DNA from: Geobacillus icigianus
Lineage (GTDB): Bacteria; Bacillota; Bacilli; Bacillales; Anoxybacillaceae
Reading direction: 5' to 3'
Length of the DNA: 64,000 nt
Assembly: GCF_000750005.1 (NCBI RefSeq)
Contig: NZ_JPYA01000201.1
Coordinates: 1-64,000, forward strand
Shown: piece by piece, positions 1 to 64,000 of the stretch
Position numbering within the stretch: the first letter of the stretch is position 1
Layout: every line of letters starts with the position of its first letter
Notes under the pieces: generated by a model
Databases searched by the model: none
What the model was told of the DNA's origin: nothing
Seen by the model: only the letters and a program-made list of their open reading frames with translations
Position numbers and translations under genes: made by a program

Positions 1-414
1 TTCTTGTCCGCATTCACCCAAATTCCCGGCCACACATACCTATAGGAGCGAGGCAACAAACAAAGACATCGCAAAAGCAATTGACATGGCCGGCTACTTG
101 CGGGCTAACATTCACCAATTCCCGGCGCTCTCCCGCTTCCACCATCAAATCGAACTCGAGATGGCCATCTGCCAACGCTTTTTTCATGAGCTCGAAGAAA
201 TGGCATGGCAAGGGGAAGTGCTTGGCGTGCTGTCGCCGCTCATACCATATGGCCCGTAAAGTTTTCATCGGCACATGCTCGGCGTGGAAGACGATGCAAG
301 CTCATGGCCGACCATATGGCCCGTGAAGAGTGCTACTACTTACAAAAACTTGCGGAAACGACCGGTGAAGTGAAACCGCCAACGTGCGATCCGACCAAAC
401 CGCGAACCGAATAA
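1..414 (+). pseudogene. DUF2935 family gene remnant, 3' part, frameshifted
   Basis: Translation in pieces gives a recognisable C-terminal part of a DUF2935 (helical, His/Glu-rich) protein. One frame from about position 86 reads DMAGYLRANIHQF and continues to GEVLGVLSPL, then meets a stop at 257. The protein resumes in another frame at 304 with MADHMAREECYYLQ and ends at 414 with DPTKPRTE. The two halves would join if about 62 bp (roughly 242-303) were removed. That segment begins with a copy of the sequence ACCATATGGCCCGT, which recurs at 311, so a local duplication or insertion probably broke the gene. The 5' part lies outside the window or is also degraded. The family assignment is from memory of the conserved C-terminus. 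Confidence 0.62.
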
Positions 415-620
415 CTGGCGGCAACCGTTTCTCCAGCGGCTCGGTTAGACAGAAAAAAAGAGCGGTTCGCAAACGAAAACGAAAGCGCACGCTCTCACGT
501 CAAACGGAACGTTTCTCTCCGGTCAAACCAAAAAGCCGCGCTGCTCACTCCGGCAGGCGGCAAACGTCCATGAGCGCTCCCCTTCCTCGATCAGCTGTTT
601 TTCTTTATTTTACCATACGG

Positions 621-1247
621 CTATGGTTCATCGCTCCATTGTTCTGTCAATTTTTCAAAAAACAAATCCGCCTCCCGCTCCGGCTCGTGATCGTCCGCCC
701 ATTCCGGCAGCGGCGGCAGCTCCTCGAGCGTTTTCAACCCGAAATAATCGAGAAATTCGGCCGTTGTTCCATACAAAATCGGGCGCCCTGTTCCTTCCGC
801 GCGCCCGACTTCTTTAATGAGCGCCCGCGCCATCAGCGTCTGCAGCGGCTTGTCGCTTTTCACCCCGCGAATCTCCTCAATTTCAGCGCGCGTAATCGGC
901 TGGCGGTAGGCGATAATGGCCAGCGTTTCGAGCGCGGCCTGCGACAGCGGCGATGCACCCGGAGCTTCGACAAGCCTCTTTAAATAAGGGGCGTGCTCTT
1001 TTTTTGTCGCCAGCAAGAATACGCCCCCCAGTTCGATGAGTTGGATGCCGCGCTCTTCGCGCTCGCAGTCTTCTTGCAGCTTCGCGAGCACCGCTTTCGC
1101 CTCCGCCTCGTCGATTTCGAGCACGGCGGCGATTTGGGCGAGCGACAACCCTTCATCGCCGGCGGCGAACAAGAGCGCCTCCACAATCGCTTGCGCCGCT
1201 GGCTGTGAGCCAGCCGTCCCCGTTTTTCCTGCTTCTTTTTCTTCCAT
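621..1247 (-). CDS. scpB: Segregation and condensation protein B
   Basis: ScpB is the winged-helix kleisin partner that, with ScpA, loads onto SMC to form the bacterial condensin used in chromosome compaction and segregation. The 208-residue product matches the family throughout: [15 protein letters not shown] near the N-terminus, the second winged helix with [20 protein letters not shown], and the ending PPLPEW followed by an acidic tail. ATG at 1247 was chosen; a GTG directly before it (1250) is possible. The only strong Shine-Dalgarno sequence (AAAGGAGGAGG) is about 40 nt upstream and out of register with this start, so the exact N-terminus is uncertain. The gene lies 142 bp downstream of scpA. 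Confidence 0.93.
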
Positions 1248-1389
1248 CACTCGTCCGTCGCGTCCGGCCGTCGAGCCGGCGCAACCTCCTCCTTTCCCGT
1301 TGTTTGCGCTCCGTCATCACCTAGCGGCGTTGCCCCCATCCGGTGCGGTCTCGCCTGCAGCCGTAAACAGAAAGCGACGGATGGGCGTC

Positions 1390-2145
1390 TCAGCCGCTCG
1401 GCCTAGCCGCGAGAAACAAATCGCTGAAATTTCGCTCTTGTTCCACAATGATTTCGTTTTGCTTAATCAGCTCCAAAACGGCTAGAAACGTCACCACGAT
1501 ATAAGCGCGGTCATAGACGGGAAATAAATCATAAAAGTTTTTCCGCCCGTTCGTCTCTCGCAGCTCCTGCAAAATCTCTGCCATTCGCTTTTCAACAGAA
1601 AGATCTTGGCGGGCGATTTTGGCCCGCAGCGGTTTTTGCAGCTTCTTGCGGCGCAGCAGTTTTGACAGGGCGCCAAGCATATCATACACGTTTACATCGA
1701 GCGGCGCCGCCTTTTTTTCATCGGCATAGGCGCTCAAATCGCTCGGCGGTTTCGTAAACAAGAGCGCCCGCTCTTCTTCGCGCTGTTTCAGCGCACGCGC
1801 CGCTTCTTTAAACTTTTTATATTCGAGCAGCCGCTGCATCAGTTCTTCGCGCGGATCCACGTCGTCGGTGAACTCCAGTTCGCCGTCGCCAGCCTCCTCT
1901 TCCGGCGCCGGCAGCAACATTTTGCTTTTTAGGGCGAGCAGTGTGGCCGCCATGACCAGATATTCGCTAGCCATGTCCAACTCCAGCTCTTGCATGGCGT
2001 GAATGTACGCCATATACTGCTCGGTGATTTGCGCCACAGGGATGTTATAAATATCAATTTCATAACGATGAATCAAATGCAAAAGCAAATCGAGCGGCCC
2101 TTCAAACGCTTCAATTTTCACATTGTATGACAATTGCACATCCAT
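1390..2145 (-). CDS. scpA: Segregation and condensation protein A (kleisin)
   Basis: ScpA is the kleisin that bridges the SMC head domains and binds ScpB. The 251-residue protein starts MDVQLSYNVKIEAFEGPLDL, the family signature for the N-terminal SMC-neck-binding helix. It has an acidic central linker (EEEAGDGELEF) and the C-terminal winged helix that contacts the SMC head cap. Its length matches the B. subtilis protein. It sits directly upstream of scpB, as in other Bacillaceae, and the two are probably co-transcribed. Confidence 0.95.
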   Translation of the reverse strand: MDVQLSYNVKIEAFEGPLDLLLHLIHRYEIDIYNIPVAQITEQYMAYIHAMQELELDMASEYLVMAATLLALKSKMLLPAPEEEAGDGELEFTDDVDPREELMQRLLEYKKFKEAARALKQREEERALLFTKPPSDLSAYADEKKAAPLDVNVYDMLGALSKLLRRKKLQKPLRAKIARQDLSVEKRMAEILQELRETNGRKNFYDLFPVYDRAYIVVTFLAVLELIKQNEIIVEQERNFSDLFLAARPSG

Positions 2146-2354
2146 CCCACCATTTTTTTCGGCGCGCCGCCTCAGCGGCTTCCGTACGTACAGCCCATTT
2201 TATTGTATCATAATCAGGCGGCGGGGCGAGCAGAAATCGGTTGCTTTTTTGCCCTCGGCAGCGATGCGGCGTATAATGAAAGAAAAACGGCGCCCGCGCT
2301 TCCCGGCTGAACGAGGGAAGGCGAAGGCGGCGATGGGGAAAGGAACGGTGAGGC

Positions 2355-2867
2355 GTGTACCCGAAAGCGTATATCGACTATTTGGTCCATTTTCACGGCG
2401 ACCGCGATTATTTTGAATGTCATGAACTGCTAGAAGAACAATGGAAGCGAGACGGACGGCCAAACGGATGGCTCGTGCTCATTCAAATCGCCGTCGCCTT
2501 CTACCATTATCGGCGCGGCAACATGTCGGGGGCGCTCCGCCTCATTCGGCGAGCGCAGGCGTTGCTTGAGGAGGCCCGCGGAATGATTCGCCAACTCGGC
2601 CTCGATGATCAGGCGCTCGAAGCGCTCCTTGGCGACACCGCCGCGCGAATCGTCCGCGGCGAACCGTACCGAAGCGTCGAGCTTCCGATTCGCGACCGCT
2701 CGCTTTACGAGCAATGCCTCGCCGCCTGCGCCAAACAGCAGCTCGCTTGGGGGCAGCCAAGCGACCTTGGCAACGTCGATGTGGTCAACAAACATCAACG
2801 TCGTGACCGTTCGGGCATTCTCGCTGAGCGCGAACGAAAAAAACGGGCGAAAGCGGAGGGGAAATAG
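2355..2867 (+). CDS. ypuF: DUF309 domain protein (YpuF-like)
   Basis: A 170-residue protein with the DUF309 core near the N-terminus: HFHGDRDYFECHELLEEQWK, then a helix with QIAVAFYHYRRGN. In this family the conserved His/Glu residues (HELLE) line a helical bundle of unknown function. The C-terminus is strongly basic. The start is a GTG at 2355 with GGTGAGG just upstream. The gene is transcribed towards ribT, between scpA and the riboflavin cluster, where B. subtilis carries ypuF. The biochemical role is unknown. Confidence 0.8.
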   Translation: MYPKAYIDYLVHFHGDRDYFECHELLEEQWKRDGRPNGWLVLIQIAVAFYHYRRGNMSGALRLIRRAQALLEEARGMIRQLGLDDQALEALLGDTAARIVRGEPYRSVELPIRDRSLYEQCLAACAKQQLAWGQPSDLGNVDVVNKHQRRDRSGILAERERKKRAKAEGK

Positions 2868-2907
2868 ATGCCCCTCCGCTGCCCGCAGCCGCGCCGCACT
2901 CGTTCCC

Positions 2908-3273
<366 letters not shown>

Positions 3274-3331
3274 TCATTATCGACAAACATGCTTCCGAAC
3301 AGGAAACGTTTTTGTCATTTTCTCTATACGT

Positions 3332-3360
3332 ATTATAAACATTCTCACCGATATTGTGAA
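3332..3360 (-). promoter_or_regulatory. Putative sigma-A promoter upstream of ribT
   Basis: On the minus strand TTCACA (3360-3355) and a perfect TATAAT (3337-3332) are separated by 17 bp. They lie about 70 bp upstream of the ribT start, in the ribH-ribT gap. Confidence 0.5.
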
Positions 3361-3375
3361 CCGTTTCCTGCTTTT

Positions 3376-3840
3376 TTACGCAAATGCCCGCAACACGTTT
3401 GCCATTTCGATGGCCGACACGGCCGCTTCCCAGCCTTTATTGCCTGCCTTGGTGCCGGCCCGCTCGATCGCCTGCTCGATCGTGTCGGTCGTCAAAACGC
3501 CGAAAATGACCGGGACGCCGCTCGCAAGCGCGGCCTGAGAAACGCCTTTGGCCGCTTCACTGCAGACGTAGTCAAAATGGCTCGTGGCGCCGCGGATGAC
3601 GGCGCCAAGCGTAATGACGGCGTCGAACTGCTTCGATTCGGCCAGTTTTTTCGCCACAAGCGGAATCTCAAACGCGCCCGGCACCCAGGCGACGGTGATG
3701 TCATGATCGCTGACGCCGTGTCGCGTCAAACCGTCAATCGCCCCGGACAACAGTTTGCCGGTGATGAATTCGTTAAAGCGTGCAACGACGATGGCGATTT
3801 TCAGTCCTGTACCAACGAGATGGCCTTCAATGACGTTCAT
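3376..3840 (-). CDS. ribH: 6,7-dimethyl-8-ribityllumazine synthase
   Basis: Condenses 5-amino-6-ribitylamino-uracil with 3,4-dihydroxy-2-butanone 4-phosphate to give lumazine, the direct riboflavin precursor; the protein forms icosahedral capsids in Bacillus. The 154-residue product starts [25 protein letters not shown] and has [22 protein letters not shown] and the C-terminal NKGWEAA segment, all family hallmarks. Two adjacent ATG codons follow AAAGGGG; the second (3840) gives the usual family length. The gene is 15 bp after ribAB. Confidence 0.96.
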
Positions 3841-3858
3841 CATTCGTTCCCCTTTCAT

Positions 3859-5052
3859 CTAAAAATGAAGCATATGCCCTAATTTTTCGTATTTCGTGCG
3901 CAAATACTGTTCGTTTTCCTTTTTCGGTGGCATCTCGAGCGGCACACGTTCGACGACCTCGAGCCCGTGCCCTTTTAAGCCCGCGATTTTGCGCGGGTTA
4001 TTCGTGAGCAGACGCATTTTCGTCACGCCGAGGTCTTTCAACATTTGCGCCCCGATGCCGTAATCGCGCAAATCGGCCGGGAAGCCGAGCTTTTCGTTCG
4101 CTTCGACCGTGTCATAGCCTTGCTCCTGCAGCTTGTAGGCGCGCAGCTTGTTCATAAGGCCGATGCCGCGCCCCTCTTGGCGCATGTACAGCAACACTCC
4201 GCGCCCTTCCGCCTCGATTTGCCGAAGCGCCGCGTGCAGCTGCGGTCCGCAATCGCACCGGTAAGAGCCGAACACATCGCCCGTTAAGCATTCGGAATGG
4301 ACGCGCACGAGAATCGGCTCGTCCGGGGTGATCTCTCCTTTGACAAGCGCCACATGCTCTTTTCCGTCGAGCACATTCGTATAACCGATGGCGCGGAATT
4401 CGCCAAATTCGGTCGGCAGCCAGATGTCCACTTCGCGCTTGACAAGCTTTTCCCGCTCGCTCCGATAGGCGATCAAGTCTTTGATCGTGATCATCTTCAA
4501 GCCAAACTGGTCAGCCATCTGCCGCAAATCGGGAACGCGCGCCATCGTTCCGTCTTCTTTAATGATTTCGCAGATGACGCCGGCCGGCGCCGCCCCGCAC
4601 AGCCGGGCCAAGTCAACAGCCGCTTCCGTATGGCCGGCGCGCCGCAGCACGCCGCCTTTTTTCGCAATGAGCGGAAAAATATGGCCTGGCCGCTTGAAAT
4701 CGCTCGCTTTGACATTCGGGTCAAGCAGCGCCTGAATCGTCGCCGCCCGCTCATGAGCGCTAATGCCGGTCGTTGTCGTTTTGTAGTCGATGCTCACCGT
4801 AAACGCCGTGCCGTGCGCATCGGTGTTATGGGCAACCATCGGCTCTAAGCCGAGGCGTTCCGCCAACTCTTCCGTGATCGGCACGCAGACGAGCCCGCGA
4901 CCGTGCGTAATCATAAAATTAATGATATCCGGCGTCACCTTTTCGGCCAGCGCGACAAAATCCCCTTCGTTTTCCCGGTCTTCATCGTCGCAGACGATGA
5001 TCACTTCTCCGTTGGCAAGCGCGGTCAGCGCCGCTGCGATGGAATCAAACAT
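3859..5052 (-). CDS. ribAB: Bifunctional DHBP synthase / GTP cyclohydrolase II
   Basis: A two-domain enzyme making both riboflavin precursors. The N-terminal half (about residues 1-200) is 3,4-dihydroxy-2-butanone-4-phosphate synthase, with [11 protein letters not shown] for metal binding and [11 protein letters not shown]. The C-terminal half is GTP cyclohydrolase II, with the zinc cysteines in [17 protein letters not shown] and the catalytic RQEGRGIGL segment. The length of 397 residues matches the B. subtilis fusion. It lies between ribE and ribH in the operon. Confidence 0.97.
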
Positions 5053-5079
5053 CAGCCCAGTGCCCCCCCTTTTTCCGGC

Positions 5080-5727
5080 TTATTTGTACCCGTGCTGCTC
5101 TAAAAAGTCAACCGTCAACCCGCGCGCTGGCGGCGCTGCTTTGGCGGCAAGAAAAGCGGCGACATATTTGCCAATCATGTCGCACTCAATATTGACGAGG
5201 TCGCCGGGCCGCTTTTCACCTAAAATGGTGGCCGCCCGTGTATGAGGGATCAGCGAAACGGTGAACGTGCGCTCGCTCAACCCGAAAATGGTCAAACTTG
5301 TGCCATCGACCGCCACCGATCCTTTCTCCATCATATACGCGCGCAGTGAAGCCGGCACTTCGATTTCATAATAAACCGCGTTCGCTTTCGGCCACTGGCG
5401 AATGATGCGTCCGACGCCGTCCACGTGCCCGCTGACGAAATGGCCGCCAAACCGCCCGTTGGCCGCCATCGCCCGCTCCAAGTTCACCTTCGATCCGGGC
5501 TTTAGCGTCTTCAGCGCCGTCGCTTTCACCGTCTCCGGCATGATGTCAACCGTAAACCGGCGGTCGTCAAACGATGTGACGGTGAGACAGACGCCATTGA
5601 CAGCGATGCTGTCGCCAAGTTGCACATCTTCAAGCACCCGCTTGGCGCTGATGGCCATGACGATGGCGTCCCCGGTTGCGTTCATCCGCTCGATCGTGCC
5701 GATCTCTTCGATGATGCCGGTAAACAT
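5080..5727 (-). CDS. ribE: Riboflavin synthase, alpha subunit
   Basis: Dismutates two lumazine molecules to riboflavin and the ribitylamino-pyrimidine. The protein has two tandem lumazine-binding beta-barrels of about 95 residues each: the first begins MFTGIIEEIGTIE and contains AVNGVCLTVTSF, and the second contains VDGTSLTIFGL and RPGDLVNIECD. Start ATG 5727 follows AGGAGG and overlaps the ribD stop codon by one base (TGATG), indicating translational coupling. The product is 215 residues, as usual. Confidence 0.96.
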   Translation of the reverse strand: MFTGIIEEIGTIERMNATGDAIVMAISAKRVLEDVQLGDSIAVNGVCLTVTSFDDRRFTVDIMPETVKATALKTLKPGSKVNLERAMAANGRFGGHFVSGHVDGVGRIIRQWPKANAVYYEIEVPASLRAYMMEKGSVAVDGTSLTIFGLSERTFTVSLIPHTRAATILGEKRPGDLVNIECDMIGKYVAAFLAAKAAPPARGLTVDFLEQHGYK

Positions 5728-6827
5728 CACGCTTCCTCCTTTCGCTTCGGAACAGCGGCGATTTTCACGTCCGGACCGATCCTTTCGACCCGCCGGATGT
5801 CAAGCTCGAGCGCTTCGGCGAGACGCGGGAAGCCGAGGCCGCCGATCGGCGTAGGGGCATCCTGCCCGCCGATCAGCTTCGGGGCTATGTAGGCCACCAC
5901 TTCATTGACCGCTCCCGCGCGGAGAAAGCTGTCATGGACGCGCGAACCGCCTTCTACAAACAGCGACATCACCTTCTGTTCGCCGAGCAAGCGAAGCACA
6001 TCGCCGACCTCCACTCGATCGGTCGGCAGCGACACGACGCGCACGCCCCGACGCTCGTATGCCGCCGCTTTTTCCCGACTGGCGCCTCGGCCGGCGATGA
6101 TCCACGTCTCCGCCTCACGGTCGGTGACGACGTGGGCGTCAAGCGGGGTGCGCAAGCGGGTGTCCAAAATAATGCGCAGCGGGTTTTTCCGCTGTTCCCC
6201 GATGCGAACGGTGAGCTTTGGGTTGTCCGCGATCACGGTGTTGACGCCGACCAAAATGGCGTCATGCTGGGCGCGGAGACGATGGACATCCTCACGGGCC
6301 GCGCTCGATGTGATCCATTGGCTTTCCCCTGTCGCCGTCGCGATTTTGCCGTCGAGGCTGCACGCGTATTTCAGCGTCACAAACGGCGTCTTTGTCGCAA
6401 TGGAATGGAAAAACATCCGGTTGAGTTCATCCGCTTCTTCTTTTAAGATGCCAACGTCGACGTGAATGCCCGCTTGGCGCAGCTTGTCAATTCCTTTTCC
6501 CGCCACAAGCGGATTCGGATCGGTCGTGGCGACGACGACGCGGCGGACGCCGGCTTCGATAAGCAAATCGGCGCACGGCGGCGTTTTGCCGTAATGGCTG
6601 CACGGCTCCAGCGTCACATACACCGTGGCGCCGCGCGCTTTGTCGCCGGCCATACGAATCGCATGCACTTCGGCGTGCGGCTGTCCGGCTTTCAAATGGG
6701 CGCCAAGCCCGACCACTTCCCCGCCGTTGACGACAACCGCGCCGACAAGCGGGTTCGGCGATGTTTGTCCGCTGCCGGCTTTCGCGACATTCAACGCCAA
6801 GCGCATGTAATCTTCGTCTCGATACAC
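5727..6827 (-). CDS. ribD: Bifunctional pyrimidine deaminase / reductase
   Basis: First gene of the rib operon: deaminates diaminohydroxyphosphoribosylamino-pyrimidine, then reduces the ribosyl chain. The N-terminal cytidine-deaminase-like domain has the zinc motif HAEVHA and the PCSHYGKTPPC segment; the C-terminal domain is DHFR-like (SLDGKIATATGESQWITS). GTG at 6827 was chosen because AAAGGTG lies at good spacing and the length (366 residues) then fits the family. A longer in-frame reading from TTG at 6851 would begin inside the U-tract of the riboswitch terminator. Confidence 0.95.
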   Translation of the reverse strand: MYRDEDYMRLALNVAKAGSGQTSPNPLVGAVVVNGGEVVGLGAHLKAGQPHAEVHAIRMAGDKARGATVYVTLEPCSHYGKTPPCADLLIEAGVRRVVVATTDPNPLVAGKGIDKLRQAGIHVDVGILKEEADELNRMFFHSIATKTPFVTLKYACSLDGKIATATGESQWITSSAAREDVHRLRAQHDAILVGVNTVIADNPKLTVRIGEQRKNPLRIILDTRLRTPLDAHVVTDREAETWIIAGRGASREKAAAYERRGVRVVSLPTDRVEVGDVLRLLGEQKVMSLFVEGGSRVHDSFLRAGAVNEVVAYIAPKLIGGQDAPTPIGGLGFPRLAEALELDIRRVERIGPDVKIAAVPKRKEEA

Positions 6828-6851
6828 GGCTTTCACCTTTTTCTTTCGCAA

Positions 6852-6880
6852 AAATAAAAATCCCCGGAACGACTCCGGGG
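6852..6880 (-). terminator. FMN riboswitch terminator
   Basis: On the minus strand the stem CCCCGGA/TCCGGGG is followed by a U-rich run (TTTTTATTTTT), just before the ribD start. It is the expression platform of the upstream RFN element: FMN binding should favour this terminator. Confidence 0.85.
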
Positions 6881-7040
6881 CTTTGGGATGCGAGAGAATG
6901 AGTCATGATGCGCATAACAGCGAACAAAACATTCGTTCGCCTCCTATGGCTGCACGTGCCGTCTAGACACCGTTGCCCTGTTGGCCGCCGAGGGCTGCCC
7001 GCTTTCGGCACAGCGCCATCAGCCACCATGCGCACATCGC

Positions 7041-7170
7041 CATCCTTCTCCCATCCAGACTATACTGTCGGCTCCGGAATCGCACCGGATCGTGCCAATC
7101 AGGCTCGCGGGCTGAGAGGCGCGTCGCCTCATCACCGCCGGTCGGGAATTTCACCCTGCCCCGAAGGATG
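7041..7170 (-). ncRNA. FMN riboswitch (RFN element)
   Basis: On the minus strand the conserved RFN blocks appear in order: GGGCAGGGTGAAATTCCC, ACCGGCGGTGATG, AGCCCGCGAGC, GGTGCGATTCCGGAGCCGAC and AGTCTGGATG. The closing helix is formed by CATCCTTC and GAAGGATG. It controls ribD-ribE-ribAB-ribH. The distance to the terminator is about 160 nt, leaving room for an antiterminator. Confidence 0.96.
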
Positions 7171-7188
7171 CATCACCATGCTGTTTTT

Positions 7189-7197
7189 ATTATACCA
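7189..7197 (-). promoter_or_regulatory. Extended -10 promoter of the rib operon
   Basis: On the minus strand TGGTATAAT (TGn plus a perfect -10) lies about 20 nt upstream of the RFN element, which fits a transcription start at its edge. No good -35 hexamer is visible at 17 bp. Confidence 0.6.
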
Positions 7198-7216
7198 TGT
7201 CAGCTTCCAAGCGTCA

Positions 7217-7345
7217 TCATTTGACAATCCAAATCCAATACGCCGCCCCCCATAACAGGCTGGCCGCTACCAATAGAAAAAACAGCCGCCAGTTGTTGCG
7301 CCTTGTCCGCTCATCGTCCCCCGCCGGCCGCTTATTGTTCGTCAA
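7217..7345 (-). CDS. Small single-pass membrane protein, unknown
   Basis: A 42-residue reading frame that overlaps the end of ppiB. It starts with TTG at 7345 behind AAGGAAGTG. The first 20 residues are polar and basic ([10 protein letters not shown] then DERTRRNN), followed by a hydrophobic helix [20 protein letters not shown] and a short VK tail. The layout suggests a cytoplasmic N-terminus and one membrane segment. Overlap with ppiB suggests coupling. I do not recognise a family; it could be a chance frame, but the charged-then-hydrophobic design and ribosome binding site argue for a real microprotein. Confidence 0.45.
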
Positions 7346-7772
7346 ACACTTTCACTTCCTTCATCACATCGCCGTTTTTCATCGCCTTGACAACGTCCAG
7401 CCCAGACGTTACTTGGCCGAAGACGGTATGCATCCCATCGAGGTGCGGCTGCGGCTCATGAACGATGAAAAACTGGCAGCTCCCGGTGTCGCGGCCGCGG
7501 TGCGCCATCGAAATCGCCCCGGCGACATGGCGGTGCGGATTGTTGTCCGTCTCGCACGGAATCGTATAGCCGGCATCGCCCGTCCCGTTGCCGCGCGGGC
7601 AGCCCCCTTGGCTGACGAACCCGGGGATGACGCGGTGGAAGGTTAATCCGTCATAAAATCCTTCATTCGCTAATTTTTCAAAATTGGCCACCGTCACCGG
7701 CGCCTCATTCGGAAACAGTTCGAATTCAATTTTCCCGCCGTTTTCCATCAAAATATACCCTTTTTTCGCCAT
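7332..7772 (-). CDS. ppiB: Peptidyl-prolyl cis-trans isomerase B (cyclophilin)
   Basis: Cytoplasmic cyclophilin that catalyses proline isomerisation during folding. The 146-residue protein has the cyclophilin active-site stretch [18 protein letters not shown], then [16 protein letters not shown] and [14 protein letters not shown] 7772 is preceded by AAAGGAG and gives the normal family length; an upstream in-frame codon would add ten unlikely residues. It sits between ypuA and the rib operon, as in B. subtilis. Confidence 0.96.
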
Positions 7773-7909
7773 GATGCTTTCGCTCCTTTGCTTGTGCCTC
7801 AATCGCTTCTATCATACCATGGATGATTGGGAGAAAGAAAGTCAAAGACAAAAACGGCGGGGATGCGATATAATGATGGTGCATGTTCCATGAACAGGAG
7901 GCGAGCTAG

Positions 7910-8800
7910 GTGAAACGAATGATCGCTTCATCGCTGCTGGCGGTTATCATGCTGATGTTGCCGGCGATCGCCGCGGCCGATGCGGCACCGGGCGACGTCA
8001 TTGTGACGCTCGGCGAAAATTTAACAAGCGACCAAAAGCAAAAAGTGCTTGAAGAAATGAAAGCGCCGGATGGGGCGCAAACGATCACTGTCTCGAACGC
8101 CGAAGAGCATAAATATTTGGGCGGGCTCATCCCGAAAGCCCAAATCGGGACGCGCGCCATTTCTTCGTCCATGATCACGATTCGCGAACCCGGCTCAGGG
8201 CTGCGTGTTGAAACCCACAACATCACATGGGTGACGAAAGAGATGTATACGAACGCCTTGATTACCGCCGGGGTGAAAGACGCCGACATTTACATCACCG
8301 CTCCGTTTCCCGTTTCCGGCACCGCGGCGCTGACCGGATTGATGAAGGCGTATGAAATTTCCTCGGACCAAGCCATCCCTGATGATGTCAAAAAAGTGGC
8401 GAACGAGGAAATGGTGCAAACGGCGAAGCTGGCTGATTCGATCGGTCCGGACAAGGCGGTCGCTTTGCTGGCAAAAATCAAAGAAGAAATGGCCGCCAAT
8501 CCGCCGCAAACGGATGCCGATTTGCGGGCTCTGATCGAAAAAATCGCCGCTGACCTCGGCATTACGCTGAGCGAGAATGAAATCAACAGCCTTATGTCTC
8601 TCCTTCATAAAATGCAAAACGCCAATATCAACTGGGATCAAGTCAATGACCAGCTGAGCAAAGCGAAAGAACAGCTGTCGGCGTTTTTGCAGTCGAAAGA
8701 AGGAAAAACGTTCATTCAAAACGTGATCGACATCTTGAAAGAGATTTGGAACGCGATTAAATCAGCATTTTCCTCGAACTCCAGCCAAGATCAGCAATGA
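7910..8800 (+). CDS. ypuA: DUF1002 secreted protein YpuA
   Basis: A 296-residue exported protein. Residues 1-25 form a signal peptide (KR, then a hydrophobic core ending in AAADA). The rest is the DUF1002 domain with the recurrent Thr/Asn-rich segment ETHNITWVTKEMYTNALITAG and an Ala/Asp-rich helical C-terminal half. B. subtilis YpuA is cell-envelope associated and of unknown function. The start is a GTG at 7910 behind GGAGG. It is the only plus-strand gene between lysA and ppiB. Confidence 0.88.
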   Translation: MKRMIASSLLAVIMLMLPAIAAADAAPGDVIVTLGENLTSDQKQKVLEEMKAPDGAQTITVSNAEEHKYLGGLIPKAQIGTRAISSSMITIREPGSGLRVETHNITWVTKEMYTNALITAGVKDADIYITAPFPVSGTAALTGLMKAYEISSDQAIPDDVKKVANEEMVQTAKLADSIGPDKAVALLAKIKEEMAANPPQTDADLRALIEKIAADLGITLSENEINSLMSLLHKMQNANINWDQVNDQLSKAKEQLSAFLQSKEGKTFIQNVIDILKEIWNAIKSAFSSNSSQDQQ

Positions 8801-8802
8801 AA

Positions 8803-8833
8803 ATCGGCGCCCGCAAGGACAACGGGCGCCGAT
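8803..8833. terminator. Hairpin between ypuA and lysA
   Basis: ATCGGCGCCCG (8803-8813) pairs with CGGGCGCCGAT (8823-8833). On the minus strand it is followed by a short T-rich stretch, so it probably ends lysA transcription and may also stop ypuA. Confidence 0.6.
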
Positions 8834-8867
8834 CGGTTGTCAAGGCCGCTTCCCAAACCGGCGGCCT

Positions 8868-10193
8868 TCACTTTTTCACTTTCGTTTTCCAAGGCAAATC
8901 ATACTGAATCAAATCGTCATACGTCTCCCGCTTCACAACGAGCTGGGCATCGCCGTTTTCAACAAAGACGACAGCCGGGCGCGGCAGGCGATTGTAGTTG
9001 TTCGCCATCGAATAGCCGTACGCTCCCGTGCAAAAAACGGCTAAATAATCGCCCGGTTTCGCTTCCGGGAGCGCCAAATCCCAAATGAGCATATCGCCTG
9101 ACTCGCAGCACTTTCCGGCAATGGATACGACTTCCGTCCGCTCTCCCCACATCCGGTTGGCGAGCATCGCTTCGTATTTCGCCCCATACAGCGCCGGGCG
9201 AATGTTGTCGCTCATGCCACCATCAACGGCCACGTACGTTCGGACGTTTGGCACGTCTTTGCGCGAGCCGATCGTATAAATCGTCGTGCCGGCATCGCCG
9301 ACAAGCGAGCGCCCCGGCTCAATCCAAATTTCCGGAAGCGACAGCCCGTATTCGCGGGCTTGTTTTTTCGCTTCCTCAACGATGCAATCGACGTACATCG
9401 CCACGGGAATCGGATCATCCTCTTCGGTATAGCGAATGCCGAATCCCCCGCCAAGGTTGACCACTTCGGGGACGAAACGGTGCTCGCGATTCCACTCGGC
9501 CAGCTTGGCAAACACTTTTTGCGTCGCGAGCACAAATCCGGCGGTTTCAAAAATTTGCGAGCCGATATGGCAATGGACGCCCAACAGCCGAAACGCCTTC
9601 GCCGACATCACGCGCCGAAACGCCTGATCAGCTTGTCCATTGTGCAAATCAAAACCAAACTTCGAGTCCTCTTGTCCTGTTAAAATATAGTCATGGGTAT
9701 GCGCTTCAACTCCCGGCGTGACGCGCAGCAAAATCGGCACCGTTCGACCGGAGGCCTCTGCCAGCTCTTCGATCAACTCCAACTCGTAAAAATTGTCGAC
9801 GACGATGCAGCCGATGCCGGATTCGAGCGCCATCGCCAGCTCCTCCCGGCTTTTGTTATTGCCGTGAAAATGGATGCGCTCCGGCGGAAATCCGGCGACA
9901 AGCGCTGTATGCAATTCCCCGCCCGACACGACGTCAAGCGACAGCCCTTCCTCGGCGGCGAGCTGCACCATGGCGATGGAAGAAAACGCCTTGCTGGCGT
10001 AAGCGACCTGCGCCCGCACGCCATGGCGGCGGAACGCTTCCTGAAACGCGCGCGCCCGGGCGCGGATCAAGGCAACATCATAAATGTAAAGCGGCGTGCC
10101 GTACGTCTCAGCCAGTTCGACGACATCGACGCCGCCGATTTCCAAATGTCCTTTTTCATTGACGCGGCTTGTTCCATGCAAAAACACGACCAT
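8868..10193 (-). CDS. lysA: Diaminopimelate decarboxylase
   Basis: Last step of lysine synthesis: PLP-dependent decarboxylation of meso-diaminopimelate. The N-terminal alanine-racemase-like barrel carries the PLP lysine in AYASKAF. HIGSQI and the phosphate-binding GGGFGI follow, and the C-terminal beta domain carries the substrate-binding CESGDML. Its length of 441 residues is normal. It lies downstream of the spoVA operon, as in B. subtilis. Two hairpins in the 296-bp gap from spoVAF separate the transcripts. Confidence 0.96.
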   Translation of the reverse strand: MVVFLHGTSRVNEKGHLEIGGVDVVELAETYGTPLYIYDVALIRARARAFQEAFRRHGVRAQVAYASKAFSSIAMVQLAAEEGLSLDVVSGGELHTALVAGFPPERIHFHGNNKSREELAMALESGIGCIVVDNFYELELIEELAEASGRTVPILLRVTPGVEAHTHDYILTGQEDSKFGFDLHNGQADQAFRRVMSAKAFRLLGVHCHIGSQIFETAGFVLATQKVFAKLAEWNREHRFVPEVVNLGGGFGIRYTEEDDPIPVAMYVDCIVEEAKKQAREYGLSLPEIWIEPGRSLVGDAGTTIYTIGSRKDVPNVRTYVAVDGGMSDNIRPALYGAKYEAMLANRMWGERTEVVSIAGKCCESGDMLIWDLALPEAKPGDYLAVFCTGAYGYSMANNYNRLPRPAVVFVENGDAQLVVKRETYDDLIQYDLPWKTKVKK

Positions 10194-10257
10194 CCCTCAT
10201 TCCTCATCAAAATGGCGCACGAAAAGCCAAAAGCCGTTGGCCGCCGACAGCGACCCT

Positions 10258-10290
10258 GAAAAAACAAAACCGCAGAGCAACCGGCTCTGC
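10258..10290 (-). terminator. Hairpin with U-tract upstream of lysA
   Basis: On the minus strand GCAGAGC and GCTCTGC flank a short loop and are followed by GGTTTTGTTTTTT. It lies about 65 nt before the lysA start, so it is either a second spoVA terminator or an attenuator in a lysA leader. I could not recognise the conserved core of a lysine riboswitch here. Confidence 0.6.
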
Positions 10291-10431
10291 CGCGCACTAG
10301 GCTGCGATTCGGACATGCCCGTTGGCGCGTTCGCACCAAAACGAACGTCCGCTTCACCGCTCGGAAAAGGCGGTAAATATCAAATATTACGTTATCATAA
10401 TGACAAAAAAGTTGCAATAGCGCCAACAGCG

Positions 10432-10470
10432 AAAAAGCGGCCGCCCATCCATGCCATCGGGAGCGGCCGC
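10432..10470 (-). terminator. spoVA operon terminator
   Basis: Two GCGGCCGC blocks (10437-10444 and 10463-10470) form a strong stem followed on the minus strand by TTTTTCGC, 20 bp after the spoVAF stop codon. Confidence 0.75.
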
Positions 10471-10489
10471 CGGGTAAAGGGGCGCGGGA

Positions 10490-11965
10490 TCACGTCGGTT
10501 GTTTTTGCCGGTCCTGCGGATGGACGATGCTCGGACGCACTTTCGCCCCGGCGGCGGAACGGCGGACGATAATTTGCATAAACGCTGCCGGATCGAACGG
10601 AATGAACGGCCATAAATACGGGGTATTGAGCGAGCGAATGCTGACGAGCCAAAGCAAATAAACGGTCGTGCCGATGACGAGCCCCGGCACGTGAAACAGC
10701 GCGACAAAAATAACGAGAACAAGCCGGGAAATTTTATTGGCGACACTCAATTCGTAGCTCGGCGTCGCAAAAGAGCCGATCGCGGCCACCGCGACGTACA
10801 AAATGACTTCGGGCACAAACAAGCCGACATCGATAGCGATTTGCCCGATGAGGACGGCGGCGATTAAGCCCATAGCCGTTGAGAGCGGCGTCGGCGTGTG
10901 GATGGCGGCCATGCGCAGAAATTCGATCCCAAAATCGGCCAACAAAATTTGCACGACAATCGGGATGTTCGTTTGTTTGTTCGGGCCGATAAACGCCCAC
11001 GATTTCGGCAACAGCGACGGATCTAAAACGAACAGCACCCACAGCGGCAGCAGAAACAGCGACGACAAAATGCCTAAAAACCGCACCCAGCGGACAAACG
11101 TTCCGACCCCCGGCGACTGCCGATACTCTTCGGCGTGCTGGACATGGTGGAAAAACGTCGTCGGCGTAATGATGACGCTTGGCGATGTATCGACCATAAT
11201 GAGCACATGCCCTTCAAGCAAATGCGTCGCCGCCACATCAGGCCGCTCCGTGTACCGGACGAGCGGATAGGGGTTGTAGCCTTGCTTGACTAAAAACTCT
11301 TCAACCGTTTTGTCGCCCATGGTCAAGCCATCAACATGGATTTGTTGAAGCTCTTTTTTGATCAGCTCAACCAGCCCGGGGTCGGCGATATCTTGAATAT
11401 AGGCGATGCATACGTCTGTTTTCGATCGCTCACCGACTTGCAACATTTCAAAGCGCAGCCGCTCGTCGCGGATGCGTCGGCGGGTGAGCGCCGTATTGAC
11501 GATAATGTTCTCGACATAGCCGTCGCGGGCGCCGCGCACCACTTTTTCTGTGTCCGGCTCCTGCGGCTGCCGGCCCGGATAGCTGCGGACGTCGACCGCA
11601 AACCCGGTCGATTCCCCTTCGACAAGGACGATGATCAGCCCGGAAAGCAGCTTATCGACGGCCTCATCGAGGCTCATCACCGGGCTCACTTGCTGATGGA
11701 CAAGCCGATTTTCAATGATTTTCCACGCTTGCGATTCTTGCCGTTCATCATCGTTGACGCGCACGATTTGCTTCAATAATTCGATGATGTATTGCGTGTC
11801 ACATAAACCGTTGCAGTAATAAATATGTACTTCCCGGTTTAAGACACGAATTTTTCGCACGCCTAAATCAAAGCTTGTGCCGACGCCGATTCGCGCCTGC
11901 AAAAACTTGGCATTGTCAATGAGATTGCCCGCTATCGGCGTCTTCTTTTTTTCTTTTTCCGCCAT
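10490..11965 (-). CDS. spoVAF: Stage V sporulation protein AF
   Basis: GerA-A-family membrane protein that accompanies the SpoVA dipicolinic acid channel in the spore inner membrane. The 491-residue protein has a soluble N-terminal domain (first 260 residues or so, with [14 protein letters not shown] before the membrane part) and about five hydrophobic segments from [14 protein letters not shown] onward. ATG 11965 lies 8-9 bp after AAAGGAG. The start overlaps the end of spoVAEA by 50 bp, an unusually long overlap that suggests tight coupling. It is the last gene of the operon. Confidence 0.93.
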
Positions 11966-12524
11966 GGCCACCACTCCTTTCAAGAATCAACTCAACCGCT
12001 TTGCGCGTAATGGGTGCCCCATGTTCGGCACGGTCGCGGCGCCCCATTTTTCCGATGTCGCCGATGCCGACAATCAGCGGGATGTTCAGCTGGTCAAGAC
12101 AGTAGACGGTATCGCCGTTGATGCGGCCCACATCCAAATCGCGGATCCCTTCTTTATCGACCCCGTATTCGGTCATCACGCCGTCGCGGTCGATGCTCAC
12201 ATGCACCTTTGTCCATTCGTGCTGATGCGTGTTGGATGCAACCGCCAGCGCGCCAAGCACCTCGATTTGCTCGTGCGTCGCCACATAGCGAAGCGCCTCT
12301 TCGCCCGCTCCCTCACCGATGGCGCCACAGTCGTCAAACATCACAAACACCGGATCGTGCGGCGTCTGCAAAATCAGTTTGACGAGCTCCTCGCCGCTCA
12401 ACTTGGTCGGATTGCCTCGCGAGCAGGAGATGCAGCGGCCGCCGACGTCGGCGGCGACCCGTTCGATCGCTCGGCAGGCGAATTCGTCTCCGTCCGTCAC
12501 TAAAATGACCCGTCGTTTTTCCAT
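11916..12524 (-). CDS. spoVAEA: Stage V sporulation protein AE, soluble subunit (SpoVAEa)
   Basis: A 202-residue soluble protein with no membrane segment. It begins [20 protein letters not shown] and carries the conserved [13 protein letters not shown] and [17 protein letters not shown] segments of SpoVAEa. It is required with the other SpoVA products for calcium-dipicolinate movement. ATG 12524 follows AAAGGG. It sits 5 nt after spoVAEB. Confidence 0.92.
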
Positions 12525-12529
12525 CGTCT

Positions 12530-12880
12530 CTACCCTTTCGGTTTGCAAATAAGCGCCGCGGCAAACGAACCCGCCACCATAAAAGCGAGCAACGCGCCAG
12601 CGAAGCGGAAGACGGCTCCCCCGGTCGCGACAAGTCCGCTTGGCGGCGGCCCGACCATGACGCCTTTCGCGAAAACGTAGCCCAACCCGCTTAACGGCAA
12701 CATCGCCCCCGCACCGACCGAAGCGACCCATCGATCGTATACGCCGCCAAACCCGAGGATGACGCCGAGGACGACCAACAGGCTGGCCACCCCGGCCGGC
12801 GTCCATCGGCCGCGGTCGATCAGGAGCTGGGCGATGACGCATACAAGCCCGCCGGCCAAAAACGCGCGGACATATTCCAT
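12530..12880 (-). CDS. spoVAEB: Stage V sporulation protein AE, membrane subunit (SpoVAEb)
   Basis: A small four-helix membrane protein (116 residues) that with SpoVAC forms the inner-membrane channel for dipicolinic acid. It starts [20 protein letters not shown] and has conserved Gly-rich helices ([16 protein letters not shown]). The start follows GGGGGAA and lies one base after the spoVAD stop codon. Confidence 0.92.
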
Positions 12881-12881
12881 C

Positions 12882-13922
12882 TCACATTCCCCCCGATCGT
12901 GGCCCATCCGGCTCTTGCCCGGCCGCTTCGATGACGACACCGTGAGCGATAGCCGGGATCGACTGTTTTTGCTGCACCATCGTTTGGCTCAACAGCGCCC
13001 CGGTCGCGACGACAAACAGACGGCGAAACGCACCGCGGGCAAGTTCATGAAGCAAATAGCCGTACGTGACAACGGCCGAGCACGCACAGCCGCTGCCGCC
13101 GGCGAACACCTTTTGATCCGGCCGGTAGATCATCAGCCCGCAATCGTTGTACATCTCGCTGACGTCATAGCCCGCTTCGGCAAGCAGCTCCCGAACGATG
13201 ACGCTGCCGACGCGCGACAAGTCGCCGGTGACAATCAAGTCGTAATCGCTTGGCGATGCGCCTAAGTCGCGGAAATGCTGCTCGATCGTATCGGCCGCAG
13301 CCGGAGCCATCGCCGCTCCCATATCGAGCGGATTGGTCAGCCCGGCATCGATCACTTTGCCGATCGTCGCCGCCCGGATGCGCCAGCGCCCCGGGGTGCG
13401 CCCGATGAGCGCTGCGCCGGCGCCGGTGACCGTAAACGTCGCCGTTTTCGGCTTTTGCACTCCGAGTTCGGTCGGATAGCGAAACTGCCGTTCAGCCGTG
13501 GCGTTATGACTGCTTGTCGCCGTGAGCGCCCGATCGGCCAATCCGCCGGCAACCAACGCGGCGGCGGCGGCCAACGTCTGCATCGAAGTGGAGCAGGCGC
13601 CAAACAAACATAAAAACGGAATCGGCAGCTCGCGAGCGACATAGTTGGATGTAGCCTGTTGGTTTAACAAATCGCCGGCCAAAAACAGATCGACCTCTTC
13701 AGCGGAAACGCCCGCCTTTTGCAAGCAGCGGCCGACCGCCTCCCGCATCAGCCGCCGCTCGGCCAGCTCCCACGTCTTTTCCCCGCAATATAGGTCGCGA
13801 TAACAAATATCAAAATACTTTCCGAGCGGCCCATCCGCTTCCAACGGCCCGACCGCCGCCGCGGCCGCTTGAATGTAGACTCCTTCATCAAACAACCACG
13901 TCTGTTTTCCGACGCGCTTCAT
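12882..13922 (-). CDS. spoVAD: Stage V sporulation protein AD
   Basis: Soluble thiolase-fold protein that binds dipicolinic acid and delivers it to the SpoVA channel. The 346-residue product shows the thiolase-like FGACSTSMQTLAAAAALV around a Cys, then ATSSHNATAERQFR and the Cys-rich AGGSGCACSAVV. ATG 13922 was chosen after a GAGGGGGG ribosome site; upstream codons in the same frame lack one. It lies 16 nt after spoVAC. Confidence 0.95.
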   Translation of the reverse strand: MKRVGKQTWLFDEGVYIQAAAAAVGPLEADGPLGKYFDICYRDLYCGEKTWELAERRLMREAVGRCLQKAGVSAEEVDLFLAGDLLNQQATSNYVARELPIPFLCLFGACSTSMQTLAAAAALVAGGLADRALTATSSHNATAERQFRYPTELGVQKPKTATFTVTGAGAALIGRTPGRWRIRAATIGKVIDAGLTNPLDMGAAMAPAAADTIEQHFRDLGASPSDYDLIVTGDLSRVGSVIVRELLAEAGYDVSEMYNDCGLMIYRPDQKVFAGGSGCACSAVVTYGYLLHELARGAFRRLFVVATGALLSQTMVQQKQSIPAIAHGVVIEAAGQEPDGPRSGGM

Positions 13923-13938
13923 GGCGCCCCCCTCTTTC

Positions 13939-14367
13939 CTACGGCCAGAACAGACCGAGCACATAGGCGGCAATCACTCCGTAAATGATCGCCGCGCCGC
14001 CGGCTTTCAACATCTGCCCGCCCACCCCGGCCATCCACCCTTCGCTCCGGTGCTCGATGGCGGCGCTAGCGAGCGCATTGGCGAGCCCGGTAAGAAGCAT
14101 CGTCGCCCCCGCGCCGGCGAATTGGCTAATGTCATCATATTTTCCGACAGCGGTCAGTCCGATCGCCAATCCAGCCATGACGATCGACGCCCATAAATGG
14201 GCCTCGAGCGCTGAAGTGGCAAACGTACCGCCATACCAATTAGCCAGCCATTGCGCCAGCGCGCAAAGCGCCCCGCCGACAAGAAACGCTTTTCCCGCAT
14301 TGGCCGCGTACGGGGGAGAAGGTTGGAACGCTTTGACTTCACGGAGATAATCGGTTCTCAATCCCAC
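13939..14367 (-). CDS. spoVAC: Stage V sporulation protein AC
   Basis: Membrane protein of 142 residues, the mechanosensitive-like pore component of the SpoVA channel. Hydrophobic helices include AFLVGGALCALAQWLANW and IVMAGLAIGLTAVG, and the conserved YDDISQFAGAGATMLLTG segment is present. The start is GTG at 14367 behind AAAGGGGG. Confidence 0.94.
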   Translation of the reverse strand: MGLRTDYLREVKAFQPSPPYAANAGKAFLVGGALCALAQWLANWYGGTFATSALEAHLWASIVMAGLAIGLTAVGKYDDISQFAGAGATMLLTGLANALASAAIEHRSEGWMAGVGGQMLKAGGAAIIYGVIAAYVLGLFWP

Positions 14368-14384
14368 GTTTTCGTCCCCCTTTG

Positions 14385-14816
14385 TCAGCGAAAATGATCG
14401 ACAAAATATAGCCAGTGAAACAAAGAGCCCGCCACCTTGCCAAAGGCGATGGCCATCAATAAAGCGACGATTCTCTCATCGACCCCGATTCGTTTCGCTA
14501 AAATCGGCCAAACGTTCAGCACTTCGGTGAGCGCGGCGGCGAGCATTCCGACAAATATGCCGTGCAGAAGCCCAATCGGCGCCAGCCAATAGTTGGACAA
14601 ATGGAAAACCGAATGGCGAAGGCTCACCCAACCGCCGACGAGAGCGCCAAACACCGCGCCCCATTCATAAGCGTGAATGCGCTTCATCGTTTTCGTCAGC
14701 TGCGTCAGGCGCGGGATGACGCCAAGCACGACCAAAAAGGCGACAAAGCCGGTTCCGACCGCCAACCCTCCAGCGAAGCCGACGAACACTACCAGCAAAA
14801 TCTCAAGCGTCGTCAA
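14385..14816 (-). CDS. spoVAB: Stage V sporulation protein AB
   Basis: A 143-residue membrane protein with four to five hydrophobic helices (MTTLEILLVVFVGFAGGLAV at the N-terminus, the conserved YEWGAVFGALVGGWVSL in the middle). It belongs to the SpoVA dipicolinate transport complex. A TTG start at 14816 is used; it overlaps the end of spoVAA by 14 bp and has GAGG upstream, so coupling to spoVAA is likely. Confidence 0.88.
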   Translation of the reverse strand: MTTLEILLVVFVGFAGGLAVGTGFVAFLVVLGVIPRLTQLTKTMKRIHAYEWGAVFGALVGGWVSLRHSVFHLSNYWLAPIGLLHGIFVGMLAAALTEVLNVWPILAKRIGVDERIVALLMAIAFGKVAGSLFHWLYFVDHFR

Positions 14817-15426
14817 GGTGCCTCATGCTTTCCTTGTTTTCATGCAAAATGACATACTGGTCAATGGCCTGCTGGTAGTTGAACATTTCGACTTCCAGAG
14901 GGCTGGGCTCCTCGTTGATGCGTTTGCGGAACCAATGGTTAAAAAACAAAATCATCCCGATCCCGAGCCCAAGCGAATATGGAATTTGCAAAAGAAGCGG
15001 CTTATCCACCGTCTGACCGGTGATCATTTCATACAAATGGCGATGCACCCGTTGCATGCTCACATCTTCGTGGAAATTCATAATCGCCATCGCCGAACCG
15101 ACGAACAGAAGAAGCCAAACGAGCAGGAACACGACGAACGGAACTTTTCGCTTTTCATACACGACTTCAACGATCGTCTGCGATGGGCCAACCATCTGCA
15201 CATCGAGCGATTCATCGACATCGAGCACGGCCTTGACCATTTGCATCATGTCGATAATGACGATCGTTTTATCGCTTGGCTGCACCCGGTAGAGCGGGAC
15301 CGCCCGCAGCCGCTCGACGAGTTCGCCATCCGCCGCAGCGATTTGCGCCGCTTGTCCGAGCGTGACCGCCGCCCCCGGCTCGACTTGCACGCGATGGCGC
15401 GGCTTAATGAATACGGTGTTGGCCAT
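14803..15426 (-). CDS. spoVAA: Stage V sporulation protein AA
   Basis: First gene of the spoVA operon. The 207-residue product has a soluble N-terminal beta domain (MANTVFIKPRHRVQV and onward) and two membrane helices at about residues 95-115 and 150-165. ATG 15426 follows AAAGGTG. No convincing SigG promoter with correct spacing could be found in the 140-bp gap after sigF, although sigma-G control is expected for this operon. Confidence 0.9.
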   Translation of the reverse strand: MANTVFIKPRHRVQVEPGAAVTLGQAAQIAAADGELVERLRAVPLYRVQPSDKTIVIIDMMQMVKAVLDVDESLDVQMVGPSQTIVEVVYEKRKVPFVVFLLVWLLLFVGSAMAIMNFHEDVSMQRVHRHLYEMITGQTVDKPLLLQIPYSLGLGIGMILFFNHWFRKRINEEPSPLEVEMFNYQQAIDQYVILHENKESMRHLDDA

Positions 15427-15512
15427 TTGCTTCACACCTTTGTCTTTTTTTCATTAGTTTGGTGGACAGTCAAGCCGATCATGCGGTTCGGCCGCATTCA
15501 CCATCGATTTCA

Positions 15513-15553
15513 TAAAAATAGAAAAGAATGGGCAGCGAAGGCCCATTCTTTCA
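15513..15553 (-). terminator. Terminator after sigF
   Basis: On the minus strand AAAGAATGGGC pairs with GCCCATTCTTT around a 7-nt loop, followed by TCTATTTTTATG. It separates the spoIIA and spoVA transcripts. Confidence 0.85.
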
Positions 15554-15565
15554 TCAAGCAGGCTT

Positions 15566-16324
15566 CTAGCCATCCATTTTCTCTTTGATGTGCTGTAAGA
15601 TTTTTTTCTCCAGCCGGGATACTTGCACTTGAGAGATGCCGAGTCTTGCTGCCACTTCGGACTGGGTTTGATCTTTGTAGTAGCGCAAATAGACAATGAG
15701 CCGCTCGCGCTCATCAAGCTCTTCGATCGCTTTTTTCAAAGCGATTTTGTCAAACCATGACGCCTCGTCATCGTCGGCGATTTGATCGAGCAGCGTGATC
15801 GGATCGCCGTCGTTTTCGTACACCGTTTCGTGAATCGACGTCGGCGTGCGGACGGCCTCTTGAGCGAGGACAACCTCTTCTTTGGCAATGCCCAAATGAT
15901 CGGCGATTTCGGTGACCGTCGGCGCCCGTCCGCGCGCTTTTGACAGCTCGTCTTTGGCCTTGCGGATTTTATTGCCCATCTCTTTCAGCGAGCGGCTCAC
16001 TTTGACAGTGCCGTCATCGCGAAGAAAACGCTGAATCTCCCCGATGATCATCGGCACGGCGTACGTCGAAAACTTGACGTCATACGACAAATCAAATTTG
16101 TCGACCGATTTTAACAAGCCGATGCAGCCGATTTGGAACAAGTCGTCGGCCTCATAGCCGCGATTTAAAAAACGTTGGACGACCGACCAGACGAGGCGCA
16201 TGTTTTTTTCAATAATTTCATCGCGCGCTTCTTGATCGCCTGCTTGGCTGCGGCGGATCAGCTCCTTCATCTCCTGGTCTTTGATTGGCGACTGATCTTG
16301 CTTGACATCGACATCCATAGGCAT
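15566..16324 (-). CDS. sigF: RNA polymerase sigma-F factor
   Basis: First forespore-specific sigma factor. Region 2 is clear (DLFQIGCIGLLKSVDKFD and FSTYAVPMIIGEIQRFLRDD), followed by region 3 (VSRSLKEMGNKIRKAK) and the region 4 helix-turn-helix near the C-terminus (QSEVAARLGISQVQVSRLEK). ATG 16324 was chosen because GAGGGA lies 6 bp upstream, giving 252 residues. It lies 7 nt after spoIIAB, its anti-sigma factor. Confidence 0.97.
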   Translation of the reverse strand: MPMDVDVKQDQSPIKDQEMKELIRRSQAGDQEARDEIIEKNMRLVWSVVQRFLNRGYEADDLFQIGCIGLLKSVDKFDLSYDVKFSTYAVPMIIGEIQRFLRDDGTVKVSRSLKEMGNKIRKAKDELSKARGRAPTVTEIADHLGIAKEEVVLAQEAVRTPTSIHETVYENDGDPITLLDQIADDDEASWFDKIALKKAIEELDERERLIVYLRYYKDQTQSEVAARLGISQVQVSRLEKKILQHIKEKMDG

Positions 16325-16331
16325 GTCTCCC

Positions 16332-16772
16332 TCAGTTACATAGCGCTTGGCTTTTGGCAATATGCTTTTTCAAATACACGGTCGTCCCTTTGTTCACTTC
16401 CGATTCAATGATGACTTCGTCCATGAAGTTCTCCATAATGGTAAATCCCATTCCCGAACGCTCTAGTTCCGGTTTGGTCGTAAACAGCGGCTGGCGCGCC
16501 TCATCAATATTGGCGATGCCGACCCCTTCGTCCCTCACGGTCAAATGGACGATGCCGTCTTCAATGATGACGGAAATAGAGACAATGCCGTTCGGGTCGT
16601 TGTTATAGCCATGGATAATGGCGTTGGTGACCGCCTCTGAGACGACCGTTTTGATTTCCGTCAACTCGTCCATCGTTGGATCGAGCTGGGCGACGAACGC
16701 CGCCACCGTCACCCGGGCAAACGATTCGTTTTCGCTGCGCGCGGAAAATTGGAGGTGCATTTCGTTGCGCAT
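16332..16772 (-). CDS. spoIIAB: Anti-sigma-F factor, serine kinase
   Basis: Binds and inhibits SigF, and phosphorylates SpoIIAA on a serine. It is a GHKL kinase-fold protein of 146 residues with the N box [15 protein letters not shown]1 box DEGVGI and G2 box [12 protein letters not shown]. It matches the B. subtilis protein in length and in the ending SQALCN. Its ATG directly abuts the spoIIAA stop codon. Confidence 0.97.
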
Positions 16773-17123
16773 TTACGCCACCCCCAATGCCTGCAAAGCA
16801 AATTGCTCATCCGCTTCCAAGCGAATAATTTTAAATAGTCCCGACATATCAAACAGGCGCTTGACGGCCGGCGACACCGCGCAGACGACCATCTGACCGC
16901 CCATGTTTTTGATCTGTTTGTAGCGTCCTAAAATGACGCCAAGACCTGAGCTGTCCATAAATGTCAACTGACCTAAATTGAGCACGATATGGCGGATGCC
17001 CTGGTTTTCGAGCACATCCGTCACTTGTTCGCGCAACGCTTCGGCCGTATGATGGTCGAGCTCCCCGGACAGGCGAACGATCAGCACGTCTTGTTTCACT
17101 TCTAAGTCAATCGCGAGACTCAC
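16773..17123 (-). CDS. spoIIAA: Anti-sigma-F factor antagonist
   Basis: STAS-domain protein that, when dephosphorylated by SpoIIE, displaces SigF from SpoIIAB. The phosphorylated serine lies in [18 protein letters not shown], preceded by [10 protein letters not shown] at 17123 was chosen: AAGGAGG lies 8 bp upstream and the 116-residue product then aligns with the family start ([11 protein letters not shown]). It is the first gene of the spoIIA operon. Confidence 0.96.
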
Positions 17124-17160
17124 AGCGTCTTCCTCCTTGTCCATTTCAGGATACGGAGAA

Positions 17161-17187
17161 GTTTCGCTGCCCGCGCTCGGAAATCCT
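17161..17187 (-). promoter_or_regulatory. Possible sigma-H promoter of spoIIA
   Basis: On the minus strand CAGGATTT (AGGATTT at 17187-17181) resembles a sigma-H -35 element. GAAAC at 17165-17161 is a weak -10, with 15 bp between. It lies about 40 nt before the spoIIAA start. Sigma-H control of this operon is known in Bacillus; the match here is only partial. Confidence 0.35.
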
Positions 17188-17248
17188 GCCGCCCGACAAA
17201 ACTAGTACCCGTTCGCCAAAGAGAGTGAAAAGGCGGCAAAACTTGACA

Positions 17249-18424
17249 TCATCCCGCCTGCACGAAACGACTAAACACCCGCTTAAACAAGTCCCAAAAG
17301 CTCGCTTCTTCGACCGTTTGCTTGGCGACAAGCGGGCTGCGCACGATCTCTTTTCCATCCTCTTTCAAAATCAAAACGCCAAGCTCATCACCTTTGCGAA
17401 TTGGGGCTTGTACCCGTTCTTTCACCTTGACGATTTTCTCAATCTGCTCGACCGACTGCCCCTTTTTCGTCAGCACCGATACCGGTTCCGATGTCACCGC
17501 TGCCACCGATGTTTGCTTGCCTTTGCTCACTTCCACGCGAGCGATCGTTTGATTCCGTTCGTATACCGGGTGGGTCTGATATTGTTGAAACGCATAGTCG
17601 AGCATTTTCGTCATTTGCGCATTGCGCGCTTTCGGCGTCGGCGCCCCAAAAATGACGGCAATGACGCGCATGCCATTCTTTTTCGCTGTCGCGGTCAAAC
17701 AATAACCCGCCTCGCTCGTAAAGCCGGTTTTCAGCCCGTCAACACCGGGATAAAACTTGACAAGCCGGTTGGTATTCACAAGCCAAAACTTTTTGTCCGT
17801 CTGTTCGCGCAAATAGTCTTCGTATTTGCTCGTATATTTCGTAATATCTTCATACTTCAACAATTCGCGCGCCATCATGGCCATATCATAAGCGCTGCTG
17901 TAGTGATGTTCCGCCGGCAAACCGGTCGCGTTGACAAAATGAGTGTCGTTTAAGCCTAGCCGCTTTGCCTTTTCGTTCATCATTTCGACAAACGCCTCTT
18001 CTGACCCGGCAATCCGTTCGGCCAGGGCGACCGAAGCATCGTTCGCCGAACCGATGGCGATGCCGCGCAGCAGCTCGTCAACCGTCATTTCCTCACCCGG
18101 TTCAAGGAAAATTTGCGAGCCGCCCATGGAAGCGGCGTATTCGCTCGCCCGTACTTTCTCATCGTAGGAGAGCTTTCCTTCATCGATCGCCTCCATGATC
18201 AGCAACATCGTCATAATTTTCGTCATGCTCGCCGGCGGCAGTTTTTCATGAGCATTTTTCTCGTACAACACTTTTCCTGTGTCGCGTTCGATCAAAATCG
18301 CTGATTTCGCCTCAGCGGCTAGTTCGGCCTTCGCTCCCTTCGCCTCTTTTTCCTCGGCGTGCACGGAAAGGGGAAGGAACAGAAGAAGCGGCAAGAAAAG
18401 CAGACGAATGACTGTCGTTTTCAT
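17249..18424 (-). CDS. dacF: D-alanyl-D-alanine carboxypeptidase DacF
   Basis: Forespore penicillin-binding protein (PBP5 class) that trims peptidoglycan cross-links in the spore cortex. The signal peptide (residues 1-23) ends at VHA. The active-site motifs are PASMTKIM (SxxK), SAND (SxN) and GLKTGFTSEAG (KTG). The C-terminus is basic and amphipathic (FWDLFKRVFSRFV), as needed for membrane anchoring. ATG 18424 follows GGAGG. It lies directly upstream of spoIIA. Confidence 0.94.
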   Translation of the reverse strand: MKTTVIRLLFLPLLLFLPLSVHAEEKEAKGAKAELAAEAKSAILIERDTGKVLYEKNAHEKLPPASMTKIMTMLLIMEAIDEGKLSYDEKVRASEYAASMGGSQIFLEPGEEMTVDELLRGIAIGSANDASVALAERIAGSEEAFVEMMNEKAKRLGLNDTHFVNATGLPAEHHYSSAYDMAMMARELLKYEDITKYTSKYEDYLREQTDKKFWLVNTNRLVKFYPGVDGLKTGFTSEAGYCLTATAKKNGMRVIAVIFGAPTPKARNAQMTKMLDYAFQQYQTHPVYERNQTIARVEVSKGKQTSVAAVTSEPVSVLTKKGQSVEQIEKIVKVKERVQAPIRKGDELGVLILKEDGKEIVRSPLVAKQTVEEASFWDLFKRVFSRFVQAG

Positions 18425-18493
18425 CTCCCAAACCTCCATTCTTTATACATGCCATTTTTTCCAACAGAGATATTTTTATACAAACGAACCCAA

Positions 18494-18534
18494 AATAAAA
18501 AAACGCCCGAAACCCACTGTTTCGAGCGTTTTCT
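18494..18534 (-). terminator. Terminator after pdp
   Basis: On the minus strand AAAACGCTCGAAAC pairs with GTTTCGGGCGTTTT around a short loop, followed by a run of T. Confidence 0.85.
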
Positions 18535-18546
18535 AACAGCTTCGCC

Positions 18547-19848
18547 TCAGCCGATCGTCTCGTAAATGAGCGGCGGCGGAGCGGCCGGCTGCGGCGAAAT
18601 CCGAATGGCCGCGGCCAGTTTTTCTTCCACGTCGCGCACATCGGCGCGGTTGCTGTGAATCGTGGCGAGCGTTTCCCCTTTTTGCACACGGTCGCCAATT
18701 TTCTTATGAAGCACGATGCCGACCGCCAAATCGATGGCGTCTTCCTTTGTCGCCCGCCCGGCGCCAAGCCACATGGCGGCCGTGCCGACTTCATCGGCAA
18801 CGATCTCGGCCACATAACCGTCCTCGCCAGCGGCAACGGGGATCGTATGCGCGGCGCGCGGCAATTTGTCCGGGTCGTCAACAACCGACGGATCGCCGCC
18901 TTGGGCCGCCAAAAACGTTTTCATTTTTGCGGCTGCCTTTCCGCTGCAAAGCGCTTCCTCCAGCAGGCGGCGCGCTTCGGCAAGCGACGGCGCTTTTTCG
19001 GCCAAGTACACCATATGGCTGCCAAGCGTCAAACAAAGTTCCGTTAAATCGCGCGGCCCGTTTCCTTGCAAAGTAGCGATCGCCTCTTTCACTTCCAAGG
19101 CGTTACCGACCGCGTAACCGAGCGGCTGGCTCATATCGGAAATGACCGCCATCGTCCGGCGGCCGACGCGCTTGCCGATCTCGACCATCGCCCGAGCAAG
19201 CTGGCGGGCGCCATCGAGATCCTTCATAAACGCTCCGGCCCCCGTTTTGACGTCTAAGACGATCGCGTCAGCCCCGGCGGCGATTTTTTTGCTCATGATC
19301 GAGGAAGCGATCAGCGGAATGCTGTTGACGGTGGCGGTCACGTCGCGGAGTGCGTACAATTTTTTATCCGCCGGCGTCAAGTCGCCCGTTTGGCCGATAA
19401 TGGCGATCTGATTCTCATTGACGAGCCGGAGAAATTCGTCTTTGCTGATTTCGACATGAAATCCGGGCACGGACTCGAGCTTGTCGATCGTGCCGCCCGT
19501 ATGGCCGAGACCGCGCCCGGACATTTTCGCCACCGGCACGCCGACGGACGCGACAAGCGGGCCTAACACGAGCGTTGTCGTATCGCCAACGCCGCCTGTG
19601 GAATGCTTATCGACTTTCACGCCGCGAATGCCTGACAGATCGATGACCTCGCCGGAGTGCACGATCGCCATCGTCAACGCCGCTGTCTCTTCGGCGGTCA
19701 TGCCGCGAAAATAAATGGCCATCGCCAACGCGCTCATTTGATAATCGGGAATGTCTCCGTTCGTATAACCGCGGATGATCCACTCCAGCTCTTCCGTCAT
19801 CAGCGCCTTTCCATCGCGCTTTTTGGCAATCAAATCGACCATTCTCAT
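18547..19848 (-). CDS. pdp: Pyrimidine-nucleoside phosphorylase
   Basis: Reversibly phosphorolyses uridine, thymidine and deoxyuridine in nucleoside salvage. The 433-residue protein closely resembles the crystallised G. stearothermophilus enzyme: it begins [16 protein letters not shown] and has the phosphate-binding [12 protein letters not shown] and the signature [20 protein letters not shown] 19848 has GAGAGGTG upstream. It follows punA by 15 bp in the drm-punA-pdp operon. Confidence 0.97.
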
Positions 19849-19863
19849 CCCGATCACCTCTCG

Positions 19864-20685
19864 TTATTTCGCCAGTTCGGCGACAATCGCTTTCACGAGC
19901 CGCAAAAAGTCGGCTTTCACCCGCTCGGCTGTTTCGACGACTTCGTCATGATGGAGAGGAGCATCAGTCATGCCAGCCGCTAAGTTGGAAATACATGAAA
20001 TGCCGAGCACCTCCATGCCGGCATGGCGGGCGACGATCACTTCCGGAACGGTTGACATGCCGACCGCATCACCGCCAAGCGCCCGGATCATGCGAATTTC
20101 CGCCGGCGTTTCGTATGATGGACCGGTGTTGGCGACATACACCCCTTCGTGCAGGCGAATGCCGAGCCTTGCCGCCGCGTCTTTGGCGAGCTGGCGCAGG
20201 CGCCGGCTGTATGCTTCGGTCATGTCTGGAAAGCGCGGACCAAGCTCCGGGTCGTTCGGGCCGATGAGCGGATTCGTGCCAAGCAAATTGATATGGTCGG
20301 AGATCACCATCAAATCGCCGGGTTGGAATCGTTCATTGACGCCGCCGGCGGCGTTTGTCACGATCAATTCGCGGACGCCGAGCGCCTTCATCACCCGGAC
20401 GGGGAACGTCACTTCGCGAAGCGAGTATCCTTCATAATAATGAAACCGTCCCTGCATGGCGACAACGGTCGCCCCTTCAAGCCGGCCGTACACGAGCCGG
20501 CCGGCGTGCCCCTCAACCGTCGATACCGGAAAGCCGGGAATCTCCTCATACGGAATGCGAACCGCCTCTTCGATTTCATCGGCGAGCACGCCGAGCCCCG
20601 AACCGAGAATCAAACCGATCGCCGGCGATGCCGGCATGCGCTGCCGCAACACATCCGCTGCTTTTTCAATCGCTTGTCGATCCAT
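19864..20685 (-). CDS. punA: Purine-nucleoside phosphorylase
   Basis: Trimeric purine-nucleoside phosphorylase acting on guanosine and inosine. Motifs seen in order: GLILGSGLG, MQGRFHYYEGYS, TNAAGGVN, NTGPSYETPAE and VGMSTVPEVI. ATG 20685 follows AAGGGGGA; the product is 273 residues, normal for this class. It lies between drm and pdp, so phosphopentomutase, purine and pyrimidine salvage are made together. Confidence 0.96.
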   Translation of the reverse strand: MDRQAIEKAADVLRQRMPASPAIGLILGSGLGVLADEIEEAVRIPYEEIPGFPVSTVEGHAGRLVYGRLEGATVVAMQGRFHYYEGYSLREVTFPVRVMKALGVRELIVTNAAGGVNERFQPGDLMVISDHINLLGTNPLIGPNDPELGPRFPDMTEAYSRRLRQLAKDAAARLGIRLHEGVYVANTGPSYETPAEIRMIRALGGDAVGMSTVPEVIVARHAGMEVLGISCISNLAAGMTDAPLHHDEVVETAERVKADFLRLVKAIVAELAK

Positions 20686-20730
20686 CTGTCTTTCCCCCTT
20701 GCCTTCTATTCTAATCCGGAACATGGCCGG

Positions 20731-21918
20731 CTACGCTGGCGAAAGTTCCGACAAAAAGCTTGTTCCATAAGGCGGCATAGCGACGTGGAAGTTAGCGGCG
20801 ATCGTCGCCCCGACATCGGCGAACGTCTCGCGGATCGGGAGCGGCTTTCCGCCTTGAAAGCGCGGGCTGTACACCAACAGCGGCACGTATTCGCGCGTAT
20901 GGTCCGTTCCGTGATGCACCGGGTCGTTGCCATGATCGGCCGTGATGATCAGCAAGTCGTCTTCTTTCAAACGCGGCAGCACATCGTTAAGCCGGGCGTC
21001 GAACTCTTCGAGCGCATCGCCGTATCCTTGTGGATCGCGGCGATGGCCGTACTTGGCGTCAAAATCGACGAGATTGACGAAACTCAACCCGGTAAAATCG
21101 CTGCCGAGCGTGTCCACAAGCTTATCCATGCCGTCCATATTCGACGCGGTCCGCAACGACTGCGTCACTCCTTCATTGTCGTAAATATCGGCGATCTTCC
21201 CAATGGCAATGACATCATACCCCGCGTCTTTCAGCTCATTCATCACCGTGCGGCCGAACGGTTTGAGCGCATAGTCGTGTCGATTGGCCGTTCGCTCAAA
21301 ACGGCCGGGTACACCGATGAACGGCCGGGCGATGACGCGCCCGACCATGTACGGCTCATCGCGTGTCAGCTCGCGCGCGATTTCACAAACGCGGTACAAT
21401 TCTTCAAGCGGCACGACTTGTTCGTGGGCGGCGATTTGCAAAACGGAGTCGGCGGACGTATAGACGATGAGCGCCCCTGTTTTCATATGCTCCTCACCGA
21501 GTTCTTCGATGATCGCTGTTCCGCTCGCCGGCTTGTTGCCGATCACTTTCCGACCGGTGCGCCGCTCAAGCTCGGCGATCAATTCATCCGGAAATCCGTT
21601 CGGAAACACGCGAAACGGCTTGTCGATGCGAAGCCCCATCAGCTCCCAATGGCCGGTCATCGTATCTTTGCCGGCCGACGCTTCTTTCATTTTCGTATAG
21701 TAGGCCAGCGGCTGATCGACTTTCGGCACCCCTTTGATCTCACGAATATGGCTTAAGCCGAGCTTCGCCATATTGGGCAAATGAAGACCGCCGCGATGCT
21801 CGGCGATATGGCCGAGCGTGTCCGCCCCTTTGTCGTTGTATTTTTCGGCATCCGGCGCCTCGCCGATGCCGACCGAATCCATGACAATCAAAAAGACGCG
21901 CCGGTACATTGTAATCAT
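20731..21918 (-). CDS. drm: Phosphopentomutase
   Basis: Interconverts (deoxy)ribose-1-phosphate and -5-phosphate, linking nucleoside breakdown to central metabolism. It is an alkaline-phosphatase-superfamily fold, with metal ligands and phosphothreonine region in [11 protein letters not shown] and [11 protein letters not shown], then ITADHGNDP and [12 protein letters not shown] 21918 was chosen from three nearby ATGs because GGGAGGA is 6 bp upstream. It is the first gene of the salvage operon. Confidence 0.95.
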
Positions 21919-22005
21919 ACTCATTCCTCCCGTCTCCAGTCGAAAATGGTGATTCTCTTTGTTCTATTGTACCCACCACATCCCAAAAACAAGTCAGCCT
22001 TACTA

Positions 22006-22024
22006 TTGGTCAGAAGTCTGACAA
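22006..22024. promoter_or_regulatory. Inverted repeat upstream of drm, candidate operator
   Basis: TTGGTCAGA-AG-TCTGACAA is a near-perfect inverted repeat about 90 bp upstream of the drm start. It resembles GntR-class operators of the TGGTCAGACCA type, with split half-sites. The regulator is unknown. Confidence 0.35.
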
Positions 22025-22064
22025 CAAGGACAACCATCAAGCTCCAACAGATTTGATCACGGCC

Positions 22065-22195
22065 TAGAAGAGCGGTGAAAAACAGTGTTTCCCTTTGGTC
22101 GATGAGGAAAAGTGTGCAGTGTTGCAAAGTTTTTCTATCTGAGAAACGATGGCAGGAAGCGGTATGAACGATTGAATCAACAGTCTCCTAGGGAG
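22065..22195 (+). repeat. Dispersed repeat family, copy 1
   Basis: Begins CTAGAAGAGCGGTGAAAAAC, continues with GTGTGCAGTGTTGCAAAG and TTTTTCTATCTGAGAAAC, and ends near GGAAGCGGTATG and CTCCTAGGGAG. Closest relative is 45235-45500. Confidence 0.7.
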
Positions 22196-22227
22196 CCGAT
22201 GATCAAATCTTGAATACGAATTTGCCA

Positions 22228-22328
22228 TGTCAATTCTCAACTCGAAAAACCTTCGTGCACCGATCCTTCCATTCGCTTATTCTTTCATCGATGAAGGGAA
22301 TCAGCCGTCTTTCCCAACCTTCTAGGCG
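22228..22328 (-). repeat. Dispersed repeat family, copy 2 (inverted)
   Basis: On the minus strand it reads CTAGAAGGTTGGGAAAGAC, CCCTTCATCGATGAA, GTGCACGAAGGTTTTTCGAG and TTGAGAATTG. This is the same order of blocks as copy 1 but opposite in orientation. It touches the xerD stop codon. Confidence 0.6.
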
Positions 22329-23218
22329 CGCGGGTGATACTGCTTGTATACGTCTTTCAAACGCGTTTTCGTCACGTGCGTATACATTTGCGTTGTCGAA
22401 ATATCAGCATGGCCGAGCAGCTCTTGGACAGCGCGCAAATCGGCCCCGTTTTCAAGCAGATGCGTCGCAAACGAATGGCGAAGCGTATGCGGCGTCAATT
22501 CTTTTTCAATGCCGGCTTCTTTCGCGAGGCGCTTTAAAATTTTCCAAAACCCTTGCCGTGTCAAGCGTTGACCGTAATGATTCAAAAACAGCGCCTCCGT
22601 TGCCCGTCGGCGCGGATTGACCAACTGCGGGCGCCCTCGCTCCAAATAGTGGGTAAGCGCTTCAATCGCCATGCGCCCGATCGGAACGATCCGCTCTTTC
22701 CGCCCTTTTCCATAACAGCGGACAAACCCCATCGTCAAATGGACGTCGCCGAGGTTGAGCTGCACCAACTCGCTGACGCGCATGCCGGTCGCATACAACA
22801 GCTCGAGCATCGCCTTGTCGCGCAGCCCAAACGGCGTATCGGTTTGCGGCGCGGCCAGCAGGGCTTCCACTTCCTCGACCGACAGCACTTTCGGCAGCGT
22901 CCGTTCAAACTGCGGCGTTTCAATATGGACGGTCGGGTCTTGCGCCGCGATTTTCTCCCTTAGCAAAAACTGATGGAACGAACGGATCGACGCCAGATGG
23001 CGGGCGATCGTCCTTGCCGATTGCCCTTGTTCGCTTAAAAACTTTAAAAAATGGAGAATATGAAGGCGCTCGACTTCGCCCCACGCCTGAAGCTGCTCCA
23101 CCTGCCGCAAATAACGCGCGTATTTTTTCAAATCCCTCTCGTATGAAACGATCGTATTGTGCGCCAAATTCCGCTCCACCATCAAATAGTGCAAAAAATC
23201 GCTCAGTTCGTGTTCCAA
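22322..23218 (-). CDS. xerD: Tyrosine recombinase XerD
   Basis: Resolves chromosome dimers at dif together with its partner recombinase (CodV in Bacillus). The N-terminal SAM-like domain is followed by the catalytic domain with [13 protein letters not shown] (first Arg), [15 protein letters not shown] (HxxR), [15 protein letters not shown] (His and the nucleophilic Tyr). It has 298 residues and a TTG start at 23218 behind GGGGAG. It follows yqzK by 6 nt. Confidence 0.95.
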
Positions 23219-23224
23219 CGCTCT

Positions 23225-23437
23225 CTACTCCCCATCGCGGTAAAAAAATAACAGCCGGTCAAGCCAAGTCGGGGGCGCCTGTTCGACCGCCGACACCTTG
23301 ACCGCCGCCCCCTCGGGCTCATCGTACCGGTGATAGTATTCATATTCACGGTGAAACCATACAAGACTATAATAAAATAAAATGGTGCATCCCGTAAACA
23401 AAAGAAACACTTTCACCATTTGCCAAACGGTTTTCAT
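23225..23437 (-). CDS. yqzK: DUF4227 membrane protein YqzK
   Basis: A 70-residue protein with one N-terminal membrane helix (VKVFLLFTGCTILFYYSLV) and a short charged C-terminal domain ending LDRLLFFYRDGE. It lies between fur and xerD, the conserved Bacillaceae position of yqzK. The function is unknown. Confidence 0.82.
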   Translation of the reverse strand: MKTVWQMVKVFLLFTGCTILFYYSLVWFHREYEYYHRYDEPEGAAVKVSAVEQAPPTWLDRLLFFYRDGE

Positions 23438-23509
23438 GGCATCCTCCTTACTGGCAGCTTGGCCATTTGCTAGTATGAGGATATGCCATTGACTTCCTTA
23501 TTTATACGC

Positions 23510-23537
23510 AAAAAACCTTTCCCATCGGAAAAGGTTT
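23510..23537 (-). terminator. Terminator after fur
   Basis: On the minus strand AAAAACCTTTTCC and GGGAAAGGTTTTTT form a stem with a T tail, directly after the fur stop codon. Confidence 0.85.
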
Positions 23538-23538
23538 T

Positions 23539-24000
23539 TTATTTTTCTTCTTCCTGATGTTTTTGTTGGCAGCGGTGGCAAATGCCATGAAACGTCAAGC
23601 GGTGATCTTTAATTTTGAACTTCCACTCCCTCTCGACGATGGCTTCGACGTCCTCAAGCAAATCTTCCTGAATTTCCGCCACCGACCCGCACTCAAGGCA
23701 AATGAGATGGTGATGGAAATGGGCCGCTCCTTCTTTGCGGAGGTCGTAGCGCGATACCCCATCCCCGAAGTTGATTTTGTCGACAATTCTCAGCTCGTTC
23801 AACAGCTCCAGTGTCCGATAAACCGTCGCCAGTCCGATTTCCGGGGATTTTTCTTTTACGAGGAGGTAGACGTCTTCAGCGCTTAAATGGTCTTCTTCAT
23901 GTTCGAGCAGGACTCTTACCGTCGCTTCCCGCTGCGGTGTCAGCTTATAGCCAGCCGAATGCAGCTGCTTTTTAATTCGTTCCACGCGTTCTTCCATCAT
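23539..24000 (-). CDS. fur: Ferric uptake regulator
   Basis: Iron-responsive repressor of 153 residues. The N-terminal winged helix contains YKLTPQREATVRVLLEHEEDHLSAEDVY and ATVYRTLELL. The dimerisation domain has the metal-binding HFHHHLICLECGS and the second zinc pair in CHRCQQK. It is Fur rather than PerR or Zur by its close similarity to B. subtilis Fur throughout. ATG 24000 is preceded by GAGGGAGGA. Confidence 0.95.
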   Translation of the reverse strand: MMEERVERIKKQLHSAGYKLTPQREATVRVLLEHEEDHLSAEDVYLLVKEKSPEIGLATVYRTLELLNELRIVDKINFGDGVSRYDLRKEGAAHFHHHLICLECGSVAEIQEDLLEDVEAIVEREWKFKIKDHRLTFHGICHRCQQKHQEEEK

Positions 24001-24028
24001 TTCATTCCTCCCTCGCCATTCACCCTCC

Positions 24029-24058
24029 ATTATAGCAGAGATGCGAGGAAAGGGGCAA
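24029..24058 (-). promoter_or_regulatory. Putative sigma-A promoter of fur
   Basis: Minus strand TTGCCC (24058-24053), 18 bp, TATAAT (24034-24029), about 30 bp before the fur start. Confidence 0.55.
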
Positions 24059-24094
24059 AGTAAAATCACTATTACAAGAGAATAATAACGATTA

Positions 24095-24757
24095 TTATAT
24101 AATAATTAATATTATATTTACCACCCATTTGACCGTCTGCTTCATCAGCGAAGGCGAAACATACGCCTCGATCGCCGAAGAAACGAGCAGCCCGACAGCG
24201 GTCAGCGCCATCGCCGCCGCGTAGCGCATCACAAGCGGAAAGACCGGTCCATGCGGACGTTTCATAAACTGATGACGCACCATTTGCAAAGAAAAGGAGA
24301 TCGAAACTACCCCCATGACGATCATCAGCGGAATGACGACAACATTTTGCGGCATGATGGAAACAAACGACAACAAAAAGCCTTTCCAGCTCATTTGGCT
24401 CACTAAAAACCCGACGGTAAAGCCAACGACGACTCCTTTTAAAAACAGCAGGACGAAAATAATAGGCAAGCCAATGACGGAAATGCCGAGCACCCACATC
24501 AAGGCGATGTATTTGACGTTATGCATATAGCTTTGGCGGAACATGTCGTGAGCGCTCGCCAAATTGTCTTTCGATACTTGTCCAAAAAATTGCGTCAAAT
24601 AATAGTACAAGTCTTGTTTTTGGCTGAAACTGAGGCTGTTGACGACAATGGCGCCAAAAATGACGCCCATTAAAAATAGGACGATCACAAATACGTACAG
24701 CGAAGCGTGTTCGCGCAAATGAACAGCGGCAGCCGATTTCAGCGGATGGGTTCTCAT
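24095..24757 (-). CDS. spoIIM: Stage II sporulation protein M
   Basis: Membrane component of the SpoIIDMP engulfment machinery that recruits SpoIIP and SpoIID to the septum. The 220-residue protein has about five hydrophobic helices (SLYVFVIVLFLMGVIFGAIV at about residue 20, later IALMWVLGISVIGLPIIFVL and the C-terminal helix). ATG 24757 follows AGGAGGAC. The frame extends upstream but that part has no ribosome site and no resemblance to the family. Confidence 0.93.
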   Translation of the reverse strand: MRTHPLKSAAAVHLREHASLYVFVIVLFLMGVIFGAIVVNSLSFSQKQDLYYYLTQFFGQVSKDNLASAHDMFRQSYMHNVKYIALMWVLGISVIGLPIIFVLLFLKGVVVGFTVGFLVSQMSWKGFLLSFVSIMPQNVVVIPLMIVMGVVSISFSLQMVRHQFMKRPHGPVFPLVMRYAAAMALTAVGLLVSSAIEAYVSPSLMKQTVKWVVNIILIII

Positions 24758-24944
24758 CGTGCTTCGTCCTCCTACTTTGTCTCTTAGTAGATTGTATGTC
24801 CATCCGCCTTGGATATGACTGTTTTTCGAAAAAGCGGGACCGCCGCCGCGCCGGACATCCCGCTTTCCATCCCCATCGTTCCGCCTGCGCTCGGCAAACG
24901 GCCGCATGTTTGCCTACCTTTCGCCGCCAACGCTTTCTTCGCGC

Positions 24945-26135
24945 TCAGCTCTCCTGCACTTTTCCATATTTTCCGCCGCCACCGGCTTCGATGGCGAGCG
25001 CCCCGCTGCGGGCGAGCACGATCAGCCGAGCGAGCTTTTCCCCGACCGTCTCGGCCAGCGCTTCTTCCGCCGCCTCATGCAGCACGCTCATTTCGGTGCC
25101 AAAGCGGGCGAGCAGCTTTTCATACGCCTTCGGGCCAAGACCGGGGATAAATTCAAGCGGCACTTGATAAATATACGGCGGCCGCTTCGGTCCGTGCTCC
25201 GCCGTTTTCAACTCCGCCAGCCGGTCGAATACCCCCTTAACAAAGCGGTGGTGGCCGCACGCCGGACAGCGCTCAGCCTCAGGCGAGACCGGCGCAAGGC
25301 AGCGTTCGCACACCGTTCGGTGATATTTGCCAAGCTTTGGATTCAAGCCGTAATTGGCGATGATCGTACGCCCGTCTTCACCGCGGAGCGCTTTTTCCAA
25401 CTCCGCAAACGTCGGGGCGGCAAGCCGCACTTGCTCATATTCGCGGGCGATTTTTCGCAACGAATGGGCATCAGAGTTCGTCAAATACGGATAACGGTGC
25501 AATTCGGCGATTTGGTCCGCCATCGCCGTATCGGCGCTTAACCCAAGCTCAATGGCATCGATCCGATCCGGGTCAAACACTTCTGTCAAGCTGTGTTGGA
25601 CCCCTTTTCCGTACAAGCTTTTAAACGGGGTGAACGCGTGCGCAGGAATGAACCAGCCGCCGTGCTCTTTCGCGGCAGCTTGCAGCTCGCGGCCGGAGGC
25701 GTAAATGCGCTGCGAACTGAGCGATATGTTCTTCACCCGTTGGCCAAGCCAGCGGGAAAACGCGCGCATCGCCTGAACGGTCGGCAAAAAAACGAGGACG
25801 TGGATCGGTCCATGGCAATGTCCGTCATATACTTCGATTTCGCTGCCCAACAAAAGCGTCACCTTTCCGGCGCTGACGCCGCCTTCCTCATGTTCGCGCC
25901 ACCCGTGCTTCTCCATCGCCTGCTCCAGCTCGCCCAGCACGTCGGGCACATGGCTGTCAATGACGCCGATGATGTCGATCCCTTTCACCTCAGCCGCCTC
26001 ACGCAAGATGTTGGCCAACGTCAACGTCCGCGCCCCCGTAATTTTCACCGGGCGGCCGGAGGCGGTGCGGCCGATGTGGATATGTAAATCGGCGTAATAA
26101 CGGCCGAGGCCGCCCTCGTTTTTGTTATTCGCCAT
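24945..26135 (-). CDS. yqxK: Endonuclease Q-like PHP-domain protein (YqxK)
   Basis: A 396-residue protein of the TIGR00375 family. The PHP metallo-hydrolase domain has YADLHIHIG at the N-terminus, GVIDSHVP, GSEIEV and NSDAHS. A zinc ribbon follows (CERCLAPVSPEAERCPACGHH), then helix-hairpin-helix DNA-binding motifs (FIPGLGPKAYEKLLARFG). Family members from archaea and some bacilli cut DNA 5' of deaminated bases such as hypoxanthine and uracil (EndoQ), so a role in repair of heat-induced deamination is likely. It overlaps the 3' end of nudF by 11 bp. Confidence 0.85.
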   Translation of the reverse strand: MANNKNEGGLGRYYADLHIHIGRTASGRPVKITGARTLTLANILREAAEVKGIDIIGVIDSHVPDVLGELEQAMEKHGWREHEEGGVSAGKVTLLLGSEIEVYDGHCHGPIHVLVFLPTVQAMRAFSRWLGQRVKNISLSSQRIYASGRELQAAAKEHGGWFIPAHAFTPFKSLYGKGVQHSLTEVFDPDRIDAIELGLSADTAMADQIAELHRYPYLTNSDAHSLRKIAREYEQVRLAAPTFAELEKALRGEDGRTIIANYGLNPKLGKYHRTVCERCLAPVSPEAERCPACGHHRFVKGVFDRLAELKTAEHGPKRPPYIYQVPLEFIPGLGPKAYEKLLARFGTEMSVLHEAAEEALAETVGEKLARLIVLARSGALAIEAGGGGKYGKVQES

Positions 26136-26688
26136 TTTGCTCCCCTAGCGCGCGGCGCAGCTGCAAATATTGCAAGGCGTACGCCGTTTTCGCATCGTAA
26201 ATGTCGCGTCGTTCAAGCATCGCAAGCGCCTCCTCCAATGTCACTTCCAGCAGTTCGACGAACTCATCTTCATCCAATCCGGCGCCATCTTCGACTTTTT
26301 CGAGCCCTTCCGCAACGTACAAATGGATGAGCTCATCGGCAAAACCGGGCGACGTATAAAACGAAATGAGATGGCGCAGCGAACGGGCCCGGTAGCCGGT
26401 TTCTTCTTCAAGCTCGCGGCGTGCGGAAGCGAGCGGCTCTTCCCCATGTTCTAGCTTGCCCGCCGGAATCTCGACCAATGCGCGCTCGAGCGCTTTTCGG
26501 TACTGGCGGACAAGAACGATGTTCCCGTTCGGCAACAGCGGCAGCACCGCCACCGCCCCCGGGTGTTTGATCACCTCGCGCCGGCTCATTTTCCCGTTTG
26601 GCAGCTCGACTTCCTCGATATACAAGTCAATGATGCGGCCGCTGAACAGTTTCTCTTTGCGGACCGTTTTTTCATACAACTTTTCCAT
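26125..26688 (-). CDS. nudF: ADP-ribose pyrophosphatase (Nudix)
   Basis: Hydrolyses ADP-ribose to AMP and ribose 5-phosphate. The Nudix box reads GEEPLASARRELEEETGY, preceded by the family segment GAVAVLPLL and VEIPAGKLE. ATG 26688 was chosen because GGGGAGAA lies just upstream and the 187-residue product then begins MEKLYEKTVRKEKLFSG, as in Bacillus NudF. It is co-transcribed with the EndoQ-like gene. Confidence 0.93.
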   Translation of the reverse strand: MEKLYEKTVRKEKLFSGRIIDLYIEEVELPNGKMSRREVIKHPGAVAVLPLLPNGNIVLVRQYRKALERALVEIPAGKLEHGEEPLASARRELEEETGYRARSLRHLISFYTSPGFADELIHLYVAEGLEKVEDGAGLDEDEFVELLEVTLEEALAMLERRDIYDAKTAYALQYLQLRRALGEQNGE

Positions 26689-26805
26689 CTCTTCATTCTC
26701 CCCTATCGATTGGTGGACTCTTTTCCATTGTACTACAAAGTTGGCCATTTTTTCGCCTCCGTTGTACAATGAACGTATCATCCATGTACAAAGGAGGCTG
26801 GCAAA

Positions 26806-27726
26806 GTGAAAAAGCGCCGCATCGGCACATCCGACTTATACGTCAGTGAAATTGGGCTCGGCTGCATGTCGCTCGGCACGGATGAACACCATGCCATCTA
26901 TCTCATTCATGAAGCATTAGAGCGCGGCATCAACTACTTGGATACAGCCGATTTATACGACCGCGGCTTAAACGAGGAATTGGTCGGCAAAGCGGTGAAA
27001 GGAAAACGCGACCAAGTGATCATCGCCACCAAGGTCGGCAACCGTTGGCGCGCGGACGGAAGCGGTTGGGATTGGGATCCGTCAAAAGCCTATATCAAAC
27101 AAGCGGTCAAAGACAGCCTGCGCCGCCTGCAAACGGACTACATTGATTTATACCAGCTCCATGGCGGCACGATCGACGACCCGATCGACGAAACGATCGA
27201 AGCGTTCGAAGAGCTGAAGCGAGAAGGCGTCATCCGCTGGTACGGCATCTCCTCGATCCGCCCGAACGTCATCCGCGAATACGTGAAGCGCTCGAACATC
27301 GTCAGCGTTATGATGCAATACAGCTTGCTCGACCGCCGTCCGGAAGAGTGGTTTCCGCTCTTGCGCGAACATAACATCAGCGTTATCGCCCGCGGCCCGG
27401 TCGCTAAAGGCTTGCTCACCAACCGCCGGCTCGAGCAAGCGAGCCGCGCCGTGAAAGAACACGGCTACCTCGATTATTCATACGAAGACTTGCAGGCGCT
27501 CATCCCGAAGCTGAAAGAAAAAACGGCCGGCCGCCGTTCCTTGACCGTGACCGCGCTGCAATTTTGCCTGCATGACTCGGTCGTTGCCGCCGCCATTCCG
27601 GGGGCGAGCCGGCTCGAGCAGCTTGAGGAAAACATCGCCGCCGCTTCCGCCCCGCCGCTTGACGCTGACGAATACGAATGGTTAAAACAAGTAACGAAGC
27701 GCTCGATCTATGACATGCACCGATGA
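26806..27726 (+). CDS. yqkF: Aldo-keto reductase (YqkF-like)
   Basis: NADPH-dependent TIM-barrel oxidoreductase of 306 residues. The catalytic tetrad is visible: Asp and Tyr in LDTADLYDRGLNE, Lys in IIATKVG and His in LYQLHGG. The C-terminal cofactor-binding loop has AAIPGASRLEQLEENI. GTG start at 26806 is preceded by AAAGGAGG. A possible promoter (TTGGCC, 18 bp, TACAAT ending near 26770) lies in the divergent gap with nudF. The natural substrate is unknown. Confidence 0.88.
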   Translation: MKKRRIGTSDLYVSEIGLGCMSLGTDEHHAIYLIHEALERGINYLDTADLYDRGLNEELVGKAVKGKRDQVIIATKVGNRWRADGSGWDWDPSKAYIKQAVKDSLRRLQTDYIDLYQLHGGTIDDPIDETIEAFEELKREGVIRWYGISSIRPNVIREYVKRSNIVSVMMQYSLLDRRPEEWFPLLREHNISVIARGPVAKGLLTNRRLEQASRAVKEHGYLDYSYEDLQALIPKLKEKTAGRRSLTVTALQFCLHDSVVAAAIPGASRLEQLEENIAAASAPPLDADEYEWLKQVTKRSIYDMHR

Positions 27727-27774
27727 AAAAAGGAGCCCACAGCGCCAACATGGCCGCTTGCGGGCTCTTTTTTC
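27726..27774 (+). terminator. Terminator after the aldo-keto reductase
   Basis: GAGCCCACAGCG pairs with CGCTTGCGGGCTC, followed by TTTTTT. Confidence 0.8.
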
Positions 27775-27792
27775 ATCCTGTTTCCCTGTTCA

Positions 27793-28026
27793 TCAGGCCA
27801 CCTCATCATCTACATACTTGTCCCTTGCCGCCCCCAAGCCAAACACGATCATGACCGCGCAAACGGCTAGCAATAAAACGAGGGGTGGGAGAAAATGACC
27901 GGCTGCATCATACAGCGCCCCAAACAGCAGCGGGCCGGCCGCCGACAGCAAGTAGCCGACCGATTGGGCCATAGCCGAGAGCTGGGCGGCTTCCAGCGGA
28001 CGGCGCGTCCGCAACGTAAACAGCAT
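27793..28026 (-). pseudogene. MFS transporter remnant (CynX/NimT family), C-terminal end only
   Basis: The 77-residue frame reads LFTLRTRRPLEAAQLSAMAQ, then VGYLLSAAGPLLFGALYD and a last hydrophobic helix with VLLLAVCAVMIVFG. This is the last two transmembrane helices of a cyanate/nitroimidazole-type major facilitator permease. The other ten helices (about 320 residues) are absent: the next gene, yqkE, begins within 20 bp. It is a deletion remnant. Confidence 0.7.
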
Positions 28027-28043
28027 CCATCGTGCCCTCCTTA

Positions 28044-28286
28044 TTATTTAAACTTGCGCCAGTCAAGCTCGCTTTCTTCAAGCAGCTCAGCAAACGACTT
28101 TCGCTCGTCGCGCCGGCGCGCTTCCTCGCGGCGCCGCGCTTCTTCCGCCGCCCGCTGCCGCTGTTGTTCCTCAGCAAGCGCCCTCTTTTTCGCAAGCAGC
28201 TTCGCTTCGATGTCGGCGCCAAGCCGGTCAGCGAGCGTCATCGTCGACTGCTCTCGCTCTTTTCTCCGCCCCGCCTCTGTTTTCAC
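28044..28286 (-). CDS. yqkE: DUF3886 protein YqkE
   Basis: An 80-residue, very highly charged protein. A long helix rich in Arg, Glu, Ala and Lys (LLAKKRALAEEQQRQRAAEE and onward) probably forms a coiled coil. The conserved C-terminus is FAELLEESELDWRKFK. Start GTG 28286 lies after AAGGGGGTGAG; a GTG nine bases upstream is an alternative. The function is unknown; the family is restricted to Bacillaceae. Confidence 0.75.
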   Translation of the reverse strand: MKTEAGRRKEREQSTMTLADRLGADIEAKLLAKKRALAEEQQRQRAAEEARRREEARRRDERKSFAELLEESELDWRKFK

Positions 28287-28364
28287 GATGCTCACCCCCT
28301 TGCATAACAGCCGCTTGTTTGTCAAACAATACAACGAAACGACATGGAAAAGGAGAGATGACCA

Positions 28365-28484
28365 ATGACGAAAAACCGCGCTCAAAAAGGAAAACCGTCC
28401 GCCGATACGGTCAAACCGGTCATCGGCAAAGAAGAGCTGGAAAAAGCGATCCACCCAACAAAGCGGCAAAACAGCCCGCAATAA
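28365..28484 (+). CDS. Small basic protein, unknown
   Basis: A 39-residue reading frame with a strong ribosome site (AAAGGAG, 9 bp before ATG 28365). It begins MTKNRAQKGKPSADTVKPVI and ends LEKAIHPTKRQNSPQ. It is hydrophilic, lysine-rich and followed 12 bp later by a strong terminator. I do not recognise it with certainty; small basic proteins at this locus in spore-formers could be spore-associated, which is only a guess. Confidence 0.6.
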   Translation: MTKNRAQKGKPSADTVKPVIGKEELEKAIHPTKRQNSPQ

Positions 28485-28496
28485 GAAAGATCATAG

Positions 28497-28528
28497 AAAA
28501 ACCGTAACCGGCCCGGTTACGGTTTTTA
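28497..28528. terminator. Bidirectional terminator
   Basis: AAAAACCGTAACCG and CGGTTACGGTTTTT form a perfect stem with A and T tails on both sides. It serves the 39-residue plus-strand gene and the converging yqkC. Confidence 0.9.
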
Positions 28529-28765
28529 CAACACCTCGGTAATGTGCGGCATATGCTCGCCGAGCCAAGCGATCGCGTCATCAAGCGTCGCAAACTCTCT
28601 CGTTTCAAACGTCATCTCATTTTGCAAAAGCCACACGTCCTTTTTGTCTTGGTACGGACCGGCGACCGACCAATGAAGCAGGCTGTACGGGTCGTTTTCA
28701 TGGGTGAACGACACCCATGTTTTTTGCTTCGCCACCTTTGCGAGCTGCTCGAGCTTACCGTTCAT
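28526..28765 (-). CDS. yqkC: DUF2552 protein YqkC
   Basis: A 79-residue soluble protein with the family segment WVSFTHENDPYSLLHWSVAG and the C-terminal DDAIAWLGEHMPHI. It resembles B. subtilis YqkC in length and sequence. It overlaps the 3' end of yqkB by 11 bp, so the two are coupled. The function is unknown. Confidence 0.82.
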   Translation of the reverse strand: MNGKLEQLAKVAKQKTWVSFTHENDPYSLLHWSVAGPYQDKKDVWLLQNEMTFETREFATLDDAIAWLGEHMPHITEVL

Positions 28766-29099
28766 GGCCGGCTGTCACCTCGACAAGCGGCATATGGCCG
28801 TTCAAGATTTGCCTTGGGCTTTTGAGCTGAAAAACGGTCGTCCCTGGCTTGATGTCAATCGTCATCTCCTCATCAAAAAAGATGAGGCGCGGCCGTTCCA
28901 CGAGCACCGGCACGAAATTCGTCTCGACGACGACATCGTCTTCATCCGCCTTGTCAACGAGCCATAGCGCCGGCACGCCATCGACCAAACAGCCGCAGCC
29001 GTCGGTGTCATAGTTGAGCTTTAACTGCCGCCCCGATTTGGCTACAATAGGGGTAAGCGTTTGTTTTGCTGCATCAGTAAACGTGATGTTCACGCTCAT
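28755..29099 (-). CDS. yqkB: Iron-sulfur cluster biosynthesis family protein YqkB
   Basis: A 114-residue HesB/IscA-like fold protein. It starts MSVNITFTDAAKQTL and has the Cys-containing loop YDTDGCGCLVDGVPAL. The arrangement lacks the usual C-terminal CxC of A-type carriers, typical of the YqkB branch. ATG 29099 follows AAAAGGAG. It is the first gene of the yqkB-yqkC pair. Confidence 0.82.
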   Translation of the reverse strand: MSVNITFTDAAKQTLTPIVAKSGRQLKLNYDTDGCGCLVDGVPALWLVDKADEDDVVVETNFVPVLVERPRLIFFDEEMTIDIKPGTTVFQLKSPRQILNGHMPLVEVTAGHER

Positions 29100-29212
29100 C
29101 GTTGCTCCTTTTTCCGTTTGTTTCTTTACTATTCTACCCGTTGGCATGCAAGACTGTCAAAACGAAAAGGAGGAAAATCCAATGGCAAAAGGGCAAAGCA
29201 AAGTCACAGAAA

Positions 29213-29243
29213 TGAAACGGCTGGCCCACACGAGGCCAGCCGT
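29213..29243 (-). terminator. Terminator after yqjQ
   Basis: ACGGCTGGCC (29217-29226) and GGCCAGCCGT (29234-29243) form a perfect 10-bp stem. On the minus strand it is followed by TTCATTTC. Confidence 0.75.
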
Positions 29244-30032
29244 TTACTTTTGGAAAAACGCCCGCTTCGCTACCGTTTCGACAAGCCCCGGAGCGAGCCG
29301 GTACAACCGGCTGCCGAAGTCCATCCAACGCGGCATATTCACCTCGCGCGTCGGCGTCATCATCGCGGCAACGACGCGCTTCGCCACCGCCTCCGGCCGT
29401 AACATCCAACGCGAGACGTTGCGCACATACTCTCCCGATTCATCGGCCGCGGAAAAAAAGTTCGTCTCCACCGGCCCGGGGTTGACGGCGGTGACAAAAA
29501 TGCCGAAGCGCGCCGCCTCGAGGCGGAGGCTGTCCGTAAAACCGAGAACCGCGTGTTTCGTCGCAGAGTAGACGCTTGATTTGGGCGTGGCGATTTTTCC
29601 CGCCTGCGAGGCGATGTTGATAATATGGCCGCTCTTGCGCTCTTTCATGTGCGGATACACCGCCTTCGTGCAGGCGATGAGGCCGAAGACGTTGACGGCA
29701 AACATTCGCTCCATTTCCGCCAAGTCGATGTCCTCGACATAGCGAAAGACGCCAAACCCCGCGTTATTGACCAACACATCAACCGTTTCCAACTCCGCCA
29801 TCAACCGGGAAAAAACGGCCTCAACCATTTCCCGGTCGCCGACATCCAGCCGCGCATAGCGCGGACGAATGCCGGTCTGTGCCTCAATCCGCGCGCTGAT
29901 TTCTTTCAGCTTTCCTTCACTGCGCGCCAACAGCACCGGAAGCGCCCCTTGGCGCGCCGCTTCATCAGCAATGTGCTCGCCGATTCCTCCCGACGCTCCA
30001 GTAATGACGACATGACGACCCTTCAACCGCAT
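29244..30032 (-). CDS. yqjQ: Short-chain dehydrogenase/reductase YqjQ
   Basis: Classical SDR of 262 residues. The Rossmann glycine motif TGASGGIGEHIA is at residues 12-23, NNAGFG follows, and the catalytic Ser/Tyr/Lys lie in NIASQAGK and SVYSATKHAVLGF. The substrate is unknown. The gene overlaps the end of yqjP by 10 bp, so they form an operon. Confidence 0.9.
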   Translation of the reverse strand: MRLKGRHVVITGASGGIGEHIADEAARQGALPVLLARSEGKLKEISARIEAQTGIRPRYARLDVGDREMVEAVFSRLMAELETVDVLVNNAGFGVFRYVEDIDLAEMERMFAVNVFGLIACTKAVYPHMKERKSGHIINIASQAGKIATPKSSVYSATKHAVLGFTDSLRLEAARFGIFVTAVNPGPVETNFFSAADESGEYVRNVSRWMLRPEAVAKRVVAAMMTPTREVNMPRWMDFGSRLYRLAPGLVETVAKRAFFQK

Positions 30033-30994
30033 ACCGACACCCCCGCCGCTTCATAGACGTAACGGCCGGCTTCCTGTTTTTTCGTCACGTATCCGTTCGC
30101 CTCGAGATAATCAAGCTGGCCGATCGTCTCCGACATCGTCAGCATCAACTGCCGTTCGTAAACCGATGGGAACAGCTTTTGGCACACGTCAAACACCGTT
30201 TGCGGGCGTTCCTTCACCATGTCGAGCACTCGCTCGGCGCGCTGGCGCTGCTTCGTCAACCGCTCGCGAACAAGGCTTCGGATGTCGGTCGCATCATCGC
30301 CATGGCCGTTTAACGAACGAACGATGTCGTAATTCAGCATTTTCTCAAGCGACTCGTTGTATTGCAGCAACGGCTTCGGCCGCTCCGTCTCCCCTTCCGC
30401 CGGCGGCTCCATCATCGGATTCGGGGAAATATGGACGAGCAAATGGTCGCCGCCGATCAACAAACCATCCTCCTCGCGATAGAGAACGATATGGCTTTGC
30501 GCATGGCCCGGCGTTTCGATCACGCGCCACCGCGGCAAACCGGGAACCGCATCCCCGTCGGTCACGGCGATATCAACAGCCCGCCGGCTCGCGTAGCGAA
30601 GCGATCCGCCTTCTTTGGACAGCCGGCTAAACAAGCGACGATCGACGCCGCATTCGGTGAAAAAGCCTTCAAAAAAGCGGACGTACCGCTCCATAAACGC
30701 CCGCTCCCGGCGCAAAAACGGGTCGGCTTTCGGATGGCCGATGATCGGGGCGTGCGGAAAGTAATCCAGCAGCCCGACATGGTCTGGATGGTGATGGGTG
30801 ATCACGATTTGCTCGATCTCTTCCGGTCGGTAGCCGATCTCAGCGAGACGATGGACAAATCGCTGCCACGCTTCTTCCGTTTTCACTCCGGCATCCACTA
30901 ACGTCAGCCGATCGCCAGCGATCACGTACATATGCACATCGCCGACCGGAAACGGCGTCGGCACCGTGATCCGATGCACTCGTTCCTCGTTCAT
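30023..30994 (-). CDS. yqjP: Metallo-beta-lactamase-fold hydrolase YqjP
   Basis: A 323-residue protein with the metal motif THHHPDHVGLLDYF and later metal residues in ETPGHAQSHI and GGDHLL. A C-terminal winged-helix-like region (about the last 80 residues) follows, as in lactamase B2-type hydrolases. The substrate is unknown. A 190-bp gap upstream separates it from the divergent proI leader. Confidence 0.88.
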   Translation of the reverse strand: MNEERVHRITVPTPFPVGDVHMYVIAGDRLTLVDAGVKTEEAWQRFVHRLAEIGYRPEEIEQIVITHHHPDHVGLLDYFPHAPIIGHPKADPFLRRERAFMERYVRFFEGFFTECGVDRRLFSRLSKEGGSLRYASRRAVDIAVTDGDAVPGLPRWRVIETPGHAQSHIVLYREEDGLLIGGDHLLVHISPNPMMEPPAEGETERPKPLLQYNESLEKMLNYDIVRSLNGHGDDATDIRSLVRERLTKQRQRAERVLDMVKERPQTVFDVCQKLFPSVYERQLMLTMSETIGQLDYLEANGYVTKKQEAGRYVYEAAGVSVCG

Positions 30995-31162
30995 CGCATT
31001 CCCTTCTTTCCCTTCAGTTCGGTAGCGATCCGTTCAGACATTGAACCAGACTGAATGATGATTCACAAATCTTGTTATTTTACAGTTTACAACGATTTCA
31101 TACGTTTGTCATTCCTTTTTCTGCCGCGCATCGAAAATGGCCAAAAAATTCACGCTTCTCTC

Positions 31163-31192
31163 TTGACAACCAGCCTTGTCCCGCGGCATAAT
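31163..31192 (+). promoter_or_regulatory. Promoter of the proI T-box leader
   Basis: TTGACA (31163-31168), 18 bp, CATAAT (31187-31192), just upstream of the T-box RNA. Confidence 0.7.
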
Positions 31193-31199
31193 GACAAAT

Positions 31200-31475
31200 A
31201 ACATCACCGATACGGCCAAACTGGCGATGAACAGGGCCAGTAAACCGCAAACGGCACCAGAGAGCGAAGCCCGCGGCTGGAAGGCTTTGCTGCCCTCTTT
31301 GCGGTTGAACCTACCCTAGGAGCTGTTAGGCCAACCTAAACGCATTCCCAGCGTTATCGGGACAGAGTCGGGCCTGTTTGGCGTTTGGACCAAGCTAGGC
31401 CAAAAAAGGTGGTACCGCGGAAACGAAGGTTTTCCGTCCTTTTGCAAGGACGGAAAACCTTTTTCTTTTGCCCCG
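31200..31475 (+). ncRNA. T-box leader, probably proline-specific
   Basis: The leader has a Stem I region with AGTAAACCGC on the 5' side and GCGGTTGAACCTACCC on the 3' side. The 3' side puts CCT (proline) in the specifier position after GAA. The T-box sequence AAGGTGGTACCGCGG lies at about 31407-31420. The competing terminator is AAGGTTTTCCGTCC/GGACGGAAAACCTT with a T tail (31426-31468). Uncharged proline tRNA should allow transcription of proI, a proline biosynthetic gene. Confidence 0.93.
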
Positions 31476-31504
31476 ACACCCGCAAGCGAAGGAGGAGTGA
31501 AAAG

Positions 31505-32344
31505 ATGAACAACGGACAGACGATTGCGCTGATCGGCGCCGGTTCGATGGCAGAAGCGCTCATCGCCGGCATGACGAAAGCTTTTTGCCGCCCAACTGAC
31601 GTCATCGTTGCCAATCGGCAAAACCGCGCCCGTCTCGAGGAACTGGCGCGCCGCTACGGAGTGCGGGTGGCCCCAAACGCCCGTGAAGCTGCCGAACAGG
31701 CGGACATCATCGTTTTAGCAATGAAACCAAAAGACGTCGTCGAAGCGATGCACACCATCACCCCCGCCCTTGGCGCCACCCCGCTCATCCTTTCGCTGCT
31801 GGCCGGCGTCACGACCGAAACGATCGAACGGCTCGCCGGACGCGACATCCCTGTCGTGCGCGCGATGCCGAACACATCGGCCGCCGTCGGCTTATCGGCG
31901 ACCGCGATCGCCGGCGGCCGCTTCGCCGCGAAAGAACATCTTGAGGTGGCCAAACAACTGTTTGAAACGGTCGGCATCGTCGCTGTAGTGCCGGAACGCG
32001 ACTTGCACGCGGTCACCGGCCTGTCCGGAAGCGGTCCGGCGTATGTGTACTACTTGGTCGAAGCGATGGAAAGAGCGGCGGCCGACATCGGCCTTGAGCC
32101 TGAAGTGGCGAAACCGCTCATTTTGCAAACGATCATCGGCGCGGCTGAAATGCTCAAAGCGTCCGACAAACATCCGTCCGTCCTGCGCCGCGAAGTGACG
32201 AGCCCGGGCGGCACGACTGAAGCCGGCATTGGCGTGCTTGAGCAGTACCGATTTCAGGAGGCGGTCATCGCTTGCATCCGCCGGGCGACGGCCCGCTCCG
32301 AGGAGCTCGGCAGCGCTCTGCTCGCCGCCATCGCCGAAGCGTAA
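31505..32344 (+). CDS. proI: Pyrroline-5-carboxylate reductase
   Basis: Last step of proline synthesis: NAD(P)H reduction of pyrroline-5-carboxylate. The 279-residue protein has the N-terminal Rossmann motif LIGAGSMAEALIAGM and the C-terminal domain with TGLSGSGPAYVYYLVEAM and VTSPGGTTEAGIGVLE. ATG 31505 follows GGAGGAG. Its own T-box leader directly precedes it. The position next to yqjP/yqjQ and namA corresponds to ProI (YqjO) of B. subtilis. Confidence 0.95.
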   Translation: MNNGQTIALIGAGSMAEALIAGMTKAFCRPTDVIVANRQNRARLEELARRYGVRVAPNAREAAEQADIIVLAMKPKDVVEAMHTITPALGATPLILSLLAGVTTETIERLAGRDIPVVRAMPNTSAAVGLSATAIAGGRFAAKEHLEVAKQLFETVGIVAVVPERDLHAVTGLSGSGPAYVYYLVEAMERAAADIGLEPEVAKPLILQTIIGAAEMLKASDKHPSVLRREVTSPGGTTEAGIGVLEQYRFQEAVIACIRRATARSEELGSALLAAIAEA

Positions 32345-32479
32345 ACACGATAGCCCCAGGGCACCGCTCTTTTCCACTTAATTCGAACAGGGCATCAATC
32401 CGTTTCATTTTGTTTTTGACAAGCGGCATGCTATCATCAGTCATGAACCATTCAGTGGCATAGAAAGGAGCTGCTTGTC

Positions 32480-33502
32480 ATGAACACGATGCTGTTTTCG
32501 CCGTATACGATCGGCGGGCTGACACTGAAAAACCGAATCGTCATGTCGCCGATGTGCATGTATTCATGCGAGACAAAAGACGGCACGGTGCGCACATGGC
32601 ATAAAATCCATTACCCGGCGCGCGCCGTCGGCCAAGTCGGCCTCATCATCGTCGAAGCGACCAGCGTGACGCCGCAAGGCCGCATTTCTGAACGCGACTT
32701 AGGCATTTGGAGCGATGACCATATCGCCGGACTTCGCGAACTCGTCGGGCTTGTGAAAGAGCAGGGAGCCGCCATCGGCATCCAGCTTGCCCACGCCGGC
32801 CGAAAAGCGGAAGTGCCGGGAGAGATCATCGCCCCGTCCGCCATTCCGTTCCAAGAATCGTCGCGCACACCGAAAGAAATGACCAAAACGGACATCGAAG
32901 AGACGGTGCAAGCGTTCCAAAACGGCGCGCGGCGGGCGAAGGAAGCTGGCTTTGACGTTATCGAAATCCATGCCGCTCATGGCTACTTGATCAACGAATT
33001 TTTATCGCCGCTCGCCAATCGCCGCCAAGACGAATACGGCGGTTCGCCGGAAAACCGCTACCGTTTCTTGGGCGAAGTGATCGAGGCGGTCCGCGAAGTG
33101 TGGGACGGCCCGCTGTTTGTGCGCATCTCAGCGTCCGACTACCATCCGGACGGGCTGACAGCCAGCGACTACGTTCCGTACGCCAAACGCATGAAAGAAC
33201 AAGGCGTCGACCTCATCGATGTCAGCTCCGGCGCCGTCGTGCCGGCGCGCATCGACGTTTATCCCGGCTACCAAGTGCCGTTTGCCGAACTGATCCGCCG
33301 CGAAGCAAACATCCCGACCGGCGCCGTCGGCTTGATCACCTCCGGCTGGCAGGCGGAAGAAGTGCTGCGCAACGGCCGCGCCGATCTCGTCTTTTTAGGG
33401 CGCGAGCTGCTGCGCAACCCGTATTGGCCGTACGCCGCGGCGAGGGAGCTCGGAGTGAGCATCGAAGCGCCGGTGCAATACGAGCGCGGCTGGCGGTTTT
33501 AA
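32480..33502 (+). CDS. namA: NADPH dehydrogenase NamA (old yellow enzyme)
   Basis: FMN-dependent ene-reductase of the thermophilic-like OYE class; it reduces activated double bonds in enones, nitro compounds and maleimides and may act in oxidative stress. The 340-residue product has PMCMYS (Cys tuning the flavin), [11 protein letters not shown] (substrate-binding His pair), [20 protein letters not shown] and the C-terminal YERGWRF, whose Trp/Arg finger reaches into the partner subunit. It is a close match to YqjM-type enzymes. Its stop codon overlaps that of rnz by 4 bp in a convergent arrangement. Confidence 0.96.
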
Positions 33503-34422
33503 CCGCGCGGGATCGAAAACGAAGCGAAATCAGCCGCAAGCTCCGTGTTCGGAAATACGCGGCGCGCCTCGGCGACGAGCTGCTGCGCCGCCGCACCTTG
33601 GTAGCGGGAGCTGATATGGGTTAAAATGAGCCGTTTCGCCCGCGCCCGCCTCGCCACCTCGGCCGCATCGATGGTCGTAGAATGAAAATAGTCATGGGCT
33701 AGCTGCTGCTCCGCCGCGGCAAACGTCGCCTCATGGACGACGACATCGGCATCGCGGGCGAGCTCAATCGCCGCTTCGCAAAAGCGGGTGTCGCCTAGCA
33801 CGGTGACGATTCGCCCTTTTTGCGGCGGGCCGACAAACTCGCGCCCGTCAAGCACGGTACCGTCCTCGAGCACGACCGTTTTTCCTTGCTTAATCTGTTG
33901 ATAAATCGGGCCGGGGCGGACGCCGAGCGCTCGCAGCCGGTCAACCAAGAGCGGGCCGGGCAAGTCTTTTTCGACAACGCGGAAGCCATAAGACGGCATG
34001 CCGTGATCGAGCCGTTTGGCGATCACTTGAAACGTTTCATCATCAAAAATAACGCCTTCCTCGATCTCGGCAATGTTCAGTTCATAACGAAGCTTCGTTC
34101 CGCTGACAGCGAGCGCCGTTTCGACAAACGCGCGCAGACCGCGCGGACCAAACACAGTGAGCGGCGTCTCACCGCTTTGGAACGAACGGCTGCCAAGCAG
34201 CCCCGGCAAGCCGAATAGATGGTCGCCATGCAAGTGCGTAATCAAAATATGCTCGATGCGGCGCGGACGAATGGCGGTATGCAAAATTTGATGCTGCGTC
34301 GCCTCGCCACAATCAAACAGCCATGTCGCCCCCCGTTCGTCGAGCAGCTGCAAGGCGACGGATGAGACGTTGCGCTCTTTCGCCGGCACGCCGGCACCGG
34401 TGCCTAAAAACAACAGTTCCAA
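33499..34422 (-). CDS. rnz: Ribonuclease Z
   Basis: Metallo-beta-lactamase-fold endonuclease that matures tRNA 3' ends lacking an encoded CCA. It starts (M)[20 protein letters not shown] and has the zinc motif [20 protein letters not shown], then GDTRFC and [11 protein letters not shown] 34422 was chosen because AAGGAGG lies 8 bp upstream and the 307-residue length equals that of B. subtilis RNase Z. Confidence 0.95.
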
Positions 34423-34559
34423 CAGGCGTCCCTCCTTGTTCTCGCTCAACGTTGCCTGTTGTTAGCGTACCAATGTCGGAACGGCTTTTCAACTTCCTTT
34501 TGCGCTCTACCACCGCCGGCTCAGCACCGCCCGGCTTTATGAATGGGCGTGCCTAGCTC

Positions 34560-34890
34560 AAATTTTAGCGTTTCGTCCGGCCAACATCTCTGCCGTCGGA
34601 ACGCAATCAAATCCTTGCGCCCTATCCGGCAAAAGTCTCTGTCGCCGGAACACAACCAAACCTTAGCGTTTCGTCCGGCCAACGTCTCCGCCCGCCGGAG
34701 CGCAATTAAATCCTTGCGCCCTATCCGGCAAAAGTCTCTGTCGCCGGAACACAACCAAACCTTAGCGTTTCGTCCGGCCAACGTCTCTGCCGTCGGAACG
34801 CAATCAAATCCTTGCGCCCTATCCGGCAAAGGTCTCTGCCCTCGGAACGCAACAAAGTATTTGCGTTCTGTCCGGCAAACCTCTACAATG
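34560..34890 (+). repeat. Tandem repeat, about seven imperfect 49-bp units
   Basis: Units start at about 34560, 34609, 34658, 34708, 34757, 34806 and 34854 (last one partial). Two variants alternate: one with TTAGCGTTTCGTCCGGCCAA, the other with CTTGCGCCCTATCCGGCAAA. Both continue with GTCTCTG..CGGAAC and CAA(T/C)C. Units 2 and 4 look identical. The array fills the gap between rnz and zwf and ends about 45 bp before the zwf start. No gene is supported in it. Confidence 0.92.
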
Positions 34891-34933
34891 GTTTCATTGA
34901 AGACGTCAATTTGGCAAAAGCGAGGTACATACG

Positions 34934-36445
34934 GTGGACAATATGAACCCGAAATCGATCATCGTCATTTTCGGAGCGACGGGAGATTTGGCGAAACGGA
35001 AGCTGTTTCCGTCTCTTTACCGCCTGTATGAAAAAGGGCATTTGAACGAGCGATTCGCTGTCGTTGGCGTCGCGCGCCGCCCGTTGTCGGTCGACGAGTT
35101 CCGAAACGATGTGCGCGACTCGGTTGAAACAGCGTTTCAGCAACCGCTCGCGGACGAGCGATTCATCTCCCATTTCTATTACCACCCGTTCGATGTGACG
35201 GAAGCCGAGTCGTACCAACGCTTAAAGTCGCTCCTCGAACAGCTCGATGACACATATGCGACCGAAGGCAACCGCATTTTTTACTTGGCGATGGCGCCGG
35301 AATTTTTCGGCACCGTCACTTCCCGCTTGCAGTCGGAAGGATTGACGGAAACGCGCGGCTTTAAACGGCTCGTCATCGAAAAACCGTTCGGGCATGACTT
35401 GGCGAGCGCCGAAAAGCTGAATGATGAGATTCGCCGCGTCTTTTCCGAACGGGAAATTTACCGGATCGACCATTACCTCGGCAAAGAAATGGTGCAAAAC
35501 ATCGAGGTCATCCGCTTCTCGAACGCCATTTTCGAGCCGCTCTGGAACAACCGGTTCATCGCCAACATTCAAATTACATCGAGCGAAACGCTCGGCGTGG
35601 AAGATCGCGGCCGCTACTACGACCATTCCGGGGCGCTGCGCGACATGGTGCAAAACCATATGCTGCAAATGGTCGCGCTTTTGGCGATGGAGCCGCCGAT
35701 CAAATTAACGACCGATGACATCCGCCACGAAAAAGTGAAAGTGTTGCGCGCCTTGCGCCCGATTTCCCACGATGACGTCGACCGCTATTTCGTGCGCGGC
35801 CAATACGAGCGGGGGATGATCCACGGCAAGGCCGTGCCGGCGTACCGCGAAGAGCCGAACGTCGATCCGGACTCAAACACGGAAACGTTTGTCGCCGGGA
35901 AGCTCCTGATCGACAACTTCCGCTGGGCCGGGGTGCCGTTTTACATCCGCACCGGCAAGCGAATGGCGGAAAAGTCAACGAAAATCGTCGTCCAATTCAA
36001 AGATGTACCGATGAACTTATACTACCGGACAAACGAAACGATCGCCCCGAACTTGCTCGTTATTCACATCCAGCCGGATGAAGGAATCACCCTTCACTTA
36101 AACGGCAAAAAAACCGGGGAGTCAACGACGACGACCGCCCCGTTTCAACTCGATTACTGCAACAACTGCATCGACGGCATCAACACGCCGGAAGCGTACG
36201 AAAAGCTGCTGTACGACTGCATGCGCGGCGATGCGACGAACTTCACCCACTGGGATGAAGTGGCGGCGTCATGGCAATTTATCGACCCGATTTCTGACGT
36301 GTGGGCCAACACAAAAGCGGCCGATTTCCCGAACTATGAAGCCGGTTCGATGGGGCCGAAAGCGGCCGATGAACTACTGCAAAAAGACGGCTTCCATTGG
36401 TGGCCGATCAGCCACCCGCGTTCCGAAAAGGCGGGGGCAAACTAG
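34934..36445 (+). CDS. zwf: Glucose-6-phosphate 1-dehydrogenase
   Basis: First enzyme of the oxidative pentose phosphate pathway: oxidises glucose-6-phosphate with NADP. The coenzyme motif IFGATGDLAKRKLFPSLY is near the N-terminus, the substrate-binding signature is RIDHYLGKEMVQN, and WAGVPFYIRTGKRM follows. The product has 503 residues. GTG 34934 (after GCGAGG) was chosen; an ATG three codons later is an alternative. Its partner enzyme gndA lies 12 kb away beyond an accessory stretch. Confidence 0.96.
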   Translation: MDNMNPKSIIVIFGATGDLAKRKLFPSLYRLYEKGHLNERFAVVGVARRPLSVDEFRNDVRDSVETAFQQPLADERFISHFYYHPFDVTEAESYQRLKSLLEQLDDTYATEGNRIFYLAMAPEFFGTVTSRLQSEGLTETRGFKRLVIEKPFGHDLASAEKLNDEIRRVFSEREIYRIDHYLGKEMVQNIEVIRFSNAIFEPLWNNRFIANIQITSSETLGVEDRGRYYDHSGALRDMVQNHMLQMVALLAMEPPIKLTTDDIRHEKVKVLRALRPISHDDVDRYFVRGQYERGMIHGKAVPAYREEPNVDPDSNTETFVAGKLLIDNFRWAGVPFYIRTGKRMAEKSTKIVVQFKDVPMNLYYRTNETIAPNLLVIHIQPDEGITLHLNGKKTGESTTTTAPFQLDYCNNCIDGINTPEAYEKLLYDCMRGDATNFTHWDEVAASWQFIDPISDVWANTKAADFPNYEAGSMGPKAADELLQKDGFHWWPISHPRSEKAGAN

Positions 36446-36532
36446 CGCTCGCCCCTCCGCTCACACCTTCTGGCGCGCAAACCGAGCCGCAAAAATGGGA
36501 AACAACGAAATGAAGCGGCACGCACCGGTGAC

Positions 36533-36610
36533 CGCCGGCTTTCTAGAAGGCCGGCGATCCACAGCCGTTTCCCTTCGGCGAGACGTTGTCAGGCGATCCG
36601 TTTTCATCAC
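36533..36610 (+). repeat. Dispersed repeat family, weak copy
   Basis: CCGGCTTTCTAGAAGGCCGG forms a hairpin and is followed by CGATCCACAGCCGTTTCCC, resembling the start of the family at 45235-45500. The 295-bp gap 36446-36740 holds nothing else recognisable. Confidence 0.4.
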
Positions 36611-36740
36611 CGTTCGTCTGGACGATCACGGGCAAAACAAAGAGCGGGCTCAGCCGTCGCCCAACAACGCCAGTCCCTGACAGGCATGCTGGTTTTCGAC
36701 CGCTGGCCCGCCGTCGTTGAAGCAAAGGAGTGAAGGAACG

Positions 36741-37358
36741 ATGAAGATGTATGATGTCACCGCCCCGATTTACGAAGGCATGCCGGTTTACAAAAACAAA
36801 CCGGAAAAACAGCCGAAGCGCACGACGGTGACGAACGGCTATGTGACTGAATCACGCATTGACATGGACGTGCACACCGGCACGCACATTGACGCACCCC
36901 TTCATATGGTCGAAGGCGGCGCGACATTTGAAACGATTCCGCTTGACCGCCTCGTCGGCCCGTGCAAACTGTTTGATTTGACGCATGTCAACGACCGGAT
37001 TACGAAAGACGACATCGCTCATCTCGACATTCAGGAAGGCGACTTCGTTCTGTTTAAAACGAAAAATTCGTTTGAGGATGCGTTCAATTTCGAGTTTATT
37101 TTCGTCGCCGAAGACGCGGCCCGCTATTTGGCCGCCAAATCAATCCGCGGTGTCGGCATCGACGCGCTCGGCATCGAGCGGGCGCAAGAAGGCCATCCGA
37201 CCCATAAAACATTGTTTTCGGCCGGCGTCATCGTCATCGAAGGGCTGCGGCTAAAAGAAGTCCCCGAAGGCCGCTATTTCATGGTCGCCGCCCCGCTCAA
37301 ACTCGTCGGCACCGACGCCGCCCCGGCGCGCGTCTTGCTGTTTGACCGTGAGCTGTAA
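36741..37358 (+). CDS. Cyclase family protein (kynurenine formamidase-like)
   Basis: A 205-residue metal-dependent hydrolase of the PF04199 cyclase family, to which kynurenine formamidase belongs. The metal-binding signature is in MDVHTGTHIDAPLHM, and a later GVGIDALGIERAQEG segment is typical. ATG 36741 follows AAAGGAG. No other tryptophan-breakdown genes are nearby, so the natural substrate is open. It lies downstream of zwf and is followed by its own terminator. Confidence 0.85.
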   Translation: MKMYDVTAPIYEGMPVYKNKPEKQPKRTTVTNGYVTESRIDMDVHTGTHIDAPLHMVEGGATFETIPLDRLVGPCKLFDLTHVNDRITKDDIAHLDIQEGDFVLFKTKNSFEDAFNFEFIFVAEDAARYLAAKSIRGVGIDALGIERAQEGHPTHKTLFSAGVIVIEGLRLKEVPEGRYFMVAAPLKLVGTDAAPARVLLFDREL

Positions 37359-37362
37359 AAAC

Positions 37363-37394
37363 AGCTGGTCCCTTGATGGGACCGGCTTTTTTAT
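37363..37394 (+). terminator. Terminator after the cyclase gene
   Basis: AGCTGGTCCC and GGGACCGGCT pair around TTGAT, followed by TTTTTT. Confidence 0.85.
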
Positions 37395-37572
37395 CATTCC
37401 AAACCGAGAAGCCCCCCTCTTCCACGCATGAACATACATTCTTATCATTGTTGTTGTCCCTCACACAACTTCTTACTACACCGAAAATAATATGATTTTC
37501 AATGATTGATCAAACATGCAAATAAGACATATAATAAAAGTAAGTATTGAAAAGAAGGAGCGAAACGCACCA

Positions 37573-37884
37573 ATGGAGAAAATGAATGTTTCGGATCAAC
37601 CATCGCCGGTCGTCATGAAAGCGACAAGCAAGCTGTCCAGCCGAGGGCAAGTGGTCATTCCTGCTGAAATCCGGAAAACATTAGGCCTCACCGAAGGCGA
37701 TGATCTGACGTTTATCGTCAACCAAGATGGAGAAATAAAAGTGGAAGTCACGAAGAAATATCGCTTGTCACAATTAATCGGCATTCTCAAAACCAATCAG
37801 CCGTTCCGCCCCGTTGAGGAAATCCGAGATGAAGTATATCGTACGATAGGAGCAAAAGAATTGAAAGACGAGGAGGAAAACTAA
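37573..37884 (+). CDS. AbrB-type antitoxin
   Basis: A 103-residue protein with a SpoVT/AbrB swapped-hairpin DNA-binding domain at about residues 18-60 (LSSRGQVVIPAEIRKTLGLT, then GDDLTFIV). The charged C-terminal tail probably wraps the toxin. ATG 37573 was chosen; AAGGAG lies about 14 bp upstream, rather far, and the downstream ATG at 37582 is an alternative. The toxin gene starts immediately after its stop codon, the usual antitoxin-toxin order. Autoregulation is likely by analogy. Confidence 0.82.
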   Translation: MEKMNVSDQPSPVVMKATSKLSSRGQVVIPAEIRKTLGLTEGDDLTFIVNQDGEIKVEVTKKYRLSQLIGILKTNQPFRPVEEIRDEVYRTIGAKELKDEEEN

Positions 37885-38301
37885 GTGGCTCGCAAGCTGT
37901 GGATCGACACAAATGTCGTGATTCGAATCATGACCGGCCATCCCCAAGAGCTTGCGGAAGAAGTTGAGGACATGTTGCAGAAAGTAGAAGCAGGAGAATT
38001 GATTTTGCGCCTTAATCCGCTCGTCGTCGCAGAATGTTGCTGGGTGCTGGCCTCCGTCTATCAAGCATCGCCGTCCGACATTTCCGCCGCCTTATTAAAG
38101 TTTACCAACGGGATCGGGATCGAAACAGAGGAAAAAGATGTTGTGCAACAGGCGCTTCGAGATTACGGCGAGAAAAAGGTCGATTTCATTGACGCGTATA
38201 TCGCCGCTCATGCAAAAGCGAATCCCCCAGAAGATGTCGTTACTTGGGACAAACATTTTAAACGATTGAACATTCGCCAGGGTCGCCCTAAGGACTGGTA
38301 A
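37885..38301 (+). CDS. PIN-domain toxin (VapC family)
   Basis: A 138-residue PIN-domain ribonuclease. Acidic active-site residues are visible: D8 in LWIDTNVVIR, E50 in VVAECCW, D100/D103 in KVDFIDAYIAAHA and D122 in VTWDKHF. GTG start at 37885 directly follows the antitoxin stop codon with AGGAGG upstream. VapC toxins usually cleave tRNA or rRNA. With the AbrB-type antitoxin it forms a type II module; its role (stability, stress, phage) cannot be read from the sequence. Confidence 0.85.
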   Translation: MARKLWIDTNVVIRIMTGHPQELAEEVEDMLQKVEAGELILRLNPLVVAECCWVLASVYQASPSDISAALLKFTNGIGIETEEKDVVQQALRDYGEKKVDFIDAYIAAHAKANPPEDVVTWDKHFKRLNIRQGRPKDW

Positions 38302-38302
38302 A

Positions 38303-38328
38303 AAGGCGGGGGCTTCCCCGCCCTTTTC
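38303..38328 (+). terminator. Terminator after the toxin gene
   Basis: GGCGGGG and CCCCGCC pair around GCTT, flanked by AAAA and TTTT, so it may work in both directions with bglA. Confidence 0.75.
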
Positions 38329-38345
38329 CGAAACTCGTTCCTGTT

Positions 38346-39791
<1,446 letters not shown>

Positions 39792-39995
39792 TCAGAACAA
39801 GACAGGAAAAGGGGCAAGATCGGCCAAAACATGGCAGGTGATAAAATAGGGATGCTCCCCTTTAGGACATCCCCTTGCCTGCCCAGCAAAATAAGTAGTA
39901 CTCCTATAACTATTTGAAATTGTGTTTTACACTTCTCAGTCGCATATTGTATATAATGGTTTTAAATACATAAAAAGGGGATTGGGAAGTAAATT

Positions 39996-40138
39996 GGCTC
40001 TTCACCAAAAGTTGTACTTGATTTTTTCATCACGTACCTTACTTATGCAACCAAGAAAGAACGGGAAACAAATTATTTTTGCAAACACTTGTTCAGAGAA
40101 GTGTACCGTCTGTCAAGTACATGTTGTGGTGATGAGCC
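39996..40138 (+). mobile_element. Non-autonomous inverted-repeat element (MITE), copy A
   Basis: A 143-bp element with terminal inverted repeats of about 26 bp: left end GGCTCTTCACCAAAAGTTGT and right end (minus strand) GGCTCATCACCACAACATGT, both continuing ACTTGA, with 4 mismatches. It is flanked by a perfect 8-bp direct repeat AGTAAATT (39988-39995 and 40139-40146). There is no coding capacity. The end sequence and 8-bp duplication fit mobilisation by an ISL3-type transposase (inference). A sister copy is at 47279-47425. Confidence 0.88.
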
Positions 40139-40148
40139 AGTAAATTCT

Positions 40149-40538
40149 TTATTGCAACTTAGATTTAAAACCAAGAAAATGCCGTTCTTTTAAGAGAGGC
40201 TTGCGATGTTGACGTTTTTGGTGTATATAATCTCTAACTTCATCGGAAAGGGTAGCATTCATATAGAGTTCCCTTGCAATGACATTCAACATCTTAGCAA
40301 TGTCTTCGATACGAAAAAGATCGAGGTCAGGAAGCAATTGAGAAACTGTCCGCTTGGCACTTTCTCTATTAAAAAACGGATCTATACATCCTGCTTTCTG
40401 GGCAACTTGTAATGATAATTGTGCCGTTTGTTTTCGATAACTAGTTCCCCCATTTTGCTGAAAACGTAACTCTCGACGTAGCTCTTCGAGAAATTCCGAA
40501 AAAGGCACTGTGGGTTCCTCTCCCGTCCTACTATTCAT
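40149..40538 (-). CDS. Hypothetical protein
   Basis: A 129-residue soluble protein, not recognised. It starts MNSRTGEEPTVPFSEFLEEL, has an acidic/basic helical middle (DLDLFRIEDIAKMLNVIARE) and a basic C-terminus (QHRKPLLKERH, then GFKSKLQ). ATG 40538 is preceded by AAAGGGGG. The MITE target duplication ends 2 bp downstream of its stop codon, so the element landed in its 3' flank without damaging it. It is divergent from the two-component operon. Confidence 0.6.
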   Translation of the reverse strand: MNSRTGEEPTVPFSEFLEELRRELRFQQNGGTSYRKQTAQLSLQVAQKAGCIDPFFNRESAKRTVSQLLPDLDLFRIEDIAKMLNVIARELYMNATLSDEVRDYIHQKRQHRKPLLKERHFLGFKSKLQ

Positions 40539-40752
40539 GGTAGTTGCCCCCTTTCCTTTGCAACTTATTTGTACCTAATATTTTATCACATTCTCTCTAT
40601 AATATGCCTTTTTCCTACATCCTTTCAATTTTGATTCCCACCCATCTCTTCCATCTCATCGTCCCCCTTCTCCCTAAACAACCAAAAAACAGATATAATG
40701 GAAAACAGAACAACACGCCATATCGAGCGGAAAAGAGTAGGGGGACACGAGG

Positions 40753-41442
40753 TTGAACATTTTACTCATTGAAGACGACGCCACGTTGTTTCAAGAAATC
40801 AAACAACGTCTCGAACAATGGTCATACAACGTTTGCGGCATCCGTGATTTCAGCCGGGTGATGGAAGAATTTTCGCACTGCCAGCCACACCTTGTCATCA
40901 TTGACATCCAGCTGCCGAAATTTGATGGATTTCACTGGTGCCGCCAAATCCGCGCGCATTCGAACGTCCCGATCTTGTTTTTATCGTCGCGCGACCATCC
41001 GACCGACATGGTCATGTCCATGCAGCTTGGGGCAGATGATTACATCCAAAAGCCGTTTCATTTTGACGTGCTGATCGCGAAAATCCAGGCGCTGCTCCGG
41101 CGCGTGTACGATTACAATACAGGCCCCATCCACCTGCAAACGTGGTGCGGCGCCACCATCGACTATGCCAAAAGCACGGTCACCAATGAACAAGGAACGG
41201 TGGAGCTGACGAAAAACGAACTGTTGATTTTAAAACATCTGTTGAACAAGAAAAACACGATTGTAACGCGGACAGAACTGATCGAACAGCTGTGGGAGGA
41301 CGAACGGTTTATCAGCGACAACACGCTGACCGTCAATGTCAACCGGCTGCGGAAAAAGCTTGTCGAACTGGGCTTGGGCCGTTTCATCGAAACGAAAGTG
41401 GGACAAGGGTATATGGCAAAGGAAGAGGGGATCGGCTCATGA
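40753..41442 (+). CDS. Response regulator, BceR-type (OmpR family)
   Basis: A 229-residue regulator. The receiver domain has the acidic pocket IEDD near residue 8, phospho-acceptor D51 in VIIDIQLPKFDG, and K in QKPFHF. The C-terminal OmpR winged helix contains LTKNELLILKHLLNKK and the recognition region NTLTVNVNRLRKKL. A TTG start at 40753 is used. Its stop codon overlaps the kinase start (ATGA). Likely target: the inverted repeat at 42436-42459 before the transporter genes. Confidence 0.9.
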   Translation: MNILLIEDDATLFQEIKQRLEQWSYNVCGIRDFSRVMEEFSHCQPHLVIIDIQLPKFDGFHWCRQIRAHSNVPILFLSSRDHPTDMVMSMQLGADDYIQKPFHFDVLIAKIQALLRRVYDYNTGPIHLQTWCGATIDYAKSTVTNEQGTVELTKNELLILKHLLNKKNTIVTRTELIEQLWEDERFISDNTLTVNVNRLRKKLVELGLGRFIETKVGQGYMAKEEGIGS

Positions 41443-42443
41443 TCAAAGACTACTTGATGGAACGAAAAAGCTGGCTTGCCTTCTTTTTGTTCCTCGAGCT
41501 GTTCATTCTGTTTGTCGCTTATCTTGATCCGACGATTCCCTTTTCCTCCGCTCTTTATATCGTCTTTTTAACATCCATCCTCTTTGCCGTCTTTGTCATC
41601 ATCCGGTGGAAAAAGGAAACGGCATTTTATCAGCGGCTGCAAACGTGCCATCTTGCCTTAGACCCCGCTTCCAGCCTGCAGGCGGCCAGTCCGTTTGAAC
41701 GCATCGTTGAGCGCGCCATGGCCAGCCAAATGGACGAATGGAAACAGAAACTGACCGTCTGCCGAACAGCGTTGGAACAAGAGAGAGATGAACTGCTGAC
41801 ATGGATTCACGAAATGAAAACGCCGCTGACGGCCATGCGGCTCATGATCGAACGAGTCGAGGAGGAAAACGCCAAATCATCGCTCCTATACGAATGGCTG
41901 CGCATTCATTTGCTGCTCGATCAGCAGCTCCATCAGCGGCGGCTCCCTCACATGGAAAACGATTTATACATCGAACACGTCGAACTCAAGCCGCTTCTCA
42001 TCAATGAAATCAAACCGTTGCAGCCATGGTGCATGCAAAAAGGCATCGGCTTTGATCTGCAATTGAACGTCCGCTCGGTGCTCAGCGATGCCAAATGGCT
42101 TTCGTTTATCATCCGGCAAATCGTGACGAACGCGGTGAAATATAGCGAGTCTTGCGACATTATCGTGAAAAGTTTTCTAGAAAACGGCTATATCCACTTG
42201 CAGATTCAAGATTTCGGCCGCGGCATTGATCCGAAGGACTTGCCGCGCATTTTTGACAAGGGCTTCACCTCCACCGCTGAACACCAAAACGAAACGGCGA
42301 CGGGGATGGGGCTGTATTTGGCGAAAAAAGCCGCCCAACCGCTTCAGCTTGACTTTCACGTCGAATCTTCACCGGGGCGCGGGACGGTCTTTACGATCGT
42401 ATTTCCCCAAGAAAACGACCTGATCCGAATGCACGGCATGTGA
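41439..42443 (+). CDS. Intramembrane-sensing histidine kinase, BceS-type
   Basis: A 334-residue kinase. Two membrane helices (about residues 12-28 and 38-56) are separated by only a short loop, so there is no extracellular sensor domain; such kinases sense through their partner ABC transporter. The phosphorylated histidine is H124 in TWIHEMKTPLTAM. The ATPase domain has the N box IIRQIVTNAVKY and the G boxes DFGRGI and GMGLYLAKKAA. It is coupled to the response regulator by an ATGA overlap. Confidence 0.9.
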   Translation: MIKDYLMERKSWLAFFLFLELFILFVAYLDPTIPFSSALYIVFLTSILFAVFVIIRWKKETAFYQRLQTCHLALDPASSLQAASPFERIVERAMASQMDEWKQKLTVCRTALEQERDELLTWIHEMKTPLTAMRLMIERVEEENAKSSLLYEWLRIHLLLDQQLHQRRLPHMENDLYIEHVELKPLLINEIKPLQPWCMQKGIGFDLQLNVRSVLSDAKWLSFIIRQIVTNAVKYSESCDIIVKSFLENGYIHLQIQDFGRGIDPKDLPRIFDKGFTSTAEHQNETATGMGLYLAKKAAQPLQLDFHVESSPGRGTVFTIVFPQENDLIRMHGM

Positions 42444-42459
42444 CAAAACTGTCACATGC
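42436..42459 (+). promoter_or_regulatory. BceR-like operator upstream of the ABC transporter genes
   Basis: GCATGTGACA-AAAC-TGTCACATGC is a perfect 10+10 bp inverted repeat with a 4-bp spacer. Its core fits the TNACA-N4-TGTNA form known for BceR-type regulators. It overlaps the kinase stop codon and lies about 80 bp before the ATPase gene. A possible -10 (TATGAT) lies at about 42509-42514 with no clear -35, as usual for activator-dependent promoters. Confidence 0.75.
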
Positions 42460-42536
42460 TGTCTTGTTTTGTTCGAGCAAACAAAGGAGAAAAAGAACCG
42501 TTTTGTTTATGATAGAAACGAAGGAGGAAAACAGAA

Positions 42537-43292
42537 ATGATGATACTCGAAGCAACCAACATCCGCAAAATTTACGGAACAAAGAAAAATCAACAAGAAG
42601 TGCTCAAAGGCATTGATTTGCGCGTGGAGAAAGGAGAGTTTCTCGCGATCATGGGCCCGTCGGGATCAGGGAAGACGACACTGCTCAACGTCCTTTCCTC
42701 CATCGATCGGGTGAGCGAGGGCGCGATTTTCATCGAAGGAAACAACATCGTCGCCATGAAAGACCGGGAGCTGGCGGAATTTCGCAAGCGCCATGTCGGA
42801 TTCATTTTTCAAGAGTATCATTTGCTTGACACGCTGACGGTGAAGGAAAATGTCCTTTTGCCTTTATCGATTACGAAAACGCCCAAGCGAGAAGCGGAAA
42901 AGAAATTTGCCGAATTGGCGTCTGAACTTGGCATTATTGACATCCAAAACCACTATCCAAGCGAAATTTCTGGGGGGCAAAAACAGCGCGCGGCCGCGGC
43001 GCGGGCGTTCATTCATGAGCCGAGCATCATTTTTGCCGATGAGCCGACCGGCGCACTCGATTCGAAATCGGCTTCCGATTTATTGCACAAGCTGCGAAAA
43101 CTGAATCAACAACGGAAGACGACGATCATCATGGTCACCCATGATCCGGTCGCGGCCAGTTTCTCAAGCCGTGTCATTTTTATCAAAGACGGACAATTGT
43201 ATACGCAACTGTATAAAGGAACCGAAACGCAGCAGCAGTTTTTCCAAGCCATTATGCAAACACAAGGCGTGCTAGGTGGTGTTCGGTCATGA
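42537..43292 (+). CDS. ABC transporter ATPase, BceA-type
   Basis: A 251-residue ATPase. Walker A is [12 protein letters not shown], the Q loop [10 protein letters not shown], the signature SGGQKQR and Walker [14 protein letters not shown], followed by the H-loop MVTHDP. This is the MacB/LolD/BceA class that energises FtsX-type permeases. ATG 42537 follows AAGGAGG. It overlaps the permease gene by 4 bp (ATGA). Confidence 0.93.
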
Positions 43293-45214
43293 GCATGAAG
43301 CAACTCGTTTTCCGCAATTTGAAACAAAACATTCAACATTATTATTTGTACGTATTTGCTTTGATGTTTGCTTCCGCCTTGTATTTCGCGTTCGTGACAT
43401 TGCAGTACGACCCATCCCTTGATGCCATCAAAGGGGGAGTGAAAGGGGCGGCGGCCGTCCGCACGGGCGCGGTGCTTCTTATTGTGATTGTCGCCATCTT
43501 TCTTTTGTACGCCAATACCTTGTTTATCCAACGGCGCGGCCATGAGATCGCTCTTTTGCAGTTGATCGGCATGACGAAACGAAACATCTTTTTGATGCTG
43601 GCAGCCGAAAACGCCATCCTTTATTACGGCACGCTAATCATCGGCATATCGATGGGATTTGCCGCTTCCAAGCTGTTGATGATGATTTTGTTTAAAATCA
43701 TCGATATTCCAGTCAAGGCGTCTCTTTCTTTTTCGGGCCGAGCATTGGTGCAAACGTTGATTGTGTTTAGTGTGATCAATGTGTTCATGATGGGGATGAA
43801 CCGCTTGTTTCTCAAAAAACAGACGATTGTCTCCTTGTTCCGAACGACATCGACAACCGAAGCAAAACATGTATCCGTATGGAACATGGTCGTGGGAATG
43901 GCGGGGATCGTCCTCATCGGCAGCGGCTATGGGGTATCGATGAAATTGTTTAGCAGCGACTGGAAAAGCGTTCAAGGCTTATTCATGGCCATGGCGTTCA
44001 TTTTAGGCGCGGTCATCATCGGCACCTACTTGTTTTTTAAAGGAACGATCAGCTTTCTCTTCCACCTATGGCGGAAGCGGAAAGGCGGTTATTTGTCGAT
44101 CGACGACGTGCTTTCCATGTCATCGCTTATGTTTCGCATCAAATCGAATGCCTTGCTGCTCACCATCATCACGACCGTGTCGGCCATCGCGATCGGGTTG
44201 ATTTCGTTAAGCTATATTTCCTACTATTCCGCCGAACAGGCCGCGCAAAACTACGTTGCCGCCGACTTTGCGTTCACAGACAAAAAAGATGCCGCCCGTT
44301 TTACGGCGGCGCTGCGATCTCATGATATTCGCTATCGAGAAACGATGATCGATGTCATTGAAGCACCGACTGATATTTCAATGATTTTAGACATCGCTGA
44401 TCAAAGCCGGCTCCAGTTTCAGCCGTCCGCCGCAGCGCTATCGGTGATCAGCGACACAAGTACAGGCCGCATCGATGTCAAGCCCGGGGAAGCAGTGCTG
44501 ACGGGATATCAGGACATCCTCCGTCAATTCTTGCCGTTTAAAGAAACGGGAACGATTCGCTTAAAAGCAAACGGCCGCATGGTCCCGCTTCATTACCTTG
44601 GGATGAAAAAAGACTATTACGTCAACTACCATTTTACGCACGGCATGCCCACCGTCGTTGTCGATCAAACAATGTTTGCTCGTTTGCAAAAAGAAACCGA
44701 TCCACAAATGAAAAAGGTGCATATCGGAATTCACCTGACTGACGAAACAAATATCGAGCGGGCTGATCAGCTGTTTCAACGCATGAAGTTTTCCTCCATC
44801 GCCGATTCGCGCCTGATCATGAGCCGCTATCAAAAACAGACATTCGGATTGATCATGTTTGTTGTCACCTTTTTAGGGCTCGCCTTTTTGGTCACCTCCG
44901 GCTGTATTCTTTACTTTAAGCAAATGGGCGCCGGCGAAGAAGAGCGGCCGAATTACACCATTTTGCGCAAACTCGGATTCACCGAAAACGACTTTTTCAC
45001 GGGCATCCGACAGAAACAGCTGTTCTACTTTGGGGTTCCGTTGCTTCTTGGATTGTCTCACAGCTACTTTGCCGTCCGTTCCGGCTGGTTCTTTTTCGGC
45101 ACCGAACTGTGGACACCGATGTTGACGGTGATGGCGATTTACACAGTCTGCTATTCGCTGTTTGGCATGTTGGCTGTACGTTATGACAAACAGCTGCTTC
45201 GTGAGGCGCTATGA
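43289..45214 (+). CDS. ABC transporter permease, BceB-type
   Basis: A 641-residue FtsX-family permease with about ten membrane helices. The N-terminal helix ([18 protein letters not shown]) and the FtsX block near residues 60-160 are followed by a large extracytoplasmic domain of about 200 residues (roughly 340-530), which in BceB binds the peptide antibiotic or its lipid target. FtsX-like helices close the protein. With the ATPase, kinase and regulator it forms a complete detoxification module against bacitracin-like or lantibiotic peptides; the exact ligand is not predictable. Confidence 0.9.
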
Positions 45215-45234
45215 GCTTAGAACGGGTCTCGGGC

Positions 45235-45500
45235 AGAATGTAGCACCTAGAATGCTGGGAAAAACAGCGGTTTCCGTTGATCGATGAATCAATGTGTGCA
45301 GTGTTGCAAGGTTTTTCTATTTGAGAAATAATGCTAGGAAGCGGTATGCACGGTTTCATCCCCAGCCTCCTCGAAGGCTGGGGAAAATCGATGTTTGCCT
45401 TGATCGATAACATAGAAGCTGATACAAGCAGTTTTTCTACTTCAGAAACGATTCTGGGAAGCGGTTGCGCTAGTAAATCCCCGGTCTCCTAGAGGGCCGG
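45235..45500 (+). repeat. Dispersed repeat family, two tandem copies
   Basis: Copy a (about 45249-45355) has GGGAAAAACAGCGGTTTCCG, GTGTGCAGTGTTGCAAGG, TTTTTCTATTTGAGAAAT and GGAAGCGGTATGC. Copy b (about 45365-45475) has a diverged form with GTTTTTCTACTTCAGAAACG and GGAAGCGGTTGC. Each copy is bordered by a CCCCAGCCTC..GAAGGCTGGGG-type hairpin. No gene lies in this gap. Confidence 0.8.
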
Positions 45501-45529
45501 TGAAAAAGTACACGCCAAGGCAGGGATGT

Positions 45530-47020
45530 AGGGGGCTTATGTCGAAAAAAGGAAGAAGAAGCTTTGAATGGAGCGTGAGCAGATCATGAAAGCCCCCAAA
45601 CATCCTTCGACTCAGCCTCGTCTGTTTCAAGTCATCGACATGGAGGAACGGGTTCCCCCTCATCATATCCTGCGCCAAATCAACGAAGCAGTTGACGTTT
45701 CCGTCATTCACGATTGGGTGGCTCCCCTGTATACGGAAAAAACGGGTCGCCCGGCGGCGGATCCGGAACGGCTGCTTCGCCTGATGCTGCTATCGTATTT
45801 GTTCGACCACTCCGAGCGGGAGTTGTATGAGATCCTCCCCGTGCATGCCGGATACTTGTGGTTTTGCGGTCTCGACGTTGAATCCGTACTCCATCCAGAT
45901 CCTCATCACCCCACACTGCCGGATCGAACGACGCTCGTCAAAACACGGAAGCGCTGGCGCCAACACGGAATCTTTGATCGGCTGATGACCTACGTGGTGG
46001 ATCCGTGCATCGCAGCGGGACTGGTCTCGCCGGATGTACATGCGGCGGCCGATGGCACTCAAGTGCGGGCGAATGCTTCGATCCACCGCTTGCGGGAAGT
46101 CAAGCTCGCTCCGGTGGAACCGTTGGAGGACTACCTCGCCCGCACCGCCCGGGAAGATGAATAGGCCGAGTCCCCAGAGGCGGATCGGGATCCCGATGAC
46201 GATCCGCCCTCTCCGTCTCCCCCATCAGGGGAACGCGTCCATGCCGAAGAACGAGGAAACTTCCGTGGAACTACGTTTTCCAACCAAACCCATCGAAGCG
46301 TGACGGATCCGGATGCCCGGTTGTACAAGAAAGGCAAAGGACAGGAAGCGTATCCTCGGTATCTGGTGCACGACGTCATCGACGTCCAGTCGCGCGTGAT
46401 TTTGTCCCGACGGGCCAGCCTCGCCACCGGAACGGCGGAACGAGAGACGAGTTTGGAGCAGCTGGCTTCCATTCGGTTTCGCCACCCGTCGATCACGATT
46501 CGAACCTTGTCCGCAGACAAAGCGTATGGCACCACGGAGGATTTGAAAGAGCTCTTCGTCCAAGGCATCACGCCGCTCGTATCGCTGCGCCGCAAGGAGA
46601 TGGAAGAAATTCCAACCTGGAAGCGCCGGGCGAAGGATCCCGCTCAGGAAGCACAACGCCAGGCGAACGTCCGGGAAGTTCAGATTCGCAATCAAGCGAG
46701 GCTCATTCAGCAACAGGGCGGTGATCGATCCATTCAAGCCCTTCGCACGCGTTGTGAGCATGTGTTTGCCGAAGGGAAGGAATGTCATGGGCTGGACCGG
46801 GCCCGAAGCCGAGGCCTTTACGCCATGGAAGAACAGGCGCTGTTGACCGCCGTCGTGCAAAATCTGAAGCGATTGTGCCGGTTTCGAAAAAACCGAGGGG
46901 AGACCGGCTCTTTGGCGTGCGCAAAAATGGAATTTGGAGCAGGAAGTCCTGCTCGTCCTCCCGTCCTTTGGCGCCAAATGGCGGGGAGAATGGTCTCCAA
47001 AATTCGACATGAGGGGAGTC
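45530..47020 (+). mobile_element. Insertion sequence, IS1182-like, degraded
   Basis: Approximate extent of an insertion sequence around the broken transposase. Both ends carry ATGTCGAA in inverted orientation (45539-45546 and, on the minus strand, 47010-47003), possibly the inner part of the terminal repeats. I could not define outer ends or a target duplication, so the boundaries are tentative. Confidence 0.4.
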
Positions 47021-47049
47021 TATGCCCCATTCATTCCCCGGCCTTCTAG
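45568..47049 (+). pseudogene. IS1182-family transposase with an in-frame amber stop
   Basis: One frame runs from 45568 to 47049, broken only by TAG at 46162-46164. The part before the stop (198 residues) has the N-terminal DUF772-like region (LLRLMLLSYLFDHSERELYE) and the first catalytic Asp in AAADGTQVRANASIH. The part after has the second in TLSADKAYGT and the Glu region in CEHVFAEGKECHGL. Reading through, AREDE-stop-AESPEADRD continues in register, so a single C-to-T change of a Gln codon (CAG) probably caused the break. The end of the frame after about residue 440 looks unlike the family. Confidence 0.82.
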
Positions 47050-47110
47050 AAGGCCGGGGAGGAAAGGATCACGCTGTCCTTTTCCTTGATCATCGGCTCA
47101 TCGATCCATG
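47036..47110 (+). repeat. Dispersed repeat family, partial copy
   Basis: CCCCGGCCTTCTAGAAGGCCGGGG (written here as a hairpin at 47036-47059) is followed by GGAAAGGATCACGCTGTCC and TTGATCATCGG. This is the beginning of the repeat seen at 45235-45500, on the other side of the insertion sequence. Confidence 0.55.
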
Positions 47111-47278
47111 AGTCATGGACCTTGTCGACAGGCGGTGGACATCAATTCCACCCGTGAAGTCCGGTTCATGTCTCTTTTTTTGGTTGCCAATGTATCGAAT
47201 TTGCCTATCTACAGGTTGAAAAATGGGAATAAAGGCTCTTGTTCTTTTGAAAAATTTTCGGTAAAATTAGTTATAAAT

Positions 47279-47425
47279 GGTTCTTCACCACAACGTGTAC
47301 TTGACAGACGGTGCACTTCTCTGAATAGGTGTATGCAAAAAAAAATAATTTGTTTTCTGTTCTTTCGTGAATGCATAAGTAAGATGTGTGATGGAAAAAT
47401 CAAGTATAACTTTTGGTGAAGAGCC
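47279..47425 (-). mobile_element. Non-autonomous inverted-repeat element (MITE), copy B
   Basis: A 147-bp sister of the element at 39996-40138, in opposite orientation. It begins GGTTCTTCACCACAACGTGT and ends ACTTTTGGTGAAGAGCC; internal blocks such as CACTTCTCTGAA and GCATAAGTAAG are shared. TATAAAT flanks both sides (7 of 8 bases of a target duplication). The surrounding 47050-47786 is AT-rich and without genes. Confidence 0.8.
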
Positions 47426-47471
47426 TATAAATATATTCATTAGGATAAGGAGGTATTTGTTTGATGATATT

Positions 47472-47499
47472 AGTTCATCACCATAACCTGTAATTGACA
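47472..47499 (+). repeat. Decayed third MITE end
   Basis: AGTTCATCACCATAACCTGT plus AATTGACA matches the right-end inverted repeat of copy A at 23 of 28 positions. No partner end was found, so it is probably a remnant. Confidence 0.4.
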
Positions 47500-47786
47500 T
47501 GTAATATCGTTAAACTATATACATGCAACATGAAGAGTTCACCTCTCTGTTATCCTGCACACCCTAAGCGCTGCACATTTCCTCCAAAGATCCTGTGGCT
47601 CAACCTGCAAGCTGAGCCATGGGAGAGGAAGCTTGTTGCAGGAGAAGCCAAATGTTCATTTTTCAATGAGCATGTATATAATTGGGAATTTGTCCAACAA
47701 CCTTTTTTGTAAGAAGAATCTTCTTTTGTTGACTGAAAGGAATAAGAAGGTCAATTGATAGATCATTCGTGAAGGAGGTTTTTATT

Positions 47787-48434
47787 ATGAAGAAACTATT
47801 ATCTTCTGTTCTTGTTATCAGTTTCCTCATTATGTCATTTGGTTTTTCGATAGCAGAGGCAGAAACACGAGAGAATAGGGATAGCTTGACCAGAAAAAGC
47901 AATGCATATCAAATTACATATAATGGAGTTGAAATAATTATTGATTCCGTAAACAACATGGGTACATCAGAGAAAATAAGGATCGCAGAGCAAATGATTG
48001 ATTCAGAGTTACTACATTCTTCACCATTTTTCGCCTCAAATAACAACCAAGTGATACCCCAAGTGATCCCTAATCCAGGCGATGGAACTGTGATTGGAAC
48101 TAGATATTATGCTTTTGACAACGATACAGCTAAATTTGTAAGCAGTGTATTAAAGACAGGATTAACTGCTATCGCTACAGCAGCTGGGTATACCTTTGGC
48201 CCTGGAGCAGCAACAACTATTGCTTCGATTTGTACATTAGCAGGGGAATATATTAATCTAAAACCATACTGGACAACAGTGAAAATCATACGCTATTACA
48301 GTGAATATTATGATCAGTATATATACGATGCGTATCATTTTGTTTATAGCGACAGTAAGCGAACAAATCTGAAGCGAGTATACATTTCTGATGATATGAT
48401 CAAAACGACAGGCAATGTATTGGATACATTCTGA
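47787..48434 (+). CDS. AT-rich secreted protein, unknown
   Basis: A 215-residue protein with a clear signal peptide (residues 1-25, MKKLLSSVLVISFLIMSFGF then SIAEA). The mature part has a beta-type start (SNAYQITYNGVEIIIDSVNN), a linker with VIPQVIPNPGDGTVIGTRYY, and a Gly/Ala-rich hydrophobic stretch (LKTGLTAIATAAGYTFGPGA, then ATTIASICTLAGEYI). The ending is rich in Tyr. ATG 47787 follows GGAGG. Base composition is much more AT-rich than the chromosome, a sign of transfer. The hydrophobic Gly-rich segment recalls some bacteriocins, but no family was recognised. Confidence 0.75.
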   Translation: MKKLLSSVLVISFLIMSFGFSIAEAETRENRDSLTRKSNAYQITYNGVEIIIDSVNNMGTSEKIRIAEQMIDSELLHSSPFFASNNNQVIPQVIPNPGDGTVIGTRYYAFDNDTAKFVSSVLKTGLTAIATAAGYTFGPGAATTIASICTLAGEYINLKPYWTTVKIIRYYSEYYDQYIYDAYHFVYSDSKRTNLKRVYISDDMIKTTGNVLDTF

Positions 48435-48448
48435 TAGAAGGAGAATCT

Positions 48449-48631
48449 ATGTTCATGAATCGAAAAAAACGATTTATCTTATTTCTCGCCGTGCTGATGG
48501 TCATATTCTTTTTCATCTACATGTTTGAAGAACAAGTGCTGCGCTTTTTAGACTACAAAGCGGTCAAATTGACGATGCTGATCTCTTTAATCACGATTAT
48601 TGTCGGCGATGCCATTTATCGCCGCGCGTAA
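48449..48631 (+). CDS. Small two-helix membrane protein
   Basis: A 60-residue protein with two hydrophobic helices (FILFLAVLMVIFFFIYMF and LTMLISLITIIVGDAIY) joined by a charged loop. ATG 48449 lies 5 bp after AAGGAG. It begins 14 bp after the secreted-protein gene and is probably co-transcribed. It could be an immunity or partner protein for that product, or an ordinary small membrane protein; nothing in the sequence decides this. Confidence 0.65.
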   Translation: MFMNRKKRFILFLAVLMVIFFFIYMFEEQVLRFLDYKAVKLTMLISLITIIVGDAIYRRA

Positions 48632-48724
48632 TCAGATGCCCAGCGTGAACAGAAAGGTCCGTCGGGCGATCATGTCGGGCGACTTCCATGCGATGGCAAC
48701 GGTTGACGAAGTTTCACCAAGCGC

Positions 48725-48766
48725 AAAAAACCCTTAGAACCTCATGCGGCTCTAAGGGTTTTTTGC
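48725..48766. terminator. Terminator after gndA
   Basis: AAAAACCCTTAGA and TCTAAGGGTTTTT form a perfect stem around a 12-nt loop, with A and T tails on both strands. Confidence 0.88.
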
Positions 48767-50176
48767 TTACTTCAGCCATTCTGTATGGAAAACGCCTTCC
48801 TTATCAACGCGTTCGTACGTGTGGGCGCCGAAGTAGTCGCGCTGCGCTTGAATTAAATTGGCCGGGAGCACCGCCGTGCGGTAGCTGTCATAGTAGGCGA
48901 GGGCGCTGGCGAATCCTGGCGCCGGAATGCCGCGCATCGCCGCGGTGGCGACGATTTCGCGGAGCGCGTCTTGATAGCTTTCGACGATATTTTTGAAGTA
49001 CGGATCCAAGAGCAAGTTCGGCAGCGCCGGATCGCGGTCGTACGCCTCTTTAATTTTTTGCAAAAATTGCGCGCGGATGATGCAGCCGCCGCGGAAAATC
49101 ATGGCGATGTCGCCGTAGCGCAAGTTCCAGTTGTATTCCTCAGACGCCGCCTTCATTTGCGCAAACCCTTGGGCGTACGAGCAAATTTTGCTCATATAAA
49201 GCGCGCGGCGCACCGCTTCGATGAAGTGGGCGCGGTCGCCTTCAAACGGCTTCACCGCCGGGCCTGCCAGCACTTTGCTTGCTTTGACGCGCTCGTCTTT
49301 CATCGCCGAGATGAAGCGGGAAAATACCGACTCGGTGATGATCGGCAGCGGCACGCCTAAATCGAGCGCGTTTTGGCTCGTCCATTTGCCCGTTCCTTTT
49401 TGCCCGGCTTTGTCCAAAATGACATCAACCAACGGCTTGCCCGTCTCCTCATCGATTTTTGTGAAAATGTCAGCGGTGATTTCGATTAAGTAGCTGTTCA
49501 ATTCGCCTTTGTTCCAGTCAGCGAACACTTCGTGCAGCTCAGCGGCGTCCATGCCGAGCACATGTTTGAGCAGGAAGTACGCTTCGGCGATCAGCTGCAT
49601 GTCGCCGTATTCGATGCCGTTATGCACCATTTTCACGTAATGGCCGGCGCCGTCCGGGCCGATGTACGTCGTGCACGGCTCGCCGTCAACTTTGGCGGCG
49701 ATGGCTTCAAAAATCGGGCGCACGAGCTCATGCGCTTCTTTTTGTCCCCCTGGCATGATCGACGGGCCTTTCAGCGCCCCTTCCTCACCGCCGGACACAC
49801 CCGTGCCGATAAAGTGAATGCCGAGTTCAGCGAGCTCTTTGTTGCGGCGCTGCGTATCCTTAAAATACGTGTTGCCGCCGTCGATTAAAATATCGCCTTT
49901 TTCCAGATGCGGCTTCAGCTGTTCGATCGTCGTGTCCGTCGGCGCTCCCGCTTTCACCATCAGCAAAATTTTCCGCGGTTTTTCCAAGGCATTGACGAAT
50001 TCTTCGATGCTGTATGTACCGACAATGTTTGTTCCTTTCGCTTCTTGCAAAAACTCATCCGTTTTTTCGCGCGAACGGTTGTAGACCGCCACCGAATAGC
50101 CTTTGCTTTCGATGTTGAGCGCCAAGTTTTTCCCCATGACCGCCAGTCCGATGACGCCGATTTGCTGTTTTGCCAT
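48767..50176 (-). CDS. gndA: 6-phosphogluconate dehydrogenase, NADP-dependent
   Basis: Oxidative decarboxylation of 6-phosphogluconate to ribulose 5-phosphate, the step that follows lactonase in the pentose phosphate pathway. The 469-residue protein begins [20 protein letters not shown] (coenzyme motif). Next come [20 protein letters not shown], the catalytic Lys in [19 protein letters not shown] and the C-terminal tail [16 protein letters not shown]. In B. subtilis gndA and zwf are neighbours; here about 12 kb separates them. Confidence 0.96.
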
Positions 50177-50567
50177 CTTTCAACGTCCCTTTCTGTTTTG
50201 ATTGTTCATCAAAGAACATATCATAGTTTACGGATCGGCTGCAAGTTTTCTAAATCGATTTATGGATGCGCGCGCAAAAAGGCTGATCAGCCGTGAGAAT
50301 GGGGGCGAAAGCGCGGAAGTTGCTAAAAATCCAATCGCATTGCACCCAGCCAATCAGAAAGAGCAGCCTTGCCCCGCATGCAATCGGGGCTGTTTGGGAA
50401 ACGCCGCCCGCGGACATTGGCAGAACGGCTCTACACCGTCCTATGGAATCTCAAAAAGACCGCCCAACATCAACGGATGAACTGGCCGGCCATGGACGTT
50501 TGTTTGCTCGCTAATCCGGGCTACCCCCTTCCCTCTCATCGAGGGAGGGGCTGAATGCCCCTCGTGC
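50177..50567. other. Gap of 391 bp with two hairpins, no gene
   Basis: No supported coding region. Two strong hairpins are present: GCCCCG..CGGGGC around 50370-50392 and CCCCTTCCCTC/GAGGGAGGGG at about 50524-50549. The second lies about 20 bp after the coat-like gene stop codon (minus strand) and may help end its transcript, though no T run follows. Confidence 0.5.
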
Positions 50568-50762
50568 TCAATACCCCCCGTAATGCGGGAACCCATACGG
50601 CGAAAACGGGTAATGGCCATAAGGCATCCCGTATGGGAAATGGGGGTAGCCGTCATATCCCCCGTGCCAATGATGATGGTGGTAGCCATACGGATAGTGG
50701 CCGTAGCCGCCATAGTACGGCGGATAAAAGCCGTCCATATACGGGCCGAACGGTCGAACCAT
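50568..50762 (-). CDS. Tyr/Gly/His-rich protein, probable spore coat component
   Basis: A 64-residue protein made almost entirely of Tyr, Gly, His, Pro and Phe (for example DGFYPPYYGGYGHYPYGYHH and PHFPYGMPYGHYPFSPYG). Such composition is typical of mother-cell-made coat and crust proteins of spores such as CotT or YeeK; no clear orthologue was identified. GAGGAGG lies before ATG 50762. A promoter fitting the SigK consensus lies about 45-70 bp upstream, which supports late sporulation expression. Confidence 0.75.
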   Translation of the reverse strand: MVRPFGPYMDGFYPPYYGGYGHYPYGYHHHHWHGGYDGYPHFPYGMPYGHYPFSPYGFPHYGGY

Positions 50763-50805
50763 GGAATGCGCCTCCTCTTCATCGGGTGAAGTTCGTTTCC
50801 ATGGT

Positions 50806-50832
50806 TAGGATATGCGCGGAAAACAAAACGGT
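50806..50832 (-). promoter_or_regulatory. Putative sigma-K promoter of the coat-like gene
   Basis: On the minus strand AC (50832-50831), 16 bp, CATATCCTA (50814-50806) fits the sigma-K pattern AC-N16/17-CATANNNTA exactly. Confidence 0.65.
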
Positions 50833-50966
50833 ATAGGCAAACACCTATGAGACCGGTGATTGACTCGTAGATGCGGCGTTGCCATCTCATTTTTCAACGA
50901 GAAAAACTTTGTTGCAGCGGTCCTGCCCTCATTGGTGAAGGAAATTAGCGGTTTTTCACCAACCTT
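50832..50966 (-). repeat. Dispersed repeat family, copy near cheW (inverted)
   Basis: On the minus strand it reads ATAGAAGGTTGGTGAAAAAC, CCTTCACCAATGAGG, CTGCAACAAAGTTTTTCTCG and TTGAAAAATGAGATGG, then CCGGTCTCATAGG. Block order matches the other copies. It runs from the cheW stop codon to the coat-gene promoter. Confidence 0.7.
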
Positions 50967-51440
50967 CTATACCACTTCATCCGATTGAACAGCAGCGATT
51001 TGTTCTCGGATCTCTTCCGCTTCTTCCAAATGGTTGAACAACACGCGCGGATCGAGCACCGTCAACAATCGATCCGGAAGCGTTGCCATCCCGACAAGAT
51101 ACGGCGTCCGTTCCGCGGACATCAGTTGAAGCGGCTGAATCGCCTCAGGCTCAATATCAGCGATTTCCTTCGCCTCATCGACGATCAGCGCCACTGACAA
51201 ACCATCAACCGCCGCGACGACAAGGCGCGTCTGGTCCGTTTCTTCGATGGCCCGGCCGTACAGGAGCTTGCGCATATCAAGCACCGGCACGAGCTCGCCG
51301 CGGATGCGCACGACACCCGCCATATAGTCCGGCATATGCGGCACCGCGGTCGGCGCCGTCATTTTTTCAATGGAGACGACATACGCGATCGAAACGGCGT
51401 ACTGTTCCCGCTCGACGCGAAAGACCACATATTTGTCCAT
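50967..51440 (-). CDS. cheW: CheW-like chemotaxis coupling protein
   Basis: A 157-residue single CheW domain, the adaptor that links receptors to the CheA kinase. It starts MDKYVVFRVEREQYAVSIAY and has VVRIRGELVPVLDMRKLL and the later AKEIADIEPEAI and GMATLPDRLLTVLD blocks. It has no receiver domain, so it is CheW and not CheV. ATG 51440 follows GGGGGA; an upstream TTG/ATG reading has no support. No other chemotaxis gene is nearby. Confidence 0.88.
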   Translation of the reverse strand: MDKYVVFRVEREQYAVSIAYVVSIEKMTAPTAVPHMPDYMAGVVRIRGELVPVLDMRKLLYGRAIEETDQTRLVVAAVDGLSVALIVDEAKEIADIEPEAIQPLQLMSAERTPYLVGMATLPDRLLTVLDPRVLFNHLEEAEEIREQIAAVQSDEVV

Positions 51441-51532
51441 TCCCCCGCCACCTCTCTCAATGATTGACATCGTGTCTGCTTTTTTTATCGGCCGATTCCA
51501 GCTGAATGTTCAGCGGATTTCGGCACCCAAAG

Positions 51533-51562
51533 AAAAAAAGGGCATCCGTCTTCGGGATGCTC
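51533..51562 (-). terminator. Terminator after yqjE
   Basis: On the minus strand GAGCATCCC and GGATGCCC pair around a short loop, followed by TTTTTTTC. Confidence 0.8.
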
Positions 51563-52685
51563 ACTCGGCATTGGCGACTTCTTTGATGATGGCGACGACC
51601 ATTTCCGTCAGTTTGACCAACTCCTCAATCGGCATCCGCTCGTTCGTCGTATGGATTTCTTCATAGCCGACAGCAAGGTTGACGGTCGGAATGCCGAAGC
51701 CGGCAATGACGTTGGCGTCGCTGCCGCCGCCGCTTCGCTGCAGCTCGCACGGCCGGCCGATGTTCGCCGCCGCCCGTTTGGCGACCTCGACGACATGATC
51801 GCCGTCGCTGAATTTGAAGCCCGGGTACATCACGTCGACCTCGACCTCGGCGCGGCCGCCCATTTCCGCAGCAACCGTTTCAAACGCCTCTTTCATCTTT
51901 GCCACTTGGGCTTCCATTTTTTCTGGGACGAGCGAGCGGGCTTCCGCTAAAATATCGACGCGATCGCAGACGATGTTCGTTTGCGTGCCGCCCTCAAAGC
52001 GGCCGATGTTCGCCGTCGTCTCCTCATCGATGCGGCCGAGCGGCATTTTCGCGATCGCTTTGGCTGCGATCGTAATGGCGGACACCCCGCGCTCGGGAGC
52101 CACACCGGCATGGGCGGTTTTGCCGTGCACGACGACTTTCAGCTTCGCCTGCGTCGGCGCGGCGACGACGATGTTGCCGACTTTGCCGTCGCTGTCCAAC
52201 GCATAGCCGTATTTCGCTTTGAGCAGCGATGGATTGAGCGCCTTCGCCCCGACGAGCCCCGACTCTTCCCCGACCGTGATGACGAATTGAATCAAGCCGT
52301 GGGGGATGTGCTGCTCTTTCAACACCCGAATCGCCTCCAACATCGCCGCCAAGCCGGCTTTGTCATCGGCGCCTAAAATCGTCGTTCCGTCGGTGACGAC
52401 ATAGCCATCGCGAATCGACGGTTTTACCCCTTTGCCGGGCACGACCGTATCCATATGGGAGGTGAAGTAAATCGGGTCGACCCCGTCTTTCGTGGCCGCC
52501 AGCGTGCAAATCAAGTTGCCGGCGCCATGCCCTGTTTTCGCGGCGGCATCGTCTTCGATCACCTCAAGGCCAAGCGCTGCAAACTTTTGTTTCAGCACCT
52601 GGGCGATCTCACCTTCATGCTTCGTTTCTGAATCGATTTGCACGAGCTCCAAAAACTCGTCGACAAGACGCTGTTCATTGACCAT
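51561..52685 (-). CDS. yqjE: M20-family peptidase YqjE (peptidase T-like)
   Basis: A 374-residue zinc aminopeptidase-type hydrolase. Metal and catalytic residues are in TSHMDTVVPG, LGADDKAGLA, ITVGEESGLVG and ALDSDG; the dimerisation domain starts at KLKVVVHGKTAHAG. The final metal His lies in GYEEIHTTNE. It is closest to tripeptidase T-like YqjE of B. subtilis, which neighbours yqjD/yqjC as here. The substrate is unproven. Confidence 0.9.
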   Translation of the reverse strand: MVNEQRLVDEFLELVQIDSETKHEGEIAQVLKQKFAALGLEVIEDDAAAKTGHGAGNLICTLAATKDGVDPIYFTSHMDTVVPGKGVKPSIRDGYVVTDGTTILGADDKAGLAAMLEAIRVLKEQHIPHGLIQFVITVGEESGLVGAKALNPSLLKAKYGYALDSDGKVGNIVVAAPTQAKLKVVVHGKTAHAGVAPERGVSAITIAAKAIAKMPLGRIDEETTANIGRFEGGTQTNIVCDRVDILAEARSLVPEKMEAQVAKMKEAFETVAAEMGGRAEVEVDVMYPGFKFSDGDHVVEVAKRAAANIGRPCELQRSGGGSDANVIAGFGIPTVNLAVGYEEIHTTNERMPIEELVKLTEMVVAIIKEVANAE

Positions 52686-52890
52686 AAACTTTCTTCCTCC
52701 TGTTTATGTATTCCACCTCAAGTATACCGAAAGTTTCCACTCAACGCCAACCGGACAGCGGAACGATCGGCAGGCAAGGCGCTGACAGACGCGTTGGAAA
52801 AGTTCTAGCGCAAGTTTCAACGCTGACAGACAGGCAGCGGAAAAAGCTTGATGAACGCGAATCGGTTTGCCAAAATAGAGGCCAACCGAC

Positions 52891-52919
52891 AAAACGGGGC
52901 CGTTTGACCCCGTTTTTAC
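52891..52919 (-). terminator. Terminator after the carboxyltransferase gene
   Basis: On the minus strand AAAACGGGG(TC) and (GG)CCCCGTTTT pair, ending in T residues. The stem overlaps the yqjD stop codon. Confidence 0.75.
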
Positions 52920-54466
52920 AGCGGAATGTTGCCATGCTTTTTCTTCGGCCGCTCTTCATGCTTATGGCGAAGCATCTCGAGCGCTTGGATGAGCTTGATT
53001 CTCGTGTCGCGCGGGTCGATGACGTCATCGATCATCCCGTATTTGGCGGCGACGTACGGGTTGGCGAATTTCTCGCGGTATTCGGCAATTTTTTGCGCCC
53101 GCGTTTCTTCCGGATTCGGGCTGTTTTCAATTTCGCTCGCGAAAATGATGTTCGCCGCCCCTTGCGGCCCCATGACGGCCACTTCGGCGTTCGGCCACGC
53201 ATAGACGACATCGGCGCCGATCGATTTGCTGTTTAAAGCGACGTAGGCACCGCCGTACGCTTTCCGCAAAATGACGGTGATTTTCGGCACCGTCGCTTCC
53301 GAGTAGGCGTACAAAATTTTCGCCCCATGGCGGATGATGCCGCCGTGCTCCTGCTTGACGCCCGGGAAAAAGCCGGTGACGTCCTCAAACGTAATGATCG
53401 GGATGTTGAACGAATCGCAAAAACGGATGAAGCGCGCCGCCTTGTCGGACGAATCGATGTCAAGGCCGCCAGCCATAAATTTCGGCTGGTTGCACACAAG
53501 CCCCACCACTTCGCCTTTAATGCGGGCAAAGCCGATCACGATGTTTTTCGCAAAATCTTTTTGCACTTCCATAAACGATCCGTCATCAACGACATGGGCG
53601 ATCACGTGGCGCACATCGTACGGGCGGACGGCGTCAATCGGCACGACGTCGGCCAAGTCGGGCCGGTAGTCGTCTCCGTCCGGAATCGGGCCAAACGGCG
53701 GCTTTTCGTGATTGTTTGACGGCAAATAGCCAAGCAGCCGCCGCACTTCGGCGAGCGCCTCCTCTTCATTCGCCGCCGCAAAGTGGGCGTTGCCGCTGAT
53801 CGTGTTGTGCACGCGGGCGCCGCCTAAATCTTCGGCGCTGATTTTCTCCCCGGTCACCGCTTCAATCACTTTCGGGCCAGTGATGAACATTTGGCTCGTT
53901 TTTTCCACCATGAACACAAAATCGGTGATGGCCGGCGAATAGACGGCCCCGCCGGCGCACGGCCCCATGATGACGGAAATTTGCGGGATGACCCCGGAGT
54001 AAATGGCGTTGCGGTAAAAAATGTGCCCGTACCCGTCCAGCGACAAGACCCCTTCTTGAATGCGGGCGCCGCCCGAATCGTTCAAGCCGATGACCGGCGC
54101 CCCTGTTTTTGCCGCCAAATCCATGATGTTGGCAATTTTTTTCGCGTGCATTTCCCCAAGCGCCCCGCCGAAGACGGTGAAATCTTGCGAAAAGACAAAC
54201 ACCATGCGGCCGTTGATTTTCCCGTAGCCGGTGACGACCCCATCGCCCAGCCCCTTTTTTTCTCCGAGGCCAAAATCGGTGCAACGGTGCTCGATGAACG
54301 GATTGAGTTCGACAAACGTTCCTTCGTCCAAAAGCAAGTCAATCCGCTCGCGCGCGGTCAGCTTCCCTTTCGCGTGCTGCTGTTCGATTTTCGCGTCGCC
54401 GCCGCCCAGTTCAATCTCGCGGCGGCGGTCATACAGTTCGTTGATTTTGTCATACATGTCGCTCAT
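52916..54466 (-). CDS. yqjD: Acyl-CoA carboxyltransferase beta subunit (MmdA/PccB type, YqjD)
   Basis: A 516-residue biotin-dependent carboxyltransferase subunit for propionyl-/methylmalonyl-CoA. Both crotonase-like halves are present: GKLTARERIDLLLDEGTFVE and FTVFGGALGEMHAKKI in the first, and DVTGFFPGVKQEHGGIIRHG with AKILYAYSEATVPKITVILR in the second. It lies after methylmalonyl-CoA epimerase with an ATGA overlap. No biotin carboxylase or carrier gene is in the window, so it may be part of a decarboxylase or use subunits encoded elsewhere. Confidence 0.9.
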   Translation of the reverse strand: MSDMYDKINELYDRRREIELGGGDAKIEQQHAKGKLTARERIDLLLDEGTFVELNPFIEHRCTDFGLGEKKGLGDGVVTGYGKINGRMVFVFSQDFTVFGGALGEMHAKKIANIMDLAAKTGAPVIGLNDSGGARIQEGVLSLDGYGHIFYRNAIYSGVIPQISVIMGPCAGGAVYSPAITDFVFMVEKTSQMFITGPKVIEAVTGEKISAEDLGGARVHNTISGNAHFAAANEEEALAEVRRLLGYLPSNNHEKPPFGPIPDGDDYRPDLADVVPIDAVRPYDVRHVIAHVVDDGSFMEVQKDFAKNIVIGFARIKGEVVGLVCNQPKFMAGGLDIDSSDKAARFIRFCDSFNIPIITFEDVTGFFPGVKQEHGGIIRHGAKILYAYSEATVPKITVILRKAYGGAYVALNSKSIGADVVYAWPNAEVAVMGPQGAANIIFASEIENSPNPEETRAQKIAEYREKFANPYVAAKYGMIDDVIDPRDTRIKLIQALEMLRHKHEERPKKKHGNIPL

Positions 54467-54888
54467 TGGTGTCCCTCCGTTTGGTTCGTTCGCTCGCAAA
54501 GTTCATACAACACACCGCCGGTCGATTTTGGATGCATGAAGGCGACGAGCGCCCCGCCGGCGCCGCGTTTCGGCGTTTCTTGAATCATGCGGATGCCGTG
54601 CTCCTTCAGCTCGCGGATGCGCTCGGTGATGTCCTCGACGCCAAGCGCCACGTGATGGATCCCTTCACCGCGCTTTTCGATAAATGTCGCCACCGCGCTC
54701 TCTGGCGACAGCGGCTCGAGCAACTCCAGTTTCGCCTCTCCGGCCTGCAAAAACGCCACTTTCACCTGCTCCGACTCGACTTCCTCGATGCCGAGAAACG
54801 GCAGGCCGAGCACCTCCGTATAAAACGGAAGCGCTTTCTCAATCGAACGGACAGCGATGCCGATATGATCGACTTTTTTCACACGCAT
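54463..54888 (-). CDS. mce: Methylmalonyl-CoA epimerase
   Basis: Interconverts (R)- and (S)-methylmalonyl-CoA. It is a vicinal-oxygen-chelate fold of 141 residues: KKVDHIGIAVRSIEKALPFY in the first module, with metal residues in EPLSPES, GEGIHHVALGV and GGVLYELCE. ATG 54888 was chosen because AAAGGGG is then 9 bp away; the ATG at 54897 is too close to it. With yqjD it suggests a propionyl-CoA/methylmalonyl-CoA pathway. Confidence 0.9.
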   Translation of the reverse strand: MRVKKVDHIGIAVRSIEKALPFYTEVLGLPFLGIEEVESEQVKVAFLQAGEAKLELLEPLSPESAVATFIEKRGEGIHHVALGVEDITERIRELKEHGIRMIQETPKRGAGGALVAFMHPKSTGGVLYELCERTNQTEGHQ

Positions 54889-55038
54889 GGTCGTCATCCC
54901 CTTTGCGGCAAAATGATCAGGCCAACGTCTTACTATTCGCCGTTTCGGCGAAAAATCCTGCTTTTTGTTTTTTCTTGTCCGCCCTGCCGTTTGCCGTTAC
55001 AATAAACGTAGAACAGCGGACGGAAGGAGGACGGACCG

Positions 55039-55131
55039 TTGTCGCGCAAAACGCAAAAATTTATTGTCTATTTGATGCTCGCTTGCATGCTGCTGACGAC
55101 GCTCCTTGCCGGCATCAGCATGTGGTTTTAG
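55039..55131 (+). CDS. prli42: Prli42, stressosome-associated membrane miniprotein
   Basis: A 30-residue protein: a basic start (MSRKTQKF) followed by one membrane helix (IVYLMLACMLLTTLLAGISM) and a final WF. It fits Prli42 of Listeria and Bacillaceae, which tethers the stressosome to the membrane. TTG 55039 lies 8 bp after AAGGAGG. It is divergent from mce. Confidence 0.8.
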   Translation: MSRKTQKFIVYLMLACMLLTTLLAGISMWF

Positions 55132-55264
55132 CTTCATCACTACCTGTTGAAACAGCTAGGGCGCAGGTGTTTCGTGGCGCCGATGAAAGCCGCCTTCGGA
55201 ACGAAAAGAAACGGAAACGCCCCAGCCTTTTCCGGCGGGAGCACTCTTTGCGCCTAGACGTCAA

Positions 55265-55300
55265 ACACCGCAAGCTCCAAAGCAAGGGAGCTTGCGGTGT
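55265..55300 (-). terminator. Terminator after the L,D-transpeptidase gene
   Basis: CACCGCAAGCTCC and GGAGCTTGCGGTG form a 13-bp stem around an 8-nt loop immediately after the stop codon; the T run is short. Confidence 0.7.
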
Positions 55301-55807
55301 TCATCGAACCGCTCCGTATCGTTTTGCAATGGCAAAAAACGGCTCATGGCTGCGGAGAATGAGCACGCGGGCGCCGATCGGCACTCGTTCGTACAAATGC
55401 TCGACATCGCGGTTGTGCATGCGCACGCACCCTTGCGAAACGTAGCTGCCAATCGAGGCCGGGTTGTTTGTTCCATGAACGCCGTAAATGCGCCCGTCCG
55501 TCCCGCGCGCGTTAAAGCCGATCCATCTCGTGCCAAGCGGATTGTTCGGCGCTCCGCCCGGGATGCCTTTTTTCCGATAATACGGGTTTTCCGCCTTCAC
55601 CGTGACGGTAAACAGCCCTTCCGGCGTCAGTTCAGCATTCACCCCCGTCGCCACCGGATAAACGGCCTCAATCCGGCCGTCGCGGACGAGCGCAAGTTTG
55701 TTGATCGCTTTGTTCACGATCACAAGCGGCTTCGTCTCCGCCCCCGTCCGAAACGGCGTCCCCACCAGCACAGCAAGCAACAAACCTACCAGCAACGATC
55801 TACGCAT
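55301..55807 (-). CDS. L,D-transpeptidase (YkuD domain)
   Basis: A 168-residue exported enzyme that forms 3-3 peptidoglycan cross-links or attaches proteins to the wall. The signal peptide (residues 1-24) ends TGA. The catalytic motif is GVHGTNNPASIGSYVSQGCV followed by RMHN, with His, Ser, Cys and Arg in place. No LysM domain is present. ATG 55807 follows AAAGGGTGA. Confidence 0.9.
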   Translation of the reverse strand: MRRSLLVGLLLAVLVGTPFRTGAETKPLVIVNKAINKLALVRDGRIEAVYPVATGVNAELTPEGLFTVTVKAENPYYRKKGIPGGAPNNPLGTRWIGFNARGTDGRIYGVHGTNNPASIGSYVSQGCVRMHNRDVEHLYERVPIGARVLILRSHEPFFAIAKRYGAVR

Positions 55808-55877
55808 ATCAGTCACCCTTTGCGGCGTTTGGCTTTAGTGTGTGCCAACAAAAGCGGGCGTATGCGCCGCCTTTCGG

Positions 55878-56858
55878 TCAACCAAGCGACGGCCACCGCC
55901 GTTTTTCCGGTTCATTTTTCGGACGGAACTCGCTTTTAATCAGCAAATATCGCTCCAATTCGCGCACCAAATGAAACAGCGCCGCCCGCTCCTCAAACTG
56001 TTCGCGGGTCGTTGGCAGCGGCATTTCCTTAAATTCCTCGCGCATCGCCGAAAGACGCCGCAAAAACCGAGCAGCTGTATTTCCCGGGTGAATGGCATCG
56101 CTTAGTTCGTCGATAAAATCAGCGATCATCATCCGCTGCTCAACCGTGTACGTCAGCGACGTCACCAGCGGAAGCATATGCTCGATGATTTCCAGCTGCC
56201 GCTCGCGCATCCGGAAGTAGCGGACGTACTCGTCTTCGTTCCGCCATAGCTGGTTGTCGGCGTGGCGCATCGCGAGCGTTTTCGCCCGCTCAAGCATCTC
56301 CGCGGCAAGCGGCAGCTCCTTCCCGTCCCAATCGAGCTCATTCGTGCGCAAATAGCGCACGATTTCTTTTAAAATGATGCGAAACAAATCCTCGACAATG
56401 TGCTGGTACTCTTTGAGCTGCTTCTCGGCGCTCGGCATGTACATGTTGACGATGAGCGCCACCCCGATGCCGACAGCGACCAGCAGCAGCTCATTGACGA
56501 CCCATTCCCATGTGATCTCCTTGGCCGCATACAAATGCAAAATGATCACCGAACTGGTCGCAATGCCTTCGTTGACTTTCAGCCGAACCGTCACCGGAAT
56601 AAACACTAACAGCAGCAGCCCGATCGTCCACGGATGGTAGCCGAAGACGGCAAAAAACAACGCCGCAAACCCGATCGCGACAACACACGCCGCCAAACGG
56701 GCCCGCGCGGTCTCCAGCGACCGCTTTTTCGTCACTTGAACGCACAAAATGACGATAATGCCGGCAGAAGCGAAGTTGTGAAGGCCGACCAACTGAGCGA
56801 TGGCGATCGCCAGCGCCGTACCGACCGCCGTTTTCAACGTCCGATAGCCGATTTTCAT
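55878..56858 (-). CDS. yqjA: Aromatic acid exporter family membrane protein (YqjA)
   Basis: A 326-residue protein. The N-terminal half (about residues 1-140) is an ArAE-type membrane domain of five to six helices (starting MKIGYRTLKTAVGTALAIAI). The C-terminal half is the soluble helical ArAE_1_C domain, with YRxR-type segments such as YFRMRERQLEIIEHM. ATG 56858 follows AAAGGAG. The substrate is unknown. It is the last housekeeping gene before the AT-rich defence-like region. Confidence 0.88.
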   Translation of the reverse strand: MKIGYRTLKTAVGTALAIAIAQLVGLHNFASAGIIVILCVQVTKKRSLETARARLAACVVAIGFAALFFAVFGYHPWTIGLLLLVFIPVTVRLKVNEGIATSSVIILHLYAAKEITWEWVVNELLLVAVGIGVALIVNMYMPSAEKQLKEYQHIVEDLFRIILKEIVRYLRTNELDWDGKELPLAAEMLERAKTLAMRHADNQLWRNEDEYVRYFRMRERQLEIIEHMLPLVTSLTYTVEQRMMIADFIDELSDAIHPGNTAARFLRRLSAMREEFKEMPLPTTREQFEERAALFHLVRELERYLLIKSEFRPKNEPEKRRWPSLG

Positions 56859-57000
56859 CGCGCGTCTCCTTTGCCAATGGTTGCCGACTTCATTGTACCG
56901 ATGACGGCGCTTTCGATGCAAGATGACATTGCGTGAGTTGAGTATATCCTAAATAAATCCATTCCTCTTTTTGAGCGGCTAGCATTGATTCTAACCATCC

Positions 57001-60000
57001 TCAAACGAGCAACTGTTGTTTGCGTTCTACAACATTTAAATATACATTGGGCAAATCATGCAAAACTTCATAAGCCGAAACATACGCAATAGCAGGATGG
57101 CTGTATGCGCATACCAACATCCTTTCTATATTATTTTTTGCGCCAATTAAGCGATTCCCTTTCGATTTGACTTTAATGAGATATTGTCCTCCTTCTTCGA
57201 ATTCCTCGAATTTTTCATTGTGTATTTCTAACATGCGCTTAATAGGGGCTAACACTTTTTGTTGTTCCGTTAATGTTAATGCCTTCAATTCACCTTTAAC
57301 GATATAATCAAGCAACTCTAAGGCGACAAAACGATTTAACTGATGATGATAAAATTGATTGGAGTAATGTCTTAAGCATTTATAGCAAGATGTCTCGCAA
57401 TGGTTTTCGCATTCATGCAAAATTTCCCTTGCCATTTTAATAATATCAGGGAGCATTTCCCCTGCAATGTGTGAATACCCAGCTCCCCCGGATAAAGTAT
57501 CAAACAGATAAACATCGGCTTGATACAGATGTTGTGGACTTTTTGTTTCTAATGGAAGAATGCGATATCCTGACAGCAATTCATTATAATCGATGTCCAA
57601 TACCCGGCTTGCAGCCAATACGAGCGCCTCGCCAATCGTCTTCAAACCGTCATGAACCCATTGATGATTCGGGTGAAAATCGACTTTTTCATCAAAACTC
57701 ATCCGCAATAGTAATAAATCAGAGTTAAATATATTTCCAAGAAACACTTTCATAATACTTCCTCTACAGCGGCTATCCCTTTGACCAAGATGTGTTTTCA
57801 ACCTGTAAGGTACATCATGGGCCAATTTATGTTCACTCTCCCCTGCTGGCCAAATAGCCCCACAGTCCGTGCAGATTTCGAATCCTTCCTGTCGATCCGT
57901 CCCCTTATTCATGACGATAAGCTGTTTGTTCATCTCATTAGCATATTGAAGCCGTTCTGAACCTGAATAAGCCTTCAAACTTAGTTTTTCGCCAGACACA
58001 GGAATAGGTAACTGAGGAGGAACTGCATAGGTGAATTCCTGTTCCCTATCTCCTTCCTTCACCTCCATCCCTTTCTCAGGCGAAAACCCCGTTGGTCGCA
58101 ACAATGGACTGTTTTTCAACTCACCACCACACACTGAACATTTTTTTGTTTGGATTGGATCTAAAGAAACAAATAAGCACGATTCACAATAGGTGATAAC
58201 CGGCAAACTGTCAAGCAACAAATCTTTAGCCGGTTTTAACGGATCGTGTGGATTAGGTACATAAATTCCCCCTATTCGATATGTTTTCTTATCAACAACA
58301 ATTTGTCTTCCTGGCGCATACTCGCTCAACGCTCTGTTTATCTCCAATTGCGGTCGTTGTTTAACGATTATTCTCCCCGTTCTTTCATCCTTTCCTTCAA
58401 TGTAAAAACTGCATAAATCTTGTGGAAATGCATAGGTTGGAAGCAAGCCGTGATTGAACAAAAAATCGAGAAATTTATCGTTCGGATTTACTTCCGCTAT
58501 ATCGTCACCATCGATGGGTTGTATTGTATGTTTGACTTTCTCATAATTCCGTTCCAACTCGCTTACTAGCTCATTACATGCTTCCTTAACAATATACCAT
58601 TTTCGCTCTACCATATCCCCCCCTAATATTCCTTCTGTCGAAACAACCTCATCCGGAATCAAGTCAAAAATCACCGGGTAGTCGCGAAAACGACAGGCTA
58701 TATTGTCATTCAGCCATTTTTTAAACTGCTCATAATTAAAAGGCGGAGTACCTTCAAAAAATGATTTTGTATCACCTAACGAACTGCTGAGAATGCTTGA
58801 CGCAACGGCACTTGTAGAAACGTTTTCATGAAAATACGTTTGAATGAGAAATGCGTTCAAATGCCTTTTGGTGATTTTTTTATTATCAATATAAACAATG
58901 GGTTTGCGAGCCGAACCGCTGATCATTTTTTCAGGCTGTTGAAAATAATAATAATCGTGCGGCCCTCCCTGGGCATAAGTAACTACGGTCGATAAAGCCG
59001 TTCCCCTCCGTCCAGCACGTCCCGCACGCTGCTGGTAGTTCTCCCGTTGTGGCGGAACATTTCGTAGTCCAACGGCAGTCAGTGAACCGATGTCGACGCC
59101 GACTTCCATTGTGGTTGTACAGCTTAAAATATCGACAGGTCCTTCCAAAACATCTAATATGATATCTTGGAACCGCAATTCGTACTCTTCTGTTGTTGCG
59201 ATCGCTATTTTCGCATCCTTTTGCGACAGTTGAGCGGTATGCTCTTCAACGGTGATGTTCGAAATTTTCTCATGGTTTGTCAATATTTTTTGTATAGGTG
59301 AACGCCAAAATCCTTTTTCTGAATCCAACCGTTTACTGTTCACGTTTAATATCTCGATATTTTCCGATAAACAATTCACACATTTGTTTTTTGCTGCAAC
59401 GATATTCATTTCTTTGCAATCATTGCATTTATACCAAGTTGTATAAATGCCGGGAATCAGTTTTAATTTTCTAGGAGATAAATAATATCTCCCTTCCGAC
59501 TCTGTACACAATTTAAACAATGCATCGACAATTTCCTTCTTATGCTCCTCACTTTGAACATAAAGATGAATGATATTCTCTAAGTTTTTCGGTATATAAC
59601 CTTTCTCAACTCCCCAATCATCGCCCCCGAACCCTCTAATCTTCAGCCTCTCATAGAAATGAATGGTTGAATCTATGGCCACTCTATCCAGCATTTCTTG
59701 AATGAACAGCATAGTCAGTACATAAATGTCTTCCTTCGACAATATCTCTTTTAGCTTTCTTTCTACTCTTGCCATTTCTCTTTTAACAGGCTCTACGTAG
59801 CCTGTGGCCGTTGTATAAACCGAGTAGAGTGGATGGCAAAGCTGGCGAAGAAGTTCTGTTTTGAAACGAGGCAGCAGTTCAATGTCGCCGTTTTCAATCA
59901 GCTCCTCATAGTCGCCATCAAAATCCTCGTGTAAAATTTGAACATGATAGGCCAACGATTTTCGATCCTGTCCTTCAAAAAAGTATAATTTATGCTCATC

Positions 60001-62361
60001 AATCACTTGCAACAACGAACAATATAAAGCGCCGCTCAGTTTCGGTTCAATATCTTGATCAATTAATTTTTGAGCCGCCAATAAAATGGACTGTCTAAAA
60101 GAGTCGAGCTCTACTTCATGGGGAATATCCCTAGCAAGACGTGCAGCCTTTTGGCGTCCGTCAGAAAACAGTAGCACTTTCCGTCCCTCATTAGGCAATT
60201 GTTTATTCAGCTTTACAGGAGGTTGCAATAAAAATTGCTCGCGAACTAAATTAGCAAAAGGCTGCTCACCTTTTGTTTTTAAGTCCGTAATCGTTCCCTG
60301 CACTTTTCTCATACAGCACGGACATTGTTGGAATGTAATTGTTTGCTTTTTCTTTTTGTTCTTATTTGTCTCATCATGAGGCAAATACAATTTTAGATAA
60401 CCTTCAGGATCTTCCGGCGGCGACTTCATTAAATATCCCGTCCTGATATCGAGCCATACAGGACGCACCGATCGTTCTCCTTTTTGTATTTTTTCATAGG
60501 GCGGTTCAACCAGCAAGTGAATCTCTGTCAACTCCTCGCCAACAATGCCTTTCCCTTTTTCAGCCCATAAATAGTTGCCGTCCTTTTTCGATATATACCC
60601 TCGAATAAACGCAGTTCCACATTTTCGATGGGTAAGCAATTCGTAGACCCTTGCTTCCTTGCTGCAAGTACATTGTAATTTCGGAGAATCATACATTTTT
60701 CCTAAAATCGAATTGTTTCCTTTTACTCTTTTTTCCTCACATTTCGGATTGGTGCAAACATAAATGCCTGATACACCTTTAAAGAATAAATGGATCCTTA
60801 CCGGCAATAACACTCGCTCTTTATCCTTCGCTGCATTGGCCAACATTAATAAATGGCTCGTCGCTTTTTGGGCCGTTTTCATATCGACACTTGGAAATAC
60901 CAACTTGGCAATATCGCTGAACTTTTTAGCATTTCCGCTTATTTGTTCAATAATTAATTCGAGCGGTCCAAAACCGTCTAAACTTTTATATAGATACGAC
61001 GGCAGCTCATCTAAATTATGTGGGACATCTCCCCATCCAAGCCGCTTTGCTACAGCCTCGAGATTCGACCGCAATGTATCGTACTGATGAATGCGATTGG
61101 TAAACTGCTCGCTGTCTAGCAAGGCGAATGCATAGGCCTCTTCTGTCGTGCCAATTCTTCCGGGCTTTCTTTTTTCTTTCACTCCTTTGATCAACTTAAA
61201 CGAACGTTTTTTCAGTTTACCCGTTAATTGTTCAGCAAATTCAATAGCCGCCGAATCATCATCCTCCGCGCCCAAACTTGCACTCGTTAGAATGCAGCGC
61301 AATCGATCGCGTGTAATTCCTAATCTTGCCTGCAGCCTTCTAATGAGTAGAGCCACCTCTGCACCGCTCGTTCCCCGGTACATATGCGCCTCATCAAGTA
61401 CTAGAATCAATGTGTTCGCTTCATCTTCTGCGAGCCATTGTCTTGTTTTCTCCCAAATTGGCCGCTCAATCGGGCGCATCAACATATACTCCAGCATGGA
61501 ATAGTTCGTTACCAAAATATCCGGGGGAATCGTTTGCATCTCGTGTCTAGTAAACAATTCCCGGTCATCAGGAGAGGTCAAATATCGAGATTTCCAGTCG
61601 CCTCTTTTGCCTGAACAGAAGTTTGTTAAATTTTTCGCTATCCATTTTCCTCTTTTTTTCATTTCCAGCGCTAGCTGTGGCCGATTCTTTTCAATATCCA
61701 AATAATAGTCAATAATCTCCTTCAACTGGTAGTCGTCTTTTTCCTTTGTCCGCTCTCCCGGGTAAGGTGTTCTTGATGTGTACATACCGAATAATGGATG
61801 ACGACCAAAATGATCTCGAAAGTACTTGGACACTCTCTCATCACCAAAAAGCTGGCGCAATCTTGTGATTTGATCGCTGACTAGCGCATTCATCGGATAA
61901 AGTATTAACGCCCGAACCGCATGTGTTTGAAACTGCTCCCTTCTATTAAATCCTTCATCAATTAATGAGTTTAAAATGGGATGTAAGAATGATTCCGTTT
62001 TACCTGAGCCGGTTCCAGTCGCTACAACTAAATCATGTCCGTCCACTAAAAATGATTCAAGCGCCTCCTGCTGATGGACGTACGGCCTCTTATAAATTCC
62101 TACACTAGGAAATAACTCCGAAAAATAAGTCATTGCTTCTTTGCAATGAGCAGGCAAATTCATCTGCTCGTAGGTAGGCCCCAGCTCATAAACAGGAGTG
62201 GCCTCAATATACGGCTCCTTCGAAATAACCCCTGGTGAATCCAATAACTCTCTACGCTCTAACAGCAAAGAGGGATGACTGATTGGATATTGCGCTTCAA
62301 TATATTCGCGCAATTTTTGATGCAGCCGCGCAGAAACAGAGTTAATGGTAAATTCCATCAT
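57001..62361 (-). CDS. druE: Giant DEAD/DEAH helicase with DUF1998-type zinc region, DruE-like
   Basis: A 1786-residue protein. The N-terminal helicase core has Q motif RPYVHQQEAL (92-101), motif I ATGTGSGKTE (about 114-123), DEAH (323-326) and motif III TSASL (359-363). The second RecA domain, at about residue 1080-1120, has TTTMEVGVDIGS and QQRAGRAGRRG. Several zinc pairs lie between and after (CPCC, WYKCNDC, CESC, CTDCG). The C-terminus has the DUF1998/MZB cluster CENHCETSCYKCLRHYSNQF. Size and layout fit DruE, the hallmark of Druantia anti-phage systems; a DISARM-type DrmA/DrmB fusion is the alternative. It overlaps the upstream gene (ATGATG over TGA). The region is AT-rich compared with its left neighbours. 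Confidence 0.8.
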   Translation of the reverse strand: MMEFTINSVSARLHQKLREYIEAQYPISHPSLLLERRELLDSPGVISKEPYIEATPVYELGPTYEQMNLPAHCKEAMTYFSELFPSVGIYKRPYVHQQEALESFLVDGHDLVVATGTGSGKTESFLHPILNSLIDEGFNRREQFQTHAVRALILYPMNALVSDQITRLRQLFGDERVSKYFRDHFGRHPLFGMYTSRTPYPGERTKEKDDYQLKEIIDYYLDIEKNRPQLALEMKKRGKWIAKNLTNFCSGKRGDWKSRYLTSPDDRELFTRHEMQTIPPDILVTNYSMLEYMLMRPIERPIWEKTRQWLAEDEANTLILVLDEAHMYRGTSGAEVALLIRRLQARLGITRDRLRCILTSASLGAEDDDSAAIEFAEQLTGKLKKRSFKLIKGVKEKRKPGRIGTTEEAYAFALLDSEQFTNRIHQYDTLRSNLEAVAKRLGWGDVPHNLDELPSYLYKSLDGFGPLELIIEQISGNAKKFSDIAKLVFPSVDMKTAQKATSHLLMLANAAKDKERVLLPVRIHLFFKGVSGIYVCTNPKCEEKRVKGNNSILGKMYDSPKLQCTCSKEARVYELLTHRKCGTAFIRGYISKKDGNYLWAEKGKGIVGEELTEIHLLVEPPYEKIQKGERSVRPVWLDIRTGYLMKSPPEDPEGYLKLYLPHDETNKNKKKKQTITFQQCPCCMRKVQGTITDLKTKGEQPFANLVREQFLLQPPVKLNKQLPNEGRKVLLFSDGRQKAARLARDIPHEVELDSFRQSILLAAQKLIDQDIEPKLSGALYCSLLQVIDEHKLYFFEGQDRKSLAYHVQILHEDFDGDYEELIENGDIELLPRFKTELLRQLCHPLYSVYTTATGYVEPVKREMARVERKLKEILSKEDIYVLTMLFIQEMLDRVAIDSTIHFYERLKIRGFGGDDWGVEKGYIPKNLENIIHLYVQSEEHKKEIVDALFKLCTESEGRYYLSPRKLKLIPGIYTTWYKCNDCKEMNIVAAKNKCVNCLSENIEILNVNSKRLDSEKGFWRSPIQKILTNHEKISNITVEEHTAQLSQKDAKIAIATTEEYELRFQDIILDVLEGPVDILSCTTTMEVGVDIGSLTAVGLRNVPPQRENYQQRAGRAGRRGTALSTVVTYAQGGPHDYYYFQQPEKMISGSARKPIVYIDNKKITKRHLNAFLIQTYFHENVSTSAVASSILSSSLGDTKSFFEGTPPFNYEQFKKWLNDNIACRFRDYPVIFDLIPDEVVSTEGILGGDMVERKWYIVKEACNELVSELERNYEKVKHTIQPIDGDDIAEVNPNDKFLDFLFNHGLLPTYAFPQDLCSFYIEGKDERTGRIIVKQRPQLEINRALSEYAPGRQIVVDKKTYRIGGIYVPNPHDPLKPAKDLLLDSLPVITYCESCLFVSLDPIQTKKCSVCGGELKNSPLLRPTGFSPEKGMEVKEGDREQEFTYAVPPQLPIPVSGEKLSLKAYSGSERLQYANEMNKQLIVMNKGTDRQEGFEICTDCGAIWPAGESEHKLAHDVPYRLKTHLGQRDSRCRGSIMKVFLGNIFNSDLLLLRMSFDEKVDFHPNHQWVHDGLKTIGEALVLAASRVLDIDYNELLSGYRILPLETKSPQHLYQADVYLFDTLSGGAGYSHIAGEMLPDIIKMAREILHECENHCETSCYKCLRHYSNQFYHHQLNRFVALELLDYIVKGELKALTLTEQQKVLAPIKRMLEIHNEKFEEFEEGGQYLIKVKSKGNRLIGAKNNIERMLVCAYSHPAIAYVSAYEVLHDLPNVYLNVVERKQQLLV

Positions 62362-63311
62362 TCCATTTCAACTCCTTCCCATCGTATTGAATCCTCACCA
62401 ATCCCCAAACGCCGCAAAATCCAAATAAAATCTGAATAATGCCACAAAGGCACAATCCACTCAACCAGTTTGATAAAAGAAAGGGGAAAACAAAAAAGCA
62501 TCGCCATCTTCTGTTCAAACATAGGAAGCTTTTTGAAAAGGCGGACATAAATAACATCCTCACGAATTTTTGCACACTTTATCGTTGTTTTCACCTGAGC
62601 CTTATACTCTAAGGCATACTTGGCCGTTTCTAAATAATATTCGGGTATCTTGTAATAACGCGCATCCCCCCTCCCCATGTTCTCAACCCAAAAGTAGAGC
62701 GGTTGACTGTTTTTTAATGCATACCTAGCAATATAACAATCAGACTTTGATACAAGATTCATTTGAAATGGGTGCCATTTGCGCCGTTTTTGAGGCAAAA
62801 ATAGTTCTGTTGGTTCATCGCTTAGTTTTACTGGGTTCTGCAATTTGAGCGTTTCGATAAATTCATTTACAGTCGGGGAAGGCATCCATTCGTCAATCAT
62901 CAACGTTGGAACATGACTCCCCTCTTCCATATAGCCGTTGCCGCATCCGTAATATTTGTCGCTCTTTCCTTCAGGGTTGCTAAGCACAACCAAGCTTTTA
63001 GACACGGGAAGTTCGACACAGCGCGGGGGCAACGGCAAATAATATCCATTGGCAAGCTTCAATATTTCCCCTAAACCAGATAACAATTCGAGCAATGACT
63101 GTGCTTCGGTTTGACCTTCTTCTTTCATAACGTTTCGAAGATCTTCAAAAAAACATCCCTTTATCAATCTTTGCAAAGGCGGGATAAGCCGCTGAAAATG
63201 CACCGCGTTCATTTTATAGTCCTCGAACGCATAAAAGTGCACCAAAGAAAGGGCATGACGTTTTATCTGTCTAAACTGTATAATTGTATCCCTCCATGCA
63301 TCTGTCAACAT
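62358..63311 (-). CDS. Unknown protein in the DruE-like operon
   Basis: A 317-residue protein not recognised from sequence. It begins MLTDAWRDTIIQFRQIKRHA. It has a helical N-terminal half (VHFQRLIPPLQRLIKGCFFE, then LLELLSGLGEILKLANGYYL), a middle with PLPPRCVELPVSKSLVVLSN and GCGNGY, and a C-terminal half rich in aromatic residues. No enzyme motif is obvious. ATG 63311 was chosen. It overlaps the helicase start and follows the next gene by 19 bp, so all are one operon. Position suggests DruD of type I or DruG of type II, but this is unproven. Confidence 0.7.
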   Translation of the reverse strand: MLTDAWRDTIIQFRQIKRHALSLVHFYAFEDYKMNAVHFQRLIPPLQRLIKGCFFEDLRNVMKEEGQTEAQSLLELLSGLGEILKLANGYYLPLPPRCVELPVSKSLVVLSNPEGKSDKYYGCGNGYMEEGSHVPTLMIDEWMPSPTVNEFIETLKLQNPVKLSDEPTELFLPQKRRKWHPFQMNLVSKSDCYIARYALKNSQPLYFWVENMGRGDARYYKIPEYYLETAKYALEYKAQVKTTIKCAKIREDVIYVRLFKKLPMFEQKMAMLFCFPLSFIKLVEWIVPLWHYSDFIWILRRLGIGEDSIRWEGVEME

Positions 63312-63330
63312 CTCCCGAGCTCCCCCCTTA

Positions 63331-64000
63331 CTAAATCAAAATATTTTCGCTGTCAAACTCTTCTAAGATCTTTTTTGCGTGCTCACGAGCAATGTACGGC
63401 TCCAGTAGCACCTTGGTGACCCATACAGACACAGCTTCTTCCTCGAGCCGTTCATCCTCTAATAACCGAAACCATTTTTTAAATGCTTCTTTTTGTTTCG
63501 TAAACGACATGACTTCTTGCACAATTTCCACAAAATTATTGAACTCACTGGACTTTTCTTTTAATATCTTAGCTTCTACAAGTAAAGGTACAGGGATGGA
63601 CCCAAAGACTAAACGGTGCGTCCTTCTTAGTAACCGAATATCAGGAGTTGTTATCATTTCATTTGCGCTAATCACAGGCGAAAACGATAGCTTTTGAATG
63701 AACGAATCGGTCAACTCACTTTCTTCTTTTATGCTTATCAAAATCAATTCTGGCAACGACTCATCAATAGACACGCGCCAATGGTCGAGAAACGATTGTA
63801 AATACAATTCAGCAGGCGAATTTTCAATTTGGCATAAATGAAGAGACTTTACACAATCAGGCCGTGTATAATGAGAAAAGCAATTGATCAACGTTTTATT
63901 AGTAAAATTCTTTATATCTGGAAAAACCGTTAGATGATCATTTCCTGAAACCGCCCAGCCGATTGCCTGTGACAGTTCAAAACTAAATTCTCCTTTGACC
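63331..64000 (-). CDS. Unknown protein, 5' end beyond the window
   Basis: The frame is open to the window edge: codons before the apparent TTG start at 63891 read KGEFSFELSQAIGWAVSGND with no stop, so the true start is outside. At least 222 residues are visible. It is a helical, charged protein with Cys/His in INCFSHYTRPDCVKSLHLC, a segment IRLLRRTHRLVFGSIPVPLL, and an ending AREHAKKILEEFDSENILI. It is not recognised. It is the most upstream visible gene of the DruE-like operon. Confidence 0.65.
   Translation of the reverse strand, partial: VKGEFSFELSQAIGWAVSGNDHLTVFPDIKNFTNKTLINCFSHYTRPDCVKSLHLCQIENSPAELYLQSFLDHWRVSIDESLPELILISIKEESELTDSFIQKLSFSPVISANEMITTPDIRLLRRTHRLVFGSIPVPLLVEAKILKEKSSEFNNFVEIVQEVMSFTKQKEAFKKWFRLLEDERLEEEAVSVWVTKVLLEPYIAREHAKKILEEFDSENILI

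Follow-up and report, generated by a model that had tools for sequence, protein, structure and literature searches.

What kind of system is encoded by the large helicase gene near the right edge of the window, and does the operon to which it belongs hold the full gene set of that system? The window, meaning the whole stretch of DNA that was analysed, comprises the first 64,000 of the 81,460 bases of its contig. An earlier note on this DNA had described a 1786-residue DEAD/DEAH helicase with a C-terminal DUF1998-type zinc cluster, had placed two genes upstream that overlap or nearly abut it, and had proposed a Druantia-like locus of a possibly new arrangement. The relevant features are given below; positions beyond 64,000 are contig coordinates.

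57001..62361, minus strand: druE, 1786 aa, SF2 helicase of the type I class (PADLOC PDLC00013 DruE1, Pfam)
57373..57630, minus strand: MZB (MrfA Zn-binding) domain, DruE residues 1578-1663 (PF09369, 42.3 bits, cut-off 24.2)
61384..61395, minus strand: DEAH box, DruE residues 323-326, invariant in 16/16 rows of alignment A2
61996..62019, minus strand: TGTGSGKT, DruE residues 115-122, invariant in 16/16 rows of A2
62358..63311, minus strand: druD, 317 aa (PADLOC PDLC00011 DruD1, 617 bits, residues 1-316 of 317)
63331..64000, minus strand: the 3' third of druC that lies in the window (PADLOC PDLC00007 DruC1, 424 bits)
63331-65313, minus strand: whole druC gene, 660 aa, GTG start (DruC1, 1279 bits, full length)
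65310-66830, minus strand: druB, 506 aa (PADLOC DruB1, 1016 bits)

The description of the helicase was borne out. The open reading frame contains the Pfam domains DEAD (PF00270), Helicase_C (PF00271) and MZB (PF09369), the last of which is the former DUF1998; cysteines C1651, C1655, C1659 and C1662 of the MZB region do not vary among the 16 rows of alignment A2, and TGTGSGKT is the Walker A motif. In the PADLOC search, for which the best 25 of 41 families were listed, the DruE1 profile scored 2264 bits over residues 1-1781 of the protein, versus 700 bits for DruE2, 669 for DruE4, 555 for DruE3, 93 for DpdJ and 54 for DrmA. The margin of DruE1 over the other three DruE classes thus exceeds 1500 bits. 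An SF2 helicase with an MZB domain could also be a repair helicase of the YprA/MrfA type, or the helicase of a DISARM or Dpd system, that stands beside its present neighbours by chance. These proteins do share the superfamily and the MZB domain with DruE, but the DpdJ and DrmA scores are far below that of DruE1 and druD, druC and druB are adjacent, and we attach virtually no probability to this explanation: the PADLOC scores rule out a repair, DISARM or Dpd helicase. The kinship with MrfA/YprA or DrmA/DrmB that the earlier note had named as evidence against its own reading is therefore contradicted by the profile scores, and Druantia genes do lie upstream. Among solved structures, the DruE sequence matched 9wae ('Helicase') and 9tu7 ('DEAD/DEAH box helicase'), and the match to YprA (6znp) was much weaker. 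No NCBIfam model scored above its cut-off with druE, druD or the part of druC within the window. A search of a plasmid collection with DruE returned 161 records, all below 60% identity, 11 of which covered at least 80% of the query; in viral contigs, 34 pattern matches were found and none was confirmed.

The two genes upstream of druE are as close as had been described: druD overlaps druE by 4 bases, and a gap of 19 bases separates the 3' end of druC (63331) from druD. Extending the analysis beyond the window, as the note had advised, provided the rest of druC and revealed druB. The PADLOC models for DruB, DruC and DruD fit the products of the operon over nearly their whole length, so that the proposal of a Druantia-like locus holds and its components are already present in the PADLOC database. 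The genes follow each other with 4-base overlaps or short gaps, and from this spacing and their common direction we infer that druB, druC, druD and druE form one operon. As for the proteins other than the helicase, a CoiA_N domain was found in 39 of 53 DruB rows, and the invariant DruB residues C26, C29, H47 and C56 point to a zinc ribbon of the CoiA_N type. DruC gave coiled-coil matches at profile positions of about 170-330; a Pfam scan of 38 DruC proteins returned scattered single matches, many of them to coiled-coil families. The conserved residues of DruD are scattered along the protein, and sequence searches found no solved relative of it. Neither for DruC nor for DruD did sequence searches find a confident fold or domain, and the DruB, DruC and DruD profiles gave weak or coiled-coil matches only when compared with solved structures. 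The plasmid and phage collections contained no match to DruB.

Druantia type I is said to go back to Doron et al. 2018. According to the available parts of two papers, the type is defined by the five genes DruABCDE (PMC13316683, PMC7251935). DruA (PF14236, DUF4338) is the component that our locus lacks. Firstly, neither the Pfam scans nor the listed PADLOC matches revealed it among the locus proteins that were scanned. Secondly, a PF14236 search of the 206-contig assembly of the window's genome found nothing, as did the 14 controls included in that search; the same search did match 29 of 80 other genomes (23/50 and 6/30), which indicates that the model and the tool work. The remaining 51 genomes of related loci gave no PF14236 match. 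Since four of the five type I genes are matched and the fifth, DruA, is not, we class the locus as a DruA-less variant rather than as a canonical system of five genes. We hold it to be likely that the locus is a chromosomal DruA-less Druantia type I operon, with druB, druC, druD and druE in one direction, located in a defence island of Geobacillus. In the open literature we found no paper stating that type I Druantia occurs without DruA, nor one that deals with both Geobacillus and Druantia; the accessible part of one paper refers to 'incomplete' type I sets in Ralstonia strains, where it does not name the missing gene (PMC7251935).

The operon occupies part of an AT-rich island of about 13 kb, in which all genes are on the minus strand and which lies between brxB and a gene with aromatic-acid-exporter domains (Pfam). 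The note had seen a 7-kb AT-rich stretch; the GC content does fall at 57000, from 0.55-0.58 at 51-57 kb to 0.39-0.44, but low GC extends beyond the right edge of the window as far as roughly contig base 70,000, and is also encountered further to the left (0.42 at 40 kb and 0.38-0.45 at 47-49 kb). Within the island as a whole the GC content is 0.38-0.44, against 0.55-0.62 in the adjoining flanks. Upstream of druB, the contig contains the following features.

66985-67660, minus strand: hsdR remnants, identified by their match to HsdR
67920-69824, minus strand: N6-methylase/specificity fusion, 634 aa (N6_Mtase and Methylase_S domains)
70094-70372, minus strand: nucleotidyltransferase remnant, 92 aa
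70584-71021, minus strand: brxB (Disulph_isomer domain)

We take the Disulph_isomer gene at the border to be brxB/yqiW. It is followed by meaB and then by two large open reading frames, presumably encoding methylmalonyl-CoA mutase. A tRNA search of the contig found none. The remnant at 70094-70372 is of the kind found in repeats that border the island in two other genomes, described below.

Out of 150 genomes, DruD was present in five: the window's genome, three further members of its genus and one genome from a different genus within the family. The island adjoins brxB in all four same-genus genomes (the window's genome, G003, G006 and G013), and the exporter gene is found at its far border in three of them; the contig of G006 breaks off within DruE. 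The fullest version, that of G003, contains a nucleotidyltransferase gene, the fusion, HsdM, HsdS, HsdR, DruB, DruC, DruD, DruE and a second nucleotidyltransferase copy. In both G003 and G006, full-length HsdS and HsdR and the tested part of HsdM adjoin the same DruBCDE. The window's genome is more reduced: the HsdR pieces correspond to residues 651-816 and 932-1003 of the Geobacillus jurassicus protein, the 115-aa open reading frame upstream of druB matches the C-terminal end of HsdR, searches of the island with the G. jurassicus proteins detected neither hsdM nor hsdS, and the downstream nucleotidyltransferase copy was not found either. In G013, HsdM, HsdS and HsdR are all broken, in places other than in the window's genome.

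Such decay might suggest that the Druantia genes are themselves a relic, that is, that the system lost DruA, no longer functions, and is decaying like the hsd genes beside it. The missing hsdM and hsdS, the fragmented hsdR and the absent downstream nucleotidyltransferase copy of the window's genome fit this explanation. However, each of the four island genomes has open frames for DruB, DruC, DruD and the fusion, and the DruE frame is open in the three where the gene is whole, the DruE gene and right border of G006 being cut by the contig end. Furthermore, pairwise dN/dS values against the window's genome are well below 1, being 0.22-0.36 for DruB, 0.15-0.20 for DruC, about 0.20 for DruD, and 0.08-0.11 for DruE (two genomes). 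Together with the wide occurrence of the DruA-less state described below, both in an 8-row Bacillales clade and in the loci of a 38-row clade, this makes a non-functional relic very unlikely. Because DruBCDE is intact where the restriction genes decay, we reject the type I restriction genes as a core part of the system; we regard the restriction remnants and the methylase as neighbours of Druantia within the island. Anoxybacillus pushchinoensis (L009) encodes DruBCDE of 505, 659, 318 and 1785 aa with an HsdR tail.

Direct repeats bound the island in G003 (338 bases aligned, 95% identical) and in G013 (425 bases, 92%), and they carry a truncated nucleotidyltransferase gene (L089:1941-2210 and L090:492-761 in G003; L092 and L093 in G013). 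At four island-free sites (L101, L106, L107 and L131), one repeat copy is present between brxB and the exporter gene, and at two others (L126 and L130) the gap is filled by 12-17 kb of other genes, which in L130 lie between two repeat copies. The interval from brxB to the exporter gene appears to be a hotspot of integration in this genus. One genome (G001) has a second brxB copy about 33 kb from the first (L127-L129).

How common is a type I operon without DruA? Our survey consisted of the best 80 of at least 569 confirmed matches to the DruE alignment in species-level genomes, and is thus not a random sample. A protein of the DruC cluster was present in 64 of the 80 survey loci, mostly within the gene order B-C-D-E, which recurs throughout the open reading frame maps; the blastp clustering, which links proteins at E < 1e-6, splits DruB (c2, c3 and c19) and DruD (c1, c4 and c8). 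DruA of the relatives was called by PF14236 and by blastp clusters. As cluster c5 it was detected in 26/80 loci, a number that becomes 29/80 when whole genomes are counted; it directly precedes DruB in 12 loci, follows DruE in six (L018, L019, L031, L032, L034 and L036), and is located elsewhere nearby in the remainder. A FastTree phylogeny was built from 78 DruE sequences, those of 77 loci and the window, after dropping three loci whose DruE is cut or split (L010, L056 and L057). The window belongs to an 8-row Bacillales clade with a support of 100, none of whose members has DruA. The loci of a second clade of 38 rows, which are mostly from Bacillota with a few from Planctomycetota and Pseudomonadota, have no DruA, with the provisos that three of them end before DruB and that PF14236 is matched elsewhere in the genome of L074, on a different contig. 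Together, these two clades account for 46 of the 78 rows. DruA within the locus is confined to the third part of the tree, which contains Pseudomonadota, haloarchaea, a few Bacillota and others, and also seven rows without it; these labels being locus-based, the seven include L020, which has PF14236 about 5 kb beyond the locus. The DruA label requires 5 changes on the tree versus a mean of 21 after shuffling; relabelling by genome again gives 5 changes, or 3 when the contig-cut loci L033, L048, L074 and L077 are left out. The root of the tree is arbitrary, and hence the pattern is compatible with a gain of DruA in one part or its loss in two. As two DruE clades do without DruA in their loci, the working core of type I is probably DruBCDE, with DruA being a lineage-specific add-on. 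Since DruA belongs to the published type I set, phage defence by DruBCDE without it is a prediction. In a separate observation, the genome of Alicyclobacillus mengziensis (G158, the source of L017) has four places with identical PF14236 scores and 303-aa frames, which suggests a DUF4338 gene that is mobile independently of Druantia.

These results have a practical side. Searches that require DruA, or that depend on the PADLOC models for DruB and DruC, may return too low a number of type I systems for Bacillota. In the one locus of the 38-row clade examined with these models, L040:4599-8973, PADLOC gave no match for either DruB or DruC although the DruE scored 1885 bits with DruE1; automatic annotation may label such systems incomplete.

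Among the 43 DruA-less loci in which DruB was recognised, 12 were seen to have restriction genes just upstream of it, a count for which 20 of the 80 loci were dropped (DruB or DruE unidentified) and L020 was included among the 43. Two kinds can be distinguished. On the one hand, type I restriction genes occupy this slot in L009 (the tail only), L010, L013 (broken) and L062. On the other hand, a C5 methylase and an endonuclease of the Eco47II or EcoO109I type occupy it in seven loci (L040, L043, L045, L046, L047, L051 and L061), and in an eighth, L067, at a contig edge, only the endonuclease of the pair is seen. In these eight loci, which are all DruA-less members of the 38-row clade, the genes are at most 50 bases from DruB or overlap it; the C5 methylase of L040 is fused to an HTH domain. 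It should be noted that the slot genes were Pfam-checked in L009, L010, L040 and L046 and called by blastp cluster in L013, L043, L045, L047, L051, L061, L062 and L067. No restriction gene was seen in the slot of 17 DruA-bearing loci, where 4 of 12 candidate proteins were Pfam-scanned, compared with 14 of 64 in the DruA-less loci. The restriction label changes 5 times on the DruE tree (L010 is outside it). A ResIII-type helicase with further nuclease-like domains is encoded near druB in L011, L015 and others. By cluster, restriction genes are also present downstream of DruE in L042, L047, L063 and L072, and a good part of the slot pattern may therefore be the ordinary company of a defence island. 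The Eco47II and EcoO109I enzyme families cut GGNCC-type sites; if both do so here, the same mark would be linked to Druantia twice.

The methylase/specificity fusion in the island of the window's genome adds to this picture. Its best PADLOC match, with the best 25 of 113 families listed, is a type I methyltransferase, and it is about 30% identical to HsdM of G. jurassicus. Methylases fused to a specificity domain are also encoded in L148, L149 and L150, each time in addition to the type I restriction genes next to them. By kinship, the fusion looks like a member of restriction operons. Its survival after the loss of hsdR is the one hint that it may now serve something else, and DruA-less Druantia may be connected with DNA methylation. 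It could then be that the fusion marks host sites and that DruBCDE attacks unmarked DNA, in a manner similar to restriction-modification. Several observations are in line with this. The frame of the fusion has been kept open in the four island genomes, with pairwise dN/dS values of 0.18-0.26 against the window's genome, and it was retained in the window's genome and in G013, where the adjacent restriction operon has decayed by different lesions. Moreover, of 150 relatives, a 96% orthologue is restricted to the four that have a DruD of 94-100% identity, and in the 38-row clade the C5-methylase/endonuclease pair abuts druB as described. Against it, relatives of 35-39% identity have type I restriction genes adjoining in three of the five loci read (L148, L149 and L150, out of four weaker relatives), the 18 kb read around a 67% relative in G025 contain no Druantia gene, and A. 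pushchinoensis has DruBCDE and no fusion, either in the approximately 10 kb read upstream (L094) or as a genome match at 1e-60 (G028). In addition, a slot restriction gene was seen in 12 of the 43 DruA-less loci, with 14 of the 64 slot proteins scanned by Pfam. We therefore consider a methylation-guarded operon unlikely. Little credence can likewise be given to its broader form, in which the DruA-less type I systems of Bacillota would be a separate subtype that distinguishes self from non-self by a linked methyltransferase guarding DruBCDE; this enzyme would be the type I-like fusion in Geobacillus, or the C5 methylase with its restriction enzyme in the Clostridia-type clade.

Returning to the DruA-less type I operon, its components suggest how it might work. 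DruE would be an ATP-driven motor that translocates along DNA and unwinds it, and DruB with its CoiA-type zinc ribbon, DruC with its coiled coil, and DruD would constitute the part responsible for sensing or loading, roles that are guesses. During infection, DruBCD would then guide DruE to intermediates of phage DNA. In the available part of the source, an inactivated C-terminal Vsr-type nuclease is predicted for the DruE of types I and II (PMC12458937). Given this prediction for type I, phage DNA would be expected to be damaged through unwinding, through a partner or by host nucleases. According to the accessible portion of a review, site-specific methylation promoted by a phage protein serves to evade type I Druantia (PMC12904381).

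How does the locus compare with known systems? It differs from DISARM and Dpd in the low DrmA and DpdJ scores of its helicase and in its neighbours. With type I restriction-modification (HsdMSR) it has in common the HsdR remnants and the methylase/specificity protein directly upstream, but in the window's island hsdR is broken, and neither hsdM nor hsdS was found with the G. jurassicus proteins. According to the parts of the sources available, type II consists of DruMFGE (PMC13316683) and type IV of DruE-DruF-DruL (PMC8565338); the locus shares a DruE helicase with both, whereas its DruE scores only 700 and 669 bits with DruE2 and DruE4, respectively, and DruF, DruG, DruL and DruM were absent from the PADLOC matches listed for the locus proteins. 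Type III (DruH-DruE), which has been the subject of mechanistic studies, also has a DruE helicase, there with PLD nuclease domains (PMC12458937, PMC13192584, as far as the available text goes). In contrast, our DruE reaches at most 555 bits with DruE3, and no DruH was among the PADLOC matches listed for the locus proteins. As in type I, a helicase of the DruE1 class comes after DruB, DruC and DruD, with gene order and orientation unchanged; unlike in type I, no DruA was detected in the operon or the assembly. The earlier note's suspicion of a new arrangement is thus partly borne out, but the arrangement is common to many Bacillota and the subtype is type I. The locus is a DruA-less relative of Druantia type I rather than a system of a new kind.
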